From positions 1 through 50,632 of the forward strand of contig CACZJU010000015.1 of NCBI GenBank assembly GCA_902781515.1: a DNA stretch of 50,632 nucleotides. Reading direction: 5' to 3'. Position 1 is the first letter of the stretch; every line of letters starts with the position of its first letter. Source of the DNA: an uncultured Bacteroidales bacterium. Its GTDB lineage: Bacteria > Bacteroidota > Bacteroidia > Bacteroidales > Bacteroidaceae. The position numbers and the translations under genes were made by a program. Under the pieces are notes generated by a model. It was given only the letters and a program-made list of their open reading frames with translations, was not told where the DNA came from and searched no databases. This document shows, piece after piece, positions 1 through 50,632 of this stretch.

Positions 1-93
1 GCACGCATCCGCTTCTTCACAGGTACACGCCCTGCCCAAATCACCATTGAGGCCAACGGCATCGCCTCCGACGGCACCCTCCTCCATAATTAA
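1..93 (+). CDS. C-terminal fragment of a probable glycoside hydrolase (GH2-like)
   Basis: An open frame enters at base 1 and stops at TAA 91-93, giving 30 residues ending in IASDGTLLHN. The stretch FFTGTRPAQITIEANG resembles the last beta-strands of the Ig-like or jelly-roll domain that closes many Bacteroidota GH2 beta-galactosidases and related exo-glycosidases. That is a resemblance from memory; the fragment is too short for a firm family call. It is transcribed towards the MntA-HepT pair on the other strand, with a hairpin-bearing repeat between the two stops. Confidence 0.4.
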   Translation, partial: ARIRFFTGTRPAQITIEANGIASDGTLLHN

Positions 94-108
94 ATCCTCA
101 ATTCAAAG

Positions 109-241
109 AACCGCACTTGTCACTTCGCTGGTGGCAGGTGCGGTTTGCTTTACTTGGCTACGAACTTGCGAAAACAGCAGAAGCGCCCAAGCGGACGCTT
201 CTGTCTATATATTTTATCTACTGTCTGTTTATTCAGCCCAA
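109..241. repeat. Dispersed hairpin-bearing repeat, copy 1 (inverted copy at 50412-50545)
   Basis: About 130 bp match the reverse complement of 50412-50545 with roughly 90% identity by eye. The copy contains two hairpins. One pairs AACCGCACTT (109-118) with AGGTGCGGTT. The other pairs CAGAAGCG with CGCTTCTG around a 10-nt loop. It lies between two convergent genes, 15 bp after the left stop and 20 bp before the HepT stop, so it may act as a two-way terminator as well as being a dispersed element. Conceptual translations of both copies share LRTCENSRSAQ, but no real gene is evident in either. Confidence 0.85.
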
Positions 242-260
242 TGTATTTTAAGAGGTTTAT

Positions 261-761
261 TTATAGCTTCTCTATCTCTTCTTCTGACAAGCCCGTATAT
301 CGAGCTATTTGCTTGGCTGATAGACCATCATCTTTCATGCGAGATGCAGTTTGTATGAGACTCTTATGTGTGGCTGTCTCTGAAATTACAGCCACGTTCT
401 TCTCCCACTCATTCCAATCAGTTTCAGTAAGGTAGCGTACAACTTGCTCGCGGAGTGGTGGCAAATCGTGTTGAACAACCTCCCAAACTGTCTGAAGTTT
501 TAGCTTATAGTAGTCATGGGCAAGGATATTGCGCATCCTCATTATTACATCCCATGGTGTGTCGGGATGTTCCGCACGGTAGGCTTTGGTAAGATGGTAA
601 ACGGCTTCACCAATGGCAAGAATGTTATAGACGACTGCATAGCACATCATATCGTCTGCTTGCAAATCTTCATAAGTTTTATTATGAGTATAACGAGCTA
701 TATTGTCAGCGGCTGTTGCTATGTGCTCCAGTCTTATGCGGTCTTTAAGCGGTTCTCTCAT
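261..761 (-). CDS. hepT: HepT-like HEPN toxin (RNase or AMPylation target) with a C-terminal helix-turn-helix-like tail
   Basis: 166 residues. The first ~110 are an all-helical HEPN domain of the DUF86/HepT type, with the Rx4HxY signature as RNILAHDY (R77, H82, Y84). In known HepT-MntA (type VII) systems this motif belongs to the toxin and its Tyr is AMPylated by the partner. The start overlaps the end of mntA by 17 nt, so the two are translationally coupled. HepT proteins are usually 110-145 residues. Here about 50 extra residues end in GLSAKQIARYTGLSEEEIEKL-like sequence (residues ~146-166, a short helix-turn-helix pattern). Similar tails occur at the ends of Rpn-type nucleases in Bacteroidota. 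The tail could bind DNA or mediate oligomer contacts; that is inference. Confidence 0.85.
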   Translation of the reverse strand: MREPLKDRIRLEHIATAADNIARYTHNKTYEDLQADDMMCYAVVYNILAIGEAVYHLTKAYRAEHPDTPWDVIMRMRNILAHDYYKLKLQTVWEVVQHDLPPLREQVVRYLTETDWNEWEKNVAVISETATHKSLIQTASRMKDDGLSAKQIARYTGLSEEEIEKL

Positions 762-1041
762 ATATCAAATATTTATCTCGGTTAGCACTTTCTTCTGCAA
801 AAGGCAGTAATTCTCCATCCTCTACTAGATCAACCCTACGATCCAGCAGTCGCTCCAAATCATTCCACATTCCAAAGAATTTGAGTCCTATGGGTTGTGA
901 ATGGTCAAGATTCACGAGGATATCCACGTCACTTAGTGGTGTTTCCTCACCACGTGAGAAAGAACCAAAGAGCCATGCTTTCAGGACTGGTTGGGTCTTG
1001 AAATAGTCTGCAATTTTACGGGTCATCGCTTGCGTACTCAT
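745..1041 (-). CDS. mntA: MntA-like minimal nucleotidyltransferase antitoxin
   Basis: 98 residues with the pol-beta superfamily minimal nucleotidyltransferase signature GSx10DxD: G26-S27 in WLFGSFSRG and D38/D40 in SDVDILV. A third acidic residue is probably Asp in RVDLVED (~residue 75). In characterised HepT-MntA pairs this protein transfers AMP to the HEPN toxin and neutralises it. It is the first gene of a two-gene unit, overlapping the downstream toxin by 17 nt, and has its own Bacteroidota promoter just upstream at 1068-1098. The start is the ATG at 1041; no other start fits. Confidence 0.88.
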   Translation of the reverse strand: MSTQAMTRKIADYFKTQPVLKAWLFGSFSRGEETPLSDVDILVNLDHSQPIGLKFFGMWNDLERLLDRRVDLVEDGELLPFAEESANRDKYLIYERTA

Positions 1042-1067
1042 ACATTTAAATATTAAGTATGACGCTG

Positions 1068-1098
1068 CAAATATAGCGAATATTTATATTAGGTCAAA
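1068..1098 (-). promoter_or_regulatory. Bacteroidota promoter for mntA-hepT
   Basis: On the minus strand TTTG (1098-1095), 19 nt and TATATTTG (1075-1068) match the TTTG/TAnnTTTG consensus exactly. A transcript would begin around 1061 and give a leader of about 20 nt before the mntA ATG. Confidence 0.7.
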
Positions 1099-1115
1099 AC
1101 AAAAGCCACAGAATG

Positions 1116-3347
1116 TTACATTTGGGTTTTGAACCAGGTGGTGATTTGACGGAAGAGGTGGTTGCGGGTGTTACCGCCGTAGATGCTGTGGTTGCGATTG
1201 GTGTAGGTGAGCTGACGGAAGTCTTTGTCGGCCTGCACCAGTGCTTCTGTGTATTCGGCGGTATTGCGGAAGTGCACATTGTCGTCGGCAAGTCCGTGAC
1301 AGATGAGAAGATTGCCTGAGAGCTGTGGAGCACGTGAGATGGCGCTGACATCGTAGCCCTCGGGATTCTCCTTTGGAGTGCGCATGAAGCGTTCTGTATA
1401 TACTGAATCGTAGTAGCGCCAGCAGGTGGGAGGAGCAACGGCAACTCCGGCAGCAAAGACGGGACGACCTTCGGACATGCTCATGAGGGTGCAGAAACCT
1501 CCGAACGACCAGCCCCAGATGCCGATTCTGTTCTTGTCGATGTAGGGGAGGGAGGCGAGATATATGGCTGTTTCCACTTGGTCTTCAGCTTCCATCTGCC
1601 CCAGTCGCAGGTAGGTTTGCTTCTCGAACTCTGCACCACGACCGCCAGTGCCGCGACCATCTACGCAGACGCTGATGAAGCCCTCTTGGGCAAGATACTG
1701 TTCATAGATGCAGCCTCCCATATTGCCTGTGTACCAACTGTCGAGTACCTGCTGACTGCCAGGACCGCTGTACTGGAACATGATGACGGGATAGCGCTTT
1801 GAGGGACTGAAGGAAGCTGGCTTTACCATGTAGCCGTTGAGCTCGGTTCCATTAGATGTGCGGAATGTAAAGAACTCCTTCGTGCCCAGTTCCTTTTGCG
1901 ACAGTTTGTTTACGAGTTCTTTGTTGTCGATAAGTGTCTTCAGGGAACGTCCGCGCTCGTCGCAGAGCGATGTTACGGGAGGTGTCTGCAGGTTGCTGAA
2001 TACATTCATGAAATACTTGAACGACTTGCTGAACACAGCCGCGTTTGTTCCCTTTTCTGTTGAAAGCTTTGTATCCTTGCCCTTTGCATCGGTCTTAAAA
2101 ATTCCACGACAAAGAGGGCTCTCCTGAGTGGAAGCGTAGTAGAAGCTTGAGGTCTTGGCATCGTAGCCGTAGAAATCGGTAACCACGAACTCGCCCTTTG
2201 TTACCTGACGCTTCAGGGTTCCGTTAAGGTCGTATTGGTAGATATGGTTCCATCCGTCGCGCTCGCTGCACATTGCGAAGCCTCCGTCGAAGAAGAGCAT
2301 CTGGTTGCAGGCATTCTCGCCGATGTAGTTCTTTACTTCGTCGCGAACAGCCAGACGGGCTTCTGTGCTGCGTGGGTTAGCCATATAGATGTCCATGCGG
2401 TCCTGATGGCGATTGAGTGTTACTACGGCAATCTTCGTTGGGTCGCTGGTCATGAATATGCGAGGTATGTATCCCTCTTGTTCGAGGGGAACCTGCATGG
2501 TGCGTGTCTGATGACTCTTGATGTCGAAAGAAAGAACACTCACCTTGCTGTTCTTCTCGCCTGCCATAGGATATTTGTATTCAAACTCGCCAGGGTAGGT
2601 GAGATACTGATCGCGCGAGGGGTTGAGACCTTTGTACCACGGGAATGAGAACTGAGGCACTTCCGTCTCGTCGTAACGAATCCAGCACAGCATGGTGTTG
2701 TCGGCATTGAAGACAAGACTGCGGTCGGTCACAAACTCCTCTTCATACACCCAGTCGGGCTTACCGTTTATGACTTTGTTGTATTCGCCGTCTTTCGTAA
2801 CTTGACTTTCGCTGTTGGAGAAGAGCAGTTTTACAAGGAAGATATTGTTGTCGCGAACAAAGGCTACCATGTATCCGTCGGGGCTCCATACGGGACACTC
2901 CTGCGGACCTCCATCGGAAAGTGGGACGAGAGTGCGGTTTACCATATTATATATATAATAAACGGCAGTCTTGGAACGACGATATATTCCCTTTGTCTGA
3001 GTCTGAATGAGAATATTCTTCTCATCGGGACTCATGATGTAGCCGTCTATGCGGTCGAGCTTTACTTTGCCGCGAGTCTGAGCCACATCGAACAGCACTC
3101 CTGTCTCCATTCCATTACGGAACGAGTATGCCACAATCTGTTTCGAATCAGCACTCAACTGCGAATAGCGCTCGCCGTCGTTGAGCGGATGCACTCCGTA
3201 GATGCGCTTGGCAGAATAGGTACTAGAACAAATGTCCTTCAGGTTCAGTTTCTCATTGGCAAAAGATTGAGAAATGAAAAAATGAAAGAATGAAAAAATG
3301 AAAAAATGAAAGAATGAAAGAATGAAAAATGGGATTATGCGTTTCAT
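1116..3347 (-). CDS. Secreted dipeptidyl peptidase IV-like S9 prolyl oligopeptidase
   Basis: 743 residues. An N-terminal signal peptide ends near SQSFA (~30). A DPP IV-type beta-propeller follows (about 40-480, with WSPDGYMVAFVRDNNIFL and YEEEF). The last ~250 residues are an alpha/beta-hydrolase domain. The nucleophile Ser is in GWSFGGF (~617), the Asp in GLADDNVHF (~688) and the His in RNHSIYGG (~720), so the triad is complete. YEEEF resembles the substrate-anchoring double-Glu motif of DPP IV. The enzyme should remove X-Pro or X-Ala dipeptides in the periplasm or at the surface. The start lies 10 nt after the PL11 stop, so the two may be co-transcribed. The signal-peptide core is encoded by seven 8-bp units (3273-3328). 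Confidence 0.93.
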   Translation of the reverse strand: MKRIIPFFILSFFHFFIFSFFHFFISQSFANEKLNLKDICSSTYSAKRIYGVHPLNDGERYSQLSADSKQIVAYSFRNGMETGVLFDVAQTRGKVKLDRIDGYIMSPDEKNILIQTQTKGIYRRSKTAVYYIYNMVNRTLVPLSDGGPQECPVWSPDGYMVAFVRDNNIFLVKLLFSNSESQVTKDGEYNKVINGKPDWVYEEEFVTDRSLVFNADNTMLCWIRYDETEVPQFSFPWYKGLNPSRDQYLTYPGEFEYKYPMAGEKNSKVSVLSFDIKSHQTRTMQVPLEQEGYIPRIFMTSDPTKIAVVTLNRHQDRMDIYMANPRSTEARLAVRDEVKNYIGENACNQMLFFDGGFAMCSERDGWNHIYQYDLNGTLKRQVTKGEFVVTDFYGYDAKTSSFYYASTQESPLCRGIFKTDAKGKDTKLSTEKGTNAAVFSKSFKYFMNVFSNLQTPPVTSLCDERGRSLKTLIDNKELVNKLSQKELGTKEFFTFRTSNGTELNGYMVKPASFSPSKRYPVIMFQYSGPGSQQVLDSWYTGNMGGCIYEQYLAQEGFISVCVDGRGTGGRGAEFEKQTYLRLGQMEAEDQVETAIYLASLPYIDKNRIGIWGWSFGGFCTLMSMSEGRPVFAAGVAVAPPTCWRYYDSVYTERFMRTPKENPEGYDVSAISRAPQLSGNLLICHGLADDNVHFRNTAEYTEALVQADKDFRQLTYTNRNHSIYGGNTRNHLFRQITTWFKTQM
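3273..3328. repeat. Octamer tandem repeat (AATGAAAR x7) inside the DPP IV signal peptide
   Basis: Seven contiguous units of AATGAAAA or AATGAAAG read on the plus strand. On the coding strand they produce an 8-residue periodic hydrophobic stretch rich in Phe, Ile and His (SFFHFFIF then SFFHFFIS). Because 8 is not a multiple of 3, gain or loss of one unit would shift the reading frame between the start codon and the mature protein. Confidence 0.9.
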
Positions 3348-3357
3348 GACTTTGTGT

Positions 3358-6300
3358 TTACTTTACGACTTTCTTACCCTTGCTGACATAGACTCCCTTG
3401 TGGAGATTCTTTGCAGCTTTCTTACCGTCGAGCGAGTAGAGTGGGGCGCTGTCAGCTTTCACATCGTTGGCAACGCTGCTGATGCCAGTTGCTGTTGAGC
3501 CAATGAGGAATTTCTCATGAGTGCGTTGTGTAGCGGCTGTAATCTTCAGATAAGCTTCGCCGGCAGGAACTGTGGCTTTCTCTACACGGAAGAATCCGAG
3601 ACCTACGCCTTCGCGATATTCCCACTTGTAGAACGATGTCGATGTTGTGGTCTCGATTTCTGCAGGCAGAATACCATCGCCGGTCATCTTATTGCCGCTC
3701 ACTGTCGCGTCAACACTTGCAGGCTTCAAAGTTACCTCTGTGCCAGGAGCACCGTAAACGAGGAATCCAGCACGAGCAGGAATCGTAGTGGTGATTTTTG
3801 TCATCTTCAGAGTATCGACATTGAGGTCGAAGTTGTTGACGTAGTAAATCGTTGCATTACTGGGAACCTGCAGAGCATATTCGGTGTAAACAGGAGCCCA
3901 ACCTGTTTCGGGAATGGTCACATGAATCTTATGTGTGTGTGCAGGGTCGTAGGAAAGATGAGGTGGCTGGTTGTAGCAGCAGTTCTGGTTGATGACCTGT
4001 GCACGATAGTTGAGGTCGTCCATAAGATGCGGAATGCGATAGTTGCTCGTATAGTTTGTAGCACAGATGTTGAGATAGAAAGCGCCATCTGTGTTACTCC
4101 ATGTAATGAGTTCCTCACGCCAGTCGCCCAGCATGTCTGCCAGCAGACAAGGATTGTATTTAGTGGCATTGTTCAGCTCGCCCCACAGGTAGTTTCCACC
4201 ATTGAACTGAAAACGATCGAAGGACTTGTAAGATGCGTTCCAATGAGCAATAATGCTCTTGTCGAAGAACTCGTCGTAGGGGTCACCGTCCCAATACATG
4301 CGGCAGTTGATGCTTGCACCGCTTGAACCTAATGCCCACGTGGAAGCTATCTCATTGCCAGTCTTGCAATCGAACATTGCACCAGAGGCGCTATAGATGA
4401 ATTGTGCATTGTCAAACGAAGAGTCGAAGTGAGCAGCAAGTCCGCGACCGGTATCGCTGTCGGCTGTTTTGTGAAGAATTAATTCGCCAGTCTTTGCATC
4501 GCGCAAGTCGTATCCGTATGGCTTTTTCTCGTGTACCATGAACACCTCCATTCCGTCGCGTTCAGTAATGAAGTCGCCCAAGTGCAGGGCATCACCATGT
4601 CCAAGACCAGTGCGATAGAGCAAAGAACCATCGTGGTCGAGAGCGGCAGAACCGTAGATGATTTCCTGCTTACCATCATCGTCGCAGTCGCCTACAGAAA
4701 TCCAGTGAGCACCTTCGCCCCATAGTCCTTTGCCTGATGTGGTGTTACGACTTACCCAACGCTCTTTCAAAGTTACACCATCCCAGTCGTAGGCAGCCAC
4801 AAAGGCTCCGCTGTAGTAGCCGCGTGCAAAGATGGGACTTGGATTCTTGTCGGAACCGTCCAACCAGGCAATAGCAGCCAGATAGCGTTCAGAGCGGTTC
4901 TGATCGTTATCGCCCCAGTAGCTGGCACCTGCGGCATAGTTGGTGTGATAAGGAATGGTGGAGAGCTCAGCACCTGTGAAGCCGTCGAATACTGTTATAT
5001 ATTCAGGACCTTCCACCTGTTTGCCGCGACTGTTCAACCAGTTAGCATGTGGGTCGTCGTTCCCCATGATGACGTAATTTCCCTCACCGTCGATGGTGCC
5101 AGGTCCGGTCTTTACCATGAACTCGCCATAGCCGTCGCCGTCGAGGTCCCATGCAATGAACTGAATGGTGTGTGCGCTTGCAAAGAAGTTAGGTCCCATA
5201 TCGATTCGCCAGAGGCGTGTGCCGTCCAGTTTGATGCAGTCGAAGAAGATGTTGGATGTGGTTCCGCTGCTTGCTGCGTCCTTGGTGTGATTCTGGGCAC
5301 ACCATTTCAGTATAATTTCGTATTCGCCGTCGCCGTCCATATCGCAGATGGCAGCATCGTTGGGCAGATACTGGTCGCCGTTGCGAGTGTCAACAGGTGC
5401 ATCTCCCAAGGGAATAGTCAGCGCCTGATTACTCCATGTTTTCTTACTAATTTCTGTCTCTATGAGATTATCGTTGAGGTCATAAACTTCAAGACGATAA
5501 TATGATGAGGATGTGCCACTTGCATCGTTGAAGTTCGTGCGATTGTAGATATAGTTGCCACTATTTACTTTACTGTTCTGCGTAGTAGCATTTGTTCCTC
5601 TGAAGAGCTTGAACTTTACCTGATTGTTGTCGCTTTCACGATAGCGCCAGCTCACAAGATTTCCATTACCTCCGCTCGTTGCCAGATTGACGGATATCAG
5701 ACCTCTGTTCAAGGGCTTTGCAGCAGGTTTGTCTGTGCGGTATGTAACTTTGAATCCGACTTTGAAGTAGAACACCACATCGCCATTGCCGTCCTTTATG
5801 TTCACGGTCAGCGTCTTGTCGTTGTAGCTTGTTTCTGCTGTGTATCCGTCCTGCGTTTCTACTTGGAAGTCAGTCGGGTCGCCATACTGAAGTTCGTCAA
5901 CATTTGCCTGTTCTCCGTTCTTTAGTTGCTTTACGATATTAGTTATAGACTTTGCCTCACCGTCTTTTGGTGTGTACGAAATCGACTTTACATAATGGTC
6001 GGCAGTGAAGATGGGCTCGTCCAGTACGCCTTCTATTACCACATTGCGGAAAGCAATGGCTTTAGGAGTTGAGGTGTCTGTTCCGTTTACATTATATATA
6101 TAAAGGAAGAGCAGGAAGTTCTCTCCGTTTACCAGATAGTTGCTGACATTGTATTCGTGGTGTGAATATCCATCGGGATTACCATCTTTTGTCTGATTGC
6201 GAAGAGGCACCTGCACCGTTGCCAGAGCTGCTTCGCTGGTTGATGAGGTTTTGATATAGACATCGAAGTTGCCGTAGTTGGTTCCACACTTTGCTGCATC

Positions 6301-6663
6301 GAACGAAATCTTTGTGGGCTTGAAAGTATGGTTGGCAGCAGGCTTTACACCAAAGGCAATATTGTGTCCGCCAGTCTTTCCTTCCATTTTCGTTTTTACG
6401 AATAGTTGAGTAAATGCAGGAGTATAAGTAGGTGCAGTATATCCTGTGGTAGCATTACCGGATGTCATTGTACCCAAGGAGTCAATGCCACTTCCTGCCA
6501 GATACGAAGGGGTGAGCAGACCTTGCTGGTCGCCTGTAATCTCCGTTACTGATAGATTATCCTTGTCGCTGAATTCCCATTTCACACTCACTTTCTGTGC
6601 CCATGTCTGTGTGGTGCAAACTAAGCATAACAATAACGCCAAACGGCAAAGTCTTGATATCAT
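3358..6663 (-). CDS. Secreted rhamnogalacturonan I lyase, PL11 family
   Basis: 1101 residues from the ATG at 6663, chosen because it opens a good signal peptide (MISRLCRLALLLCLVCTTQ, cleavage near WAQ); an ATG 54 nt upstream would put a polar stretch before it. Residues ~20-230 form a beta-rich, likely carbohydrate-binding domain, followed by a second ~100-residue beta domain. The PL11 catalytic region starts near LNRGLISVNL and GNLVSWRYRES and holds many calcium-type Asp-rich turns (DMDGDGEYE, DLDGDGYGE, DCDDDGKQE) of the eight-bladed propeller. PL11 enzymes cut the Rha-GalA backbone of pectin by beta-elimination. The C-terminus, with LYSLDGKK and KGVYVSKGKKVVK, is the short terminal motif seen on many Prevotella secreted proteins, perhaps a sorting signal. 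GH105 (7520) would act on its products. Confidence 0.92.
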   Translation of the reverse strand: MISRLCRLALLLCLVCTTQTWAQKVSVKWEFSDKDNLSVTEITGDQQGLLTPSYLAGSGIDSLGTMTSGNATTGYTAPTYTPAFTQLFVKTKMEGKTGGHNIAFGVKPAANHTFKPTKISFDAAKCGTNYGNFDVYIKTSSTSEAALATVQVPLRNQTKDGNPDGYSHHEYNVSNYLVNGENFLLFLYIYNVNGTDTSTPKAIAFRNVVIEGVLDEPIFTADHYVKSISYTPKDGEAKSITNIVKQLKNGEQANVDELQYGDPTDFQVETQDGYTAETSYNDKTLTVNIKDGNGDVVFYFKVGFKVTYRTDKPAAKPLNRGLISVNLATSGGNGNLVSWRYRESDNNQVKFKLFRGTNATTQNSKVNSGNYIYNRTNFNDASGTSSSYYRLEVYDLNDNLIETEISKKTWSNQALTIPLGDAPVDTRNGDQYLPNDAAICDMDGDGEYEIILKWCAQNHTKDAASSGTTSNIFFDCIKLDGTRLWRIDMGPNFFASAHTIQFIAWDLDGDGYGEFMVKTGPGTIDGEGNYVIMGNDDPHANWLNSRGKQVEGPEYITVFDGFTGAELSTIPYHTNYAAGASYWGDNDQNRSERYLAAIAWLDGSDKNPSPIFARGYYSGAFVAAYDWDGVTLKERWVSRNTTSGKGLWGEGAHWISVGDCDDDGKQEIIYGSAALDHDGSLLYRTGLGHGDALHLGDFITERDGMEVFMVHEKKPYGYDLRDAKTGELILHKTADSDTGRGLAAHFDSSFDNAQFIYSASGAMFDCKTGNEIASTWALGSSGASINCRMYWDGDPYDEFFDKSIIAHWNASYKSFDRFQFNGGNYLWGELNNATKYNPCLLADMLGDWREELITWSNTDGAFYLNICATNYTSNYRIPHLMDDLNYRAQVINQNCCYNQPPHLSYDPAHTHKIHVTIPETGWAPVYTEYALQVPSNATIYYVNNFDLNVDTLKMTKITTTIPARAGFLVYGAPGTEVTLKPASVDATVSGNKMTGDGILPAEIETTTSTSFYKWEYREGVGLGFFRVEKATVPAGEAYLKITAATQRTHEKFLIGSTATGISSVANDVKADSAPLYSLDGKKAAKNLHKGVYVSKGKKVVK

Positions 6664-6682
6664 GTGTATTTCTGTTTTACTG

Positions 6683-6699
6683 AAAAGGCAGGAGCCTTT
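6683..6699 (-). terminator. Short hairpin before the PL11 gene
   Basis: On the minus strand AAAGGC-TCCT-GCCTTTT is a perfect 6-bp stem with a small T-run. It lies between the stop of the coiled-coil gene (6745) and the PL11 start (6663). A second pairing GGCAGG/CCTGCC overlaps it. It could end part of the upstream transcript or be an attenuator in the PL11 leader. Confidence 0.45.
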
Positions 6700-6744
6700 C
6701 TGACCCCTGCCATTCAAGTCATTAATTATTCTGTTTGCTGATGT

Positions 6745-7401
6745 TTAGTTTCCGCTTGTGCCATCTTCACGTACAACGATGACTTTCTGCATGTTTGTGA
6801 CAGCTGATGCTTTCTTGCCCTCAACGGCCTTGATGGTGTTGTCATTCATCTCGCTCTTGCCGTCAATTTCGTTAACTACGCTCTTGGCCTTCTCTAAATC
6901 GTTCTTGGCCTTAGTTACTGCATCCTGTGCCTTTGATACATTCTGTTTTGCAGCCTCCACCTTTTGCTGGGCCTTCATAACAGCTTGCTCGGCCTTGGTG
7001 ACCTTCTGCTCGGCTTTCGTCACGTTCTGTTCAGCCTTCATCACTTTCTGCTCGGCTTTGGCAACAGCGGCGTTGGCTTTGTCCTTCTGAGCCTGCAGCT
7101 TATTCACCTGTGCCTTAGCCTTCACCAATTCCTTGTCGGCCTGCTTTTCTGTCTTGGCAGCGTCTTTTGCTGTCTTCAGGTTCTTCTGTGCAGTCTTCAA
7201 GTCAGCAGTCTTCTGCTTGATTTGATTTTTCAGCTCTTTGTTGCTCTTGTCAACGCTGAGCTTTGTTTTCATTGAAGTTATGTCTGCTTTCAGATTCACA
7301 ACTTCCTTATTGAACTGGTCAACATAGTCTTGACTTGTAACCTGAGCTTTCATGCCAGTACCCATCATAATCAGGGTTGCTGCGATAATCATTTTCTTCA
7401 T
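6745..7401 (-). CDS. Secreted Lys/Ala-rich coiled-coil protein
   Basis: 218 residues. The signal peptide MKKMIIAATLIMMGTGMKAQ is followed by an almost uninterrupted coiled coil. Residues ~100-175 are near-perfect heptads of the form AEQKVxK (AEQKVMK, AEQNVTK, AEQKVTK, AEQAVMK, AQQKVEA), matching 21-bp DNA periodicity. The C-terminus is short and globular (MQKVIVVREDGTSGN). I do not recognise a named family; alanine-lysine coiled coils of this kind are common in envelope proteins. It has a clear divergent promoter of its own at 7442-7474. High Lys content and repeat purity suggest a periplasmic spacer or structural role, which is inference. Confidence 0.8.
   Translation of the reverse strand: MKKMIIAATLIMMGTGMKAQVTSQDYVDQFNKEVVNLKADITSMKTKLSVDKSNKELKNQIKQKTADLKTAQKNLKTAKDAAKTEKQADKELVKAKAQVNKLQAQKDKANAAVAKAEQKVMKAEQNVTKAEQKVTKAEQAVMKAQQKVEAAKQNVSKAQDAVTKAKNDLEKAKSVVNEIDGKSEMNDNTIKAVEGKKASAVTNMQKVIVVREDGTSGN
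6940..7075. repeat. 21-bp degenerate tandem repeat encoding the AEQKVxK heptads
   Basis: Consecutive 21-bp units such as CTTCTGCTCGGCTTT are repeated on the plus strand with a few substitutions per unit. They encode the heptads of the coiled-coil protein, so copy-number change would keep the frame. Confidence 0.7.
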
Positions 7402-7441
7402 AATCGTCAGTTTTATACTTTAATTAATAACTAATACATGG

Positions 7442-7474
7442 CAAATTTACAAAAAACTTTTTGAATTACGCAAA
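7442..7474 (-). promoter_or_regulatory. Promoter of the coiled-coil gene
   Basis: Minus-strand TTTG (7474-7471), 21 nt and TAAATTTG (7449-7442). The ATG is about 40 nt downstream. It interleaves with the divergent GH105 promoter. Confidence 0.7.
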
Positions 7475-7490
7475 TGTTTCGTTATCTTTG
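7460..7490 (+). promoter_or_regulatory. Promoter of the GH105-BASS operon
   Basis: TTTG (7460-7463), 19 nt and TATCTTTG (7483-7490) match the Bacteroidota consensus exactly; the ATG lies 29 nt after the -7 element. The -33 elements of this and the opposite promoter occupy the same 15 bp. Confidence 0.75.
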
Positions 7491-7519
7491 CGGAAAATAT
7501 AAACATTTTAAACATTTCC

Positions 7520-9838
7520 ATGAAGTATTTGAAACTCATAATCACCGCCTTGCTGGTGTCTTTTACAGCATCAATGCAGGCTGAGTCGTCGAGCGATGTC
7601 CTCAAGAGCATCGAGAAGGTAAACAACTTTTGGCAGGAGCACAATTCTCCATACAAACGTGCTTTCTGGGACAATGCTGCGTACTATACCGGCAACATGG
7701 AAGCCTATCGTATGACGGGCCGTTCAGAATGGTATCTGTATAGCGACCGCTGGTGCCGTCACAACGAATGGAAGGGTGCCAAATCCAACGACCGCAGCAA
7801 CTGGAAATATGCGTGGTACGGCGAAGGTGACGATTTCGTGCTCTTTGGCGACTGGCAGATTTGTTTCCAGACCTATGTCGATATGTACAACCTCGTTCCT
7901 GCCGACTATAAAGTGGCTCGTGCTAAGGAGGTGATGGGCTATGAGTGTGCCATGAAGGACAATAAGTTCTGGTGGTGGGCAGATGCCTTGTATATGGTTA
8001 TGCCCGTTATGACCAAGATGTATCTTCTGACAGGCGAACAGCAGTATCTCGACAAACTTTATGAGAACTTCCTTTGGAGTGACTCGCTGATGTGGGATGC
8101 TGATGCGCAGCTTTATTATCGCGATGGCAAATACATCTGGCCGAAGGTGAAGACTGCTTGCGACGAAGGTAAGAGCTTCTGGGCACGTGGTGACGGATGG
8201 GTGCTGGCAGGACTTGCAAAGGTACTTGCCGATATGCCCAAAGATTATAAGGGACGCGACTTCTTCGTGAAGCGTTTCCAACAGTTGTCAGAGGGCGTAG
8301 CCCGTTGTCAGCGTCCTGATGGGTACTGGAGCCGTTCCATGCTCTGCGAAGCCGATGCTCCAGGTCCTGAGACTTCTGGAACTGCATTCTTCTGCTATGG
8401 ACTCCTTTGGGGTGTCAATCATGGTTACCTCGATAAGGGGAAATATGGCGAGACGATAGAGAAAGCTTGGAACTACCTTTCGAATACAGCTTTACAGGCC
8501 GACGGCAGTGTGGGATATGTGCAGCCAATCGGCGAGAAACCAGATCCAACGAAGATTGTCGATGCTCGTTCTCAGGCTCCATTCGGAACAGGTGCCTGGT
8601 TGCTGGCAGCTTGCGAACGTGTACGCTATCTCGACAATACTGCTTCTTTCGGCACTAAGCCCGGAGCACCCCGTATTGCAAATAATGCACGCCGTATGTC
8701 TTTCGTTGTAAAGAATCCTACAAGCGACAATCGTCAGGATGTTGTTGAGTTGGATGCCAAGCAGGTGTTCGACAAACTGCAGATTGGTGGAGGCCGTCAG
8801 TTTATGGTGCTCGATGGCGACAATGTAGAGCAGCCTTATCAGCTTACTTACGATGGTAAGCTCTTGGTTCAGTGCTTCGTGGCTCCCAACAGTTCTGCAA
8901 AGTTCACCATCGTCACAGGCGAGCCCAAGGCATATCGTCTTGATGTGAACGGAAGAGTTTATCCCAATCGTGAGGACGACCTTACTTGGGAGAACGATAA
9001 GAACGCTTGGCGATTCTACGGTCCTAAGATGCACAACAAGGGTGTGAGCGGTTTCGACACTTTTGCAAAGAACGTTACTTACCCCATTCAGGACCAGCTC
9101 TATCATAACGAACTTACGAGCTACGGTGTGAATTCGCGCCTTAAGAAAGAGAACAGGGGAGGAGAGTGGAATCAGATTCATCGCGACCTCTACACCTATC
9201 ATCGCAATCGCGGTCAGGGTATGGACGCATACACCGTTGGTAATACTCTGGGTGCTGGAGCTCCAGCTCTGATGGATGGCGACAATCTGCTTATGCCCGA
9301 TGTCTATGAGAAGGCAGAAATCCTCGACAACGGTCCTCTGCGTTTCACTGTTCGCCAGCAGATGTACGAGGCAAACGGAGTTCGCGAAAATCGTCTCATC
9401 ACTCAGAATCGCGGTTCACATTTGGCACGCTTCAGCATCACTTATGAGGGTGCAAATGGGAAGCAGGTGTGTGCAGGTATTGCTGTTCACAAGTCACAGC
9501 CACAGGCCTACACCATAAATAAGAAATTTGGTTACATCACATATGCCGACGCATTGGTTACACCAGAAACTCCACAGGTACAGAACGGACAGCTCTATAT
9601 CGGCGTGCTGTTCCCTGAGAAGATGAAAGCACTTCGCTATATTCCCCTGAAGGAGGAGCGTAATGGTGCTCTCGGACATGTTGTAGGCACAGCTCCGTAT
9701 CTCGACAAATCCACTTTCACCTATTATGCAGGAAGTGCTTGGAGTCAGTACGATGTTCCCAACCAACAGGTGTGGGATGCCGTGATGCAGAGTTCGGCAC
9801 GTGCCCTGAAGCAGCCCCTCGTAGTGGAAATCCAGTAA
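7520..9838 (+). CDS. Secreted GH105 unsaturated glycuronyl hydrolase fused to DUF4861
   Basis: 772 residues. Signal peptide MKYLKLIITALLVSFTASMQA. Residues ~30-370 are an alpha6/alpha6 barrel of GH105, with WWWADALYM (the Asp expected to be catalytic), SFWARGDGWVLAGLA, GYWSRSML and ETSGTAFFCYGLLWG. GH105 enzymes hydrate and release the 4,5-unsaturated uronic acid left by pectin lyases, here fitting the products of the PL11 lyase. Residues ~400-772 match DUF4861 (DLTWENDKNAWRFYGPK, RGQGMDAYTVGNTLG), a beta-sandwich domain common in Bacteroidota and of unproven role. GH105 proteins often stop near 370 residues, so this is the fused form. It leads an operon with the BASS transporter 15 nt downstream. 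Confidence 0.9.
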   Translation: MKYLKLIITALLVSFTASMQAESSSDVLKSIEKVNNFWQEHNSPYKRAFWDNAAYYTGNMEAYRMTGRSEWYLYSDRWCRHNEWKGAKSNDRSNWKYAWYGEGDDFVLFGDWQICFQTYVDMYNLVPADYKVARAKEVMGYECAMKDNKFWWWADALYMVMPVMTKMYLLTGEQQYLDKLYENFLWSDSLMWDADAQLYYRDGKYIWPKVKTACDEGKSFWARGDGWVLAGLAKVLADMPKDYKGRDFFVKRFQQLSEGVARCQRPDGYWSRSMLCEADAPGPETSGTAFFCYGLLWGVNHGYLDKGKYGETIEKAWNYLSNTALQADGSVGYVQPIGEKPDPTKIVDARSQAPFGTGAWLLAACERVRYLDNTASFGTKPGAPRIANNARRMSFVVKNPTSDNRQDVVELDAKQVFDKLQIGGGRQFMVLDGDNVEQPYQLTYDGKLLVQCFVAPNSSAKFTIVTGEPKAYRLDVNGRVYPNREDDLTWENDKNAWRFYGPKMHNKGVSGFDTFAKNVTYPIQDQLYHNELTSYGVNSRLKKENRGGEWNQIHRDLYTYHRNRGQGMDAYTVGNTLGAGAPALMDGDNLLMPDVYEKAEILDNGPLRFTVRQQMYEANGVRENRLITQNRGSHLARFSITYEGANGKQVCAGIAVHKSQPQAYTINKKFGYITYADALVTPETPQVQNGQLYIGVLFPEKMKALRYIPLKEERNGALGHVVGTAPYLDKSTFTYYAGSAWSQYDVPNQQVWDAVMQSSARALKQPLVVEIQ

Positions 9839-9853
9839 TGCCAGTTGGAACAG

Positions 9854-10780
9854 ATGAAAAGACTGTGTAACTACATCGCCCAATGGATGGGGGCTATGGT
9901 GTTGATGGTGGCTTTGATTTCACTTGCTTGGCCATCTTCTTTCCTTTGGATTGACACTTTCACCATAAGTCCTCTTCTGGGAGTCATCATGTTTGGAATG
10001 GGTCTCACCATTTCACCCAATGACTTCCGCATTGTGTTGTCGCGTCCTCGTGACATAGTGCTGGGATGTATGACTCAGTACATCATTATGCCATTGTTGG
10101 CGTGGGCTTTGGTCACCGTCTTTTCCTTACCAAAGGAACTGGCACTTGGTGTTATCCTTGTCGGATGCTGTCCAGGTGGAACTGCTTCCAATGTGATAAC
10201 ATATCTTGCAAAAGGCGATTTGGCATTGTCCGTAGGAATGACAGCAGTATCCACTTTGCTGGCTCCCCTGATGACACCCTTCCTCGTGTGGCTGTTGGCA
10301 GGAACGATGGTTGAGGTAGATACCGTGGGAATGCTGCTGAGTATATTCTACGTTATCATAGCACCCATCACAGCAGGCTTCCTGTGTCAGCGTTTTCTCC
10401 CTCGTTTCACCAGTAGTGTAGTAGGCTATCTGCCTGCATTCTCATCCCTCGTCATTGCATTAGTGGTGGGAATCGTGGTTTCGCACAACGCATCGAGGTT
10501 GCTTGTCGGAGGTGCGCTCGTCATTATCGTGGTTGTCCTTCACAACCTTCTGGGTCTGATGATGGGATATGGTGTAGGATGGCTTATGCGGATGCCTCGC
10601 GAGAAACGTGTGGCAATAAGCATTGAAGTGGGAATGCAGAATTCCGGACTTGCTTCGTCGCTTGCAGTATTACATTTCGCGGCATATCCTCTTGCCACCA
10701 TTCCGGGTGCCGTCTTCAGTGTGTGGCACAACATCAGCGGAGCGCTTGCAGCAAAGCTCTTCCAACGTCACATCCCCTAA
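9854..10780 (+). CDS. Bile acid:sodium symporter (BASS) family transporter
   Basis: 308 residues from the ATG at 9854; an in-frame TTG at 9845 is possible but less likely. About nine to ten hydrophobic segments are visible. The family features are MFGMGLTISPNDF near the N-terminus, VGCCPGGTASNVITYLAKGDLALSVGMT (the conserved crossover region) and EVGMQNSGLASSLA. BASS proteins take up organic anions with sodium, in bacteria often small carboxylates such as pantoate rather than bile acids. Its place directly behind GH105 hints that it may import a uronate-derived anion, which is inference. Confidence 0.9.
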   Translation: MKRLCNYIAQWMGAMVLMVALISLAWPSSFLWIDTFTISPLLGVIMFGMGLTISPNDFRIVLSRPRDIVLGCMTQYIIMPLLAWALVTVFSLPKELALGVILVGCCPGGTASNVITYLAKGDLALSVGMTAVSTLLAPLMTPFLVWLLAGTMVEVDTVGMLLSIFYVIIAPITAGFLCQRFLPRFTSSVVGYLPAFSSLVIALVVGIVVSHNASRLLVGGALVIIVVVLHNLLGLMMGYGVGWLMRMPREKRVAISIEVGMQNSGLASSLAVLHFAAYPLATIPGAVFSVWHNISGALAAKLFQRHIP

Positions 10781-10826
10781 ACTATTATACCATTAAACTA
10801 TTAAACTCTTAAACCCCAAATATTCA

Positions 10827-11288
10827 ATGAGTAGAAAAAGAGAAGAATTAGTACAGTTAGGTCGCGAGACAAAATACAGTCAGGACTACGCTCCGGAGGT
10901 GTTGGAAACATTCGACAACCAGCATCAGGACAACGACTATTGGGTTCGTTTCAACTGTCCTGAGTTCACCACTCTCTGTCCCATCACGGGTCAGCCCGAT
11001 TTCGCAGAGATTCGCATTTCATACATCCCCGATGTACGCATGGTGGAGTCAAAGAGCCTGAAGCTGTATCTGTTCTCGTTCCGCAGTCACGGCGACTTCC
11101 ACGAGGATTGTGTAAACACGATAATGAAGGACCTCATCAAACTGATGAATCCCAAGTACATCGAGGTTACAGGCTTGTTCACACCACGTGGTGGCATCAG
11201 TATCTATCCATACGCCAACTATGGTCGTCCGGGTACCAAGTACGAGGAGATGGCAGAGTTCCGCATGCAGCATCATGAACTACACTGA
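10827..11288 (+). CDS. queF: NADPH-dependent 7-cyano-7-deazaguanine reductase
   Basis: 153 residues, the length of the short (YkvM-type) QueF. It reduces preQ0 to preQ1 in queuosine synthesis. Visible signatures are [16 protein letters not shown] (the Cys forms the thioimide with preQ0), the NADPH-binding [13 protein letters not shown], and HEDCVN. The last 14 nt overlap the following HAD gene. No other que gene is in the window. I looked for a preQ1 riboswitch in the 46 nt upstream and saw none. Confidence 0.96.
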
Positions 11289-11979
11289 TATCTTCATAGA
11301 TTTCGACGATACAGTCTATGACACTCATGGCAATGCCGATATTGCCTTGGGTGAGGTGTTCGAGCATTTCCAGTTGGGAAGGTATTTCGCCAAGCTTAGC
11401 GATTTCACAGAACCCTACTGGTGCGAGAATCTGAAACTGTGGACTCAGTACTCCAACGGCGACATCACTCGCGACTACCTCATAGTCGAGCGCTTCCGTC
11501 GTCCTCTTTCCGTAGGAATGGGGGAGAGCGTAACTCCTGAGTTCTGTCTTGAGGTGAGCGACTGGTTCCTCGAACGCTGTGCCGACAAACCTGGATTGCT
11601 GGATGGTGCACGTCACCTTCTCGACTATCTGAAGCAGAAGGGGTATCGTATGCACATGACCAGCAACGGCTTCCACGAGGTGCAGTATCGCAAGTTGAAA
11701 GCCAGCGACACGTTGCGCTATTTCGATACTGTAGTCCTGAGCGAGGATGCAGGAGCCAACAAACCTCAGCCTGCTTACTTCGAGTATGCCTTCAAGGTGA
11801 CAGGGGCTCGTCCGGAGACTACAATTATGATTGGTGACAACTTCGTGAGCGACATTCTTGGGGCAAAGGCTGCCGGGTTGGATGTCATCTTCTTCAATCA
11901 GCATCCTTCACTCTTCTGTGCTACGGAGCCTGTTACATACGAAGTGAATCATCTGCGTGAAATAGAGTATATATTGTGA
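11275..11979 (+). CDS. HAD-superfamily hydrolase, YjjG-like nucleotidase
   Basis: 234 residues. HAD motifs are in order: DFDDTVYD (residues ~8-15, nucleophile and acid Asp), TSNG (~131), the Lys in GANKPQ (~158) and [17 protein letters not shown] (~182-198). The helical cap after motif I fits the YjjG/YfnB branch, which dephosphorylates nucleoside monophosphates including non-canonical pyrimidines. The start overlaps queF by 14 nt, and the stop overlaps the next start, so three genes appear translationally coupled. The exact substrate cannot be read from sequence. Confidence 0.88.
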
Positions 11980-12641
11980 GAAGTGAGAAATTTTTGAAGG
12001 TATTGATATTGGGAATGATATTCAATTTTCCATTTTCAATATTCAATATAGTAAGTGCAAGCGATGCCGACACTTTGTTTGCGGCTTATCCTGTGCCGGA
12101 TAGCATATTCCAGAGGATGCAGGGACGCAGCTTCTCCAAGACATGCACGCTCGACCGTAGCGAATTACGCTATCTGCGCCTTTCCTACTGCGACAAGAAC
12201 GGACAGACGCAACAGGGCGAGATGGTGTGCAACAAAGCCATTGCCAAGGACCTCGTCGATATCTTCCGACAGCTCTACATCGCACGTTACAAGATTGAGC
12301 GAATGCAACTGATTGACGACTATGATGCCGACGATGAACGCTCCATGACTGCCAACAACACATCGTGCTTCAACTTCCGCTTCATATCGGGCACTCGCAA
12401 GATTTCAAAACATGGTATGGGAATGGCTGTTGATGTCAACCCTCTCTACAATCCCTATATCGTTGGTAATAGGGTAGAGCCTGCCCAAGGTCGCAAGTGG
12501 GCCTTCCGTCGTGAGCAACGTAAGGACATACCCATGAAGATTGACCGTTCGGATTTGTGCTACCGGCTGTTCACCAAGCACGGTTTCCGATGGGGCGGCA
12601 ACTGGACCAACTGCAAAGACTATCAGCACTTCGAAAAATAA
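11976..12641 (+). CDS. Secreted M15-family zinc peptidase (murein endopeptidase-like)
   Basis: 221 residues from a GTG start overlapping the HAD stop by 4 nt. It begins with a signal-type hydrophobic segment ([20 protein letters not shown], cleavage near VSA). The M15 zinc site is visible as [12 protein letters not shown] (His and Asp) and [15 protein letters not shown] (Asp and final His). This resembles the M15C group of L-Ala-D-Glu or D-Ala-D-Ala peptidases acting on peptidoglycan in the periplasm. The NFPFSIFNI core comes from an ATTCAATTTTC-type simple repeat. An internal ATG at residue 14 would remove part of the signal sequence. Confidence 0.86.
12019..12048. repeat. ATTCAATTTTCA-type simple repeat within the M15 signal peptide
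   Basis: Three tandem, slightly varied units of TTCAATTTTC/TTCAATATTC. The same family occurs between genes and in other coding regions of this window (12649, 16045, 30948, 39432). Confidence 0.7.
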
Positions 12642-12648
12642 ATAATAA

Positions 12649-12680
12649 ATTATCAATTGTCAATTGTCAATTATCAATTA
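12649..12680. repeat. TCAATTGTCAATT simple repeat upstream of glnN
   Basis: Four tandem units of ATCAATT/GTCAATT fill most of the 46-bp gap between the M15 gene and glnN. I see no clean promoter in the gap, so glnN may be transcribed from further upstream or from a weak promoter here. Confidence 0.75.
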
Positions 12681-12687
12681 ATATAGT

Positions 12688-14880
12688 ATGTCTTCAACTC
12701 TTAGATTTCAAGTCGTAGGCGAGGCTTTCAAGAAGAAGCCGGTAATAGTTCCGAATCGTGAGAACCGTCCCAGCGAGTTCTTTGCCAAATATGTCTTCAA
12801 TCGCTCGAAAATGATGAAATACCTCTCCAAGGAGGTGTTCGAGAAGATGTGCGATGTTATGGACAACGGCACGAAACTCGACCTTGCAACTGCCGATAAG
12901 GTGGCAGAGGGTATGAAGCGTTGGGCTATGGAACTGGGCGTGACACATTGCACCCATTGGTTCCAACCCCTGACCGAAGGAACGGCAGAGAAACACGACG
13001 GATTCGTGGAACACGACGGTAAGGGTGGAATGGTGGAGGAGTTCACCGGCAAGGCTCTCGTGCAGCAGGAACCCGATGCCAGTTCGTTCCCATCGGGTGG
13101 CATACGCTCAACCTTCGAGGCACGCGGATATTCAGCATGGGACCCTTCGAGCCCTGTATTCGTAATCGGCGACACACTGATGATTCCCACCGTATTCATC
13201 TCTTACACTGGCGAGGCTCTCGACTACAAGGCTCCCCTGAAGAAATCGCTGATGGCTGTCGATAAAGCCGCAACAGCCGTTGCAAAGTATTTCTATGGCG
13301 ATGTCACAAAGGTGATTTCCAATCTCGGATGGGAACAAGAGTATTTCCTTGTCGATGAAGGCATGTATGCCGCACGTCCCGATCTCCTGATGACTGGTCG
13401 CACGCTCATGGGACACGATTCGGCAAAGAACCAGCAGATGGACGACCACTACTTCGGCTCCATTCCTCTTCGAGTGTCTGCTTTCATGAAGGACCTCGAG
13501 ATAGAGGCTCTCGAATTGGGCATTCCCTGCAAGACACGTCACAATGAGGTGGCTCCCAATCAGTTCGAACTGGCTCCCATCTTCGAGGAAACCAACCTTG
13601 CCATCGACCACAATATGCTCATCATGGGTATCATGAAGCGCATAGCACGCAAGCACGGCTTCCGTTGTCTGCTCCACGAAAAGCCATTTGCAGGAGTCAA
13701 CGGTTCGGGTAAGCATTGCAACTGGAGTCTGGCTACCAACACCGGCATCCTGCTTCATGCTCCAGGTAAGACGCCCATCGACAACCTGCGTTTCATCACC
13801 TTCATCGTAGAGACTCTGATGGCTGTATATCGTCACAACGGTCTGCTGAAGGGCAGCATCATATCTGCCACCAACGCCCACCGACTTGGTGCCAACGAGG
13901 CTCCTCCTGCCATCATCTCCTCCTTCCTCGGCAAACAACTGTCCGACCTCCTGACACAGCTCGAGGAAAGCGACGACGACCAGCTCTTCAACATTTCAGG
14001 CAAGAAGTCCGTCAAGCTCGATATTCCACAGATTCCAGAACTGCTGCTCGACAATACCGACCGCAACCGTACATCGCCGTTTGCCTTCACAGGTAACCGC
14101 TTCGAGTTCCGTGCCGTAGGTTCTCAGGCCAACTGTGCCGCAGCTATGATTGTCCTGAATACAGCAATGGCAGAAGCCCTCACGAACTTCAAGGAACGTG
14201 TTGACGCCCTCATCGCTCAAGGTATCGATAAGACAAAGGCTATCGTCAGCATCGTGCGCGAGGACATCAAGACCTGCAAGCCCATCCACTTCGAAGGCAA
14301 CGGCTACAGCGACGAATGGAAACAGGAGGCAGAACGTCGCGGCCTCGATGTCGAAACCAGTGCCCCACGCATGTTCATGCAGTATCTTGCTCCCTCAAGC
14401 ATCGAGATGTTCCAGAAAATGGGAGTGCTGAACGAGGCTGAACTGGAAGCACGCACGGAAATCAAACTTGAGACCTATACCAAGAAAGTGCAGATAGAAG
14501 CACGCATCTTTGGCGACCTCTGTCTCAACCACATCATTCCCGTTGCCACTCGCTATCAGAGCCAGCTCATCGACAATGTTCACAAGGTGGGTGAGATATT
14601 CTCAGCCGAAGAAGCACACATCGTCAACGCCAACAATCTGAAACTCATCCGTCAGATAAGCGAGCATTCGAGCTTCATCACCGAGAACGTGGAACGACTG
14701 ATAGATGCACGTCGCGTTGCCAACCGCATTGAAAACGTCCTCGAAAAGGCAAATGCCTATCACGACAATGTGGCTCCGCTTCTCGAGAGCATCCGCTATC
14801 ATGTCGATAAACTCGAACTCATAGTTGACGACGAACTCTGGCCCCTCCCCAAGTATCGCGAGATGCTCTTCGTCCGCTAA
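12688..14880 (+). CDS. glnN: Type III glutamine synthetase
   Basis: 730 residues, the usual size of GSIII (about 700-730, much longer than GSI). It makes glutamine from glutamate, ammonia and ATP. Signatures include GGIRSTFEARGYSAWDPSSP near the N-terminus, NLGWEQEYFLVDE, CKTRHNEVAPNQFELAPIFE, FAGVNGSGKHCNWSLATN and FEFRAVGSQANCAAAM. GSIII is the main glutamine synthetase in many Bacteroidota and forms a double-ring dodecamer. It is followed by a strong hairpin at 14889-14918. Confidence 0.97.
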   Translation: MSSTLRFQVVGEAFKKKPVIVPNRENRPSEFFAKYVFNRSKMMKYLSKEVFEKMCDVMDNGTKLDLATADKVAEGMKRWAMELGVTHCTHWFQPLTEGTAEKHDGFVEHDGKGGMVEEFTGKALVQQEPDASSFPSGGIRSTFEARGYSAWDPSSPVFVIGDTLMIPTVFISYTGEALDYKAPLKKSLMAVDKAATAVAKYFYGDVTKVISNLGWEQEYFLVDEGMYAARPDLLMTGRTLMGHDSAKNQQMDDHYFGSIPLRVSAFMKDLEIEALELGIPCKTRHNEVAPNQFELAPIFEETNLAIDHNMLIMGIMKRIARKHGFRCLLHEKPFAGVNGSGKHCNWSLATNTGILLHAPGKTPIDNLRFITFIVETLMAVYRHNGLLKGSIISATNAHRLGANEAPPAIISSFLGKQLSDLLTQLEESDDDQLFNISGKKSVKLDIPQIPELLLDNTDRNRTSPFAFTGNRFEFRAVGSQANCAAAMIVLNTAMAEALTNFKERVDALIAQGIDKTKAIVSIVREDIKTCKPIHFEGNGYSDEWKQEAERRGLDVETSAPRMFMQYLAPSSIEMFQKMGVLNEAELEARTEIKLETYTKKVQIEARIFGDLCLNHIIPVATRYQSQLIDNVHKVGEIFSAEEAHIVNANNLKLIRQISEHSSFITENVERLIDARRVANRIENVLEKANAYHDNVAPLLESIRYHVDKLELIVDDELWPLPKYREMLFVR

Positions 14881-14888
14881 CCAAAACG

Positions 14889-14918
14889 AAAGAGACGACC
14901 ATCACTGGCCGCCTCTTT
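14889..14918. terminator. Terminator between convergent glnN and the HU-type gene
   Basis: A 12-bp stem with a 6-nt loop. On the plus strand it has two A-C mismatches, but in RNA made from the minus strand these become G-U pairs (AAAGAGGCGGCC/GGUCGUCUCUUU) and a T-rich tract follows. It should therefore work best for the HU gene and probably also for glnN. Confidence 0.7.
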
Positions 14919-14922
14919 CTGT

Positions 14923-15444
14923 TTACTCCGTCTGGTCATCACCACCGCCACCGGTGTCGTCGCCTTCCACGCCAAGCTCGGCATCGATGGCTGCCTTGGC
15001 ATCCTTCCTGGCCTTGGCCTGCTCCTCGCGGGTGGTAGTCAGCTCGTAGTCCACCTTGCTTGCCATGTCGTCCCAGTAGCTCTGGTCGAACAGGATGTGA
15101 GGAGTGACTGCGGTGACATGTGCCGCGGGGTTGAACTCGCTGGCGCTGTCCACACCCTGACTGGAGATGGTGACGTAGAACGTGCCAAGTCCGGGGATGT
15201 TCACGCGGTTGCCCGCCAGCATCTGCTCGATGATGCACTCCAGAGCGTCGGAGAGCACACCCTTCAGCGTACCGCCTGTGAAGGGAGTGTTGTGCTCCTT
15301 CATGTGCTTCACCAGATTCTCCACTCCGATGGTCTCGTTGCTCTGCATCACTGCATAGACCTTCTTCTCCGAGTTCTTCTCGCTGGGATTGCTCTTGCGC
15401 AGCGCCAGCGAATACTTCAATTTACCAATTCTCTTGTTTCCCAT
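14923..15444 (-). CDS. HU-HIG family DNA-binding protein
   Basis: 173 residues. The N-terminal ~125 form an HU/IHF-like domain of the Bacteroidota-specific HU-HIG type (YSLALRKSNPSEKN, then TLKGVLSDALECIIEQMLAGNRVNIPGLGTFYVTI, the conserved GxGTF of this group). The C-terminal ~50 are a charged helix followed by an acidic Gly/Asp tail (VEGDDTGGGGDDQTE). Members of this family usually sit beside primase-like and DUF3987/VirE-type genes in Bacteroidota accessory regions, as here. It has its own promoter at 15522-15553, separate from the primase pair behind it. Confidence 0.88.
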   Translation of the reverse strand: MGNKRIGKLKYSLALRKSNPSEKNSEKKVYAVMQSNETIGVENLVKHMKEHNTPFTGGTLKGVLSDALECIIEQMLAGNRVNIPGLGTFYVTISSQGVDSASEFNPAAHVTAVTPHILFDQSYWDDMASKVDYELTTTREEQAKARKDAKAAIDAELGVEGDDTGGGGDDQTE

Positions 15445-15521
15445 TTCTTTGATGATTAGGAGTTAATACTTTTTGCGAATGACTACATCGGGCACCCGCT
15501 CCCGCCTTTTCTTATATACCA

Positions 15522-15553
15522 CAAAGTTACGAAAAAATCCCCACATACACAAA
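15522..15553 (-). promoter_or_regulatory. Promoter of the HU-HIG gene
   Basis: Minus-strand TTTG (15553-15550), 20 nt and TAACTTTG (15529-15522). It leaves a leader of about 70 nt; AAAGAA directly before the ATG is the A-rich ribosome site usual in this phylum. Confidence 0.7.
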
Positions 15554-15904
15554 CATTTCTGCATATTTATTCCACCAAAACTTCAATATTTTTCACCCCC
15601 TCCGATTATTCAATCTATAGCACAAATAAATGAATTAAAGCCGTAGGTACCCGACCCACGGCTTTATTAATGTTGACGGTTGCGGAGCTTGATGTAATCG
15701 CGCCTATATGCAACTCTCATCTGGGTGCAAAGTTATGAACTTTTCCCGAAACCTCCAAATTTTCCGTCCTTTTTCTCTTCTTTCCCCTCCCATCACCACT
15801 AATCCCATAAGACCTATGGTCTTCCTTCGAAGCATTACTAATGCCCAGCCCCAAACATTACTAATGCCCGCGGCGAAAGATTAGTAATGCATGAGGGTTG
15901 AGGG
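15554..15904. other. Gene-free stretch with a hairpin and three GCATTAnTAATGC palindromes
   Basis: About 350 bp without a gene. It holds a perfect 9-bp stem TAAAGCCGT/ACGGCTTTA (15636-15666), the palindrome AAGACC-TAT-GGTCTT (15809-15823) and three related palindromes: GCATTACTAATGC (15832-15844), ACATTACTAATGC (15855-15867) and GATTAGTAATGC (15879-15890). The three lie within 60 bp just past the primase stop and look like operator or protein-binding sites. The 15636 hairpin may be a terminator for the primase transcript. Confidence 0.6.
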
Positions 15905-16876
15905 TTATACTTTCGTGGACAAGTAGTAGTCGCTGAAGTCCTTGCAGTCGGGAGGCAGTTGGTGATGGATGAGCGAGGGCAAAACCTGTTGCAACTGAAG
16001 GAAGAGGCGTTCGCCTGGTTCGTCGCGGTCGGGATACATGTGGAATTCAATTGATAATTGAGAATTGATAATTGACAATTGTTCGATGTCGTGCTGCTTG
16101 AAGAGGGTGGCTGAGGGGATGGCTACAGCTTTATGTCCAGCCGAGAGCATTGCCCAGCAGTCGGAACAGCCTTCTGTGATGTAGAGTTCGTCGCCGGGTT
16201 TCAGTAGGTTGAGTACAGGTTGGTTGTAGAGGACGCATTGTGAGCCAGTTGGGAAACGAAAACGAGGTAACCCCTCTAAATCCCCCGAGGGGGACTTTAA
16301 TCTTCTGTTCTGAATTCCCACGAGCTTGCCTTCGCGATTATAATAAGGTATCTGTAGCCACGAAACTCCCTTCTTGTCACGCCACGAAGTGAGGCGGCAC
16401 CATCTCACTACACGCTCATCCAGTTTCCTTTCCTCAAATAGGAATCGCCGTGCTTCCTCATTCAGAAAAGGGTGCTCGAAGAATCGCTCGTAGCGCGAAG
16501 CATCAAACGGAACCCCCTCCCGTCCATTCCCGAGCAAGGCTCGCCTACCCGTAGCCTTTCCCCGAGGGGAGGAGTTTTCCCCTGCGTCGTGTGTCTTTAG
16601 TTCTCCCCATGTGGCGGTTTGGAGAGGGTCAAGCCATTGGCATGCTTCGAGGAAGCCTTTGTTCAAATATTTCATCACCAAATCGATAGTTCCACCGCTC
16701 GCCCCACAGACAAAGCAACGGAAGGTGTTCCTACGAGTGTTGAAGGAGAGACTGGGATGACGGTCGTCGTGAAACGGACAGAGTGCCTTGTGACGAGATA
16801 CTTGAAGTCCGAGTCGCTCTGCGACCCCCTCAATCGGGAGGTCGCGGAGCTTTTGCAATTCATACTTTTCCATCAT
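15905..16876 (-). CDS. CHC2 zinc-finger/TOPRIM primase-like protein
   Basis: 323 residues from the ATG at 16876, one base after the upstream stop and behind GGGAAAAGTAAGAAG; a start 21 nt earlier is also open. A DnaG-type zinc finger is seen as CPFHDDRHPSLSF then FRCFVCG (Cx2H...Cx2C, residues ~33-59). A TOPRIM domain follows with ELYITEGCSDCWAM (catalytic Glu) and YPDRDEPGERL (the DxD element). Such proteins prime DNA synthesis in phages and mobile elements. It forms a pair with the DUF3987-like gene. Three internal segments are encoded by intergenic-type repeats in frame (16511-16580, 16265-16297, 16045-16083), so its effective domain size is smaller than its length suggests. Confidence 0.87.
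   Translation of the reverse strand: MMEKYELQKLRDLPIEGVAERLGLQVSRHKALCPFHDDRHPSLSFNTRRNTFRCFVCGASGGTIDLVMKYLNKGFLEACQWLDPLQTATWGELKTHDAGENSSPRGKATGRRALLGNGREGVPFDASRYERFFEHPFLNEEARRFLFEERKLDERVVRWCRLTSWRDKKGVSWLQIPYYNREGKLVGIQNRRLKSPSGDLEGLPRFRFPTGSQCVLYNQPVLNLLKPGDELYITEGCSDCWAMLSAGHKAVAIPSATLFKQHDIEQLSIINSQLSIEFHMYPDRDEPGERLFLQLQQVLPSLIHHQLPPDCKDFSDYYLSTKV
16045..16083. repeat. TTGATAATTGA-type repeat inside the primase-like gene
   Basis: Tandem AATTGAT/AATTGAG/AATTGAC units like those between genes at 12649 and 39432. They are read in frame as EQLSIINSQLSIEF, between the TOPRIM Glu region and its DRD motif. Confidence 0.8.
16265..16297. repeat. Palindromic CCCCTC/CCCCCGAGGGGG repeat inside the primase-like gene
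   Basis: A GC-rich palindromic motif centred on TCCCCC-GAG-GGGGA, of the kind found between genes in many Bacteroidota. It is read in frame as LKSPSGDLEGLPRF. Confidence 0.75.
16511..16580. repeat. Long palindromic repeat inside the primase-like gene
   Basis: The ends AACCCCCTCCC and GGGGAGGAGTT pair with each other, and the centre CGAGC-AAG-GCTCG is a perfect small hairpin. It is read in frame as NSSPRGKATGRRALLGNGR then EGVPF, a low-complexity linker between the zinc finger and the rest. Confidence 0.75.
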
Positions 16877-16877
16877 C

Positions 16878-18218
16878 TTACTTCTTACTTTTCCCATCAG
16901 ACATCTTCAGGTACTTTTCCGTCTTGGTGTAGAGACCCGTCTGGTTGGAATACTCGATGAAGCCTCTTGCAGACCATACTCGGAGTTGTCGCTTTGTGGC
17001 AGTACCAACGGGCTTTCCCAAACTCTGACGAAGAGCATCCAACTGCTGTTCGCTGAAGGAGGTTTCTTGTATGCTGTCGAGCATGTTGGCAGGGCCTTTC
17101 TTCTCGCTATCAGTCGTGCTTGCCATACCGTTTTTGAGCAGCATATCGCCCAGCACTTGCCACTTACTCCATGTGTCGTGCCACACCAGCCATTCTACTA
17201 CGTCAGCCATTGGACGAGTCCATGTCTGGTTGTTTAGCGCCCACATGATGCAGCCCGCCTTGAAAGCGGAAATCAAACTTCTTTTGCCCATATCGTGCAG
17301 ACAGTCAGAATCGGTCAGGTCTGCCAACTCAGCCATCTCCACCGCAAGGCGCTCTATCAGTTTGTTGAGCGGACGGATGACATAACGGCCCTTTACGATG
17401 GTCAGTCGTTGGAGATACTGGTCGAGCTGTTCATAGAATTCGTCGCTGAACTTGCCTATGCGAGGTATACGCCCGTCTCTGTCGGAACGTGGTTTGTAGC
17501 TGAGAACCACACGCCCCAACGTGCCATCGAACAGGTTGGACTTGAAAAACTCACGACAACTTGGAGGGTTGGAAGACATGGTTATGTTGGTCCGGAGCAA
17601 AGCAGAGCCCGTGACTCCGTCAACTGTAGCTCGAAGTGCCTGATAAATCTGACGGTCGAACATCAGCCTCAGCAGATGCGTAACCTGTTTATGCCCTCCG
17701 CACAGCCCATTCAGTCCGTCAATCTCGGGAAGGTCGATGAAGGTGGTGTAGCCACCATTCGCTTCCGCAGCCATCTGAGCCTTCAGGTAACCCGGACGTG
17801 TCGCGTCTGATGGTAAGCATTTCAGGCACAAGTCGGGGGCATCGGGGCGGTCTTTCGACTGGGAACGCTTCTTGCATGTCTTCTGGTATTCCAGATATTT
17901 CTTGATTTCTGCCTGATCAGAGAGTCGCTCATCGCGCTTGATGGCCTCTACCAGCAGTCCCAACTGACCTTTGTTGTTGCCAGAATCGGCCACAAGGGCA
18001 GCGAGCATACCGCACAGTTCGAGCCATTGTCCGCTGGGGTATTGGAATTCTGCATCAGCACCTGCCACCTTGCTTCCAAGTATAGGAAACAGCATGGGCA
18101 GTAGGGGAGCGTGCATGTCTTTTGAAGTCTGGCTCAGTATGAGCTTGATTGCCTCTAAGCCTTTGCCATTCAGGCTAGGCATTTCGGGCGCTGTTGATTT
18201 CGTAATGTCGTACATCAT
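16878..18218 (-). CDS. DUF3987-like protein of mobile-element type
   Basis: 446 residues. It resembles the DUF3987 helicase-like proteins found next to TOPRIM/CHC2 proteins in Bacteroidota elements. ALVADSGNNKGQLGLLVEAI (~residues 74-93) sits where a P-loop is expected, but its Gly/Lys pattern is degenerate (GNNKGQ rather than GxxGxGKS). Further marks are the Cys-containing insert DLCLKCLPSDATRPG, FIDLPEIDGLNG (a Walker B-like acidic pair) and a winged-helix-like end (ATKRQLRVWSARGFIEYSNQTG). The likely role is an ATPase or replication helper working with the primase; the degenerate P-loop makes ATPase activity doubtful. Confidence 0.65.
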   Translation of the reverse strand: MMYDITKSTAPEMPSLNGKGLEAIKLILSQTSKDMHAPLLPMLFPILGSKVAGADAEFQYPSGQWLELCGMLAALVADSGNNKGQLGLLVEAIKRDERLSDQAEIKKYLEYQKTCKKRSQSKDRPDAPDLCLKCLPSDATRPGYLKAQMAAEANGGYTTFIDLPEIDGLNGLCGGHKQVTHLLRLMFDRQIYQALRATVDGVTGSALLRTNITMSSNPPSCREFFKSNLFDGTLGRVVLSYKPRSDRDGRIPRIGKFSDEFYEQLDQYLQRLTIVKGRYVIRPLNKLIERLAVEMAELADLTDSDCLHDMGKRSLISAFKAGCIMWALNNQTWTRPMADVVEWLVWHDTWSKWQVLGDMLLKNGMASTTDSEKKGPANMLDSIQETSFSEQQLDALRQSLGKPVGTATKRQLRVWSARGFIEYSNQTGLYTKTEKYLKMSDGKSKK

Positions 18219-18273
18219 AATACTTTAAATGATTGCTTTTTAGATGAAACTTAAATCGGCCATGCGTTCAGCG

Positions 18274-18420
18274 TTTCAGAGTTCAATTGTTTCAGTAGAT
18301 TTAGAGGGTATTTCAATATCTCTAATCTATATATATTATATTGATTATTAGATAGTTACAAACTATATATAACTGATACATATATACTACTGATTTACTG
18401 AACTCTGAAATACTGAAACA
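18274..18420. repeat. AT-rich block with two paired inverted repeats
   Basis: Left side: TTTCAGAGTTCA (18274-18285) then TGTTTCAGTA (18288-18297). Right side: TGAACTCTGAAA (18399-18410) then TACTGAAACA (18411-18420). Each right element is the exact reverse complement of its left partner, but the order is A-B-A'-B', not nested. About 100 bp of extremely AT-rich sequence lie between, with runs such as CTATATATATTATA. It sits between the DUF3987-like gene and an unknown gene transcribed towards it. It resembles a replication-origin or operator region. Confidence 0.65.
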
Positions 18421-18435
18421 CCTTGACCATAAAAC

Positions 18436-18945
18436 TCATTCTTCTACAAGGCCACTCACTATGAATAATTCTTCGGCAGCCGCTCTGCAGAAATCCGCGA
18501 AGGTGAAATTCTTCGTGCGGCGAGGTCGTCTGAATGTGACATACATCGAACCATCATCCGAGCGGTGGACATTGAGGTACGCGCCTCGGTAGATGCAAGG
18601 CGTGCGCCGAACCGTCAGCCTCTCTTTCACGACATTCTGAACGAACGCGTAATGGTACTCGCCGTCGCGAGTGATGACTCCGGGAAGGAAGGCCCCAACA
18701 TCCAAGGGGCCAGGCCTTTGTGTAAACAACTTCAGGTCGACGCACGGCTCCGTGTGCGGATACACCTCCCAGAAGTTCCCATCGGGTTCACTTCGCTCTT
18801 CGACAGCCTTAGCAGCCCGATACCTGCGGTAGGCAACTGCTAAAGGTTCGTTACTGTTCTCCAAATAGTTGCGAAGGATTTCTCCTACGCGGCGAAGGCC
18901 GTACTGTGCTTCTGACCCAACGCGAGTTCTTTTATCCTTTTTCAT
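18436..18945 (-). CDS. Unrecognised conserved-looking protein
   Basis: 169 residues from the ATG at 18945 (MKKDKRTRVGSEAQYG); a frame-open start 33 nt earlier is less likely. The N-terminal half is basic and helical (GLRRVGEILRNYLENSNEPLAVAYRRYRAAK). The C-terminal half is beta-rich (YHYAFVQNVVKERLTVRRTP, MYVTFRRPRRTKNFTF) and ends in an acidic helix. I recognise no family. It follows the GTAAGCG site array, which therefore lies in its promoter region, and is transcribed towards the AT-rich repeat block and the DUF3987 gene. The basic character fits a nucleic-acid-associated role, which is inference. Confidence 0.6.
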   Translation of the reverse strand: MKKDKRTRVGSEAQYGLRRVGEILRNYLENSNEPLAVAYRRYRAAKAVEERSEPDGNFWEVYPHTEPCVDLKLFTQRPGPLDVGAFLPGVITRDGEYHYAFVQNVVKERLTVRRTPCIYRGAYLNVHRSDDGSMYVTFRRPRRTKNFTFADFCRAAAEELFIVSGLVEE

Positions 18946-19000
18946 TTTGCTTCGGGCAGTTATTGTTGCCCTCAGCAATGGGGAAATTACCCCGCTATAC

Positions 19001-19144
19001 GTAAGCGTTTTCCCAGGAATCGCTTACATACTTCGAAAAAGTACAAAACAAAAAACGGAACCCTCTGTGTTTCAAGAGTGTTCCGAATAAATAATTTTGT
19101 AAGCGGTTTTACACTTTCGCTTACATCAGCGAGTAATCGCTTAC
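19001..19144. promoter_or_regulatory. Array of five GTAAGCG heptamers
   Basis: GTAAGCG at 19001-19007 with its inverse CGCTTAC at 19021-19027; GTAAGCG at 19099-19105 with CGCTTAC at 19118-19124; and CGCTTAC at 19138-19144. The first four form two inverted pairs 13 and 12 bp apart. The array fills the gap between the unknown gene (start 18945) and the stop of the next gene (19149). It could be operators for a dimeric repressor or iterons for a replication protein. Confidence 0.75.
19044..19086 (-). terminator. Terminator of the two-gene unknown operon
   Basis: On the minus strand CGGAACACTCT, 8 nt and AGAGGGTTCCG form an 11-bp stem with one mismatch, followed by TTTTTTGTTTTG. It lies between two of the GTAAGCG pairs. 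Confidence 0.75.
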
Positions 19145-19148
19145 ACAA

Positions 19149-19841
19149 CTATATTCCTTTGGTAGAACGAAGTTTAGCTGCAAATATTTCCATTAGCGCA
19201 GCATCCTGTATATCTTGTTTTTCAGACAAATCATCAGAACTTTGAAATATCAAATCATGATTTTTAGGGTCAAGGACAAACAATGTAAGTTTTATCCTCT
19301 CCTCTGAAATGTCATCAAGACGAGTCCTGTCCGAGTTAGCCGTCTTTCCAAACTGATTCTTGACCAACGACTTTGCCGTACATCCAGTTTGTCTTTCAAT
19401 GTATGGTTGATCAAGAAGATTCTGTAGCAAAATTGTCAAAATTGTAGTATTACTTCCTGTCCAAGTGATATTACAATGTTTTGGTTCCCCTTCAAAGAAC
19501 GCATCAAAATCTGCTATTGTTGTATGCTCGTCAACCCACCCCCATCTGCTCCACATTCTAAAAACTTGGTGTACCCTTTTGCGCTGTTTCATCAGCACAC
19601 CATTATTGCCATGCTTAAAGTATTTCAGGGTCATGGGTTTGTCGTTGAGTTTCCTTTCTGCTTGCTTCTTAGGCTTGGCAACCTTTGGCTTGGTTGTTTG
19701 ATAGATATTCTGAATACCTATACCGCCATCCTCCACATTGCCAATCTCGTTTTCCACCTGTTTGTTCAGCACTAAGTCGCCATTGACCGTAATGTACTTA
19801 CCAATAGTTTCAAGCGTTTTTTGTAGTTCTTCTTGTGTCAT
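19149..19841 (-). CDS. Unknown protein B of a coupled pair (VENE/GG motif near the N-terminus)
   Basis: 230 residues, start overlapping the stop of the upstream gene by 4 nt (ATGA). Near the N-terminus it has NGDLVLNKQVENEIGNVEDG and then GIGIQ. The upstream partner carries a similar motif near its C-terminus. Residues ~50-70 are a Lys/Pro-rich linker (KPKVAKPKKQAERKLNDK). The rest is an alpha/beta or helical domain with no motif I can name (WSRWGWVDEHTTIADFDAFF, CNITWTGSNTTILTILLQNL). It ends in a clear terminator. Placed beside a type ISP restriction enzyme, it could belong to a defence module, but nothing in its own sequence proves that. Confidence 0.6.
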   Translation of the reverse strand: MTQEELQKTLETIGKYITVNGDLVLNKQVENEIGNVEDGGIGIQNIYQTTKPKVAKPKKQAERKLNDKPMTLKYFKHGNNGVLMKQRKRVHQVFRMWSRWGWVDEHTTIADFDAFFEGEPKHCNITWTGSNTTILTILLQNLLDQPYIERQTGCTAKSLVKNQFGKTANSDRTRLDDISEERIKLTLFVLDPKNHDLIFQSSDDLSEKQDIQDAALMEIFAAKLRSTKGI

Positions 19842-21136
19842 TTCTTTCCCTTCCCATTCTTTGAAACGCAGAAGCCTGTGCCACCAGCCTCTACATATCC
19901 TACTTCATTCTCCACCTTCTTCTCCACTACATAATCTCCTTCGACATGTATTCTATCCTTGTCCCGTTTGGCCAAAATCTGTTCCTGAATCCGTGGTGCA
20001 TATTTCTGCCAAGTTGGATTCAAAGCTAAAAGAGTTGACATACTACCGTAGAATGACAAGGCAAGTTGTGTGGGGAATCGTAGAAATGCGGCTGTCAAGT
20101 CATCCACAGAAACCTTGTCCGTCTCCATATCCTTTACGGCGTTGGTCAATTGTTCCAAAACCTTGTTGTATCTGTTCGTCAAGTCATCAACGGCAGCCTC
20201 TAATTCCTCGTATGATTTTGGGCGAGACTGCTTCAGCACGTCATCCATCACCTTTGGAAATATGATACCACAAAGCTCATTTAGTGCATCCGAAGGAGGT
20301 GTCGATTTAATAATCTGTTCCATCCTGTTCAAATGACGCTCGGCCTGATCTCTCACCAGCTCTCCGCTATGAGGATCTATTAGCCATTCTGGGCATAAAG
20401 TGTCATGTTTAGCCTTGAAAGCCTTGTAGAACAAGTGTATATAAGGGAGACTGGCCTTACGATTGCAAGCTGTATTGGCTAAAGCGGCGAAATTATTAAC
20501 ACGCATTCCCACAATATAGTGGATAAGTACGGAATACATGTACTTCATGAATCCCCAATTCAGCCGTAATTTCCCGAACAGTTCATTCTTCTTCTCTCTC
20601 GGATTGTTTGTCAACTCAATCAGCGTGATGCCCATCAGCAGGCAATGCATCTCGCTTAGCTTAAAATTGCCTGAATGTTGGGCTTTTGCCAGTTTTACCC
20701 TTAACGAGTCATACACAGCTTTCCAGTCGGTATGATAGTCATGTTCCAACATCACTTTCATCATCCAAAAGAAGAACCCTGGTTCATGATTGTCTGCAAT
20801 AAGCTGTTCCGCCCAGTTCTCGGCTGCTTGAATAATGTCCACATCATTAAGAAGTCGTCCAGCATAGCGGCCTTCACTTTCAAGTAATTCCAGAAGCGAT
20901 TTCTTTGCCTGTGTGTCGGTGTTACCATTGCGGAAAAAATTCTTGTCAGCCATCAGTAATCTGTGGTAATATGGATTAAGTGCTTCGCGGACATCTCGGA
21001 ATCCACGTTCATTCTCATTCCTAATCCTGTGGGCACACCATTTAAGTTCCGCCCAGTTTACTTCCTTCTCCGTAATATGGCCGTTCAAGTAGTCGTCAAG
21101 TGGTTCTATTAATCCTTCGTAAATATCTATTCTCAT
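19838..21136 (-). CDS. Unknown protein A of a coupled pair (helical, VENE/GG motif at the C-terminus)
   Basis: 432 residues from the ATG at 21136; a TTG 9 nt upstream is also in frame. It is largely helical: IDIYEGLIEPLDDYLNGHI, a long central helical region with many Trp and Tyr, and a coiled segment at ~320-350 (SYEELEAAVDDLTNRYNKVL). The C-terminus has EGDYVVEKKVENEVGYVEAG and then GTGFCVSKN. It resembles the N-terminal motif of the next protein, so the two may share a short binding module. No enzyme motif is visible. A promoter-like TATTTTTG lies at 21164-21157. The family is unrecognised; hypothetical proteins with this motif occur in Bacteroides, from memory only. Confidence 0.6.
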   Translation of the reverse strand: MRIDIYEGLIEPLDDYLNGHITEKEVNWAELKWCAHRIRNENERGFRDVREALNPYYHRLLMADKNFFRNGNTDTQAKKSLLELLESEGRYAGRLLNDVDIIQAAENWAEQLIADNHEPGFFFWMMKVMLEHDYHTDWKAVYDSLRVKLAKAQHSGNFKLSEMHCLLMGITLIELTNNPREKKNELFGKLRLNWGFMKYMYSVLIHYIVGMRVNNFAALANTACNRKASLPYIHLFYKAFKAKHDTLCPEWLIDPHSGELVRDQAERHLNRMEQIIKSTPPSDALNELCGIIFPKVMDDVLKQSRPKSYEELEAAVDDLTNRYNKVLEQLTNAVKDMETDKVSVDDLTAAFLRFPTQLALSFYGSMSTLLALNPTWQKYAPRIQEQILAKRDKDRIHVEGDYVVEKKVENEVGYVEAGGTGFCVSKNGKGKK

Positions 21137-21156
21137 TTCTGACAAATTTATGGCTG

Positions 21157-21164
21157 CAAAAATA
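21157..21164 (-). promoter_or_regulatory. Probable -7 element of the unknown pair
   Basis: TATTTTTG on the minus strand, 21 nt before the ATG at 21136. No good -33 element is seen at the right distance, so the call is tentative. Confidence 0.4.
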
Positions 21165-21213
21165 ATAAGAATAATCGGAATAGTGTGTAATCAGCAATAA
21201 AAAACAATAAATG

Positions 21214-21262
21214 TACAAAAAGCTATCCCTCACAAAATGGCAGGATTCTGTGAGGGATAGAT
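21214..21262 (-). terminator. Terminator of the type ISP gene
   Basis: A perfect 12-bp stem CTATCCCTCACA (21223-21234)/TGTGAGGGATAG (21249-21260) lies 24 bp after the stop. On the minus strand it is followed by CTTTTTGT. Confidence 0.85.
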
Positions 21263-21284
21263 ATAAAGTATGGACTATGGCGGA

Positions 21285-24200
21285 TTAGTCGAACTTCAAT
21301 TTTGGGAGGTTGTTCACGATGTCTACCGTCTGGGTGCTGACATTGATGACGGAAAGCAGGAGGTCGAGGATGTAACGGGGCTTGCCGTGTTCGCGCGCCC
21401 AGTCGTTGGCATCGTTCTTGATGAGCGATTTCTTGTCTTGGCTGACGCAGTAGCGTTCTACTATCCATTCGATGGCGCTCTTACCGTTCACCACATAGTC
21501 GTATGCCTTTTGTGGGATGTTCGTGATGGTGATGTTTCCGTTGTAGATAATTGTGCTCTTATCCTCCTTGCTCTTGAAGCGCATCTTGGGCTGCACGCGG
21601 AAGTATTCGTAGTCATCTTTTTCTGCACGCTGGGCGCTGGCGATATGCACCACCACTTCGGGATGCGGCGCCACCTGTTCGTAGTTCAAGTGCAAGTCGG
21701 CCAACTGCTTGCCTGCCTTGTAGAAATCCATAAAGTCGTCGAGGCTATCCACGATGGGAATCCTTGGCAGCGACTTCTTCAGGTCGGCAGCAAAGCGTTC
21801 GCGATAGTCCTTCGAGTGCAGCAGACCATAGACGTAGTAGAATATCATTTCCTTCGTGATGTTCCTTGTGCCGTATCGCGTGCGTACCTCTTTTAATATC
21901 CAGTCTGTGATGCCGTCCCTGCGGATATAGTCATCGTTCGATTCTTCATCAAATAGTGACTTCTGCTTGTTCTTGTTTTCTTCGTACCAGTATAGAGGGA
22001 AATATTGACCATTCATATTTAACTGAATATCGCCAATATTATCGATAATAAGACAACTATAAGGTTTTGAGCTGCCGACACCCGTCATACCAATACAATA
22101 GTTGGTTTTTCCGTTGGGTATAATATCCCTCCAAATGCCAGGACGTTCCACCACACTTTTTCGATAATATAATTTCTGCTTTATAAAAGGTCTGTAAAAT
22201 GATTCTATTATTGAGTCCTTTTCATATGCTATTTTTATTCCACGTTCTCTATTTTGAAGAAGTGTTATTGTCCAACTTATTTTGGTGGGTTCCCTTGAGA
22301 AGTCCTTAATTCCTATTTGCTCATTATAAAAATCAATCATCTGCTTTATATTAGTATCAACGGATGGCTCAGAAAAGCCATATGACCAAGAATCTATTTT
22401 GGTAGCAACACCTATAGCATTGGTTGAGAAAAAGGAATGAGATTTAGTATTAAACTTCTTATCTGGGAAAATAGGTATCATTTCATCAAATAACCCATCA
22501 CGTTGGTTTATCCAATCATTCTTTTCGTTAGGAATCAGTTCTTGCCATTCTATATTGCTAATTGAACGGAATTTTTCAACAATGTCTAGTTTTTGCCTTT
22601 TTGTTAGATAGTCACCAATGTCATGGTAATAGATTGTTGCTTTGCCTTGCTTTGCAGGATTTTTTACAAGTAATGTGATAGTGATAGGAGTGCGCGTTCC
22701 CTCACCAAATACATTTCCACTCTCCTTGCGACGCTGTTCACCGCTCGTTCTAGCATTTCCACGTAAATTGAAAACATAGATAGATGTGAATTCGTCTTGT
22801 AAGCATTTACGCATTCCGTCTTGTGCATTTCCATCTATCCATGCGCCATTACTGATAAAGGCAACGATTCCCCCATCTTTAATTTGGGCGATTCGGTCAC
22901 TTGCCCATCGAAACGCTTTCACATAACTATCATATAATGATTTGTTGAGGTTAGCCGAAGAGTATTTCGCATAAGTTCCCTCAATTTTACCATCAAGCGT
23001 TGGATATTTGAGATTTGCTGCATTATCATTAGCTGAGCCTTGTCCCACAGAATACGGCGGGTTGCCGATGATAACACGGACAGGTGCATTCTTTTGTTTC
23101 TTCAGACGCTCGGAGTTTTCGGGGAAGAGCTGTGAGAAGATATCATTATCCCCATGCTCATTCAGCTGGAAGGTATCAGTCAGACAAATGCCATCATACA
23201 TCTCGTATTTCTCAGGATGCATAATATCATGATAGACGGCCTCGATATTTACATCGGCTATGTAGTACGCCAGCAGAACGATCTCATTGCAATGGATTTC
23301 GTTCTTGTACTTGCGCAGCATATCTTCTTTTTTTATCAGTCCACTTTGCAGCAAACGGGTGATGAATGTTCCGGTTCCTACAAACGGATCGAGGATGTGC
23401 ACATTCTCTTCAGTCAACGAGGTGTTGAACTCCTGCTGCAGAATGTCCTCGACGCTATGGATGATAAAGTCAACGCACTCAACTGGCGTATAGACAATAC
23501 CCAGTTTTTCTACCGTCAACGGGAAGGCTCCCTTAAAGAACTTCTCGTAGAGGTTCTTAATGATGGTCTGCTTAGCCTCCAGGTTGTCGATGTTGCTGAT
23601 GTTGTTCTTAACTGAGGTGTAGAACTTGTCGAGCACAGCCGTATCCATCTCCATACCTTCACTTTCAAGCACTTCGAGCATATCCTGCATGGCACGACTG
23701 ACAGCATTGTTCTTCACAAACTGGTATTCTGCAAACAGGGCATCGAACACGGGACGTGTTATCATGTGCTGGGCAAGCATTTCTATGGCTTGTCCCTCGT
23801 CTATGCTGTCGTTGATGTTTTTGTGCAGTCCGCTAATGAAGTCTTTAAAGTAGCTCTTCGCATTATCGTTTTCCTTAATCAGCAGGGTTATGCGGTCGAT
23901 AAACTTCTGAGCTATCTGTCCGACACTCTTAGCCCAATTCTCCCAGTATAGTTTGTCGCCTACCTTTTCTACCAGTCGTGCATAGATGCCATCCTGCAAA
24001 GTTCCGAAGCGGAGTTCCAGTTGGCGGGCCACTTCGTCGTTGGTCATAGTTGTTGCTTCACCATCGTCAGACAGAGTACCCAAGCTATAGGTGTTTCGCG
24101 GCGGTCGGGCGATGGTAATCTTTGCCGGACGCTTTTTGTTCAGGTTTATTTGGTTGACGTGGGCATTAAAGTTCTCGTCGTGAGAGCGCAAAGCATTCAG

Positions 24201-26228
24201 AATTGTCCAAACGACCTTGAAGCGTTCGTTGTCGTTCAGGGCATCCTCTGGCTTCACGTCATTGGGCACGATGACGGGGATAATGATGTAGCCGTATTTC
24301 TTCTCTTTGTCTGTACCACGTCCGAAGGTTCGCATCACGCGGCCTACCGATTGCACGACTTCCACCTCACTATTGCGTGGCGAAAGGAAAAGCACGGCAT
24401 CGAGGGCTGGTACATCAACACCCTCCGACAGACAACGTACATTACAGAGCACACGGCATTCCTGTGGGTCTTCGGCATCCTGTTTCAGCCACGCTATAAG
24501 TTCATTACGCGTGTTAGCATCCATAGAACCGTCGATATGCTTGGCTTTGACATTCACCACTTCCTTCTTCTCGTCCTCAAACATCGTCTGCTTATACTCG
24601 TCGCAGATGACGCCGAAATAGCGAGCCATTTGTGTGGAGCTGTAGTTCGGGTTGCTCTTCGTGGGGTTGATGGTCTGACAGAAGGCAACAGCCCTACGCA
24701 TCATAATGGGGTCTTGCTCTTTGGTGATGCCATTATCGCCTTTGATACGCTTGGAGAGTCCGTTTATACAACCGATAATCTTTGTGGCATCGTCGAAATG
24801 CAGTTCACGCAGTTTGTCCTTTTCTGGAGCGAAGTTATAGTTGGCCTTGATGCTTTCGCGTATCTCTTGCGGGATGTCCTCTTCGCTGACCGTCAGCACC
24901 AGCACCTTATAGTCTGCCAATAGTCCCTGACTGACGGCATCGTTGAACGTCAGGCGATGGAACTCTTCGCCATAAAGTTCGTTGGAATCCATCGAGCAGA
25001 GAATATCCACATTTTCGTCTTCCTTTGCCTTTACCTTCACATTGGCACTATACAGGCGAGGCGTGGCTGTCATGTACAGGCGTTTCTTGGCTCGGATGAA
25101 GTCGTTGTTGTGTATCTTCGTGAAGTTGCTTTCCAACTTGTCTTTCAGGACAACACCCGTGGTGCGGTGGGCTTCGTCGCAGATTATCAAATCCACCTCA
25201 CGACCATATCGGTCGATGGCCTCTTTCACTACGTCTATACTCTGATAAGTGGAGAAGATGACAATACGACAATTGTCCTTATTATATTGCTTGAGTTGGC
25301 GCAAAATGCTGTTGGTATTCGTAGTAGCCGGAACAGCAAGGTCTATCACGCTGGCATCCTCGTCGTCGGCATCAACCATTTTCCTGCTGGCTTTAGCATC
25401 CGAACAGACACAGACGGCCCTCATGTCTTCCTGTTTGTCTGCCATCCATGCATTTAGCGTCTGACCCAAAAGGGCAATACTTGGCACGAGGAACAATACT
25501 AAGGCATTCTTATCCGTCATCTGTTCCATGATTTTCAGACTGGTATAGGTCTTGCCAGTACCACATGCCATAATCAGTTTACCTCGGTCGTTGCCTTGTT
25601 CTACAAAATAGTCGTAGGCTCGCGACATTGCTGTCAGTTGATGGGGAAGCGGCTGCTTGCCCGGCAATTTGGCATCTTCGCCATACAGACCTTCACGCAG
25701 TTTACCCCAATCTACGGCAGAGATTTCAAGGTCATAAAGGGAAATTCGGTTGAATGGTTTGCTCAGCCCTTGAATAGCCGCTTCGGCATTTGCACCCCAA
25801 CGCTTGCGGGTGGTCTGTACCCATAGGAGATTGGAGAAATCGCGCGTCTGAAGGGTCTCAGGGTCAAGGAATGTACGACTGGCATTTGCCAAGAAACTAT
25901 CCACCGAGCCTTTGGATATTTGGGTATCCTCATCATAGCATTTGCATTGGATGGCCCAATAGTCGCCAGCTTCTGTACGAGCGACGAGGTCGATACCCAA
26001 ATCCTTACCACTGAAGTCCTTGCGAGCAGGAAACTCTTCCCACAGCCACACCTGTTGAAGGTTGCTATAGCGAGGGTCGGTCAAGAACCAGAGCTTCATC
26101 AGACGTTCAAAGTCTGTACCTTTCTCTTTCTCAGTAAGTGACTTCTGGCGTATTTCAGCCAATATCTCATGAATGCCATATACCGATGGCATAGGGGCAC
26201 GATGGCCCTTGGATAGATTCTTTTGCAT
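21285..26228 (-). CDS. Single-polypeptide type ISP restriction-modification enzyme
   Basis: 1647 residues from the ATG at 26228. The order is that of type ISP enzymes such as LlaBIII. An Mrr-like nuclease carries GIDLVART and YWAIQCKCY (~78-98, PD-(D/E)xK type). The SF2 translocase has Walker A ACGTGKT (~221), DEAH (~351) and SVGRVMRTFGRG. A gamma-type N6-adenine methyltransferase has ILDPFVGTGTF (~943, SAM motif I) and GNPPYSVGQG (~1055, motif IV). The C-terminal ~450 residues hold the target-recognition domain. One chain methylates its asymmetric site and cleaves after ATP-driven translocation. All active-site motifs look intact. It has an unusual structured 5' leader (26230-26450) and a strong terminator. 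A TTG at 26264 and an ATG at 26192 are alternative starts. Confidence 0.93.
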   Translation of the reverse strand: MQKNLSKGHRAPMPSVYGIHEILAEIRQKSLTEKEKGTDFERLMKLWFLTDPRYSNLQQVWLWEEFPARKDFSGKDLGIDLVARTEAGDYWAIQCKCYDEDTQISKGSVDSFLANASRTFLDPETLQTRDFSNLLWVQTTRKRWGANAEAAIQGLSKPFNRISLYDLEISAVDWGKLREGLYGEDAKLPGKQPLPHQLTAMSRAYDYFVEQGNDRGKLIMACGTGKTYTSLKIMEQMTDKNALVLFLVPSIALLGQTLNAWMADKQEDMRAVCVCSDAKASRKMVDADDEDASVIDLAVPATTNTNSILRQLKQYNKDNCRIVIFSTYQSIDVVKEAIDRYGREVDLIICDEAHRTTGVVLKDKLESNFTKIHNNDFIRAKKRLYMTATPRLYSANVKVKAKEDENVDILCSMDSNELYGEEFHRLTFNDAVSQGLLADYKVLVLTVSEEDIPQEIRESIKANYNFAPEKDKLRELHFDDATKIIGCINGLSKRIKGDNGITKEQDPIMMRRAVAFCQTINPTKSNPNYSSTQMARYFGVICDEYKQTMFEDEKKEVVNVKAKHIDGSMDANTRNELIAWLKQDAEDPQECRVLCNVRCLSEGVDVPALDAVLFLSPRNSEVEVVQSVGRVMRTFGRGTDKEKKYGYIIIPVIVPNDVKPEDALNDNERFKVVWTILNALRSHDENFNAHVNQINLNKKRPAKITIARPPRNTYSLGTLSDDGEATTMTNDEVARQLELRFGTLQDGIYARLVEKVGDKLYWENWAKSVGQIAQKFIDRITLLIKENDNAKSYFKDFISGLHKNINDSIDEGQAIEMLAQHMITRPVFDALFAEYQFVKNNAVSRAMQDMLEVLESEGMEMDTAVLDKFYTSVKNNISNIDNLEAKQTIIKNLYEKFFKGAFPLTVEKLGIVYTPVECVDFIIHSVEDILQQEFNTSLTEENVHILDPFVGTGTFITRLLQSGLIKKEDMLRKYKNEIHCNEIVLLAYYIADVNIEAVYHDIMHPEKYEMYDGICLTDTFQLNEHGDNDIFSQLFPENSERLKKQKNAPVRVIIGNPPYSVGQGSANDNAANLKYPTLDGKIEGTYAKYSSANLNKSLYDSYVKAFRWASDRIAQIKDGGIVAFISNGAWIDGNAQDGMRKCLQDEFTSIYVFNLRGNARTSGEQRRKESGNVFGEGTRTPITITLLVKNPAKQGKATIYYHDIGDYLTKRQKLDIVEKFRSISNIEWQELIPNEKNDWINQRDGLFDEMIPIFPDKKFNTKSHSFFSTNAIGVATKIDSWSYGFSEPSVDTNIKQMIDFYNEQIGIKDFSREPTKISWTITLLQNRERGIKIAYEKDSIIESFYRPFIKQKLYYRKSVVERPGIWRDIIPNGKTNYCIGMTGVGSSKPYSCLIIDNIGDIQLNMNGQYFPLYWYEENKNKQKSLFDEESNDDYIRRDGITDWILKEVRTRYGTRNITKEMIFYYVYGLLHSKDYRERFAADLKKSLPRIPIVDSLDDFMDFYKAGKQLADLHLNYEQVAPHPEVVVHIASAQRAEKDDYEYFRVQPKMRFKSKEDKSTIIYNGNITITNIPQKAYDYVVNGKSAIEWIVERYCVSQDKKSLIKNDANDWAREHGKPRYILDLLLSVINVSTQTVDIVNNLPKLKFD

Positions 26229-26450
26229 GTTGGTCGGACGCTTTAAAAATCTAAATCTTTGCAATAAGTAAGTTGACGTCGGGGCACAAAGAAAGCGTAC
26301 CTTGCTTCCAATATCACCTCTACATCCAGGATTAGCGTCCGACCAAAGATTTTAACCCTTATCACGAAATGACAGGAAGTGGTACGCCTATCGACGGCGT
26401 ACTCACATTCCTCGGTTCGTGATAATGTTGGTCGGACATTTTTGGATGTA
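26227..26450 (-). promoter_or_regulatory. Structured 5' leader of the type ISP gene: large imperfect palindrome plus a start-site copy
   Basis: Positions 26321-26450 form a ~130-nt imperfect palindrome with paired blocks TACATCCA/TGGATGTA, GTCCGACCAA/TTGGTCGGAC, TTATCACGAA/TTCGTGATAA and GTACGCC/GGCGTAC. The minus-strand element GTCCGACCAACAT occurs at 26437-26425 and again at 26239-26227, where its last bases are the start codon. The middle element TTGGTCGGACGCT (26346-26334) can pair with the first copy, or more fully (13 bp) with the one at the start codon. Two exclusive folds are thus possible, one hiding the translation start. No ligand or protein is known; it could also be a MITE-like insertion. 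Confidence 0.6.
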
Positions 26451-26460
26451 GAACCTTCAG

Positions 26461-26480
26461 AATTGAATACGTATATTCAA
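26461..26480. repeat. Small palindrome in the leader region
   Basis: ATTGAATA-CGTA-TATTCAAT, 8-bp arms. It lies between the large palindrome and the -7 element of the type ISP gene, so it could be an operator. Confidence 0.5.
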
Positions 26481-26525
26481 TATACCCACGATGTCTAGCA
26501 CAAGCCTTTCGGCTGAATGCTGCGA

Positions 26526-26533
26526 CAAAGATA
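26526..26533 (-). promoter_or_regulatory. Probable -7 element for the type ISP gene
   Basis: TATCTTTG on the minus strand (26533-26526). The nearest TTG upstream is at 26559-26557, 23 nt away, slightly long. If used, it would give a leader of about 290 nt containing the whole palindrome. Confidence 0.45.
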
Positions 26534-26719
26534 CAAAGTTTTTTTTGATAATGTAGCAATCCGCCCCTAAAATACCACACCCGCTCAAACACAAACACAG
26601 GCCCCAACTCAGCGGGTCTGTCTTTTTGTATGCTCTTAAATCATACGAAGCGTGAGGGTGTTTAACCATAATGTTAGGTATTAAAAATCACAAATCAGTG
26701 AACTTTATAGGTGCATTTC

Positions 26720-26750
26720 TTTGCAATAATCATATTTGTTTGTAAATTTG
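26720..26750 (+). promoter_or_regulatory. Promoter of the HigA-like gene
   Basis: TTTG (26720-26723), 19 nt and TAAATTTG (26743-26750) match the consensus exactly, 14 nt before the ATG at 26764. The 230 bp from 26534 to 26763 otherwise hold no gene. Confidence 0.75.
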
Positions 26751-26763
26751 CAGGGCATAGGAT

Positions 26764-27141
26764 ATGGTTATCAAAAGCGAAAAGGAATACAAGGACTACG
26801 AGGCTCGTGCAGAGGCATTGATGCAGCGCGGCACCCAGTTAGGCGACATGGATTTGCTTTCAGACGAAGATAAAAGCGAGTTCATGATGCTGAGTGAGGC
26901 TTTGGAAGAGTACGGCAGCGCCTATCATCCGCTCCCTGGACAGATGAGCACTTTGCTCACCGATGCCATTCTGACGCAGGTAAAACAGAAAGGGCTGAAG
27001 CAGAAGGATGCGGCCCGTATGATAGGTATCAGTTCGACAATGTTCAGCGACCTGATTCACGGGCGGCGTTCACTAAGCTTCGAAGTGGCACGCAGCATTC
27101 ACAAGATGCTTGGCATACCCGCAGATGTCGTATTAGCGTAA
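26764..27141 (+). CDS. HigA-like XRE-family antitoxin or regulator (no toxin partner seen)
   Basis: 125 residues. The N-terminal ~70 are acidic and helical, with YKDYEARAEALMQRG as in HigA-type proteins that bind a HigB/RelE toxin. A helix-turn-helix of the Cro/C1 type follows (LKQKDAARMIGISSTMFSDLIHGRRSLSFEVARSIHKMLG, residues ~79-118). HigA usually lies just downstream of its toxin gene, but the 230 bp before this gene have no open frame of useful size, and the next gene is of a different family. It may be an orphan or a regulator of nearby genes, for instance the divergent type ISP enzyme. Confidence 0.85.
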   Translation: MVIKSEKEYKDYEARAEALMQRGTQLGDMDLLSDEDKSEFMMLSEALEEYGSAYHPLPGQMSTLLTDAILTQVKQKGLKQKDAARMIGISSTMFSDLIHGRRSLSFEVARSIHKMLGIPADVVLA

Positions 27142-27292
27142 GACACCTCCCACTCAAACCATCCCCAACAAAGCAAAGGACAGGCCAGTCCAAGTACTGC
27201 TGCCAGCTATTGCTCGGGTCGCAGTTGCAACGGATGGCTGCATTGGGTAAATGATTCTGGACAGACGCTGGACGAACTGTACAGGGGAGAAT

Positions 27293-27331
27293 GATATTGC
27301 AAAATTGACTTTCGTCGATATTGCAAAATTG
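27293..27331. repeat. Direct repeat GATATTGCAAAATTG x2
   Basis: Two perfect 15-bp copies (27293-27307 and 27317-27331), start to start 24 bp, in the 272-bp gap before the next gene. A TATCTTTG at 27380-27387 looks like the -7 element of that gene; its -33 element is unclear. The repeats lie about 50 bp upstream of the -7 element, where an activator or repressor could bind. Confidence 0.6.
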
Positions 27332-27413
27332 CATTGCATTTCATTTTTGTATAAACTATGTCATTTCGAATATAAGTTGTATCTTTGCTGAGTGAAACTA
27401 AAACAATGATACC

Positions 27414-28286
27414 ATGAAAGAAGACGAGAAGGAAAAGGAGATTAAGTTCGAGGATTTGGCGGTGATACTCGATGTGGAGAAGGAGTTGATAGACGAGGTG
27501 AGGAGGGGCGAGGTGACTCGCATTACGCTAGATATCAACGATGACAATTACCTACAGATACTGGAGCACATCGACGGGAATGTGGTGCTGACAACCGAAG
27601 AAATGCCGGACAAGTACTATGGCTGCTTCTACTATAATGGTGGTGAGTTTCCGTATCAAATAAAGGAAACGCTGGACTACGTGGTGCTGAGCAGCGAGGA
27701 TAACGACTGTCTGACGAAAATCATTGGCATTGACGTGACGCCAGGCACTCCGTTCCGTTTCGAAGGTCCCGACAAGCCAATGGTGGAAGACCCGGAGGGC
27801 GACTGCTGCGTGTGGGAGATTGAGTTCGAAGTGGTGCCTATGGTAGAGGGCGCGCGGACATACCTGATGCGCTGGAACCCCACCATCAGTTCGTTTACTG
27901 AAAAGGATTATGAGGAATGCCTGAAAGAGAGTGTACATGGGATGTTCCGCTTGAACTGGAGCATCAGCGACTGGCAGGAGGCTCGCCGTGGCGATTATTT
28001 CTATATGATGCGCACAGACGGCGATGATGCGGGTATCATTTTCAGCGGGCAGCTCATCACAGACCCATATCCTGACGAAGATTGGGCTGGTTCGATGAAG
28101 CGCAGAATGTACGTGGACTTGATATGCTGTCCCTCAGATGCAACTGGTGCATCCTGCATTTCCTTAGAGCAACTGCAAACCGTTGCCCCCGAAATTGATT
28201 GGGCAAAGGGCCACTCCGGCGAACTGCTCCCCAGCGATGTCATCGAAAAGCTGGACGACATTCTCAGCACCCCCCTCGCAATCTGA
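27414..28286 (+). CDS. Unknown protein with a possible PUA/EVE-like C-terminal domain
   Basis: 290 residues, very acidic. The N-terminal ~130 are of unknown fold (ITLDINDDNYLQILEHIDGN). The C-terminal half has FLMRWNP-type sequence (YLMRWNPTISSFTEKDYEEC), MFRLNWSISDWQEARRGDYF, YMMRTDGDDAGIIFSGQLI and a WAKGHSGELL end. The pattern of aromatic cage and a beta-barrel strand with GDYFYMMR recalls PUA-like domains (EVE, YTH, ASCH) that read modified bases and are common in defence islands. That is an inference from pattern; I cannot name the family. It sits alone with its own promoter, between the HigA-like gene and a HEPN-MNT pair. Confidence 0.55.
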   Translation: MKEDEKEKEIKFEDLAVILDVEKELIDEVRRGEVTRITLDINDDNYLQILEHIDGNVVLTTEEMPDKYYGCFYYNGGEFPYQIKETLDYVVLSSEDNDCLTKIIGIDVTPGTPFRFEGPDKPMVEDPEGDCCVWEIEFEVVPMVEGARTYLMRWNPTISSFTEKDYEECLKESVHGMFRLNWSISDWQEARRGDYFYMMRTDGDDAGIIFSGQLITDPYPDEDWAGSMKRRMYVDLICCPSDATGASCISLEQLQTVAPEIDWAKGHSGELLPSDVIEKLDDILSTPLAI

Positions 28287-28407
28287 AACTTATTCGGAGA
28301 AATATACCTTTGAAAGACATACGAGGCATTTTTTTTTAGAAAGGGCGTGGTATTTAAAAATAAATCTGTAATTTTACAGCCAGAATATAAAAGTTTAATA
28401 TAAAAAT

Positions 28408-28797
28408 ATGGCCAAAGAGGACATTATAAAGGCGTGGCAAGAGCAGGTGCAAGAAGACATCAGTTCAGCAGAATGTCTCTACCAAGGCGGTCATTGGCTC
28501 TATGTAGCCTTTCTCTGTCATCAGGCCATTGAAAAGGCCCTTAAAGCCTATTATGTGGCAAATCACGATGACGACCCACCATACACTCACAGTCATTTGC
28601 GATTGATAGATGTATGCGGACTAAAAGACGAGATTTCGCCTGAACACATGAGGTTCTTATCGCTCATGGGACCTATGTACATCGAAGCCCGATATCCTGA
28701 ACAGAAGGCAAAGACGGCTCGAACACTTAACAAGGACGCTTGCAAGCACATCATAGAAACAACTAAACAACTGACGCAATGGATAGGAGAACTCTAA
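28408..28797 (+). CDS. HEPN-domain protein of a HEPN-MNT pair
   Basis: 129 residues, all helical, of the HEPN family (ISSAECLYQGGHWLYVAFLCHQAIEKALKAYYVANH, and IEARYPEQK near the end). I see no Rx4-6H RNase signature, so this member may be a non-catalytic partner or use a diverged site. It ends 19 nt inside the following nucleotidyltransferase gene, so the two are coupled. The order here is HEPN first, the reverse of the other two pairs in the window. The pair is probably a toxin-antitoxin or nucleotide-modifying module. Confidence 0.88.
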   Translation: MAKEDIIKAWQEQVQEDISSAECLYQGGHWLYVAFLCHQAIEKALKAYYVANHDDDPPYTHSHLRLIDVCGLKDEISPEHMRFLSLMGPMYIEARYPEQKAKTARTLNKDACKHIIETTKQLTQWIGEL

Positions 28798-29096
28798 CAC
28801 GGGATGAAGCCATAGAAACCGTTCGTCGATATAAACGAGTGATACGTCACCGTTACAAGACTGAGCCAAAGGTGTATATTTATGGTTCCTACGCAAAAGG
28901 GTATGCTAATCCTGATAGCGACATTGATGTTGCAGTTATCGTACCGGAACCGGAAATAAACAATCACTGGGAACAGTCTGCTGATCTGTGGGGCGACATC
29001 CGCAAGGTTAACACACTAATTGAGCCGGTGCTCATGGAGGAAAACGAAGACTCTATGCTATACCGCGAAGTAATGCGTACCGGTATGGCTGTTTGA
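28779..29096 (+). CDS. Minimal nucleotidyltransferase (MNT) of a HEPN-MNT pair
   Basis: 105 residues with GSx10DxD: G36-S37 in YIYGSYAKG and D48/D50 in SDIDVAV. The third acidic residue is probably the Glu in LIEPVLMEEN. It would transfer a nucleotide to its HEPN partner or to another target. The start overlaps the HEPN gene by 19 nt. A strong hairpin follows. Confidence 0.9.
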   Translation: MDRRTLTRDEAIETVRRYKRVIRHRYKTEPKVYIYGSYAKGYANPDSDIDVAVIVPEPEINNHWEQSADLWGDIRKVNTLIEPVLMEENEDSMLYREVMRTGMAV

Positions 29097-29113
29097 TTAC
29101 ACGAATCACATAA

Positions 29114-29174
29114 TCCCACAACACAGCAAGGACAGGCCCACGATGCAGCGAGGTCTGTCCTTTTGTGTGGGGGG
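29114..29174. terminator. Two-way terminator between the MNT gene and the lipid kinase gene
   Basis: Stem AAGGACAGGCC (29128-29138)/GGTCTGTCCTT (29152-29162), 11 bp with one G-U, then TTTT. Outer bases CCCACA/TGTGGG can extend it. It separates two convergent genes. Confidence 0.8.
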
Positions 29175-29191
29175 ATTAGGAATGCGTGGGG

Positions 29192-30103
29192 TTAGGGGAT
29201 GATGAAGTTGATGTATTCCTGACGGACGGAGACTTCGAAGGGGGCAGCGGTGTTGGGGAGCACTTGGCCGTCGATGCTGACGCAGGCCTTACCAGTGTCT
29301 TGGAACTCGATGCGCTGACGGGAGCGATAGGGACGGACGTTGCGATGTGTCAAGAATTTTCCTGTGAACAGCATGTACATACCAGCCACTAACTGCGATA
29401 TGGCAGGGTGGGAGATAGTGGTGACGTCGAGCATACCGTTGTAGGGGACGGCATTGGGGGTGAGTCCGTAGGCATGGGCATTGCCAAGACAGATATTCAT
29501 GAAGCTGCCTTCTATCTGTTCGTGATTGACCTTGAAGCTGGCGTAGTGCTCCATACGATGGAAGAGCATGAGGAAAATGCTCGACAGGTAGCTCAGCGAT
29601 GAGAGGCCCCAGAAGCGGTAGGTCTTGTGACGAATATCGGTGATGCTGGCAGCAACTCCCACATTGAGGCAGTTGAGGAAATAGCGCACTTTGTCTTCTG
29701 CTTTTAATACTCCAACATCAACCTTGCGCACGCGACCTTGTATGAGGGCTTCTACAGCCTTCAGAGGTTCGTCCTCGCTGATGTCCCAGAAGCGGGCATA
29801 GTCGTTGCCGTGTCCGTTGGGGATGATGCCGAATGTAATGGTTTTTCGCAGTTCTGGGTCAACGCTGAGTGCACCATTGATGGCACGGTTCAGTGATCCG
29901 TCGCCTCCTACGATGATGATGCGTTTGTAACCATTCTGGGCAAGCATGGCAGCCAGTCGTTCTTCGGAACCTCCTCCTTCGCTCTGTACGAAGTCGTATT
30001 CTACTCCCAGTTCGTTAAGACGACGGCGAATTTCCTCCCAGCGGCGATGTGTGCGCAGTACTCCGCTTTTCGGACTGTAGATTATTCCCCAACGATCCAT
30101 CAT
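29192..30103 (-). CDS. Diacylglycerol/lipid kinase family protein
   Basis: 303 residues of the DAGK catalytic family (YegS/DgkB type). Motifs: an N-terminal IYSPKSG, IIIVGGDGSLNRAINGAL (~79-96, nucleotide-binding GGDGS) and FGIIPNGHGNDYARFW (~108-123). The C-terminal beta-sandwich contains GLTPNAVPYNGMLDVTTI. It phosphorylates diacylglycerol or a related lipid, probably at the inner membrane surface; the exact lipid is not readable. Two ATGs in a row open it; the first is used here. It lies 25 nt after miaA, which is probably in the same transcript. Confidence 0.9.
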   Translation of the reverse strand: MMDRWGIIYSPKSGVLRTHRRWEEIRRRLNELGVEYDFVQSEGGGSEERLAAMLAQNGYKRIIIVGGDGSLNRAINGALSVDPELRKTITFGIIPNGHGNDYARFWDISEDEPLKAVEALIQGRVRKVDVGVLKAEDKVRYFLNCLNVGVAASITDIRHKTYRFWGLSSLSYLSSIFLMLFHRMEHYASFKVNHEQIEGSFMNICLGNAHAYGLTPNAVPYNGMLDVTTISHPAISQLVAGMYMLFTGKFLTHRNVRPYRSRQRIEFQDTGKACVSIDGQVLPNTAAPFEVSVRQEYINFIIP

Positions 30104-30110
30104 ACCTAAT

Positions 30111-30146
30111 ATAATTAAGAATTAAGAATTAAGAGTTAAGAATTGA
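30111..30146. repeat. AATTAAGA/AGTTAAGA simple repeat at the miaA end
   Basis: Four tandem units of TTAAGAA/TTAAGAG. They span the gap before the kinase gene and the last five or so codons of miaA, so the very end of miaA is repeat-encoded. Confidence 0.65.
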
Positions 30147-30869
30147 TTGTATTTCTTGTATTTTATCTTCCATGGGCAGGGTGGCATCAATCCAATGGAT
30201 GGGGATGCCCCTGCGTTCTTCCATACCTCGGAACCACGTCATCTGACGCTTTGCAAACTGATGTATGGCAATCTCCAACTGTGTGAACATCTCGTCGTAG
30301 GTGAGCTGCCCTGTGAGGTAAAGAGTCACGTATTTGTATTCCAATCCGTAGCGGATGAGACGCTCAGGAGTCAGTCGCTTCAGAAGTTCCTGCACTTCCT
30401 CAATCATTCCGTTTTCGAGGCGGTCACGCAGACGTTTTGTGATTTTGGCACGACGAAGGTCGCGGTCGATGCGCAGCCCTATGTTCAGGCTCTTGCGGTC
30501 GGGAAAGCGTACAGGTCCCAGTTCGAAACTCTTAAGGACGGATTCTATGTAAAGCCCTGTGCCTCCGCACATTACCGGTATCTTGCCTCTGGCGGTGATG
30601 TCCATGAAAGCATTCTGGAATGCGCATTGGAATTCATAGACATTGAATCGATAACCGGCATCTACTATATCTATTACATGGTATGGAATCTGCTTTCCAT
30701 CAACAATGTAATCGTCGAGGTCCTTGCCCGACCCGATGGTCATGCCACGATATACCATACGACTGTCGGCGGAGATGACTTCACCCCCGATGCGACTGCA
30801 CAACTGTGCTGCCAGTGGTGTCTTGCCACAGGCCGTAGGTCCTAGTATGGTTATCAGTTCATAATTCAA
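30129..30869 (-). CDS. miaA: tRNA dimethylallyltransferase with an internal deletion
   Basis: 246 residues; MiaA is normally about 300. It would add a dimethylallyl group to A37 of tRNAs reading UNN codons. P-loop GPTACGKT (~10-17; usual GPTASGKT), ISADSRMVYRGM (the usual DSRQVY has Gln; here Met), IPYHVIDI, VMCGGTGLYIESVL and the C-terminal FAKRQMTWFRGM (tRNA-binding RQxTWFR) are present. Between FELGPV (~120) and RFPDRKSLNIGL the segment that normally carries the insertion domain and the RRAIRAIEI-type helix, about 50 residues, is missing without a frameshift. Activity is therefore doubtful. Bacteroidota often have two miaA copies, and this could be the diverged one. A heptamer tandem repeat lies just before the start. 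Confidence 0.85.
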   Translation of the reverse strand: MNYELITILGPTACGKTPLAAQLCSRIGGEVISADSRMVYRGMTIGSGKDLDDYIVDGKQIPYHVIDIVDAGYRFNVYEFQCAFQNAFMDITARGKIPVMCGGTGLYIESVLKSFELGPVRFPDRKSLNIGLRIDRDLRRAKITKRLRDRLENGMIEEVQELLKRLTPERLIRYGLEYKYVTLYLTGQLTYDEMFTQLEIAIHQFAKRQMTWFRGMEERRGIPIHWIDATLPMEDKIQEIQSILNS

Positions 30870-30877
30870 TGCTGAAT

Positions 30878-30947
30878 GGTTATTGGTTATTGGTTATGGG
30901 TTATTGGTTATGGGTTATTGGTTATGGGTTATTGGTTATGGGTTATT
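30878..30947. repeat. Heptamer tandem repeat GGTTATK x10 upstream of miaA
   Basis: Ten exact 7-bp units of GGTTATT or GGTTATG, starting 9 bp before the miaA ATG (minus strand) and ending near a short AATTATCAATTTTCAATT run. It occupies the spot where the miaA ribosome site and leader would be, so unit number would change spacing there. Confidence 0.9.
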
Positions 30948-30973
30948 GAATTATCAATTTTCAATTAAAAAGG

Positions 30974-31675
30974 TTAGCCCATTTTGGAGATGCGTTCCAG
31001 TTCCTCTTCGTTGATGAGTTTTATCTTCTTTCCGTCGATAACCACGAGGCGCTCGTTGGCAAAGGCACTAAGGGTGCGAATGGCATTGCTGGTGGTCATG
31101 TTGGAAAGGTTGGCAAGGTCTTCGCGACTGAGGTATATGCTGAGTGTGTATCCGTCTTCCTCAAGGCCGTAACTGTCGCGCAGAAACAACAGGGCTTCTG
31201 CCAGACGACCGCGAATGTGCTTCTGAGTCAGGTTGACAGTACGTTCGTCGGACATACCAAGCAGCTTTGACAGACTCTGTATGAAGAACCACGCCAAATC
31301 GTTGTTGCTCTTGATGAACGACATCAGGAGGTTGAGGGGTATCTTGGCAATGACGGAATGTTCGAGAGCTGCCGCCGTGCAGTGTATGTTCTCGCCTAAA
31401 ATATACGCTCTGTAGCCGAAGTATTCCACTGGCTTGTAGAGGCGCATGGTCTGACTGCGACCACCCACGCCGTCCTTATATACTTTTACCTTTCCTGACA
31501 GCAGACACAGCATGTAACGGGGCCTGTCACCTTCACGATAAATTATGTCGTTTTTCTTGAAATCCTGAGTGATGATATTCTTCTGCAACTGAAGTTTTTG
31601 TTCCTCAGTAAGATGTGCTGTCAATTCCGACAGCTTATTCATCACTTCTTCTATGTTCTCGCTCTTCTTTGGCAT
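30974..31675 (-). CDS. Crp/Fnr family transcription regulator
   Basis: 233 residues. The cyclic-nucleotide-binding beta-roll (~30-145) contains DIIYREGDRPRYMLCLLSGKVKVY. It lacks the usual Arg-rich cAMP pocket sequence, and no Cys cluster of FNR type is seen. A winged helix-turn-helix (~170-225) contains LSREDLANLSNMTTSNAIRTLSAF. It is divergent from the glycogen debranching operon 156 bp away and is a candidate regulator of it. The ligand is unknown. Confidence 0.92.
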   Translation of the reverse strand: MPKKSENIEEVMNKLSELTAHLTEEQKLQLQKNIITQDFKKNDIIYREGDRPRYMLCLLSGKVKVYKDGVGGRSQTMRLYKPVEYFGYRAYILGENIHCTAAALEHSVIAKIPLNLLMSFIKSNNDLAWFFIQSLSKLLGMSDERTVNLTQKHIRGRLAEALLFLRDSYGLEEDGYTLSIYLSREDLANLSNMTTSNAIRTLSAFANERLVVIDGKKIKLINEEELERISKMG

Positions 31676-31706
31676 CAGAAATGGCCTGTTTTTATGTTTT
31701 ATGACA

Positions 31707-31737
31707 CAAAAATACGTCTTTATCTTCTCTTTAACAA
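31707..31737 (-). promoter_or_regulatory. Promoter of the Crp/Fnr gene
   Basis: Minus-strand TTG (31737-31735), 20 nt and TATTTTTG (31714-31707), about 30 nt before the ATG. Confidence 0.6.
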
Positions 31738-31789
31738 GAAAAAATAGAAATAAATTGTTCTTTTATTTCTTTTGTATAGAAATTTTCCT

Positions 31790-31797
31790 TAATTTTG
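31790..31797 (+). promoter_or_regulatory. Probable -7 element of the debranching-enzyme operon
   Basis: TAATTTTG, 34 nt before the ATG. A TTTG lies at 31771-31774, but the 15-nt spacer is short, so an activator such as the divergent Crp/Fnr protein may be needed. Confidence 0.5.
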
Positions 31798-31831
31798 AAT
31801 GTCCATAGAAAACACTAAACCTTAATCGACT

Positions 31832-33778
31832 ATGAGTTATTTGCGCTTTGACAAGACTCTGATGACGAATCTGCAGGAATCTCTACCCAAGGAGATTCTT
31901 CGTTCGAATCGTAGTGGAGCCTACTCGTGCACCACATTGGTGGACTGCAACACGAGAAAGTATCATGGCCTGTTGGTAGTGCCTGTTCCTGAGCTTGACG
32001 ATGAGAACCATGTTCTGCTCTCATCGCTTGATGCAACGGTTATACAGCATGGTGCTGAATTCAACCTTGGCCTTCACAAGTACAACGGCGACAACTTCGC
32101 CCCACGCGGACACAAATATATCCGCGAGTTTGACAGCCTGCAAGTGCCCACAACCACTTATCGCGTTGGTGGTGTGCTGCTGCGTCGCGAAATGGTATTC
32201 CAGCATTTCGAAAACCGATTGATTATCCGCTATACTCTGCTGGAGGCACACAGCGACACTACGTTGCGCCTGAAGCCATTCCTGGCATTCCGTAGTGTTC
32301 GCGAGTACACGCACGAGAACAGTCGTGCCAATCGCGACTATCAGCAGGTGGAGAACGGCATAAAGACCTGTATGTATCCGGGCTATCCTGAACTGTACAT
32401 GCAGATAAACAAGAAGAACGAATTTGTGTTCCATCCCGACTGGTATCGCGGAGTTGAATACCCGAAGGAGCAGGAACGCGGATATGCCACCAACGAGGAT
32501 TTGTACGTTCCCGGATACTTCGAGTTCAACATCAAGAAGGGCGAGAGCGTAATCTTCAGTGCTGGTCTGTCGGAGATTGAGACCAAGACTCTGGCACAGT
32601 TGACAGAATTCGAGGTTAACGTGCGCACGCCGCGCGATAACTTCTATAATAATCTTGTGAACTCTGCCCATCAGTTCATCATCAACCGCGATGGTGAGAA
32701 CTACGTGCTGGCTGGTTATCCTTGGTTCAAGAGCCGTGCTCGCGACCTCTTCATTGCATTGCCAGGACTTACTTTGGCAAACAACGAGATTGAGAAGTTC
32801 GAGCTGGTGATGAAGACTGCCGAGAAGGCTGTACGTCAGTTTATGGCTGGCGACCCAATCGGTGTGAAGATTTACGAGATGGAACAGCCCGATGTTCTGC
32901 TGTGGGCAGTATGGTGCATACAGCAGTACAGCAAGATTGTGGGTCTGCCCAAGTGCATCGAGAAGTATGGCAAGCTGGTTCAGGACATGATGGAATGGAT
33001 TCGTGCCGACAAGCACCCAGGTTTGGAACTGCACAACAACGGCCTGCTATACGCTCCGGGTGGAAAGGACAAGGCTATCACATGGATGAACAGTTCATCG
33101 TATGGTCGTCCCATCATACCGCGTACAGGTTACATCGTAGAGTTCAACGCCCTGTGGTACAACGCCCTGATGTTCTGTGCTGAAATCTGCCGTCAAGTGA
33201 AGGACGAGAAGATGAGCATCACCCTCGAAGGACTTGCAAACAAGGCAGGAAAGAGCTTCATAGATGTATTCATGAACGAGCACGGTTATCTGCTCGACTA
33301 TGTTGACGGTCAGATGATGTCGTGGGAGGTTCGTCCGAATATGGTGTTTGCCGTTGCCTTCGACTACAGTCCGCTCGACCAGAAGCAGAAGAAGACAATT
33401 CTGGATTTCTGCACCAAGGAACTGCTGACTCCAAAGGGACTGCGTTCTCTATCTCCAAAGAGCGGAGCATACAACCCAATGTATGTAGGACCTCAGACGC
33501 AGCGTGACTATGCCTACCATCAGGGAACCGCTTGGCCTTGGTTGGCAGGATTCTACATGGAAGCCTGTCTGCGTGTGTTCGGTCGCAGTCGCGTAAGCTT
33601 CATCGAGCGCCAGCTTGTGGGTTACGAAGAAGAACTCTTCTACCACTGCATCGGCACTATTCCTGAGTTGTTTGATGGTAACCCACCATTCCACGGACGT
33701 GGAGCCATTTCGTTTGCTATGAATGTAGCAGGCATCATGCGCGTGGTGAAGTTGCTGGATAAGTATAATGAATATTAA
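31832..33778 (+). CDS. Glycogen debranching enzyme (amylo-alpha-1,6-glucosidase, GDE/GH133 type)
   Basis: 648 residues, the bacterial/archaeal GDE size. The N-terminal domain starts with SNRSGAYSCTTLVDCNTRKYHGLLV, a family hallmark. The C-terminal alpha6/alpha6 barrel has YPWFKSRARDLFIALPGLTL (the Asp after SRAR is the expected acid), WMNSSSYGRPIIPRTGYIVEFNALWYNAL and YHQGTAWPWLAGFY. It cleaves alpha-1,6 branch points of glycogen in the cytoplasm. It leads a run with a GT4 enzyme (17-nt gap) and a GH57-like protein. Confidence 0.94.
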   Translation: MSYLRFDKTLMTNLQESLPKEILRSNRSGAYSCTTLVDCNTRKYHGLLVVPVPELDDENHVLLSSLDATVIQHGAEFNLGLHKYNGDNFAPRGHKYIREFDSLQVPTTTYRVGGVLLRREMVFQHFENRLIIRYTLLEAHSDTTLRLKPFLAFRSVREYTHENSRANRDYQQVENGIKTCMYPGYPELYMQINKKNEFVFHPDWYRGVEYPKEQERGYATNEDLYVPGYFEFNIKKGESVIFSAGLSEIETKTLAQLTEFEVNVRTPRDNFYNNLVNSAHQFIINRDGENYVLAGYPWFKSRARDLFIALPGLTLANNEIEKFELVMKTAEKAVRQFMAGDPIGVKIYEMEQPDVLLWAVWCIQQYSKIVGLPKCIEKYGKLVQDMMEWIRADKHPGLELHNNGLLYAPGGKDKAITWMNSSSYGRPIIPRTGYIVEFNALWYNALMFCAEICRQVKDEKMSITLEGLANKAGKSFIDVFMNEHGYLLDYVDGQMMSWEVRPNMVFAVAFDYSPLDQKQKKTILDFCTKELLTPKGLRSLSPKSGAYNPMYVGPQTQRDYAYHQGTAWPWLAGFYMEACLRVFGRSRVSFIERQLVGYEEELFYHCIGTIPELFDGNPPFHGRGAISFAMNVAGIMRVVKLLDKYNEY

Positions 33779-33795
33779 AATAAGGAGGAGCCAAT

Positions 33796-35091
33796 ATGAA
33801 AGTCTTAATGTTCGGATGGGAGTTCCCTCCTAAGATTTATGGCGGACTGGCCGTAGCCAGTTATGGTATTACGAAGGGATTGGACGCACAGGGCGATGTG
33901 GAGACTACGTTCTGTATGCCTAAGCCCACTGGCGATGAGGAAAAATTCCTCAAGATTGTGAATATGAGTCAGGTTCCTGTTGTATGGCGCGATGTACAAT
34001 ACGACCACATCAAGGACCGTTTCGTGGGACATACCGCTGAGGACTACTATCGTTTCCGCGACCACCTGTATGCCGACTTCAACTACCTGCAGGGTCTCGA
34101 CGATCTCGGTTGCATAGGTTTTGCCGGAGGTTATCCAGGTAACCTGCATGAGGAAATCAACAACTTCAGCATCATTGCAGGTGTGTTGGCACGCAGCGAG
34201 GAATTCGATGTCATTCATGCTCACGACTGGCTGACATATCCTGCCGGCGTTCATGCCAAGATGGTTAGCGGCAAGCCCCTTACCATTCACGTTCATGCAA
34301 CGGACTTCGACCGTTCTCGCGGTAAGGTGAACCCAACGGTTTACAGTATCGAGAAGAATGGTATGGACCATGCCGACTGTATCATGTGTGTATCTGAACT
34401 CACCCGTCAGACGGTAATTCATCAGTATCATCAAGACCCACGCAAGTGTGTGGCAATGCACAATGCAGTATATCCTCTGAGTGAGGAATATCAGGCTATA
34501 GAGCCTCACAAGAAGCCCAACGAGAAGGTGGTTACTTTCCTCGGACGTATCACTATGCAGAAGGGACCTGAATACTTCATTGAGGCCGCAAAGCGCGTTC
34601 TCACACGTTCGCACAACATCCGTTTCTGCTTTGCAGGTTCTGGCGATATGATGAATGCCATGATAGACCTTGCAGCAGCTTACGGAATTGCCGACCGCTG
34701 CCACTTCCCAGGCTTCCAGCGTGGTAAGCAGGTTTATGAGATGTACAAGAACTCCGATGTCTTTGTTATGCCTTCGGTAAGTGAACCGTTCGGTATTGCA
34801 CCGCTTGAAGCAATGCAATGCGGGTGCCCGAGTATCATCTCAAAGCAGTCGGGTTGCGGTGAGATTCTGACGAATGTCATCAAGGTCGATTATTGGGATA
34901 TCGATGCAATGGCTGATGCCATCTATTCGATATGCACCAACGAGGCTTTGCACAAGTATCTGGCTGAAGAAGGTATGAAGGAGGTTGACGGCATCACTTG
35001 GGAAAAGGTGGGCCTGCGCATCCGTTCGTGCTACAACCAGCTTATAGAGCGCGGATACTTCGACATCAGTGACTATTCGGCTGACGTATGA
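33796..35091 (+). CDS. GT4 glycosyltransferase, probable alpha-glucan synthase type
   Basis: 431 residues of the GT-B fold. MFGWEFPPKIYGGLAVASYGITKGL (substrate-loop GG), HAHDWLTYPAGVHAK, VVTFLGRITMQKGPEYFIEAA and the donor-binding Ex7E in SEPFGIAPLEAM are visible. Its place between a debranching enzyme and a GH57-like protein points to glycogen or maltooligosaccharide metabolism, distinct from the GT3 synthase at 45265. A strong AAGGAGGAG ribosome site 8 nt before the ATG is unusual in this phylum, which mostly lacks Shine-Dalgarno sites. Confidence 0.9.
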   Translation: MKVLMFGWEFPPKIYGGLAVASYGITKGLDAQGDVETTFCMPKPTGDEEKFLKIVNMSQVPVVWRDVQYDHIKDRFVGHTAEDYYRFRDHLYADFNYLQGLDDLGCIGFAGGYPGNLHEEINNFSIIAGVLARSEEFDVIHAHDWLTYPAGVHAKMVSGKPLTIHVHATDFDRSRGKVNPTVYSIEKNGMDHADCIMCVSELTRQTVIHQYHQDPRKCVAMHNAVYPLSEEYQAIEPHKKPNEKVVTFLGRITMQKGPEYFIEAAKRVLTRSHNIRFCFAGSGDMMNAMIDLAAAYGIADRCHFPGFQRGKQVYEMYKNSDVFVMPSVSEPFGIAPLEAMQCGCPSIISKQSGCGEILTNVIKVDYWDIDAMADAIYSICTNEALHKYLAEEGMKEVDGITWEKVGLRIRSCYNQLIERGYFDISDYSADV

Positions 35092-35132
35092 GTTTTTTCA
35101 CATTGTATATAAATATAAATAGGATATAAGAC

Positions 35133-36623
35133 ATGAAAACAATTTGTTTGTACTTCGAGATTCACCAACCGGTGCACTTGAAGAGGTATCGTTTCTTTGA
35201 GATTGGTACTGACCATTATTATTACGACGACTACGAGAACGAGCGTGCAATTACCGAAACTGCACAGCGGAGTTATGTGCCGGCACTGACCACAATGCTG
35301 GAGATGACGAAGCAGTACGGCAAGGAGTTCAAGGTTGCATTCTCGCTTTCTGGTGTTGCAATCGAGCTTCTGGAGGTTTATGCACCTGAGGTAATCGAAC
35401 TCCTGCAACAGTTGGCAGAAACTGGTTGTGTAGAGTTCCTTGCAGAACCATACAGTCACGGTCTTTCTTCTCTTGCCAATGAAGAAGTTTTCATTGAGGA
35501 AACAAAACGTCAGGCTAAGAAGATCAAGGAACTGTTCGGTCAGACTCCAAAGGTTATGCGCAACTCATCGTTGATATACAACGACGAGATTGGTTCGTTG
35601 GCAGGTCGCATGGGCTTCAAGGGTATGATAGCAGAGGGTGCTAAGCACATTCTGGGTTGGAAGAGTCCTCACTTCCTCTATCATTGCGCTATGGATCCAG
35701 GTGTTAAGTTGCTGATGCGCGACTATAAGTTGAGCGACGATATTTCTCTGCGCTTCAATGATTCTTCGTGGAACGAATATCCTCTGTTTGCCGACAAGTA
35801 TGTTGACTGGATTGCTCAACTGCCAGAGGAAGAGCAGGTAATCAACATCTTCATGGAACTGTGCGCTCTGGGTATCTTCCAGCCACTGTCCAGCAATATC
35901 CTCGAGTTCCTGCGTGCTCTGCCTGCAGTTGCCAAGCAGCGCGGCATCACATTCTCCACTCCCAGCGAGATTATCGGTCGCACGAAGTCCGTAGGTCCAA
36001 TGGAGGTAGCATATCCCGTTAGCTGGAACGACGAAGAGCGCGACACAAGTTGCTGGCTTGGTAACGGTATGCAGCGTGAGGCTTTCCAGAAGCTGTATCA
36101 GGAGGCCGACCGTATCCTCGCTTGCAAGGACCGCCGCATCAAGCAGGACTGGGACCGCATTCAGGCTTCCAACAACTTCCGATTCATGACTACGAAGCCT
36201 GCTTCTGTAGGTATGTATCGTGGATTCTATGACAGCGCTTACGATGCATTTACAAACTATATGAATATTCTGGGCGACTTCATAAAGAGAGTTCAGGATT
36301 TGTTCCCAATGGAGGTAGAGTCCGACGAACTGAATGCACTCTATACCACAATCCATAATCAGGGTGTTGAGATTGAGGTTAAGGACAAGGAAATCAGCCG
36401 TTTGCGTGCACGTCTCGAGAAATACGAGCCTGCCGCTGATGCTGAGAGCCCCAAGTCGTTGCCATCTGAGAAGTCTGCTCCAAAGAGTGCAGCCAAGCCT
36501 GTTGCCAAGAAGGCTCCAGCTAAGAAAGCTGCAGCCCCCAAGGCAGAACCTAAGAAGGCAGAACCGAAGCCAGCTCCAGCAAAGAAGGCTCCCGCTAAGA
36601 AAGCAACTCCAAAGAAGAAGTAA
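35133..36623 (+). CDS. GH57 alpha-amylase-like protein without catalytic residues, with a histone-H1-like tail
   Basis: 496 residues. Family GH57 is shown by HQP (11-13) in FEIHQPVH, the EFLAEPYSHGL region (~101-111) and RNSSLIYNDEIG (143-154). In active GH57 amylases the last motif reads RNTELIYN, with Glu as nucleophile; here residue 146 is Ser (codon 35568-35570). The acid/base motif, usually MDYETFGEH, reads MELCALGIF, so Asp 242 is Glu and ETFGEH is lost. Such alpha-amylase-like homologues lacking one or both residues have been described for Bacteroidota. Residues ~395-430 are a coiled helix and ~435-496 a Lys/Ala/Pro tail (KKAPAKKAAAPKAEPKK). A scaffold or glucan-binding role is inferred from the glycogen neighbours. 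Confidence 0.9.
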   Translation: MKTICLYFEIHQPVHLKRYRFFEIGTDHYYYDDYENERAITETAQRSYVPALTTMLEMTKQYGKEFKVAFSLSGVAIELLEVYAPEVIELLQQLAETGCVEFLAEPYSHGLSSLANEEVFIEETKRQAKKIKELFGQTPKVMRNSSLIYNDEIGSLAGRMGFKGMIAEGAKHILGWKSPHFLYHCAMDPGVKLLMRDYKLSDDISLRFNDSSWNEYPLFADKYVDWIAQLPEEEQVINIFMELCALGIFQPLSSNILEFLRALPAVAKQRGITFSTPSEIIGRTKSVGPMEVAYPVSWNDEERDTSCWLGNGMQREAFQKLYQEADRILACKDRRIKQDWDRIQASNNFRFMTTKPASVGMYRGFYDSAYDAFTNYMNILGDFIKRVQDLFPMEVESDELNALYTTIHNQGVEIEVKDKEISRLRARLEKYEPAADAESPKSLPSEKSAPKSAAKPVAKKAPAKKAAAPKAEPKKAEPKPAPAKKAPAKKATPKKK

Positions 36624-37480
36624 TGAAAAGACTGATTTCGATATTAGTATTTATGTTTGCCCTTGCCCACTCAGGGCAGGGGCAAACAGTTGTTAGCGGT
36701 TGCGTGTCAGATGCCAAAGGTCCGATCGGGAATGCTACCGTAAGCGAGATAGATGCGAACCATCGAATCCTTAATAGTGCTCAGACAGACGTATCGGGCC
36801 TGTTCACTATGAGTGTGAAAAGCCTGAATAATGCTATTCACGTCACAGCTAAAGGCTACCTCAGCAGAATCATAAGAATACGTCAGAACAAACGGTTCGA
36901 CATCCATCTGCTTCATTCCACACCCTCAGTTGAAGAGCAGCTCTTGTTAAAGCGACATCCGATGGCTGAGTCATATAAGCTGTTGTATGGACGGCTGTCA
37001 TCACGCAAGGTTCCTCAGCAAGTAACGGTAGAACTGTTATGTGATTCATTGATTACCCTTTCAGTTCCCATCTATGCCAGTAGTGCTGCCGAATCTTATC
37101 CCATCGAACGCAAAATGATGTTTGTCGACTATATCGACGGGCCGTTGCTTACTGGGCATAGTGTTGTAGAGGCTCTTCCGGAACCAGGTGAGCCAGAACA
37201 GCGCGATAATCTGTATGACCGTGATGAGAATCTCGTCTACTATTATTTTGGAGACGACTATGTGCCGGGTTCATATAGTGCGTCCACTCCCTTCTACAAT
37301 TATCCCAAGTTCGTTTTCAAGGTGAGTGAAATCATGGATCTATTGAGTAATCAAAAGGTAATCTGCCGTGTGCTCATCGATACTTCACGTGCCGACAACT
37401 ACTGGCAACTGTTCCTTCAGCCCAATTGTGGCGTTGAGCTGAAAAAGATTATTACGAAGCTCAGCAAGAAACTCAATTGA
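36623..37480 (+). CDS. Secreted CarboxypepD_reg-like domain protein
   Basis: 285 residues. The start overlaps the GH57 stop by 1 nt (TAATG). Signal peptide MKRLISILVFMFALAHSGQG. Residues ~22-95 form a beta-sandwich of the CarboxypepD_reg-like type (VVSGCVSDAKGPIGNATVSE, VSGLFTMSV, IHVTAKGYLSRIIRI). The rest (~100-285) is unrecognised, with VEQLLLKRHPMAESYKLL and a Tyr-rich YDRDENLVYYYFGDDYVPG. Probably periplasmic. Its coupling to a cytoplasmic glycogen gene looks positional rather than functional. It ends 2 nt from the convergent GH127 gene. Confidence 0.75.
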   Translation: MKRLISILVFMFALAHSGQGQTVVSGCVSDAKGPIGNATVSEIDANHRILNSAQTDVSGLFTMSVKSLNNAIHVTAKGYLSRIIRIRQNKRFDIHLLHSTPSVEEQLLLKRHPMAESYKLLYGRLSSRKVPQQVTVELLCDSLITLSVPIYASSAAESYPIERKMMFVDYIDGPLLTGHSVVEALPEPGEPEQRDNLYDRDENLVYYYFGDDYVPGSYSASTPFYNYPKFVFKVSEIMDLLSNQKVICRVLIDTSRADNYWQLFLQPNCGVELKKIITKLSKKLN

Positions 37481-37482
37481 GA

Positions 37483-39492
37483 TTATTTTTCCCCAGGCGT
37501 TACCAAATTGAGTTTCCAAGGTAACCACACCATCATGCGACCAGGTCCCCTGTGGTTCCAAGCATAGTAGGGGATAAGTTTCAGGTTGACATCCTGTGTT
37601 TCAAGTCGTCCCCACTGGTCGAACTTCAGCACTTGAGCATCTGTTGTGAGTGATGTTACCGTAGCTTTCATGTCTGTTCCCGCCACTTCAATTTCATGCT
37701 GATTCTCATTGAAGCGAGGCTTTTGTGACACAAGCATTCCGTTAAAGTCAAACGGGTTTTCTGGCCATTCGGCACAATATACCAACGGACCTCTTTCCAC
37801 AGCCACACGACCTTTGTCTGCTTCCACCTTCTCATTGGCTGTAATCAATCGTGGCTGCATTTCGAGGTGCATTTCCACGCGGTCACCCTTGCGCCATCTG
37901 CGTTGTATGCAAAGGTATCCCTTGTTGAGTTCTGTACCTACAACCTTGCCGTTCACACGAACAGAATAGGCAGGTATGCGTCCGTCGGCATATTCATACA
38001 AATCGCTGGGTACTACCTGATTGCGAACCCATCCGGGGATACGGATGCGTAGTGTGAAATCTCCTGCTCGATTGTCGTCAACGTATATTGTCACATCCCC
38101 TTGCCAAGGGTATTGTGTTTCCTGTCTCAACTGTATCTTCTTGCCGTTCATCATCAGCGTTACGCTGTTGCCTCCGAACAGATTGACATATACATTGCGT
38201 CCAATCGTCTGATAGAAGTATCCTGGAACAGAGGGAATGAAACGACATAGGTTAGAGGGACAACAGGCACATCCGAACCAAGCCTTACGATCGTGTTGTC
38301 CGTTTGATTCCAGTGGGTTAGGGTAGAAGAATCTGCCTCCATCCATCGACATTCCGGATATTACGCCGTTGTAGAGAGTACGTTCCAATACGTCGTAGTA
38401 TTTCGAATCACCATGCAGCAGGAACAGGCGATGATTCACATATACATTACCAATAGCAGCACATGTTTCGCAGTATGCCGTCATATTCGGCAGTTCATAG
38501 TTGCGTCCGAAAGCCTCGCCCTGATTAGTTGCTCCGATGCCGCCTGTAATGTACAGTTTTTTGCTCACAATGTTCTCCCAAATGCGGTCTATAGCAGCGA
38601 TGTATGCTGTGTCACCAGTCAGCGCAGCCACATCAGCCATTCCGCTGTACATATAAGCAGCACGTACAGCGTGTCCAACAGCCTCATCCTGTTCAACAAC
38701 TGGTTTGTGAGCCTGCGAGTATTCATGTTTGATTGTAGTCTTGCCACGATAGTCGAGCAAGAACTTTGCTTCGTCGAGATACTTCTTGTCGCCCGTTACT
38801 GTGTACAACTTCGCGAGTGCCATCTCTGCTATCTGATGTCCTGGAACAACACAAGCCTGTCCAGCATTAGGGCCCACCTCACGACAAACGCAGTCGGCGT
38901 ATCGAATTGCTATATCCAGAAACGTACGTTCGCCTGTTGATTGATAGTGAGCAATAGCAGCCTCCACCATGTGTCCGAGGTTGTAGAGTTCGTGGCTCAG
39001 GTCTTCCTCTTTCACCCAACGCTTCTCGCCGCTCCAGTCGTGCGGATGCTTGGGATTCATTGTGCGTGCTGTATATAGATAGCCGTCACTCTCCTGTGCC
39101 GATGCAACTATTGCAAGTACGGAATCGATATATGATTTCAGTTTAGCATCAGGGAAAGTCTGCATCAGGTAGCTTGCTCCCTCAATAGTTTTATATACAT
39201 CCGTATCGTCGAATGAGTATCCGCCAACCTTCACGTCGCTTGTATCTTCACCCTTCAACTGACGCGCTGCCACTTCAAAATTCTTGTATCTGCCCTCACT
39301 TTCGCACTTCGAGAATGCCAAAGGAACTGTTACATCACGACTGGCCTTTATGCGTTGTCCCCAGAATGTTCCCTGTTCTATGTTCACACTTGTGAATGGA
39401 ACAGGCTGGATGGGGTAGCTCTGTGCTAAAGCATAATTGAAAATTGAAAATTGACAATTGACAATTAGAATGAGAAGAGTGAGACGTTTCAT
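37483..39492 (-). CDS. Secreted GH127 beta-L-arabinofuranosidase-type enzyme (DUF1680)
   Basis: 669 residues. Signal peptide MKRLTLLILIVNCQFSIFNYALAQ; its core is encoded by the CAATTTTCAATT-type repeat at 39432-39468. The alpha6/alpha6 barrel carries GGIGATNQGEAFGRNYELP, AYCETCAAIGNVYVNHRLF (Glu and Cys of the zinc site) and FGCACCPSNLCRF (the Cys pair, one being the nucleophile in HypBA1-type enzymes). C-terminal beta-sandwich domains follow. It removes beta-L-arabinofuranose or related sugars in the periplasm and fits the pectin/arabinan theme of PL11 and GH105. It lies 16 nt behind the 583-residue protein gene and may share its transcript. Confidence 0.92.
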   Translation of the reverse strand: MKRLTLLILIVNCQFSIFNYALAQSYPIQPVPFTSVNIEQGTFWGQRIKASRDVTVPLAFSKCESEGRYKNFEVAARQLKGEDTSDVKVGGYSFDDTDVYKTIEGASYLMQTFPDAKLKSYIDSVLAIVASAQESDGYLYTARTMNPKHPHDWSGEKRWVKEEDLSHELYNLGHMVEAAIAHYQSTGERTFLDIAIRYADCVCREVGPNAGQACVVPGHQIAEMALAKLYTVTGDKKYLDEAKFLLDYRGKTTIKHEYSQAHKPVVEQDEAVGHAVRAAYMYSGMADVAALTGDTAYIAAIDRIWENIVSKKLYITGGIGATNQGEAFGRNYELPNMTAYCETCAAIGNVYVNHRLFLLHGDSKYYDVLERTLYNGVISGMSMDGGRFFYPNPLESNGQHDRKAWFGCACCPSNLCRFIPSVPGYFYQTIGRNVYVNLFGGNSVTLMMNGKKIQLRQETQYPWQGDVTIYVDDNRAGDFTLRIRIPGWVRNQVVPSDLYEYADGRIPAYSVRVNGKVVGTELNKGYLCIQRRWRKGDRVEMHLEMQPRLITANEKVEADKGRVAVERGPLVYCAEWPENPFDFNGMLVSQKPRFNENQHEIEVAGTDMKATVTSLTTDAQVLKFDQWGRLETQDVNLKLIPYYAWNHRGPGRMMVWLPWKLNLVTPGEK
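39432..39468. repeat. AATTGAAA/AATTGACA simple repeat within the GH127 signal peptide
   Basis: Tandem AATTGAAA, AATTGAAA, AATTGAC and AATTGAC units. Read on the minus strand they give LIVNCQFSIFNY, the hydrophobic core of the signal peptide. Confidence 0.8.
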
Positions 39493-39508
39493 GATAGGGT
39501 GGTGTTAA

Positions 39509-41260
39509 TTACATTTCGAGAGATGATTTGATGGTGGTGATGTAAGTACGATTCCGACGCTCCTGAATGCTACCGTCAACAGCTTTCTGTCGGCATTCAG
39601 TCCAACAACCATTTTCGTCGTAGGTGTATTCGAAAGTTGTGAGACCGAGCACCTTGCTACCGCTGTTTGATACCTTGCGAATGGCATCGCCTTTATCGTT
39701 GTATTCATACACAGTACGAACACCTCCTTTATTTGTCTCCATGAGGCGACCGCAAACGTAACGTTCTGTTTGAGAAGGAGTGCGTGCAGCCTTTGCGTAT
39801 GTCGAACGAATGGTGGTAGAATCATTAGGATATTGGTAAGTCTCGCGACTGCCGTCTGAGGCTTGCAGTTCTGTGAGTTGTCCGTTTGCGGAGAATTTAG
39901 GTGTATATGTCACTGCCTTTCCGCTGGGCTGTGTGATTTGTGCCAAGTAGAATCCCAGTCCCTCTTCCATACCGAATTCATAGTATGTATAACCTTTTTG
40001 AGAGTGACGTTCACAGGCTATCAGTCCATCCTCGTCGAAGGTGTATATCTTACGCACCGATTCGCCTTTGGAGCCAGTGATATTCTCGATTAGGGTATCC
40101 ACGTGCTCAGAGCGAACTCCATACATACGGCGCGAGTAAATGCTGTACTCCTTGCTACGTATGAAATTGACAATGATACTGTCTTTGCGTAATTCCTCAG
40201 GTACATTCTTGGCACTGAGACGCGCAAATTCCTTACGTCCTGCAATGATACGTTTTTCCTTTGCCTCTTCTATCATCTTAGCTTTGGGATAAGCGCGACA
40301 GAAGGTGTCGTATGCCTTATATGTTCCTTCGCCTTCGGCATTTTGCCAAGCACATGAGAACATGCTGTCACGAGCTTCTTCCAATCGAGGTGAGTCAGGA
40401 AACTCCATTACGTAGGTCTTGTAGGCCTTTTCCGTATGAGCCAGATTCTTGAAAGCGTATTCGTAGAGATTTGCCTTTGCCTTGTCAGCGATGTACGAAT
40501 CAGGATAGTCCCTTAGATACTCGCGCATACCGGCTTCAGTTTGCGGCATCATGTCATAGGCAAGACTGTCACGAAATTCTGTAACGCGCTTGTAGTGCTT
40601 GCTATTGACGCTCATAGGGAAACGTTCGAGGTATTCCTTACAACGTCCGATATTAGATGCTTTTATCACTTCTTCGAATGTCAGTTGTTCACACTCGTCG
40701 TTCACTCTTTTCCTTATCTTCGAGTTTTTGCGAAGCTGGTTGAGCAGTCTTTCATATGCAGCTACAGTGTTTTGTTTCTTAACTTCATTGTGGAGGATAC
40801 CTTCTGTCTTGTCGATTGCATCACCCAATGTCAGTGGAGAGTTCTCAATCTGCTCCAGGAACTTATCGATGTAGCGCGCATACTTGTCTTTCTCCACACG
40901 TTTCAGAAATTCGTAAGCTGTACCCGCATTGTGCTTATTCCCGTCTTGGATACTTTGGGCTATGGGCGAAATGTCCATCATGGCACGAGCCAAATCTGGC
41001 AATGGACGCAATGCTTCCTTCAGGTCATCAGCTTCCTCTGGATACTTGGCCTTCAGTTTCTCTATTTTCTCGTCCAGTTCCTCGATTTTTTTCTGTGCAT
41101 TCTCCCATTTCTCTTCGGAGATACTTTCAAAAATCTTCAGCATACGCTTGGCATGTTTCGATCCCATGTCGTTGCTGAAGTGCACATATGTTTCTTGAGC
41201 TTCTGCTGGCAGAATCGTCACAAAAGCGAGTGCCAGCAGAAGTATTAGAGTTTTTCTCAT
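39509..41260 (-). CDS. Secreted TPR-type protein with a YD-like beta-repeat C-terminus
   Basis: 583 residues. Signal peptide MRKTLILLLALAFVTILPAEA. Residues ~35-330 are helical with TPR/Sel-like character (YLERFPMSVNSKHYK, YLRDYPDSYIADKAKANLYEYA, YVMEFPDSPRLEEARDSMF). Residues ~380-570 are beta-hairpin repeats of the kind seen in periplasmic RHS-like or YD proteins (YTFDEDGLIACERHSQ, YEYNDKGDAIRKVSNSG, FEYTYDENGCWTECRQK). The end, RNRTYITTIKS, fits a beta-strand. The family is unnamed to me. It sits 24 nt after the TPR protein gene and before GH127. A role in the cell envelope is inferred. Confidence 0.7.
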   Translation of the reverse strand: MRKTLILLLALAFVTILPAEAQETYVHFSNDMGSKHAKRMLKIFESISEEKWENAQKKIEELDEKIEKLKAKYPEEADDLKEALRPLPDLARAMMDISPIAQSIQDGNKHNAGTAYEFLKRVEKDKYARYIDKFLEQIENSPLTLGDAIDKTEGILHNEVKKQNTVAAYERLLNQLRKNSKIRKRVNDECEQLTFEEVIKASNIGRCKEYLERFPMSVNSKHYKRVTEFRDSLAYDMMPQTEAGMREYLRDYPDSYIADKAKANLYEYAFKNLAHTEKAYKTYVMEFPDSPRLEEARDSMFSCAWQNAEGEGTYKAYDTFCRAYPKAKMIEEAKEKRIIAGRKEFARLSAKNVPEELRKDSIIVNFIRSKEYSIYSRRMYGVRSEHVDTLIENITGSKGESVRKIYTFDEDGLIACERHSQKGYTYYEFGMEEGLGFYLAQITQPSGKAVTYTPKFSANGQLTELQASDGSRETYQYPNDSTTIRSTYAKAARTPSQTERYVCGRLMETNKGGVRTVYEYNDKGDAIRKVSNSGSKVLGLTTFEYTYDENGCWTECRQKAVDGSIQERRNRTYITTIKSSLEM

Positions 41261-41284
41261 ATCGTCTAAAGTAGGTTGACAGGG

Positions 41285-42730
41285 TTATTTCTTGCCACCG
41301 CCCCAGAAGTCCTCTTCGGCCTTCTGCTTAGCCATATAAGCATCGTATGCTTTCCTTGCACGTTCGTTTGCAGCGGCGTTAGCCTGTACCTCACGAATCT
41401 TGGTAGCCAGACGGTTGGCAGAACCGCTGACAGTAATGTCAGCCGTTGCAGCTGCGGCGCAGAAGTCGAGGGCCTGTGGGTACTGGCCGAGGGCTGTATA
41501 GACAGCAGCCTTCTGCAAGTTAGCACGACCGGTAAGGTCAGCATTATATTCCATAGCCTTATCCAGATAAACCTGAGCGCCAGTGTATTGCTTGCTGTTG
41601 ATAAGACCAGAGGCAATAATCAGGCATATACGTCCGCGAGTAGCATCGGTCTTGCAGAGTTCGATAGCTTTCTCATAGTATTTCAGCATATCGTCCATCT
41701 TGCCCTGCTGCTTACTGTACTGTGCCATACCGATAGCAGATTCGTATGTGGGCTCAATCTGGTAGGCGTATTCGGCAGCTTTGTAATAAACGTCGGTATC
41801 GTCACATTCGTTGGCTGACAACACGGTCATAGCCGAGCGCAGATAAGCCAAATTTGTCTTGTTTGCCTCAACCTTGGGGGTGAACATTGCAATAAGCTGC
41901 TCGCGGTTGGCAGCACCGGATTGTGCAAACACTTGCTCAATAACAGCCAGTGGACGGTCGTATTCCTCTACTATGCTCTGTGCTTTCTCAGGGTCTGGCT
42001 CTTCCTTTGCCAATTGCAGCATCTTCTCACAGACATCCTTTGTTTCAAGATAGTCGTTCAGGAACTGCTCGCGGTAGTAGTCGTTGCTTACTTTGTAGAG
42101 CTCATGGCTAACTGAGAAGAAATACTGGATGTATGCACCCTTTACTTCACGACCGCCTTCCTCGTTGATAGCCTTGATGCCCTTCGAATACATATCGTAA
42201 ATCTTGTTGTATGTATATTCGTTGCCATCTACACCGTAACCATAAATGTGATAGAAGTTGGCTTTGGCGATAAGCACGTCACCAACGGTGGCACGTCCGC
42301 GCTTTCCGTCTGGAATTGATGCATTCAACAGGGGAAGATACTTCAGGCGAGTGTCGAACAGCCCCATCAGCTCATCGAGATACTGCTTCTTCTTTGCAGC
42401 ATCGGTTTCTGAGTGGATAAGCTGTCCCAGCATCACGCTACCACGAGCATATATGCTGACAGTGGCTATAGGAGCATTGGTGATAAGCCACTTCCAGTTA
42501 TCGTACATCTCAACCCAGTTCTGGCTGTTGTAGTACATCTGCATCATGGTGACGTATCCGCTAACTGCCTTGCCTGGGTCTACCAACTGCTCTGCGCCGA
42601 TGTAGGCATTGCTGTTACGAACATCGTCGTTTGTCAGATCAAGGTTGCTGTCTAAGTTCTCATACTGTGCAAACACACCTGTTGTGCTTGCCATAAATGC
42701 TAATGCTAATGCAATCTTTTGAACTTTCAT
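41285..42730 (-). CDS. Secreted TPR-repeat protein
   Basis: 481 residues. Signal peptide MKVQKIALALAFMASTTGVFA. Helical TPR units run through ~60-440 (YYNSQNWVEMYDNWKWLITNAP, AAEYAYQIEPTYESAIGMAQYSKQQGKMDDML, AAVYTALGQYPQALDF). The charged tail YDAYMAKQKAEEDFWGGGKK is a feature seen on several Bacteroidota periplasmic TPR proteins. It probably works as a scaffold for other envelope proteins. It is the first gene of a run of three on the minus strand. A TAAATTTG lies upstream at 42785-42778. Confidence 0.85.
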   Translation of the reverse strand: MKVQKIALALAFMASTTGVFAQYENLDSNLDLTNDDVRNSNAYIGAEQLVDPGKAVSGYVTMMQMYYNSQNWVEMYDNWKWLITNAPIATVSIYARGSVMLGQLIHSETDAAKKKQYLDELMGLFDTRLKYLPLLNASIPDGKRGRATVGDVLIAKANFYHIYGYGVDGNEYTYNKIYDMYSKGIKAINEEGGREVKGAYIQYFFSVSHELYKVSNDYYREQFLNDYLETKDVCEKMLQLAKEEPDPEKAQSIVEEYDRPLAVIEQVFAQSGAANREQLIAMFTPKVEANKTNLAYLRSAMTVLSANECDDTDVYYKAAEYAYQIEPTYESAIGMAQYSKQQGKMDDMLKYYEKAIELCKTDATRGRICLIIASGLINSKQYTGAQVYLDKAMEYNADLTGRANLQKAAVYTALGQYPQALDFCAAAATADITVSGSANRLATKIREVQANAAANERARKAYDAYMAKQKAEEDFWGGGKK

Positions 42731-42777
42731 CGTTGTATTGTCTATTGTTTTTATTGTTATATTCTATTTGGATGCTG

Positions 42778-42785
42778 CAAATTTA
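42778..42785 (-). promoter_or_regulatory. Probable -7 element of the TPR operon
   Basis: TAAATTTG on the minus strand, about 48 nt before the ATG. No clear -33 element at the usual distance. Confidence 0.45.
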
Positions 42786-42854
42786 TAATAAATAATGCTA
42801 TGCTACATAAAAACATACGTTAAGTAGTGTTATAATATGTAAAAAGAAGTTAAT

Positions 42855-43061
42855 TCAATAATGGTCGAAATGTTCTATTTCCGGTGTTGTCGTGCGTTCC
42901 ACGAATCTGTCGCACAAACGTCTTGATTCTGCAACGAATTTCTCACCTGTTTTTTGACAAATGCTGATTATCGGATTTTTGAACCATTGTTTGTATGTTG
43001 CAAACTTGCAGTGCATACATTGGACCATTTTGGTTTCTCGGTTCTGCGAAGCCTGTGCCAT
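42855..43061 (-). CDS. Small Cys-containing protein, possibly metal-binding
   Basis: 68 residues. Cysteines lie in MVQCMHCKFATYKQWF (CxxC, ~15 and 18), IISICQKTGEKF (~35) and RRLCDRF (~49), a spacing that fits a zinc ribbon-like fold. The start at 43061 is 4 nt after the lipoprotein stop, suggesting coupling. An internal ATG at 43028 (MVQCMHCK) would give a 57-residue protein with all Cys retained. I recall similar short proteins in Bacteroidota but no name. Confidence 0.6.
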   Translation of the reverse strand: MAQASQNRETKMVQCMHCKFATYKQWFKNPIISICQKTGEKFVAESRRLCDRFVERTTTPEIEHFDHY

Positions 43062-43065
43062 ATCA

Positions 43066-43653
43066 TTAATAATCAGGTGTATAACGAGTTAGCTCGCCGT
43101 ATTCATTTTTGATTACAAGTTCACTGGTAGAAAGGCGTACAATGTCCATCGTATCCATACGGTGCATTTCTCCATATTCCGTCTGCAACTTCTGACCGAG
43201 CAACAGATGTCCGTTCCATAGTTTCCATCCGTCCAGTGAAAGACTATCACTGGTGATGAGTCCTCCAGAATGGATAGTTATTGAACCATCCTTGCAACGC
43301 CATTTACGTAACAACTGTGTGCTGTTGATGGCTGTAGCCATACTCTCGCCATCGCTTTGCAGCGTCAATGCGAATTTGTCCGTTGTGTTACGAATCTGTC
43401 CCATCAAGTTCCCGTCAATACCGTTCTCAGGGTTGGTACGATAGATTTCAAGCGTGTCGCCTGCGTCTGTAATAAATTCAAACGCACTCATTCCCGTGCT
43501 TTCGCCCAATCGTCCCCAAATGGTGGAGTCAGGTTCAGAACTAACGTCTGTCGTGTCAGCCTCTATAGGGGCTTCTTCGGTTGTCTGTGGTGCCTGACGA
43601 CAAGCCGTCATCACGCTTACGCACGCAATAATAAATAAGGTATATTTTTTCAT
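43066..43653 (-). CDS. Lipoprotein of unknown function
   Basis: 195 residues from the ATG at 43653 (MKKYTLFIIACVSVMTAC); an ATG 6 nt upstream is equally open. A lipobox VMTAC gives a lipid-anchored Cys at ~18. An acidic Thr/Glu linker follows (EEAPIEADTTDVSSEPDS), then a beta-rich domain with GDTLEIYRTNPENGIDGNLMG, ITIHSGGLITSDSLSLDGWK and a beta-strand end. No family recognised. A TACCTTTG upstream (43679-43672) is the likely -7 element. It is followed by the small Cys protein. Confidence 0.75.
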   Translation of the reverse strand: MKKYTLFIIACVSVMTACRQAPQTTEEAPIEADTTDVSSEPDSTIWGRLGESTGMSAFEFITDAGDTLEIYRTNPENGIDGNLMGQIRNTTDKFALTLQSDGESMATAINSTQLLRKWRCKDGSITIHSGGLITSDSLSLDGWKLWNGHLLLGQKLQTEYGEMHRMDTMDIVRLSTSELVIKNEYGELTRYTPDY

Positions 43654-43671
43654 TACCATTTCTTTTGCCTG

Positions 43672-43729
43672 CAAAGGTACGATTTTTAAATTAAAAATTA
43701 AAGATTAAAAATTAAAAGTTGTACCTTTG
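43672..43729. promoter_or_regulatory. Divergent -7 elements TACCTTTG (minus) and TACCTTTG (plus)
   Basis: TACCTTTG occurs on the minus strand at 43679-43672, before the lipoprotein gene, and on the plus strand at 43722-43729, before the antiporter gene. Between them is an AT-only tract with tandem ATTAAAAATTAAA units and no clear -33 elements. Confidence 0.45.
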
Positions 43730-43761
43730 TACGAAATTATGAAAAATAACATTAGTTCTGA

Positions 43762-44724
43762 ATGATGATTTTCCTATATTTTGCAGGTGTCGTAGCAGGT
43801 TTGGCACTGATTATCAAGGGAGCCGACGTGATGGTTGACAGTTCGTCGGATTTGGCACGTAAGTTCAGCATTAGCGAATCTGTTATCGGCCTCACTGTTG
43901 TAGCCTTTGGCACAAGCTTACCTGAGTTTGTCGTCAGTTTCTTTTCCATTCTTAACGGCAGTGGCGATATGTCTATTGGCAATGTCATGGGCTCCAATAT
44001 TTTCAATTCGCTTGTCATTCTGGGCGCTTCGGCTTTTGTCTCATCAATAGTTATTCATCGCCGTCCTCTGTATGTTGATATCCCTATGAGCATCTTCACG
44101 GCTCTGATTTGTTCGTTATTGAGCTTCGACGTCTATTTACGTGGAGCTGAGGAAAATGCTTTGTCACGTTGGGACGGTCTTTTCCTGTGGATATTTTTTG
44201 CGTTGTTCATGTACTACAACTATTGGCTATCGCGCCGCAAGAACGATGATGACAAGGTTGAGCATATAGACCAAAAGACGTACATGATAGTGCTGAAATT
44301 GATTCTGGGCCTTGTTGTTTTGGTCGTAGGAGGTCAGGTTCTGATTAAATCTGCAACAGAAGTTGCTCACACATTTGGAGTTCCGGAGGCTGTAATCGGA
44401 CTTACCATTCTGGCAGCAGGAACATCGGCTCCCGAACTTGCCACAAGTGTTGTAGCGGCCTATAAGGGAAAACTGGACCTCGCTATAGGCAATGTCATCG
44501 GAAGCAACGTTTTCAACGTTTTCTTCGTTCTCGGAACATGTTCCCTGATACGTCCCATCTATGTTGAGCAGATACAGCCGCTCGATGTGGCAATGTTCAT
44601 AGGTGGACCGATGTTGCTGTGGACTTTCTCGCTCCTTTTCCGCCGCATCAACCGACTGATGGGCTTCATCATGGTGGCAGCCTATGTGTCGTACGTAGTA
44701 GTACTGGTGCGACAGGTCATTTAG
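43762..44724 (+). CDS. CaCA-family sodium/calcium antiporter
   Basis: 320 residues, about ten membrane segments in two inverted halves. Each half carries the alpha-repeat signature: FGTSLPEFVVSFFSILNGSGDMSIGNVMGSNIFN (~52) and AGTSAPELATSVVAAYKGKLDLAIGNVIGSNVFN (~214), with the cation-binding Glu and Asn residues. Between halves is a short charged loop (RRKNDDDKVEHIDQK). This is the YrbG-type exchanger of the inner membrane. The end overlaps the convergent next gene by 8 nt. Confidence 0.93.
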   Translation: MMIFLYFAGVVAGLALIIKGADVMVDSSSDLARKFSISESVIGLTVVAFGTSLPEFVVSFFSILNGSGDMSIGNVMGSNIFNSLVILGASAFVSSIVIHRRPLYVDIPMSIFTALICSLLSFDVYLRGAEENALSRWDGLFLWIFFALFMYYNYWLSRRKNDDDKVEHIDQKTYMIVLKLILGLVVLVVGGQVLIKSATEVAHTFGVPEAVIGLTILAAGTSAPELATSVVAAYKGKLDLAIGNVIGSNVFNVFFVLGTCSLIRPIYVEQIQPLDVAMFIGGPMLLWTFSLLFRRINRLMGFIMVAAYVSYVVVLVRQVI

Positions 44725-45136
44725 AAAGTCTGAGAATCATTTTTGGAGGCAGTTTCTGAAGCTTTTTGTTTACAACCTTCTTTACAACAACACCTCCTTG
44801 CAGTTCCATCAGATATGTGGAATCCGTCTGTTGTGTCAGACACACAGCCTGAGTCTCGCTGCCTTGGTCGTTGGAAAAACGCAGCGTAGCCTGCTTGTCG
44901 CTTTCAATAGTGAATGAAGTCACCATCCAAGTACCCCATATTCCCTTTCCTGCCATATATCCGTTCATGGGGCCGAACATGTCCATTCCAGGCACATTCA
45001 CCGTTTCCTCATAAAGGTCTATTTTCATTTTCACGCCCTCTTCGGGATTAGCAAGAAAAAGCTTCCAAGGTTGAGCCGCATACGATGTTGTGGCTAAGAA
45101 AAACAATGCTGCAAAAAGTGTTTTTGTCCGTTTCAT
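44717..45136 (-). CDS. Secreted small beta-rich protein
   Basis: 139 residues from the ATG at 45136, which opens a signal peptide MKRTKTLFAALFFLATTSYAA; a start 30 nt upstream would precede it with a polar stretch. The mature part is beta-rich (KMKIDLYEETVNVPGMDMFGPMNG, GIWGTWMVTSFTIES, ATLRFSNDQGSETQ) with a basic end (KKVVNKKLQKLPPKMILRLSK). I do not recognise the family; lipocalin-like or DUF2147-type folds are possible. Convergent with and overlapping the antiporter gene. Confidence 0.7.
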   Translation of the reverse strand: MKRTKTLFAALFFLATTSYAAQPWKLFLANPEEGVKMKIDLYEETVNVPGMDMFGPMNGYMAGKGIWGTWMVTSFTIESDKQATLRFSNDQGSETQAVCLTQQTDSTYLMELQGGVVVKKVVNKKLQKLPPKMILRLSK

Positions 45137-45213
45137 GGTGGCAAAGTTAATAATTAAACTTGACATACATCAAGAATTAAGGTGCTCTTTTATCATTCAA
45201 AACACGCCATGAG

Positions 45214-45243
45214 TTGCATTTTAAGATTATTTCACTATCTTTG
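45214..45243 (+). promoter_or_regulatory. Promoter of the GT3 synthase gene
   Basis: TTG (45214-45216), 19 nt and TATCTTTG (45236-45243), 21 nt before the ATG. Confidence 0.7.
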
Positions 45244-45264
45244 CGGCAAAATTAAGACTCTTTG

Positions 45265-46932
45265 ATGGAAAACAACAAAATTGCGCCAACATTCATCTTC
45301 GAATCGAGTTGGGAAGTCTGCAATAAGGTAGGCGGCATCTATACGGTGCTATCAACACGTGCGAAGACACTACAGACGCAAATGAAAGATCGCCTTGTAT
45401 TCATAGGTCCAGACTTCTGGAACGGCAAGGAAAACCCATTATTTATTGAGGATGCGAAAAAGTGGTCGCCTTGGGTAAAGAAGGCAAAGCGCGAGGGCAT
45501 CAGTGTACGCATCGGTCGCTGGAACATTCCAGGTAAGCCGTATGTGATATTGGTGGACTTCACTCCATACTTCCCCTCCAAGGACCGCATCTACGGTGAT
45601 GCATGGACCGAATTCGGCGTTGACTCCCTGCGTGGTTATGGTGACTACGACGAGGCTTCAATGTTCTCGTACGCTGCAGGCAGGGTAGTGGAGAGCTTCT
45701 ATAATTATTACCTCTCTGACGGCGACGAGCGTGTGGTATATCAGGCACATGAGTGGATGACAGGTCTTGGTGCCCTCTACATTCGTCAGCACGTTCCTGC
45801 TATTGCCACCATCTTCACAACTCACGCCACCAGCATCGGTCGCAGCATTGCCGGCAACAACAAGCCTCTCTACGACTATCTTTATGCCTACAATGGCAAC
45901 CAGATGGCAGCGGAGTTGAATATGGAGGCAAAACACAGCATCGAGCGTCAGACGGCTCACAATGTCGATTGCTTCACTACTGTCAGCGATGTTACTGCCC
46001 GTGAGTGTCAGGCACTTCTCGACAAGAAGTGCGATGCTGTGCTCATGAATGGCTTCGAGAGCGACTTCGTGCCTACAGGCGCTTCATTCACCACACACCG
46101 CAAGAAAGCCCGTAAGGCTCTTCTCCGTGTGGCAAATGCGCTTACAGGAACCGAATTTCCCGATGACACAATAATCCTTGCCACCAGCGGTCGATATGAG
46201 TTCAAGAACAAGGGTATTGATGTGTTCCTCGAAGCAATTCATCGTCTCGACTGGCAGCAGTCGCTCACACGCCCGGTAGTAGCCTTCATCGAGGTTCCTG
46301 CTTGGGTGGCTGGCCCTCGTCTCGACCTCCAGCAGCGCCTTGCTTCCGACGAGGTTTACGACACTCCGTTGTCAATGCCGTTCATCACCCACAATCTGAA
46401 TGATACGGCAAACGACAATGTGATTAACACTCTGCGTTGGTTTGACAAGTCGAATCGTAAGGATGAACGAGTGAAGGTTATCTTCGTACCATGCTATCTC
46501 GATGGTAATGATGGTATTTTCAACACACCTTACTACGATTTGCTCATTGGCAACGACCTCTCAGTCTATGCTTCTTATTATGAGCCTTGGGGCTACACTC
46601 CGCTCGAAAGTGTTGCCTTCCATGTACCCTGCATCACCACCAGCCTCTCTGGCTTCGGAATGTGGGCTAATAGTGTGAAGGGTGAACTCTCAACTTTATC
46701 AGACGGTGCAGCCGTAATAGAGCGCAACGACTACAACTATGGCGATGTTGCAGACGGCATAGTACGTTGTGTGCTCGAATATGCCGGCTGGAACAAGAAA
46801 CAGGTGGATCAGGCTCGCAGCAATGCTGCCGCGCTTTCCGAAAAAGCTCTCTGGAAACATTTCATCTCCTATTACTACGATGCCTACGACATCGCTCTGC
46901 AAAAAGTGCAGGAGAGGAAAGAACGTATGTAA
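45265..46932 (+). CDS. Glycogen synthase, GT3 type
   Basis: 555 residues from the ATG at 45265; a TTG just before it is also open. GT3 signatures: FESSWEVCNKVGGIYTVLSTRA (acceptor and donor loop KVGG), VYQAHEWMTGLGALY, TTHATSIGRSIAGN, ATSGRYEFKNKGIDVFLEA and YYEPWGYTPLES (Ex7E with the catalytic Glu). GT3 synthases are the fungal/animal-type glycogen synthases and are common in Bacteroidota, where they elongate glycogen from a nucleotide-glucose donor. The next gene, 36 nt on, is a phosphorylase. Confidence 0.93.
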   Translation: MENNKIAPTFIFESSWEVCNKVGGIYTVLSTRAKTLQTQMKDRLVFIGPDFWNGKENPLFIEDAKKWSPWVKKAKREGISVRIGRWNIPGKPYVILVDFTPYFPSKDRIYGDAWTEFGVDSLRGYGDYDEASMFSYAAGRVVESFYNYYLSDGDERVVYQAHEWMTGLGALYIRQHVPAIATIFTTHATSIGRSIAGNNKPLYDYLYAYNGNQMAAELNMEAKHSIERQTAHNVDCFTTVSDVTARECQALLDKKCDAVLMNGFESDFVPTGASFTTHRKKARKALLRVANALTGTEFPDDTIILATSGRYEFKNKGIDVFLEAIHRLDWQQSLTRPVVAFIEVPAWVAGPRLDLQQRLASDEVYDTPLSMPFITHNLNDTANDNVINTLRWFDKSNRKDERVKVIFVPCYLDGNDGIFNTPYYDLLIGNDLSVYASYYEPWGYTPLESVAFHVPCITTSLSGFGMWANSVKGELSTLSDGAAVIERNDYNYGDVADGIVRCVLEYAGWNKKQVDQARSNAAALSEKALWKHFISYYYDAYDIALQKVQERKERM

Positions 46933-46968
46933 CAATTTTTATTTATTTATTCAAATATCCTATTAAAC

Positions 46969-49533
46969 ATGAAAATTAAAGCAAGCAACGTCAATCAGTC
47001 TATTCTTCGCCAAATTAGTGTGCGTAGTAACATTCCTGTTGAGTTGAAGAAATTGGAGGAACTGGCACACAACATGTGGTGGGCTTGGAACCACGACGCA
47101 CGTAGCCTTTTCCGTAACATTGACGAGAAATTGTTTGATGAATGCGGCGGTAACCCCGTGCTGATGCTCGAACATCTCAACTACGAGAAGATGAGCCAGT
47201 TGGCAAAGGACAAAGCCGTATTGAAGAAGATGGACGACGTCTATGCTCAGTTCCGTGCCTACATGGATGTTGAGCCCGACAAGAAACGTGCTTCCGTTGC
47301 ATATCTGTGCATGGAGTACGGCTTGAATCAGGTACTGAAGATTTACTCAGGTGGTCTTGGCATTTTGGCTGGTGACTATTTGAAGGAGGCCAGTGACTCT
47401 AACGTTGACATGGTAGCCGTTGGTTTCCTGTATCGTTTTGGTTACTTCACTCAGACTCTGTCTATGGACGGACAGCAGATTGCCAACTACGAGGCCCAGA
47501 ACTTCGGCTCTCTGCCCATTGAGCAGCAGTTGAACGAGGATGGCTCACCTATGGTAGTCGATGTCCCCTACATGGACTATTTCGTACATGCTTATGTATG
47601 GCGTGTTAACGTTGGTCGCATCAAGCTCTATCTGCTGGATACCGACAATCCTCTGAACTCCGACTACGACCGTCCCATCACTCACGCCCTCTATGGTGGC
47701 GACTGGGAAAACCGTCTGAAGCAGGAGATTCTGCTTGGTATTGGTGGTGTGCTCACTCTTAAGAAGTTGGGCATCAAGAAGGATGTTTACCACTGCAACG
47801 AGGGTCATGCTGCCCTGTGCAACGTACAGCGTCTGGTTGATTACGTTCAGAGCGGAATGTCTTTCACTCAGGCTATGGAGCTCGTTCGTGCCTCTTCACT
47901 TTACACTGTTCACACACCCGTGCCTGCAGGCCACGACTACTTCGACGAAGGTCTCTTCTCTAAGTATATGCGCGGATATGCCGACATGCTGGGTATCTCT
48001 TGGGACGAGTTCATCGGCATGGGCCGCATGAATCCCGATGATCACGGAGAAAAGTTCTGCATGAGCACCTTCGCCTGCAACACCTCTCAGGAGGTTAATG
48101 GCGTAAGCTGGCTCCATGGTGAAGTCTCTAAGAAGATGTTCGCTGGTATTTGGCAAGGCTATTATCCCGAAGAGAGCCACGTGGGCTATGTCACCAACGG
48201 TGTTCACTTCCCCACATGGTGTGCCAACGAATGGCGTATCCTCTATCGCAAGCACTTCGACGAGAAGCACCTCAGCGATCAGTCTAACGAAAGCATCTGG
48301 CACGCTATCTACGATGTCAGCGACGAGGAGGTTTGGGAAACCCGTATGCAGTTGAAGCGTAAGCTCGTTGACTACATCCGCGAGCAGTTCCGCGAGAACT
48401 GGCTGAAGAATCAGGGCGACCCCTCTCGTGTTGTTAGCCTTATGGACAAAATCAACCCCAACGCCCTGCTCATCGGTTTCGGTCGTCGTTTCGCTACCTA
48501 CAAGCGTGCACACCTCCTGTTCACCGACCTGGAGCGTCTGGCTAAGATTGTCAACAACCCCAACTATCCCGTACAGTTCCTCTACACAGGTAAGGCTCAC
48601 CCCGCAGACGGTGCAGGACAGGGTCTCATCAAGCGCATCTACGAAATCTCGCAGCGTCCCGAGTTCCTCGGTAAGATCATCTTCCTCGAGAACTACGATA
48701 TGCAGCTCGCTCGTCGTCTCGTCAGCGGTGTAGATATCTGGATGAACACTCCCACACGTCCTCTCGAAGCCAGTGGTACAAGTGGTGAAAAGGCTCTGAT
48801 GAACGGTGTTGTCAACCTCTCCGTCAAGGACGGTTGGTGGCTCGAAGGCTATCGCGAAGGTGCCGGATGGGCACTCACCGAGAAGCGCACCTATCAGAAC
48901 CAGGCTTATCAGGACCAGCTCGACGCAGCTACCATCTATTCTCTGCTCGAGAACGAGATTATGCCTCTCTACTACGCTCGTAACAAGAAAGGCTACTCTA
49001 CAGGCTGGGTACAGGTCATCAAGAACTCTATCGCACGCATCGCTCCTCATTACACAATGAAGCGTCAGCTCGACGATTACTACTCGAAGTTCTACAACAA
49101 ACTGCGCGACCGCTCTAAGGCCCTGCAGAAGGACAACTGCCAGTTGGCTAAGGATATTGCCGCTTGGAAGGAAAGCGTTGCAGAGCGTTGGGACAAGATC
49201 AGCATCGTCAGCGTCGATAAACCAGAAGCCCTCATTCAGGGTCTGCCTCTCGCAGGTCAGAAGTATCCCATCCGCGTCGTTATCGACGAAGCTGGACTCG
49301 AGGATGCAATCGGTCTGGAACTCGTAACACTCAGCACCGACAAGGATGGTGTAGATCACATCTACTCCGTAGAGCCCTTCAAGGTAATCGGTCGCGATGG
49401 CTCGAAGTACACCTTCGAACTCCAGCACATGCTCAACGATGCCGGTTCCTTCAAGATTGGCTACCGCATGTACCCCAAGAACGCCGCGCTGCCTCATCGT
49501 CAGGACTTCTGCTACGTCCGCTGGATTTACTAA
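46969..49533 (+). CDS. glgP: Alpha-glucan phosphorylase
   Basis: 854 residues, the GlgP/DUF3417 form of GT35. The N-terminal [18 protein letters not shown] is typical of this branch. Also seen are [56 protein letters not shown] and the PLP region [14 protein letters not shown] then [18 protein letters not shown]. It releases glucose-1-phosphate from glycogen or maltodextrin. It follows the GT3 synthase, so synthesis and breakdown are encoded together. A perfect 13-bp terminator ends the pair. Confidence 0.95.
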
Positions 49534-49555
49534 TCCCTACATTCGAATCTATAAC

Positions 49556-49587
49556 GAAGAACGGAGCCCCTCAAGGCTCCGTTCTTC
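49556..49587 (+). terminator. Terminator of the glycogen synthase/phosphorylase pair
   Basis: A perfect 13-bp stem GAAGAACGGAGCC/GGCTCCGTTCTTC with a 6-nt loop, then ATTT. Confidence 0.85.
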
Positions 49588-49630
49588 ATTTCCCCCTCTC
49601 GTCAAATAACAACATTTTGTGATTTTTGTT

Positions 49631-49660
49631 TTTGCTTCTAAAAATTAATATGTATCTTTG
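49631..49660 (+). promoter_or_regulatory. Promoter of the third MNT-HEPN pair
   Basis: TTTG (49631-49634), 18 nt and TATCTTTG (49653-49660), 24 nt before the ATG at 49685. Confidence 0.65.
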
Positions 49661-49684
49661 TCGGCAGAAACATTCTATTTAATA

Positions 49685-50008
49685 ATGGAACAGGCACGAA
49701 TTTTAGAAAGCATACGACAAGTCGCCACAAAGGTGCTTCCCAAGGGTAGTGCCCTGTATCTTTATGGTTCTCGCGCCCGTGGCGATGCTCGTAGTGACAG
49801 TGACTGGGATTTACTTCTATTACTTGATAAGCCAAAAGTCGATGATAACGATTTCAAGAAATATTCATATCCTATCATGGTGAATGGGTTCGATTTATGG
49901 CAATTGTTCAGTATCCAGACATATACAAAAGACCAGTGGTACAAAGGTCCGCACGCTATGTTCTTTTATAATGTAGAAAAAGAAAAAAAACTTATTTATG
50001 AGTCTTAG
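49685..50008 (+). CDS. Minimal nucleotidyltransferase (MNT) of an MNT-HEPN pair
   Basis: 107 residues with GSx10DxD: G28-S29 in YLYGSRARG and D40/D42 in SDWDLLLLL. A third acid is probable in FDLWQLFS. The start at 49685 is preferred over an in-frame one 27 nt upstream because it fits the promoter. The gene overlaps the HEPN gene by 11 nt. The sequence is clearly different from the other two MNT proteins in the window. Confidence 0.9.
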   Translation: MEQARILESIRQVATKVLPKGSALYLYGSRARGDARSDSDWDLLLLLDKPKVDDNDFKKYSYPIMVNGFDLWQLFSIQTYTKDQWYKGPHAMFFYNVEKEKKLIYES

Positions 50009-50399
50009 AGAAGAAGATAGAGCTCTAATTGTAGCAATGGAATTAGAAAAGGCTGATCGCACATTCGCTGAAAAAGATGTTCTATTTGAAGGGAAATTGT
50101 GGAGTAACCTAGCTGGTCGTCTTTATTATGCATTGTTTCATGCAGTCAGTGCATTACTGATTAATGACGGACATGAGGTTGGAACGCACAAGGGTGCCGT
50201 TATTAGATTTCATCAATACTATGTGAAGACTGGAATCTTTTCCAATGAAGATGGCGCTTTTTATTCTCAGATGCAATCTATGCGTGAACGTGCTGACTAT
50301 AATTGTTATTATGATGTCACAGAAACTGAGATTGTAGAGCGTTTGAAGCCAACCTCACAATTAATCGAAAAGATCAAGGAATATATCGGTAAGAAATAA
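49998..50399 (+). CDS. HEPN-domain protein of an MNT-HEPN pair
   Basis: 133 residues, helical, of the HEPN family with RLYYALFHAVSALLINDGHE and a C-terminal RERADYNCYY. The catalytic-type Rx4-6H is not seen at the usual C-terminal place (RERADYN has Asn), although R-x6-H occurs in RLYYALFH. It is probably the partner or target of the upstream nucleotidyltransferase. Translation is coupled by an 11-nt overlap. A dispersed repeat begins 13 bp after the stop. Confidence 0.88.
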   Translation: MSLREEDRALIVAMELEKADRTFAEKDVLFEGKLWSNLAGRLYYALFHAVSALLINDGHEVGTHKGAVIRFHQYYVKTGIFSNEDGAFYSQMQSMRERADYNCYYDVTETEIVERLKPTSQLIEKIKEYIGKK

Positions 50400-50411
50400 A
50401 TTCCCCCAATC

Positions 50412-50545
50412 AATTGAACTGAAGAAACAGACAGTAGATTAAACATATAGACAGAAGTGTCCGTTTGGGCGCTTCTGCTGTTTTCGCAAGTTCGTAGCCT
50501 AGTAAAGCAAACGCACCTGCCACCAGCGAAGTGCAAGTGCGGTTT
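50412..50545. repeat. Dispersed hairpin-bearing repeat, copy 2 (inverted relative to 109-241)
   Basis: The reverse complement matches 109-241 over its length with about 90% identity by eye. The stem CAGAAGTG/CGCTTCTG keeps pairing through a G-U where copy 1 has G-C, so the hairpin is conserved. Like copy 1, it lies between the end of a HEPN gene and the end of a convergent gene. Confidence 0.85.
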
Positions 50546-50575
50546 ATCTTTCCGCCCAAGTAACAAAACTCCTAA

Positions 50576-50632
50576 TCAGAAGCAGAGGCCGAGGTTGACG
50601 GCGTGACTGCGCGTCTTGACCTTGTAGCCGAG
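50576..50632 (-). CDS. C-terminal end of an outer-membrane beta-barrel-type protein
   Basis: Eighteen residues and a stop enter from the right edge on the minus strand: LGYKVKTRSHAVNLGLCF. Alternating hydrophobic residues and a terminal Phe are typical of the last beta-strand of an outer-membrane barrel, recognised by the BAM complex. The fragment is too short to say more. Confidence 0.45.
   Translation of the reverse strand, partial: LGYKVKTRSHAVNLGLCF

What the first reader, a model, noticed from the sequence alone, without database searches (positions are those of the whole stretch)
26227..26533. Possible RNA switch in the long leader of the type ISP restriction-modification gene
A -7 element at 26533-26526 would give a ~290-nt leader. 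It carries the element GTCCGACCAACAT twice in the sense direction (26437-26425, and 26239-26227 ending in the start codon) and its complement once (TTGGTCGGACGCT, 26346-26334). The complement can pair with the first copy as part of a ~130-nt palindrome, or with the start-site copy over 13 perfect base pairs. The two folds exclude each other, and the second would cover the start codon. Timing of restriction enzyme expression matters for R-M establishment, so a translational switch is plausible. A MITE-like insertion that brought the repeat is the main alternative.
Basis: partly seen in the sequence, partly recalled or inferred. Interest (0 to 1): 0.75.

Follow-up and report, generated by a model that had tools for sequence, protein, structure and literature searches.

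The report
Shared RNA switch before bacterial defence genes
The RNA ahead of this restriction gene belongs to a folded-RNA family, absent from the RNA library searched, that sits in front of many unrelated anti-virus genes in Prevotella-type bacteria and looks able to switch between two shapes, one of which would block the start of the gene.

Summary
The repeats, their inverted copy, the ~134-nt palindrome and the -7 element are present as described. The leader core (26275-26495, minus strand) belongs to a conserved structured RNA family without an Rfam match. Covariance models found it in 17 of 139 genomes of the window's genus and 17 of 45 of a related genus, rarely further away. It lies on the sense strand just upstream of unrelated genes: type ISP, DpnII, Eco57I-type and type III-like R-M, BREX, Pbe/Dnd, DrmD- and Hma-like helicases, and a few lipid A or surface enzymes. 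57 of 68 modelled pairs show changes on both sides. Where a start-site copy exists, leader copy, complement and start-site copy change together (12 distinct sequences, 13 chosen loci, 0 of 20,000 permutations as good). A second strand (b*) can also pair downstream, beside a U-tract, with weaker support.

Not shown: transcription, switching, trigger. 19 of 43 loci tested lack the start-site copy, computed folds mostly favour the closed state, and the near-absence of G-U pairs in the central stem is unexplained.

The parts
26526..26533 (-). -7 promoter element TATCTTTG
   Evidence: TAnnTTTG lies within 95 nt upstream of the core in 56 of 59 loci; in shuffled upstream sequence 162 of 2950
26498..26520 (-). 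P1, a 5' hairpin of variable sequence
   Evidence: folded; in the eight aligned leaders the arms differ in sequence but remain complementary (by eye, not counted)
26275..26495 (-). core of the RNA family (models R1, R2)
26443..26452 (-). 5' strand of the outer helix 5; partner 26319-26328
   Evidence: double changes in all 11 pairs of helix 5 on 41 sequences
26428..26437 (-). a, first sense copy GTCCGACCAA
   Evidence: helix 6 with a*
26396..26411 (-). b, 5' strand of the apical hairpin
   Evidence: helices 8 and 9
26375..26388 (-). b*, pairs with b or, alternatively, b'
26334..26346 (-). a*, complement TTGGTCGGACGCT, pairs with a or with a'
26295..26309 (-). b', alternative partner of b*
   Evidence: 95% of cells paired; double changes in 4 of 12 pairs
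26288..26294 (-). U-tract after b'
   Evidence: at least 6 T in the 10 nt after b' in 52 of 52 loci where b' was found (3 of 55 had none); control windows 86 of 1870; b' was anchored by motif
26230..26242 (-). a', start-site copy, 13 nt complementary to a*
26214..26253 (-). start hairpin: stem TAGATT (26253-26248) / AATCTA (26219-26214) around a' and the ATG
   Evidence: own stem mean 6.5 bp against 4.5 in shuffles, 21 loci
21285..26228 (-). type ISP restriction-modification gene
   Evidence: Pfam Type_ISP_C, ISP_coupler, Mrr_cat_2, ResIII

Best explanation
The leader is a cis-acting structured RNA: a portable module of promoter, about 250 nt of RNA, a start hairpin and the first codons, which controls the gene behind it. 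Shown by comparison: a conserved structure, and a strand of its long hairpin (a*) that in about half of the loci has a second conserved partner (a') right before the start codon; a second strand (b*) has a likely second partner (b') followed by a U-tract. Inferred: in the closed state (a:a*, b:b*) the start site is free and the gene is on. When the 5' strand (a, b) is removed or captured, b* pairs with b' beside the U-tract (terminator-like) and a* pairs with a' against the start codon, and the gene goes off. The trigger is unknown; I think cleavage of the long stem, or a trans-acting binder of its 5' strand, most likely. Loci without a' would use only the b*:b' arm.
For: Covariation: 57 of 68 pairs with double changes, score 0.518 against 0.201 shuffled and at most 0.106 slid. 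Three-way covariation of a, a*, a': mean own match 10.5 nt, swapped 6.0, 0 of 20,000 permutations; in L033 one base is changed in all three copies. 24 of 43 loci have 10-13 nt of a* exactly complementary to the stretch before the ATG. Where the hairpin is lost (L083, L084) the start-site copy has mutated. Three of four R2 hits outside the training set bring new triplets (L162-L164). In 17 of 18 representatives a*:a' reaches P of at least 0.90 once the 5' strand is left off. Promoter element in 56 of 59 loci, sense gene in 55 of 55.
Against: 19 of 43 loci lack a'. The intact RNA favours the closed state by up to 11.6 kcal/mol in 15 of 18 representatives, while in L056, L060 and L062 the blocked state already dominates, so the direction is uncertain. 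b*:b' covariation is weak (4 of 12 pairs, 62 of 500 shuffles reach that; further pair types no better than shuffled), forcing it costs 4-34 kcal/mol and a simple terminator scan finds nothing. The inner pairs of the a:a* helix have no G-U, unusual for selection on RNA alone. L022 keeps a start-site copy although no RNA is found in the 164 nt upstream that are held. No expression data.
Confidence: 0.6

Rival explanations
1. DNA-level switch: the inverted copies are recombination sites and the segment between them inverts, as in invertible promoters of Bacteroidales.
For: The central stem is nearly strictly Watson-Crick. Type ISP relatives in Phocaeicola, Bacteroides and Mediterranea have a 14-15-bp inverted repeat, one copy at the ATG, with a -7-like TACCTTTG inside pointing away from the gene.
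Against: In the window the promoter lies outside the repeats; helices 1-4 covary with many G-U pairs; by inspection no row shows the asymmetric apical part reversed; the repeat sequence differs among loci, unlike one recombinase's site.
Confidence: 0.1
2. The leader ends at the U-tract as a separate small RNA whose a* represses translation of its own or other mRNAs in trans by pairing with a' in the start loop.
For: U-tract in all 52 loci with b'; a' lies in a hairpin loop.
Against: a* is buried in the long stem of the intact RNA; no RNA data.
Confidence: 0.15
3. MITE-like or other selfish palindrome that happens to land in front of genes.
For: It occurs before unrelated genes; type ISP, EptA-like and acyltransferase proteins share an N-terminus such as MQxNL, so the module moves.
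Against: Single copy in the window's genome; 55 of 55 loci in sense orientation before an ORF; promoter and structure conserved. Target duplications were not looked for.
Confidence: 0.05
4. The stem only serves mRNA stability or processing (for instance as an RNase III substrate) and the start-site copy has no role.
For: A long stem is a typical RNase III substrate (recalled); 19 of 43 loci lack a'.
Against: 12 distinct a/a*/a' triplets with a' just before the ATG.
Confidence: 0.1

Closest known systems
hok/Sok-type toxin mRNAs (coupled covariation: Gultyaev et al. 1997, seen only as a reference in PMC6733600; metastable hairpin described in passages of that paper)
   Same: Mutually exclusive pairings visible as coupled covariation; translation start as the output
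   Different: No toxin and no antisense RNA found; one leader serves many unrelated genes; different structure
Transcription attenuators and riboswitches (recalled)
   Same: Structured 5' leader with alternative pairings and a U-tract
   Different: No ligand domain identified; alternative hairpin with a long loop; no Rfam match
Invertible promoters (invertons) of Bacteroidales
   Same: Inverted repeats upstream of R-M and surface genes; related type ISP genes appear to use one
   Different: Promoter outside the repeats; no reversed state seen; RNA-like covariation

Membership tests
Any Rfam 15 family | covariance-model match over the RNA | tested here: not met
   No match for window 25800-27200 at E up to 5. 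18 member loci at E up to 0.1: 4 matches, all outside the RNA, 3 of them below the gathering score and one a tRNA
RNA conformational switch (attenuator or riboswitch type) | mutually exclusive conserved pairings | tested here: met
   a:a* against a*:a' in loci that have a'; b:b* against b*:b' with weaker support
RNA conformational switch (attenuator or riboswitch type) | expression changes on a signal | not testable with these tools
   needs reporter and probing experiments
hok-type mRNA | toxin ORF with antisense RNA | tested here: not met
   downstream genes are R-M, BREX, helicase and surface enzymes; antisense RNA not tested
Inverton | promoter between the inverted repeats | tested here: not met
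   TATCTTTG 26533-26526 lies outside 26230-26437; a + strand AATCTTTG inside is not kept in relatives
Inverton | both orientations in a population | not testable with these tools
   no reads available
MITE | many copies per genome, either orientation | tested here: not met
   one copy in the window's genome; sense orientation 55 of 55
MITE | target-site duplications | not tested
   -

The most novel reading that the evidence does not exclude
A self-contained, horizontally portable RNA switch that puts many unrelated anti-phage systems, and surface genes that could alter phage receptors, under one common RNA-level control, possibly answering an infection-linked event such as cleavage or capture of the long stem's 5' strand: an RNA-based defence regulon.
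Probability: 0.35. Interest if true: 0.95.

Novelty: new variant of a known kind. Interest (0 to 1): 0.85.

Why it matters
How anti-phage systems are turned on and off is poorly known (the start of the abstract of PMC12255303, seen, says so). One RNA family shared by type ISP, type II and type III-like R-M, BREX, Pbe/Dnd, DrmD- and Hma-like genes and by lipid A or surface enzymes would be a common control layer in Prevotella-type bacteria. The three-way covariation makes the switch testable by compensatory mutation, and the leader could help to find new defence genes.

Tried and rejected
An antisense promoter on the + strand (AATCTTTG at 26254-26261) was considered; relatives do not keep it. 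A leader peptide starting at the ATG next to a is lost in L037 and in the surface-gene loci. Recognition of a by the restriction enzyme itself was considered and dropped because the same architecture precedes non-R-M genes; specificity domains were not compared. Leader against plasmid and phage records: no blastn match. Two narrow pattern scans of viral contigs gave 20 stretches; model R2 gives two matches there, both in L139, at E 0.35 and 0.81, taken as chance. Complementarity of other leader parts to the start in DpnII and Dnd loci (by eye) is near the shuffled level and not claimed.

Papers: nine answered searches were seen as listings with abstract starts. Passages were read of PMC8040213 (one section), PMC5608340 and PMC6733600. 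None of what I saw describes this RNA; supplements could not be opened.

Full report
OBSERVATION. The leader folds far better than shuffles (z -6.36) and is single-copy in the 2.46-Mb assembly. The 13-bp start-site pairing (26242-26230) ends one base short of the ATG.

GENE AND RELATIVES. ORF 21285-26228 is a type ISP enzyme. A search of genome contigs gave 38 distinct loci encoding relatives, of which 28 contain the gene start. Seven of these have a leader that blastn aligns over most of its length (L017, L018, L020, L033, L035, L037, L044). L066, found later, looks the same as L037. Model R2 finds no such RNA in 17 other type ISP loci searched (L004, L005, L013-L016, L019, L021-L024, L026, L027, L038, L040, L042, L043); L022 keeps a start-site copy although nothing is found in its 164 upstream bases.

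CONSERVATION. The eight leaders align end to end. In L033 one base of the repeat differs and all three copies carry the change. A covariance model of the core (R1) matched 13 of 139 genomes of the genus and 29 of 399 of a family sample, ten loci with E between 1e-33 and 1e-43. A model from 41 of these sequences (R2) matched 17 of 139 in the genus, 13 of them in its training set and 4 new; 17 of 45 in a related genus, again partly training genomes; 4 of 393 in the order sample, the window included; and only the window among 296 in the phylum sample. Larger samples score fewer candidates per genome, so these are lower bounds; E-values are rough.

WHAT FOLLOWS THE RNA. 59 loci were assembled (47, 8, 4; one probable duplicate). 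In 55 of 55 with more than 450 nt downstream a sense ORF of at least 100 aa starts within 130 nt; the same test away from the 5' end on the other strand gives 3 of 54, and random points of the same loci give 270 of 1014. Tested representatives (Pfam, PADLOC): type ISP; D12 methylase of a DpnII operon; an MmeI_Mtase-domain protein heading an operon with an Eco57I methylase and a T5orf172/ResIII protein; BrxP of BREX with BrxC and PglZ; an HmaA-like helicase (alone at a contig end); three N6_N4 methylases (L099, L118, L120; type III-like by my reading); a PAPS-reductase gene followed by a PbeC/DndD gene; DUF4007; a DrmD-like helicase followed by a type III-like methylase; an HKD+Snf2 helicase; a C5 methylase behind a truncated RNA (L112); an IIGP-like GTPase (L115, weak RNA match); an EptA-like enzyme; a lipid A acyltransferase; an acyltransferase 3. 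L106, L114 and L129 encode proteins without a Pfam match, and the ORF at L113 is unclear. Other members of these groups were assigned by N-terminal similarity only; L119 ends before its gene and was labelled by leader similarity. Type ISP, EptA-like and lipid A acyltransferase proteins share starts such as MQxNL, whose NL codons are the 3' strand of the start hairpin; this suggests that promoter, RNA and first codons travel together.

STRUCTURE. On 41 sequences 57 of 68 pairs have changes on both sides, and shuffled and slid controls fall far below. That alignment was fitted to the model and leans towards it; RNAalifold's own structure on it has double changes in 43 of 51 pairs. TAnnTTTG lies upstream in 56 of 59 loci, against 162 of 2950 shuffles.

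ALTERNATIVE PAIRINGS. Of 43 loci, 24 have 10-13 nt of a* exactly complementary to the stretch just before the ATG; 19 do not (8 DpnII, 3 Dnd/DUF4007, 4 BREX, DrmD, HKD, L081, and L083 which has lost the hairpin). I then chose 13 loci that have a start copy, with 12 distinct sequences (L065 and L077 share one that differs from the window's only at its edge): own match mean 10.5 nt, swapped 6.0, 0 of 20,000 permutations. The choice means that this tests specificity, not presence. In L077 and L118 two swapped start regions each do as well or better; in L162 the longest match is to the neighbouring hairpin strand, the a copy itself being 7 nt. Three of the four R2 hits outside the training set in the genus (L162-L164) bring new triplets; L161, a BREX locus, has none. 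A stem encloses a' and the ATG: own mean 6.5 bp against 4.5 shuffled; 17 of 21 loci reach 6 bp, against 13% of shuffles; the 5-bp cases are near chance. In L163 and L164 the start so placed opens a short ORF ahead of the methylase gene (by eye). b* can also pair with b': 95% of cells paired but double changes in only 4 of 12 pairs, so support is modest. b' is followed by a U-rich tract in 52 of 52 loci where it was found by motif (3 of 55 had none), against 86 of 1870 control windows.

ENERGIES. Window, with an assumed start at 26520: closed -125.2, start-blocked -118.3 kcal/mol; P(a*:a') about 1e-4 intact and about 0.94 without the 5' strand. In 18 chosen representatives the gap is 0-11.6 kcal/mol; 17 of 18 reach P of at least 0.90 without the 5' strand (L113 does not), and in L056, L060 and L062 the blocked state already dominates. 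For b*:b', 19 of 24 representatives could be evaluated: forcing it costs 4.1-33.9 kcal/mol, and without the 5' side P is at least 0.94 in 14 and 0 in 5. Direction and trigger of switching therefore remain inferred.

UNEXPLAINED. The nine inner pairs of the a:a* helix have 0 G-U among 346 standard pairs and helix 7 has 8 of 354, against 16-31% in helices 1-4, lower 5 and 8; upper 5 and helix 9 have 5-6%. I left out the ragged edge pairs of helix 6 (82/238, 93/228) and one of helix 7 (120/211); the edge pairs of helix 6 do contain G-U. Template-switch correction of the palindrome, a need for the structure in both strands, or a DNA-level role could explain it.

NOVELTY. No Rfam match over the RNA. 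Nine answered text searches listed no paper that describes it (see Tried and rejected); supplements were not open, so a large candidate-RNA survey (PMC8040213) could contain it unnamed. As a mechanism it is an RNA conformational switch, a known kind; sharing by many unrelated defence systems is what I have not seen described.

Noticed in passing
L023, L027, L038, L040 (and L024, L043), upstream of the type ISP ATG: A 14-15-bp inverted repeat, one copy at the ATG and one about 177 nt upstream (four loci; the same element is visible in the other two), with a -7-like TACCTTTG just inside the distal copy pointing away from the gene: looks like an invertible promoter in the off orientation.
   Followed up: partly
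L067, about 1 kb upstream of the RNA: A second copy of the promoter, P1 and first 48 nt of the RNA, fused in front of a KilA-N domain gene; not found elsewhere in 8 other genomes beyond leader matches and weak hits.
   Followed up: partly
L083, L084, L090: Truncated members: L083 and L084 have lost the long hairpin and carry a mutated start-site copy; L090 keeps only part of it, before a C5 methylase.
   Followed up: partly
window 28408-29096: HEPN-domain gene followed by a nucleotidyltransferase gene, as in MNT/HEPN toxin-antitoxin pairs (Pfam; the pairing as a system is recalled).
   Followed up: no
window 26764-27141: Divergent small HTH_3 gene directly upstream of the leader; a possible regulator, not tested.
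   Followed up: no
L049, about 930-1300: CRISPR-like array: a 32-nt repeat at about 65-nt spacing.
   Followed up: no
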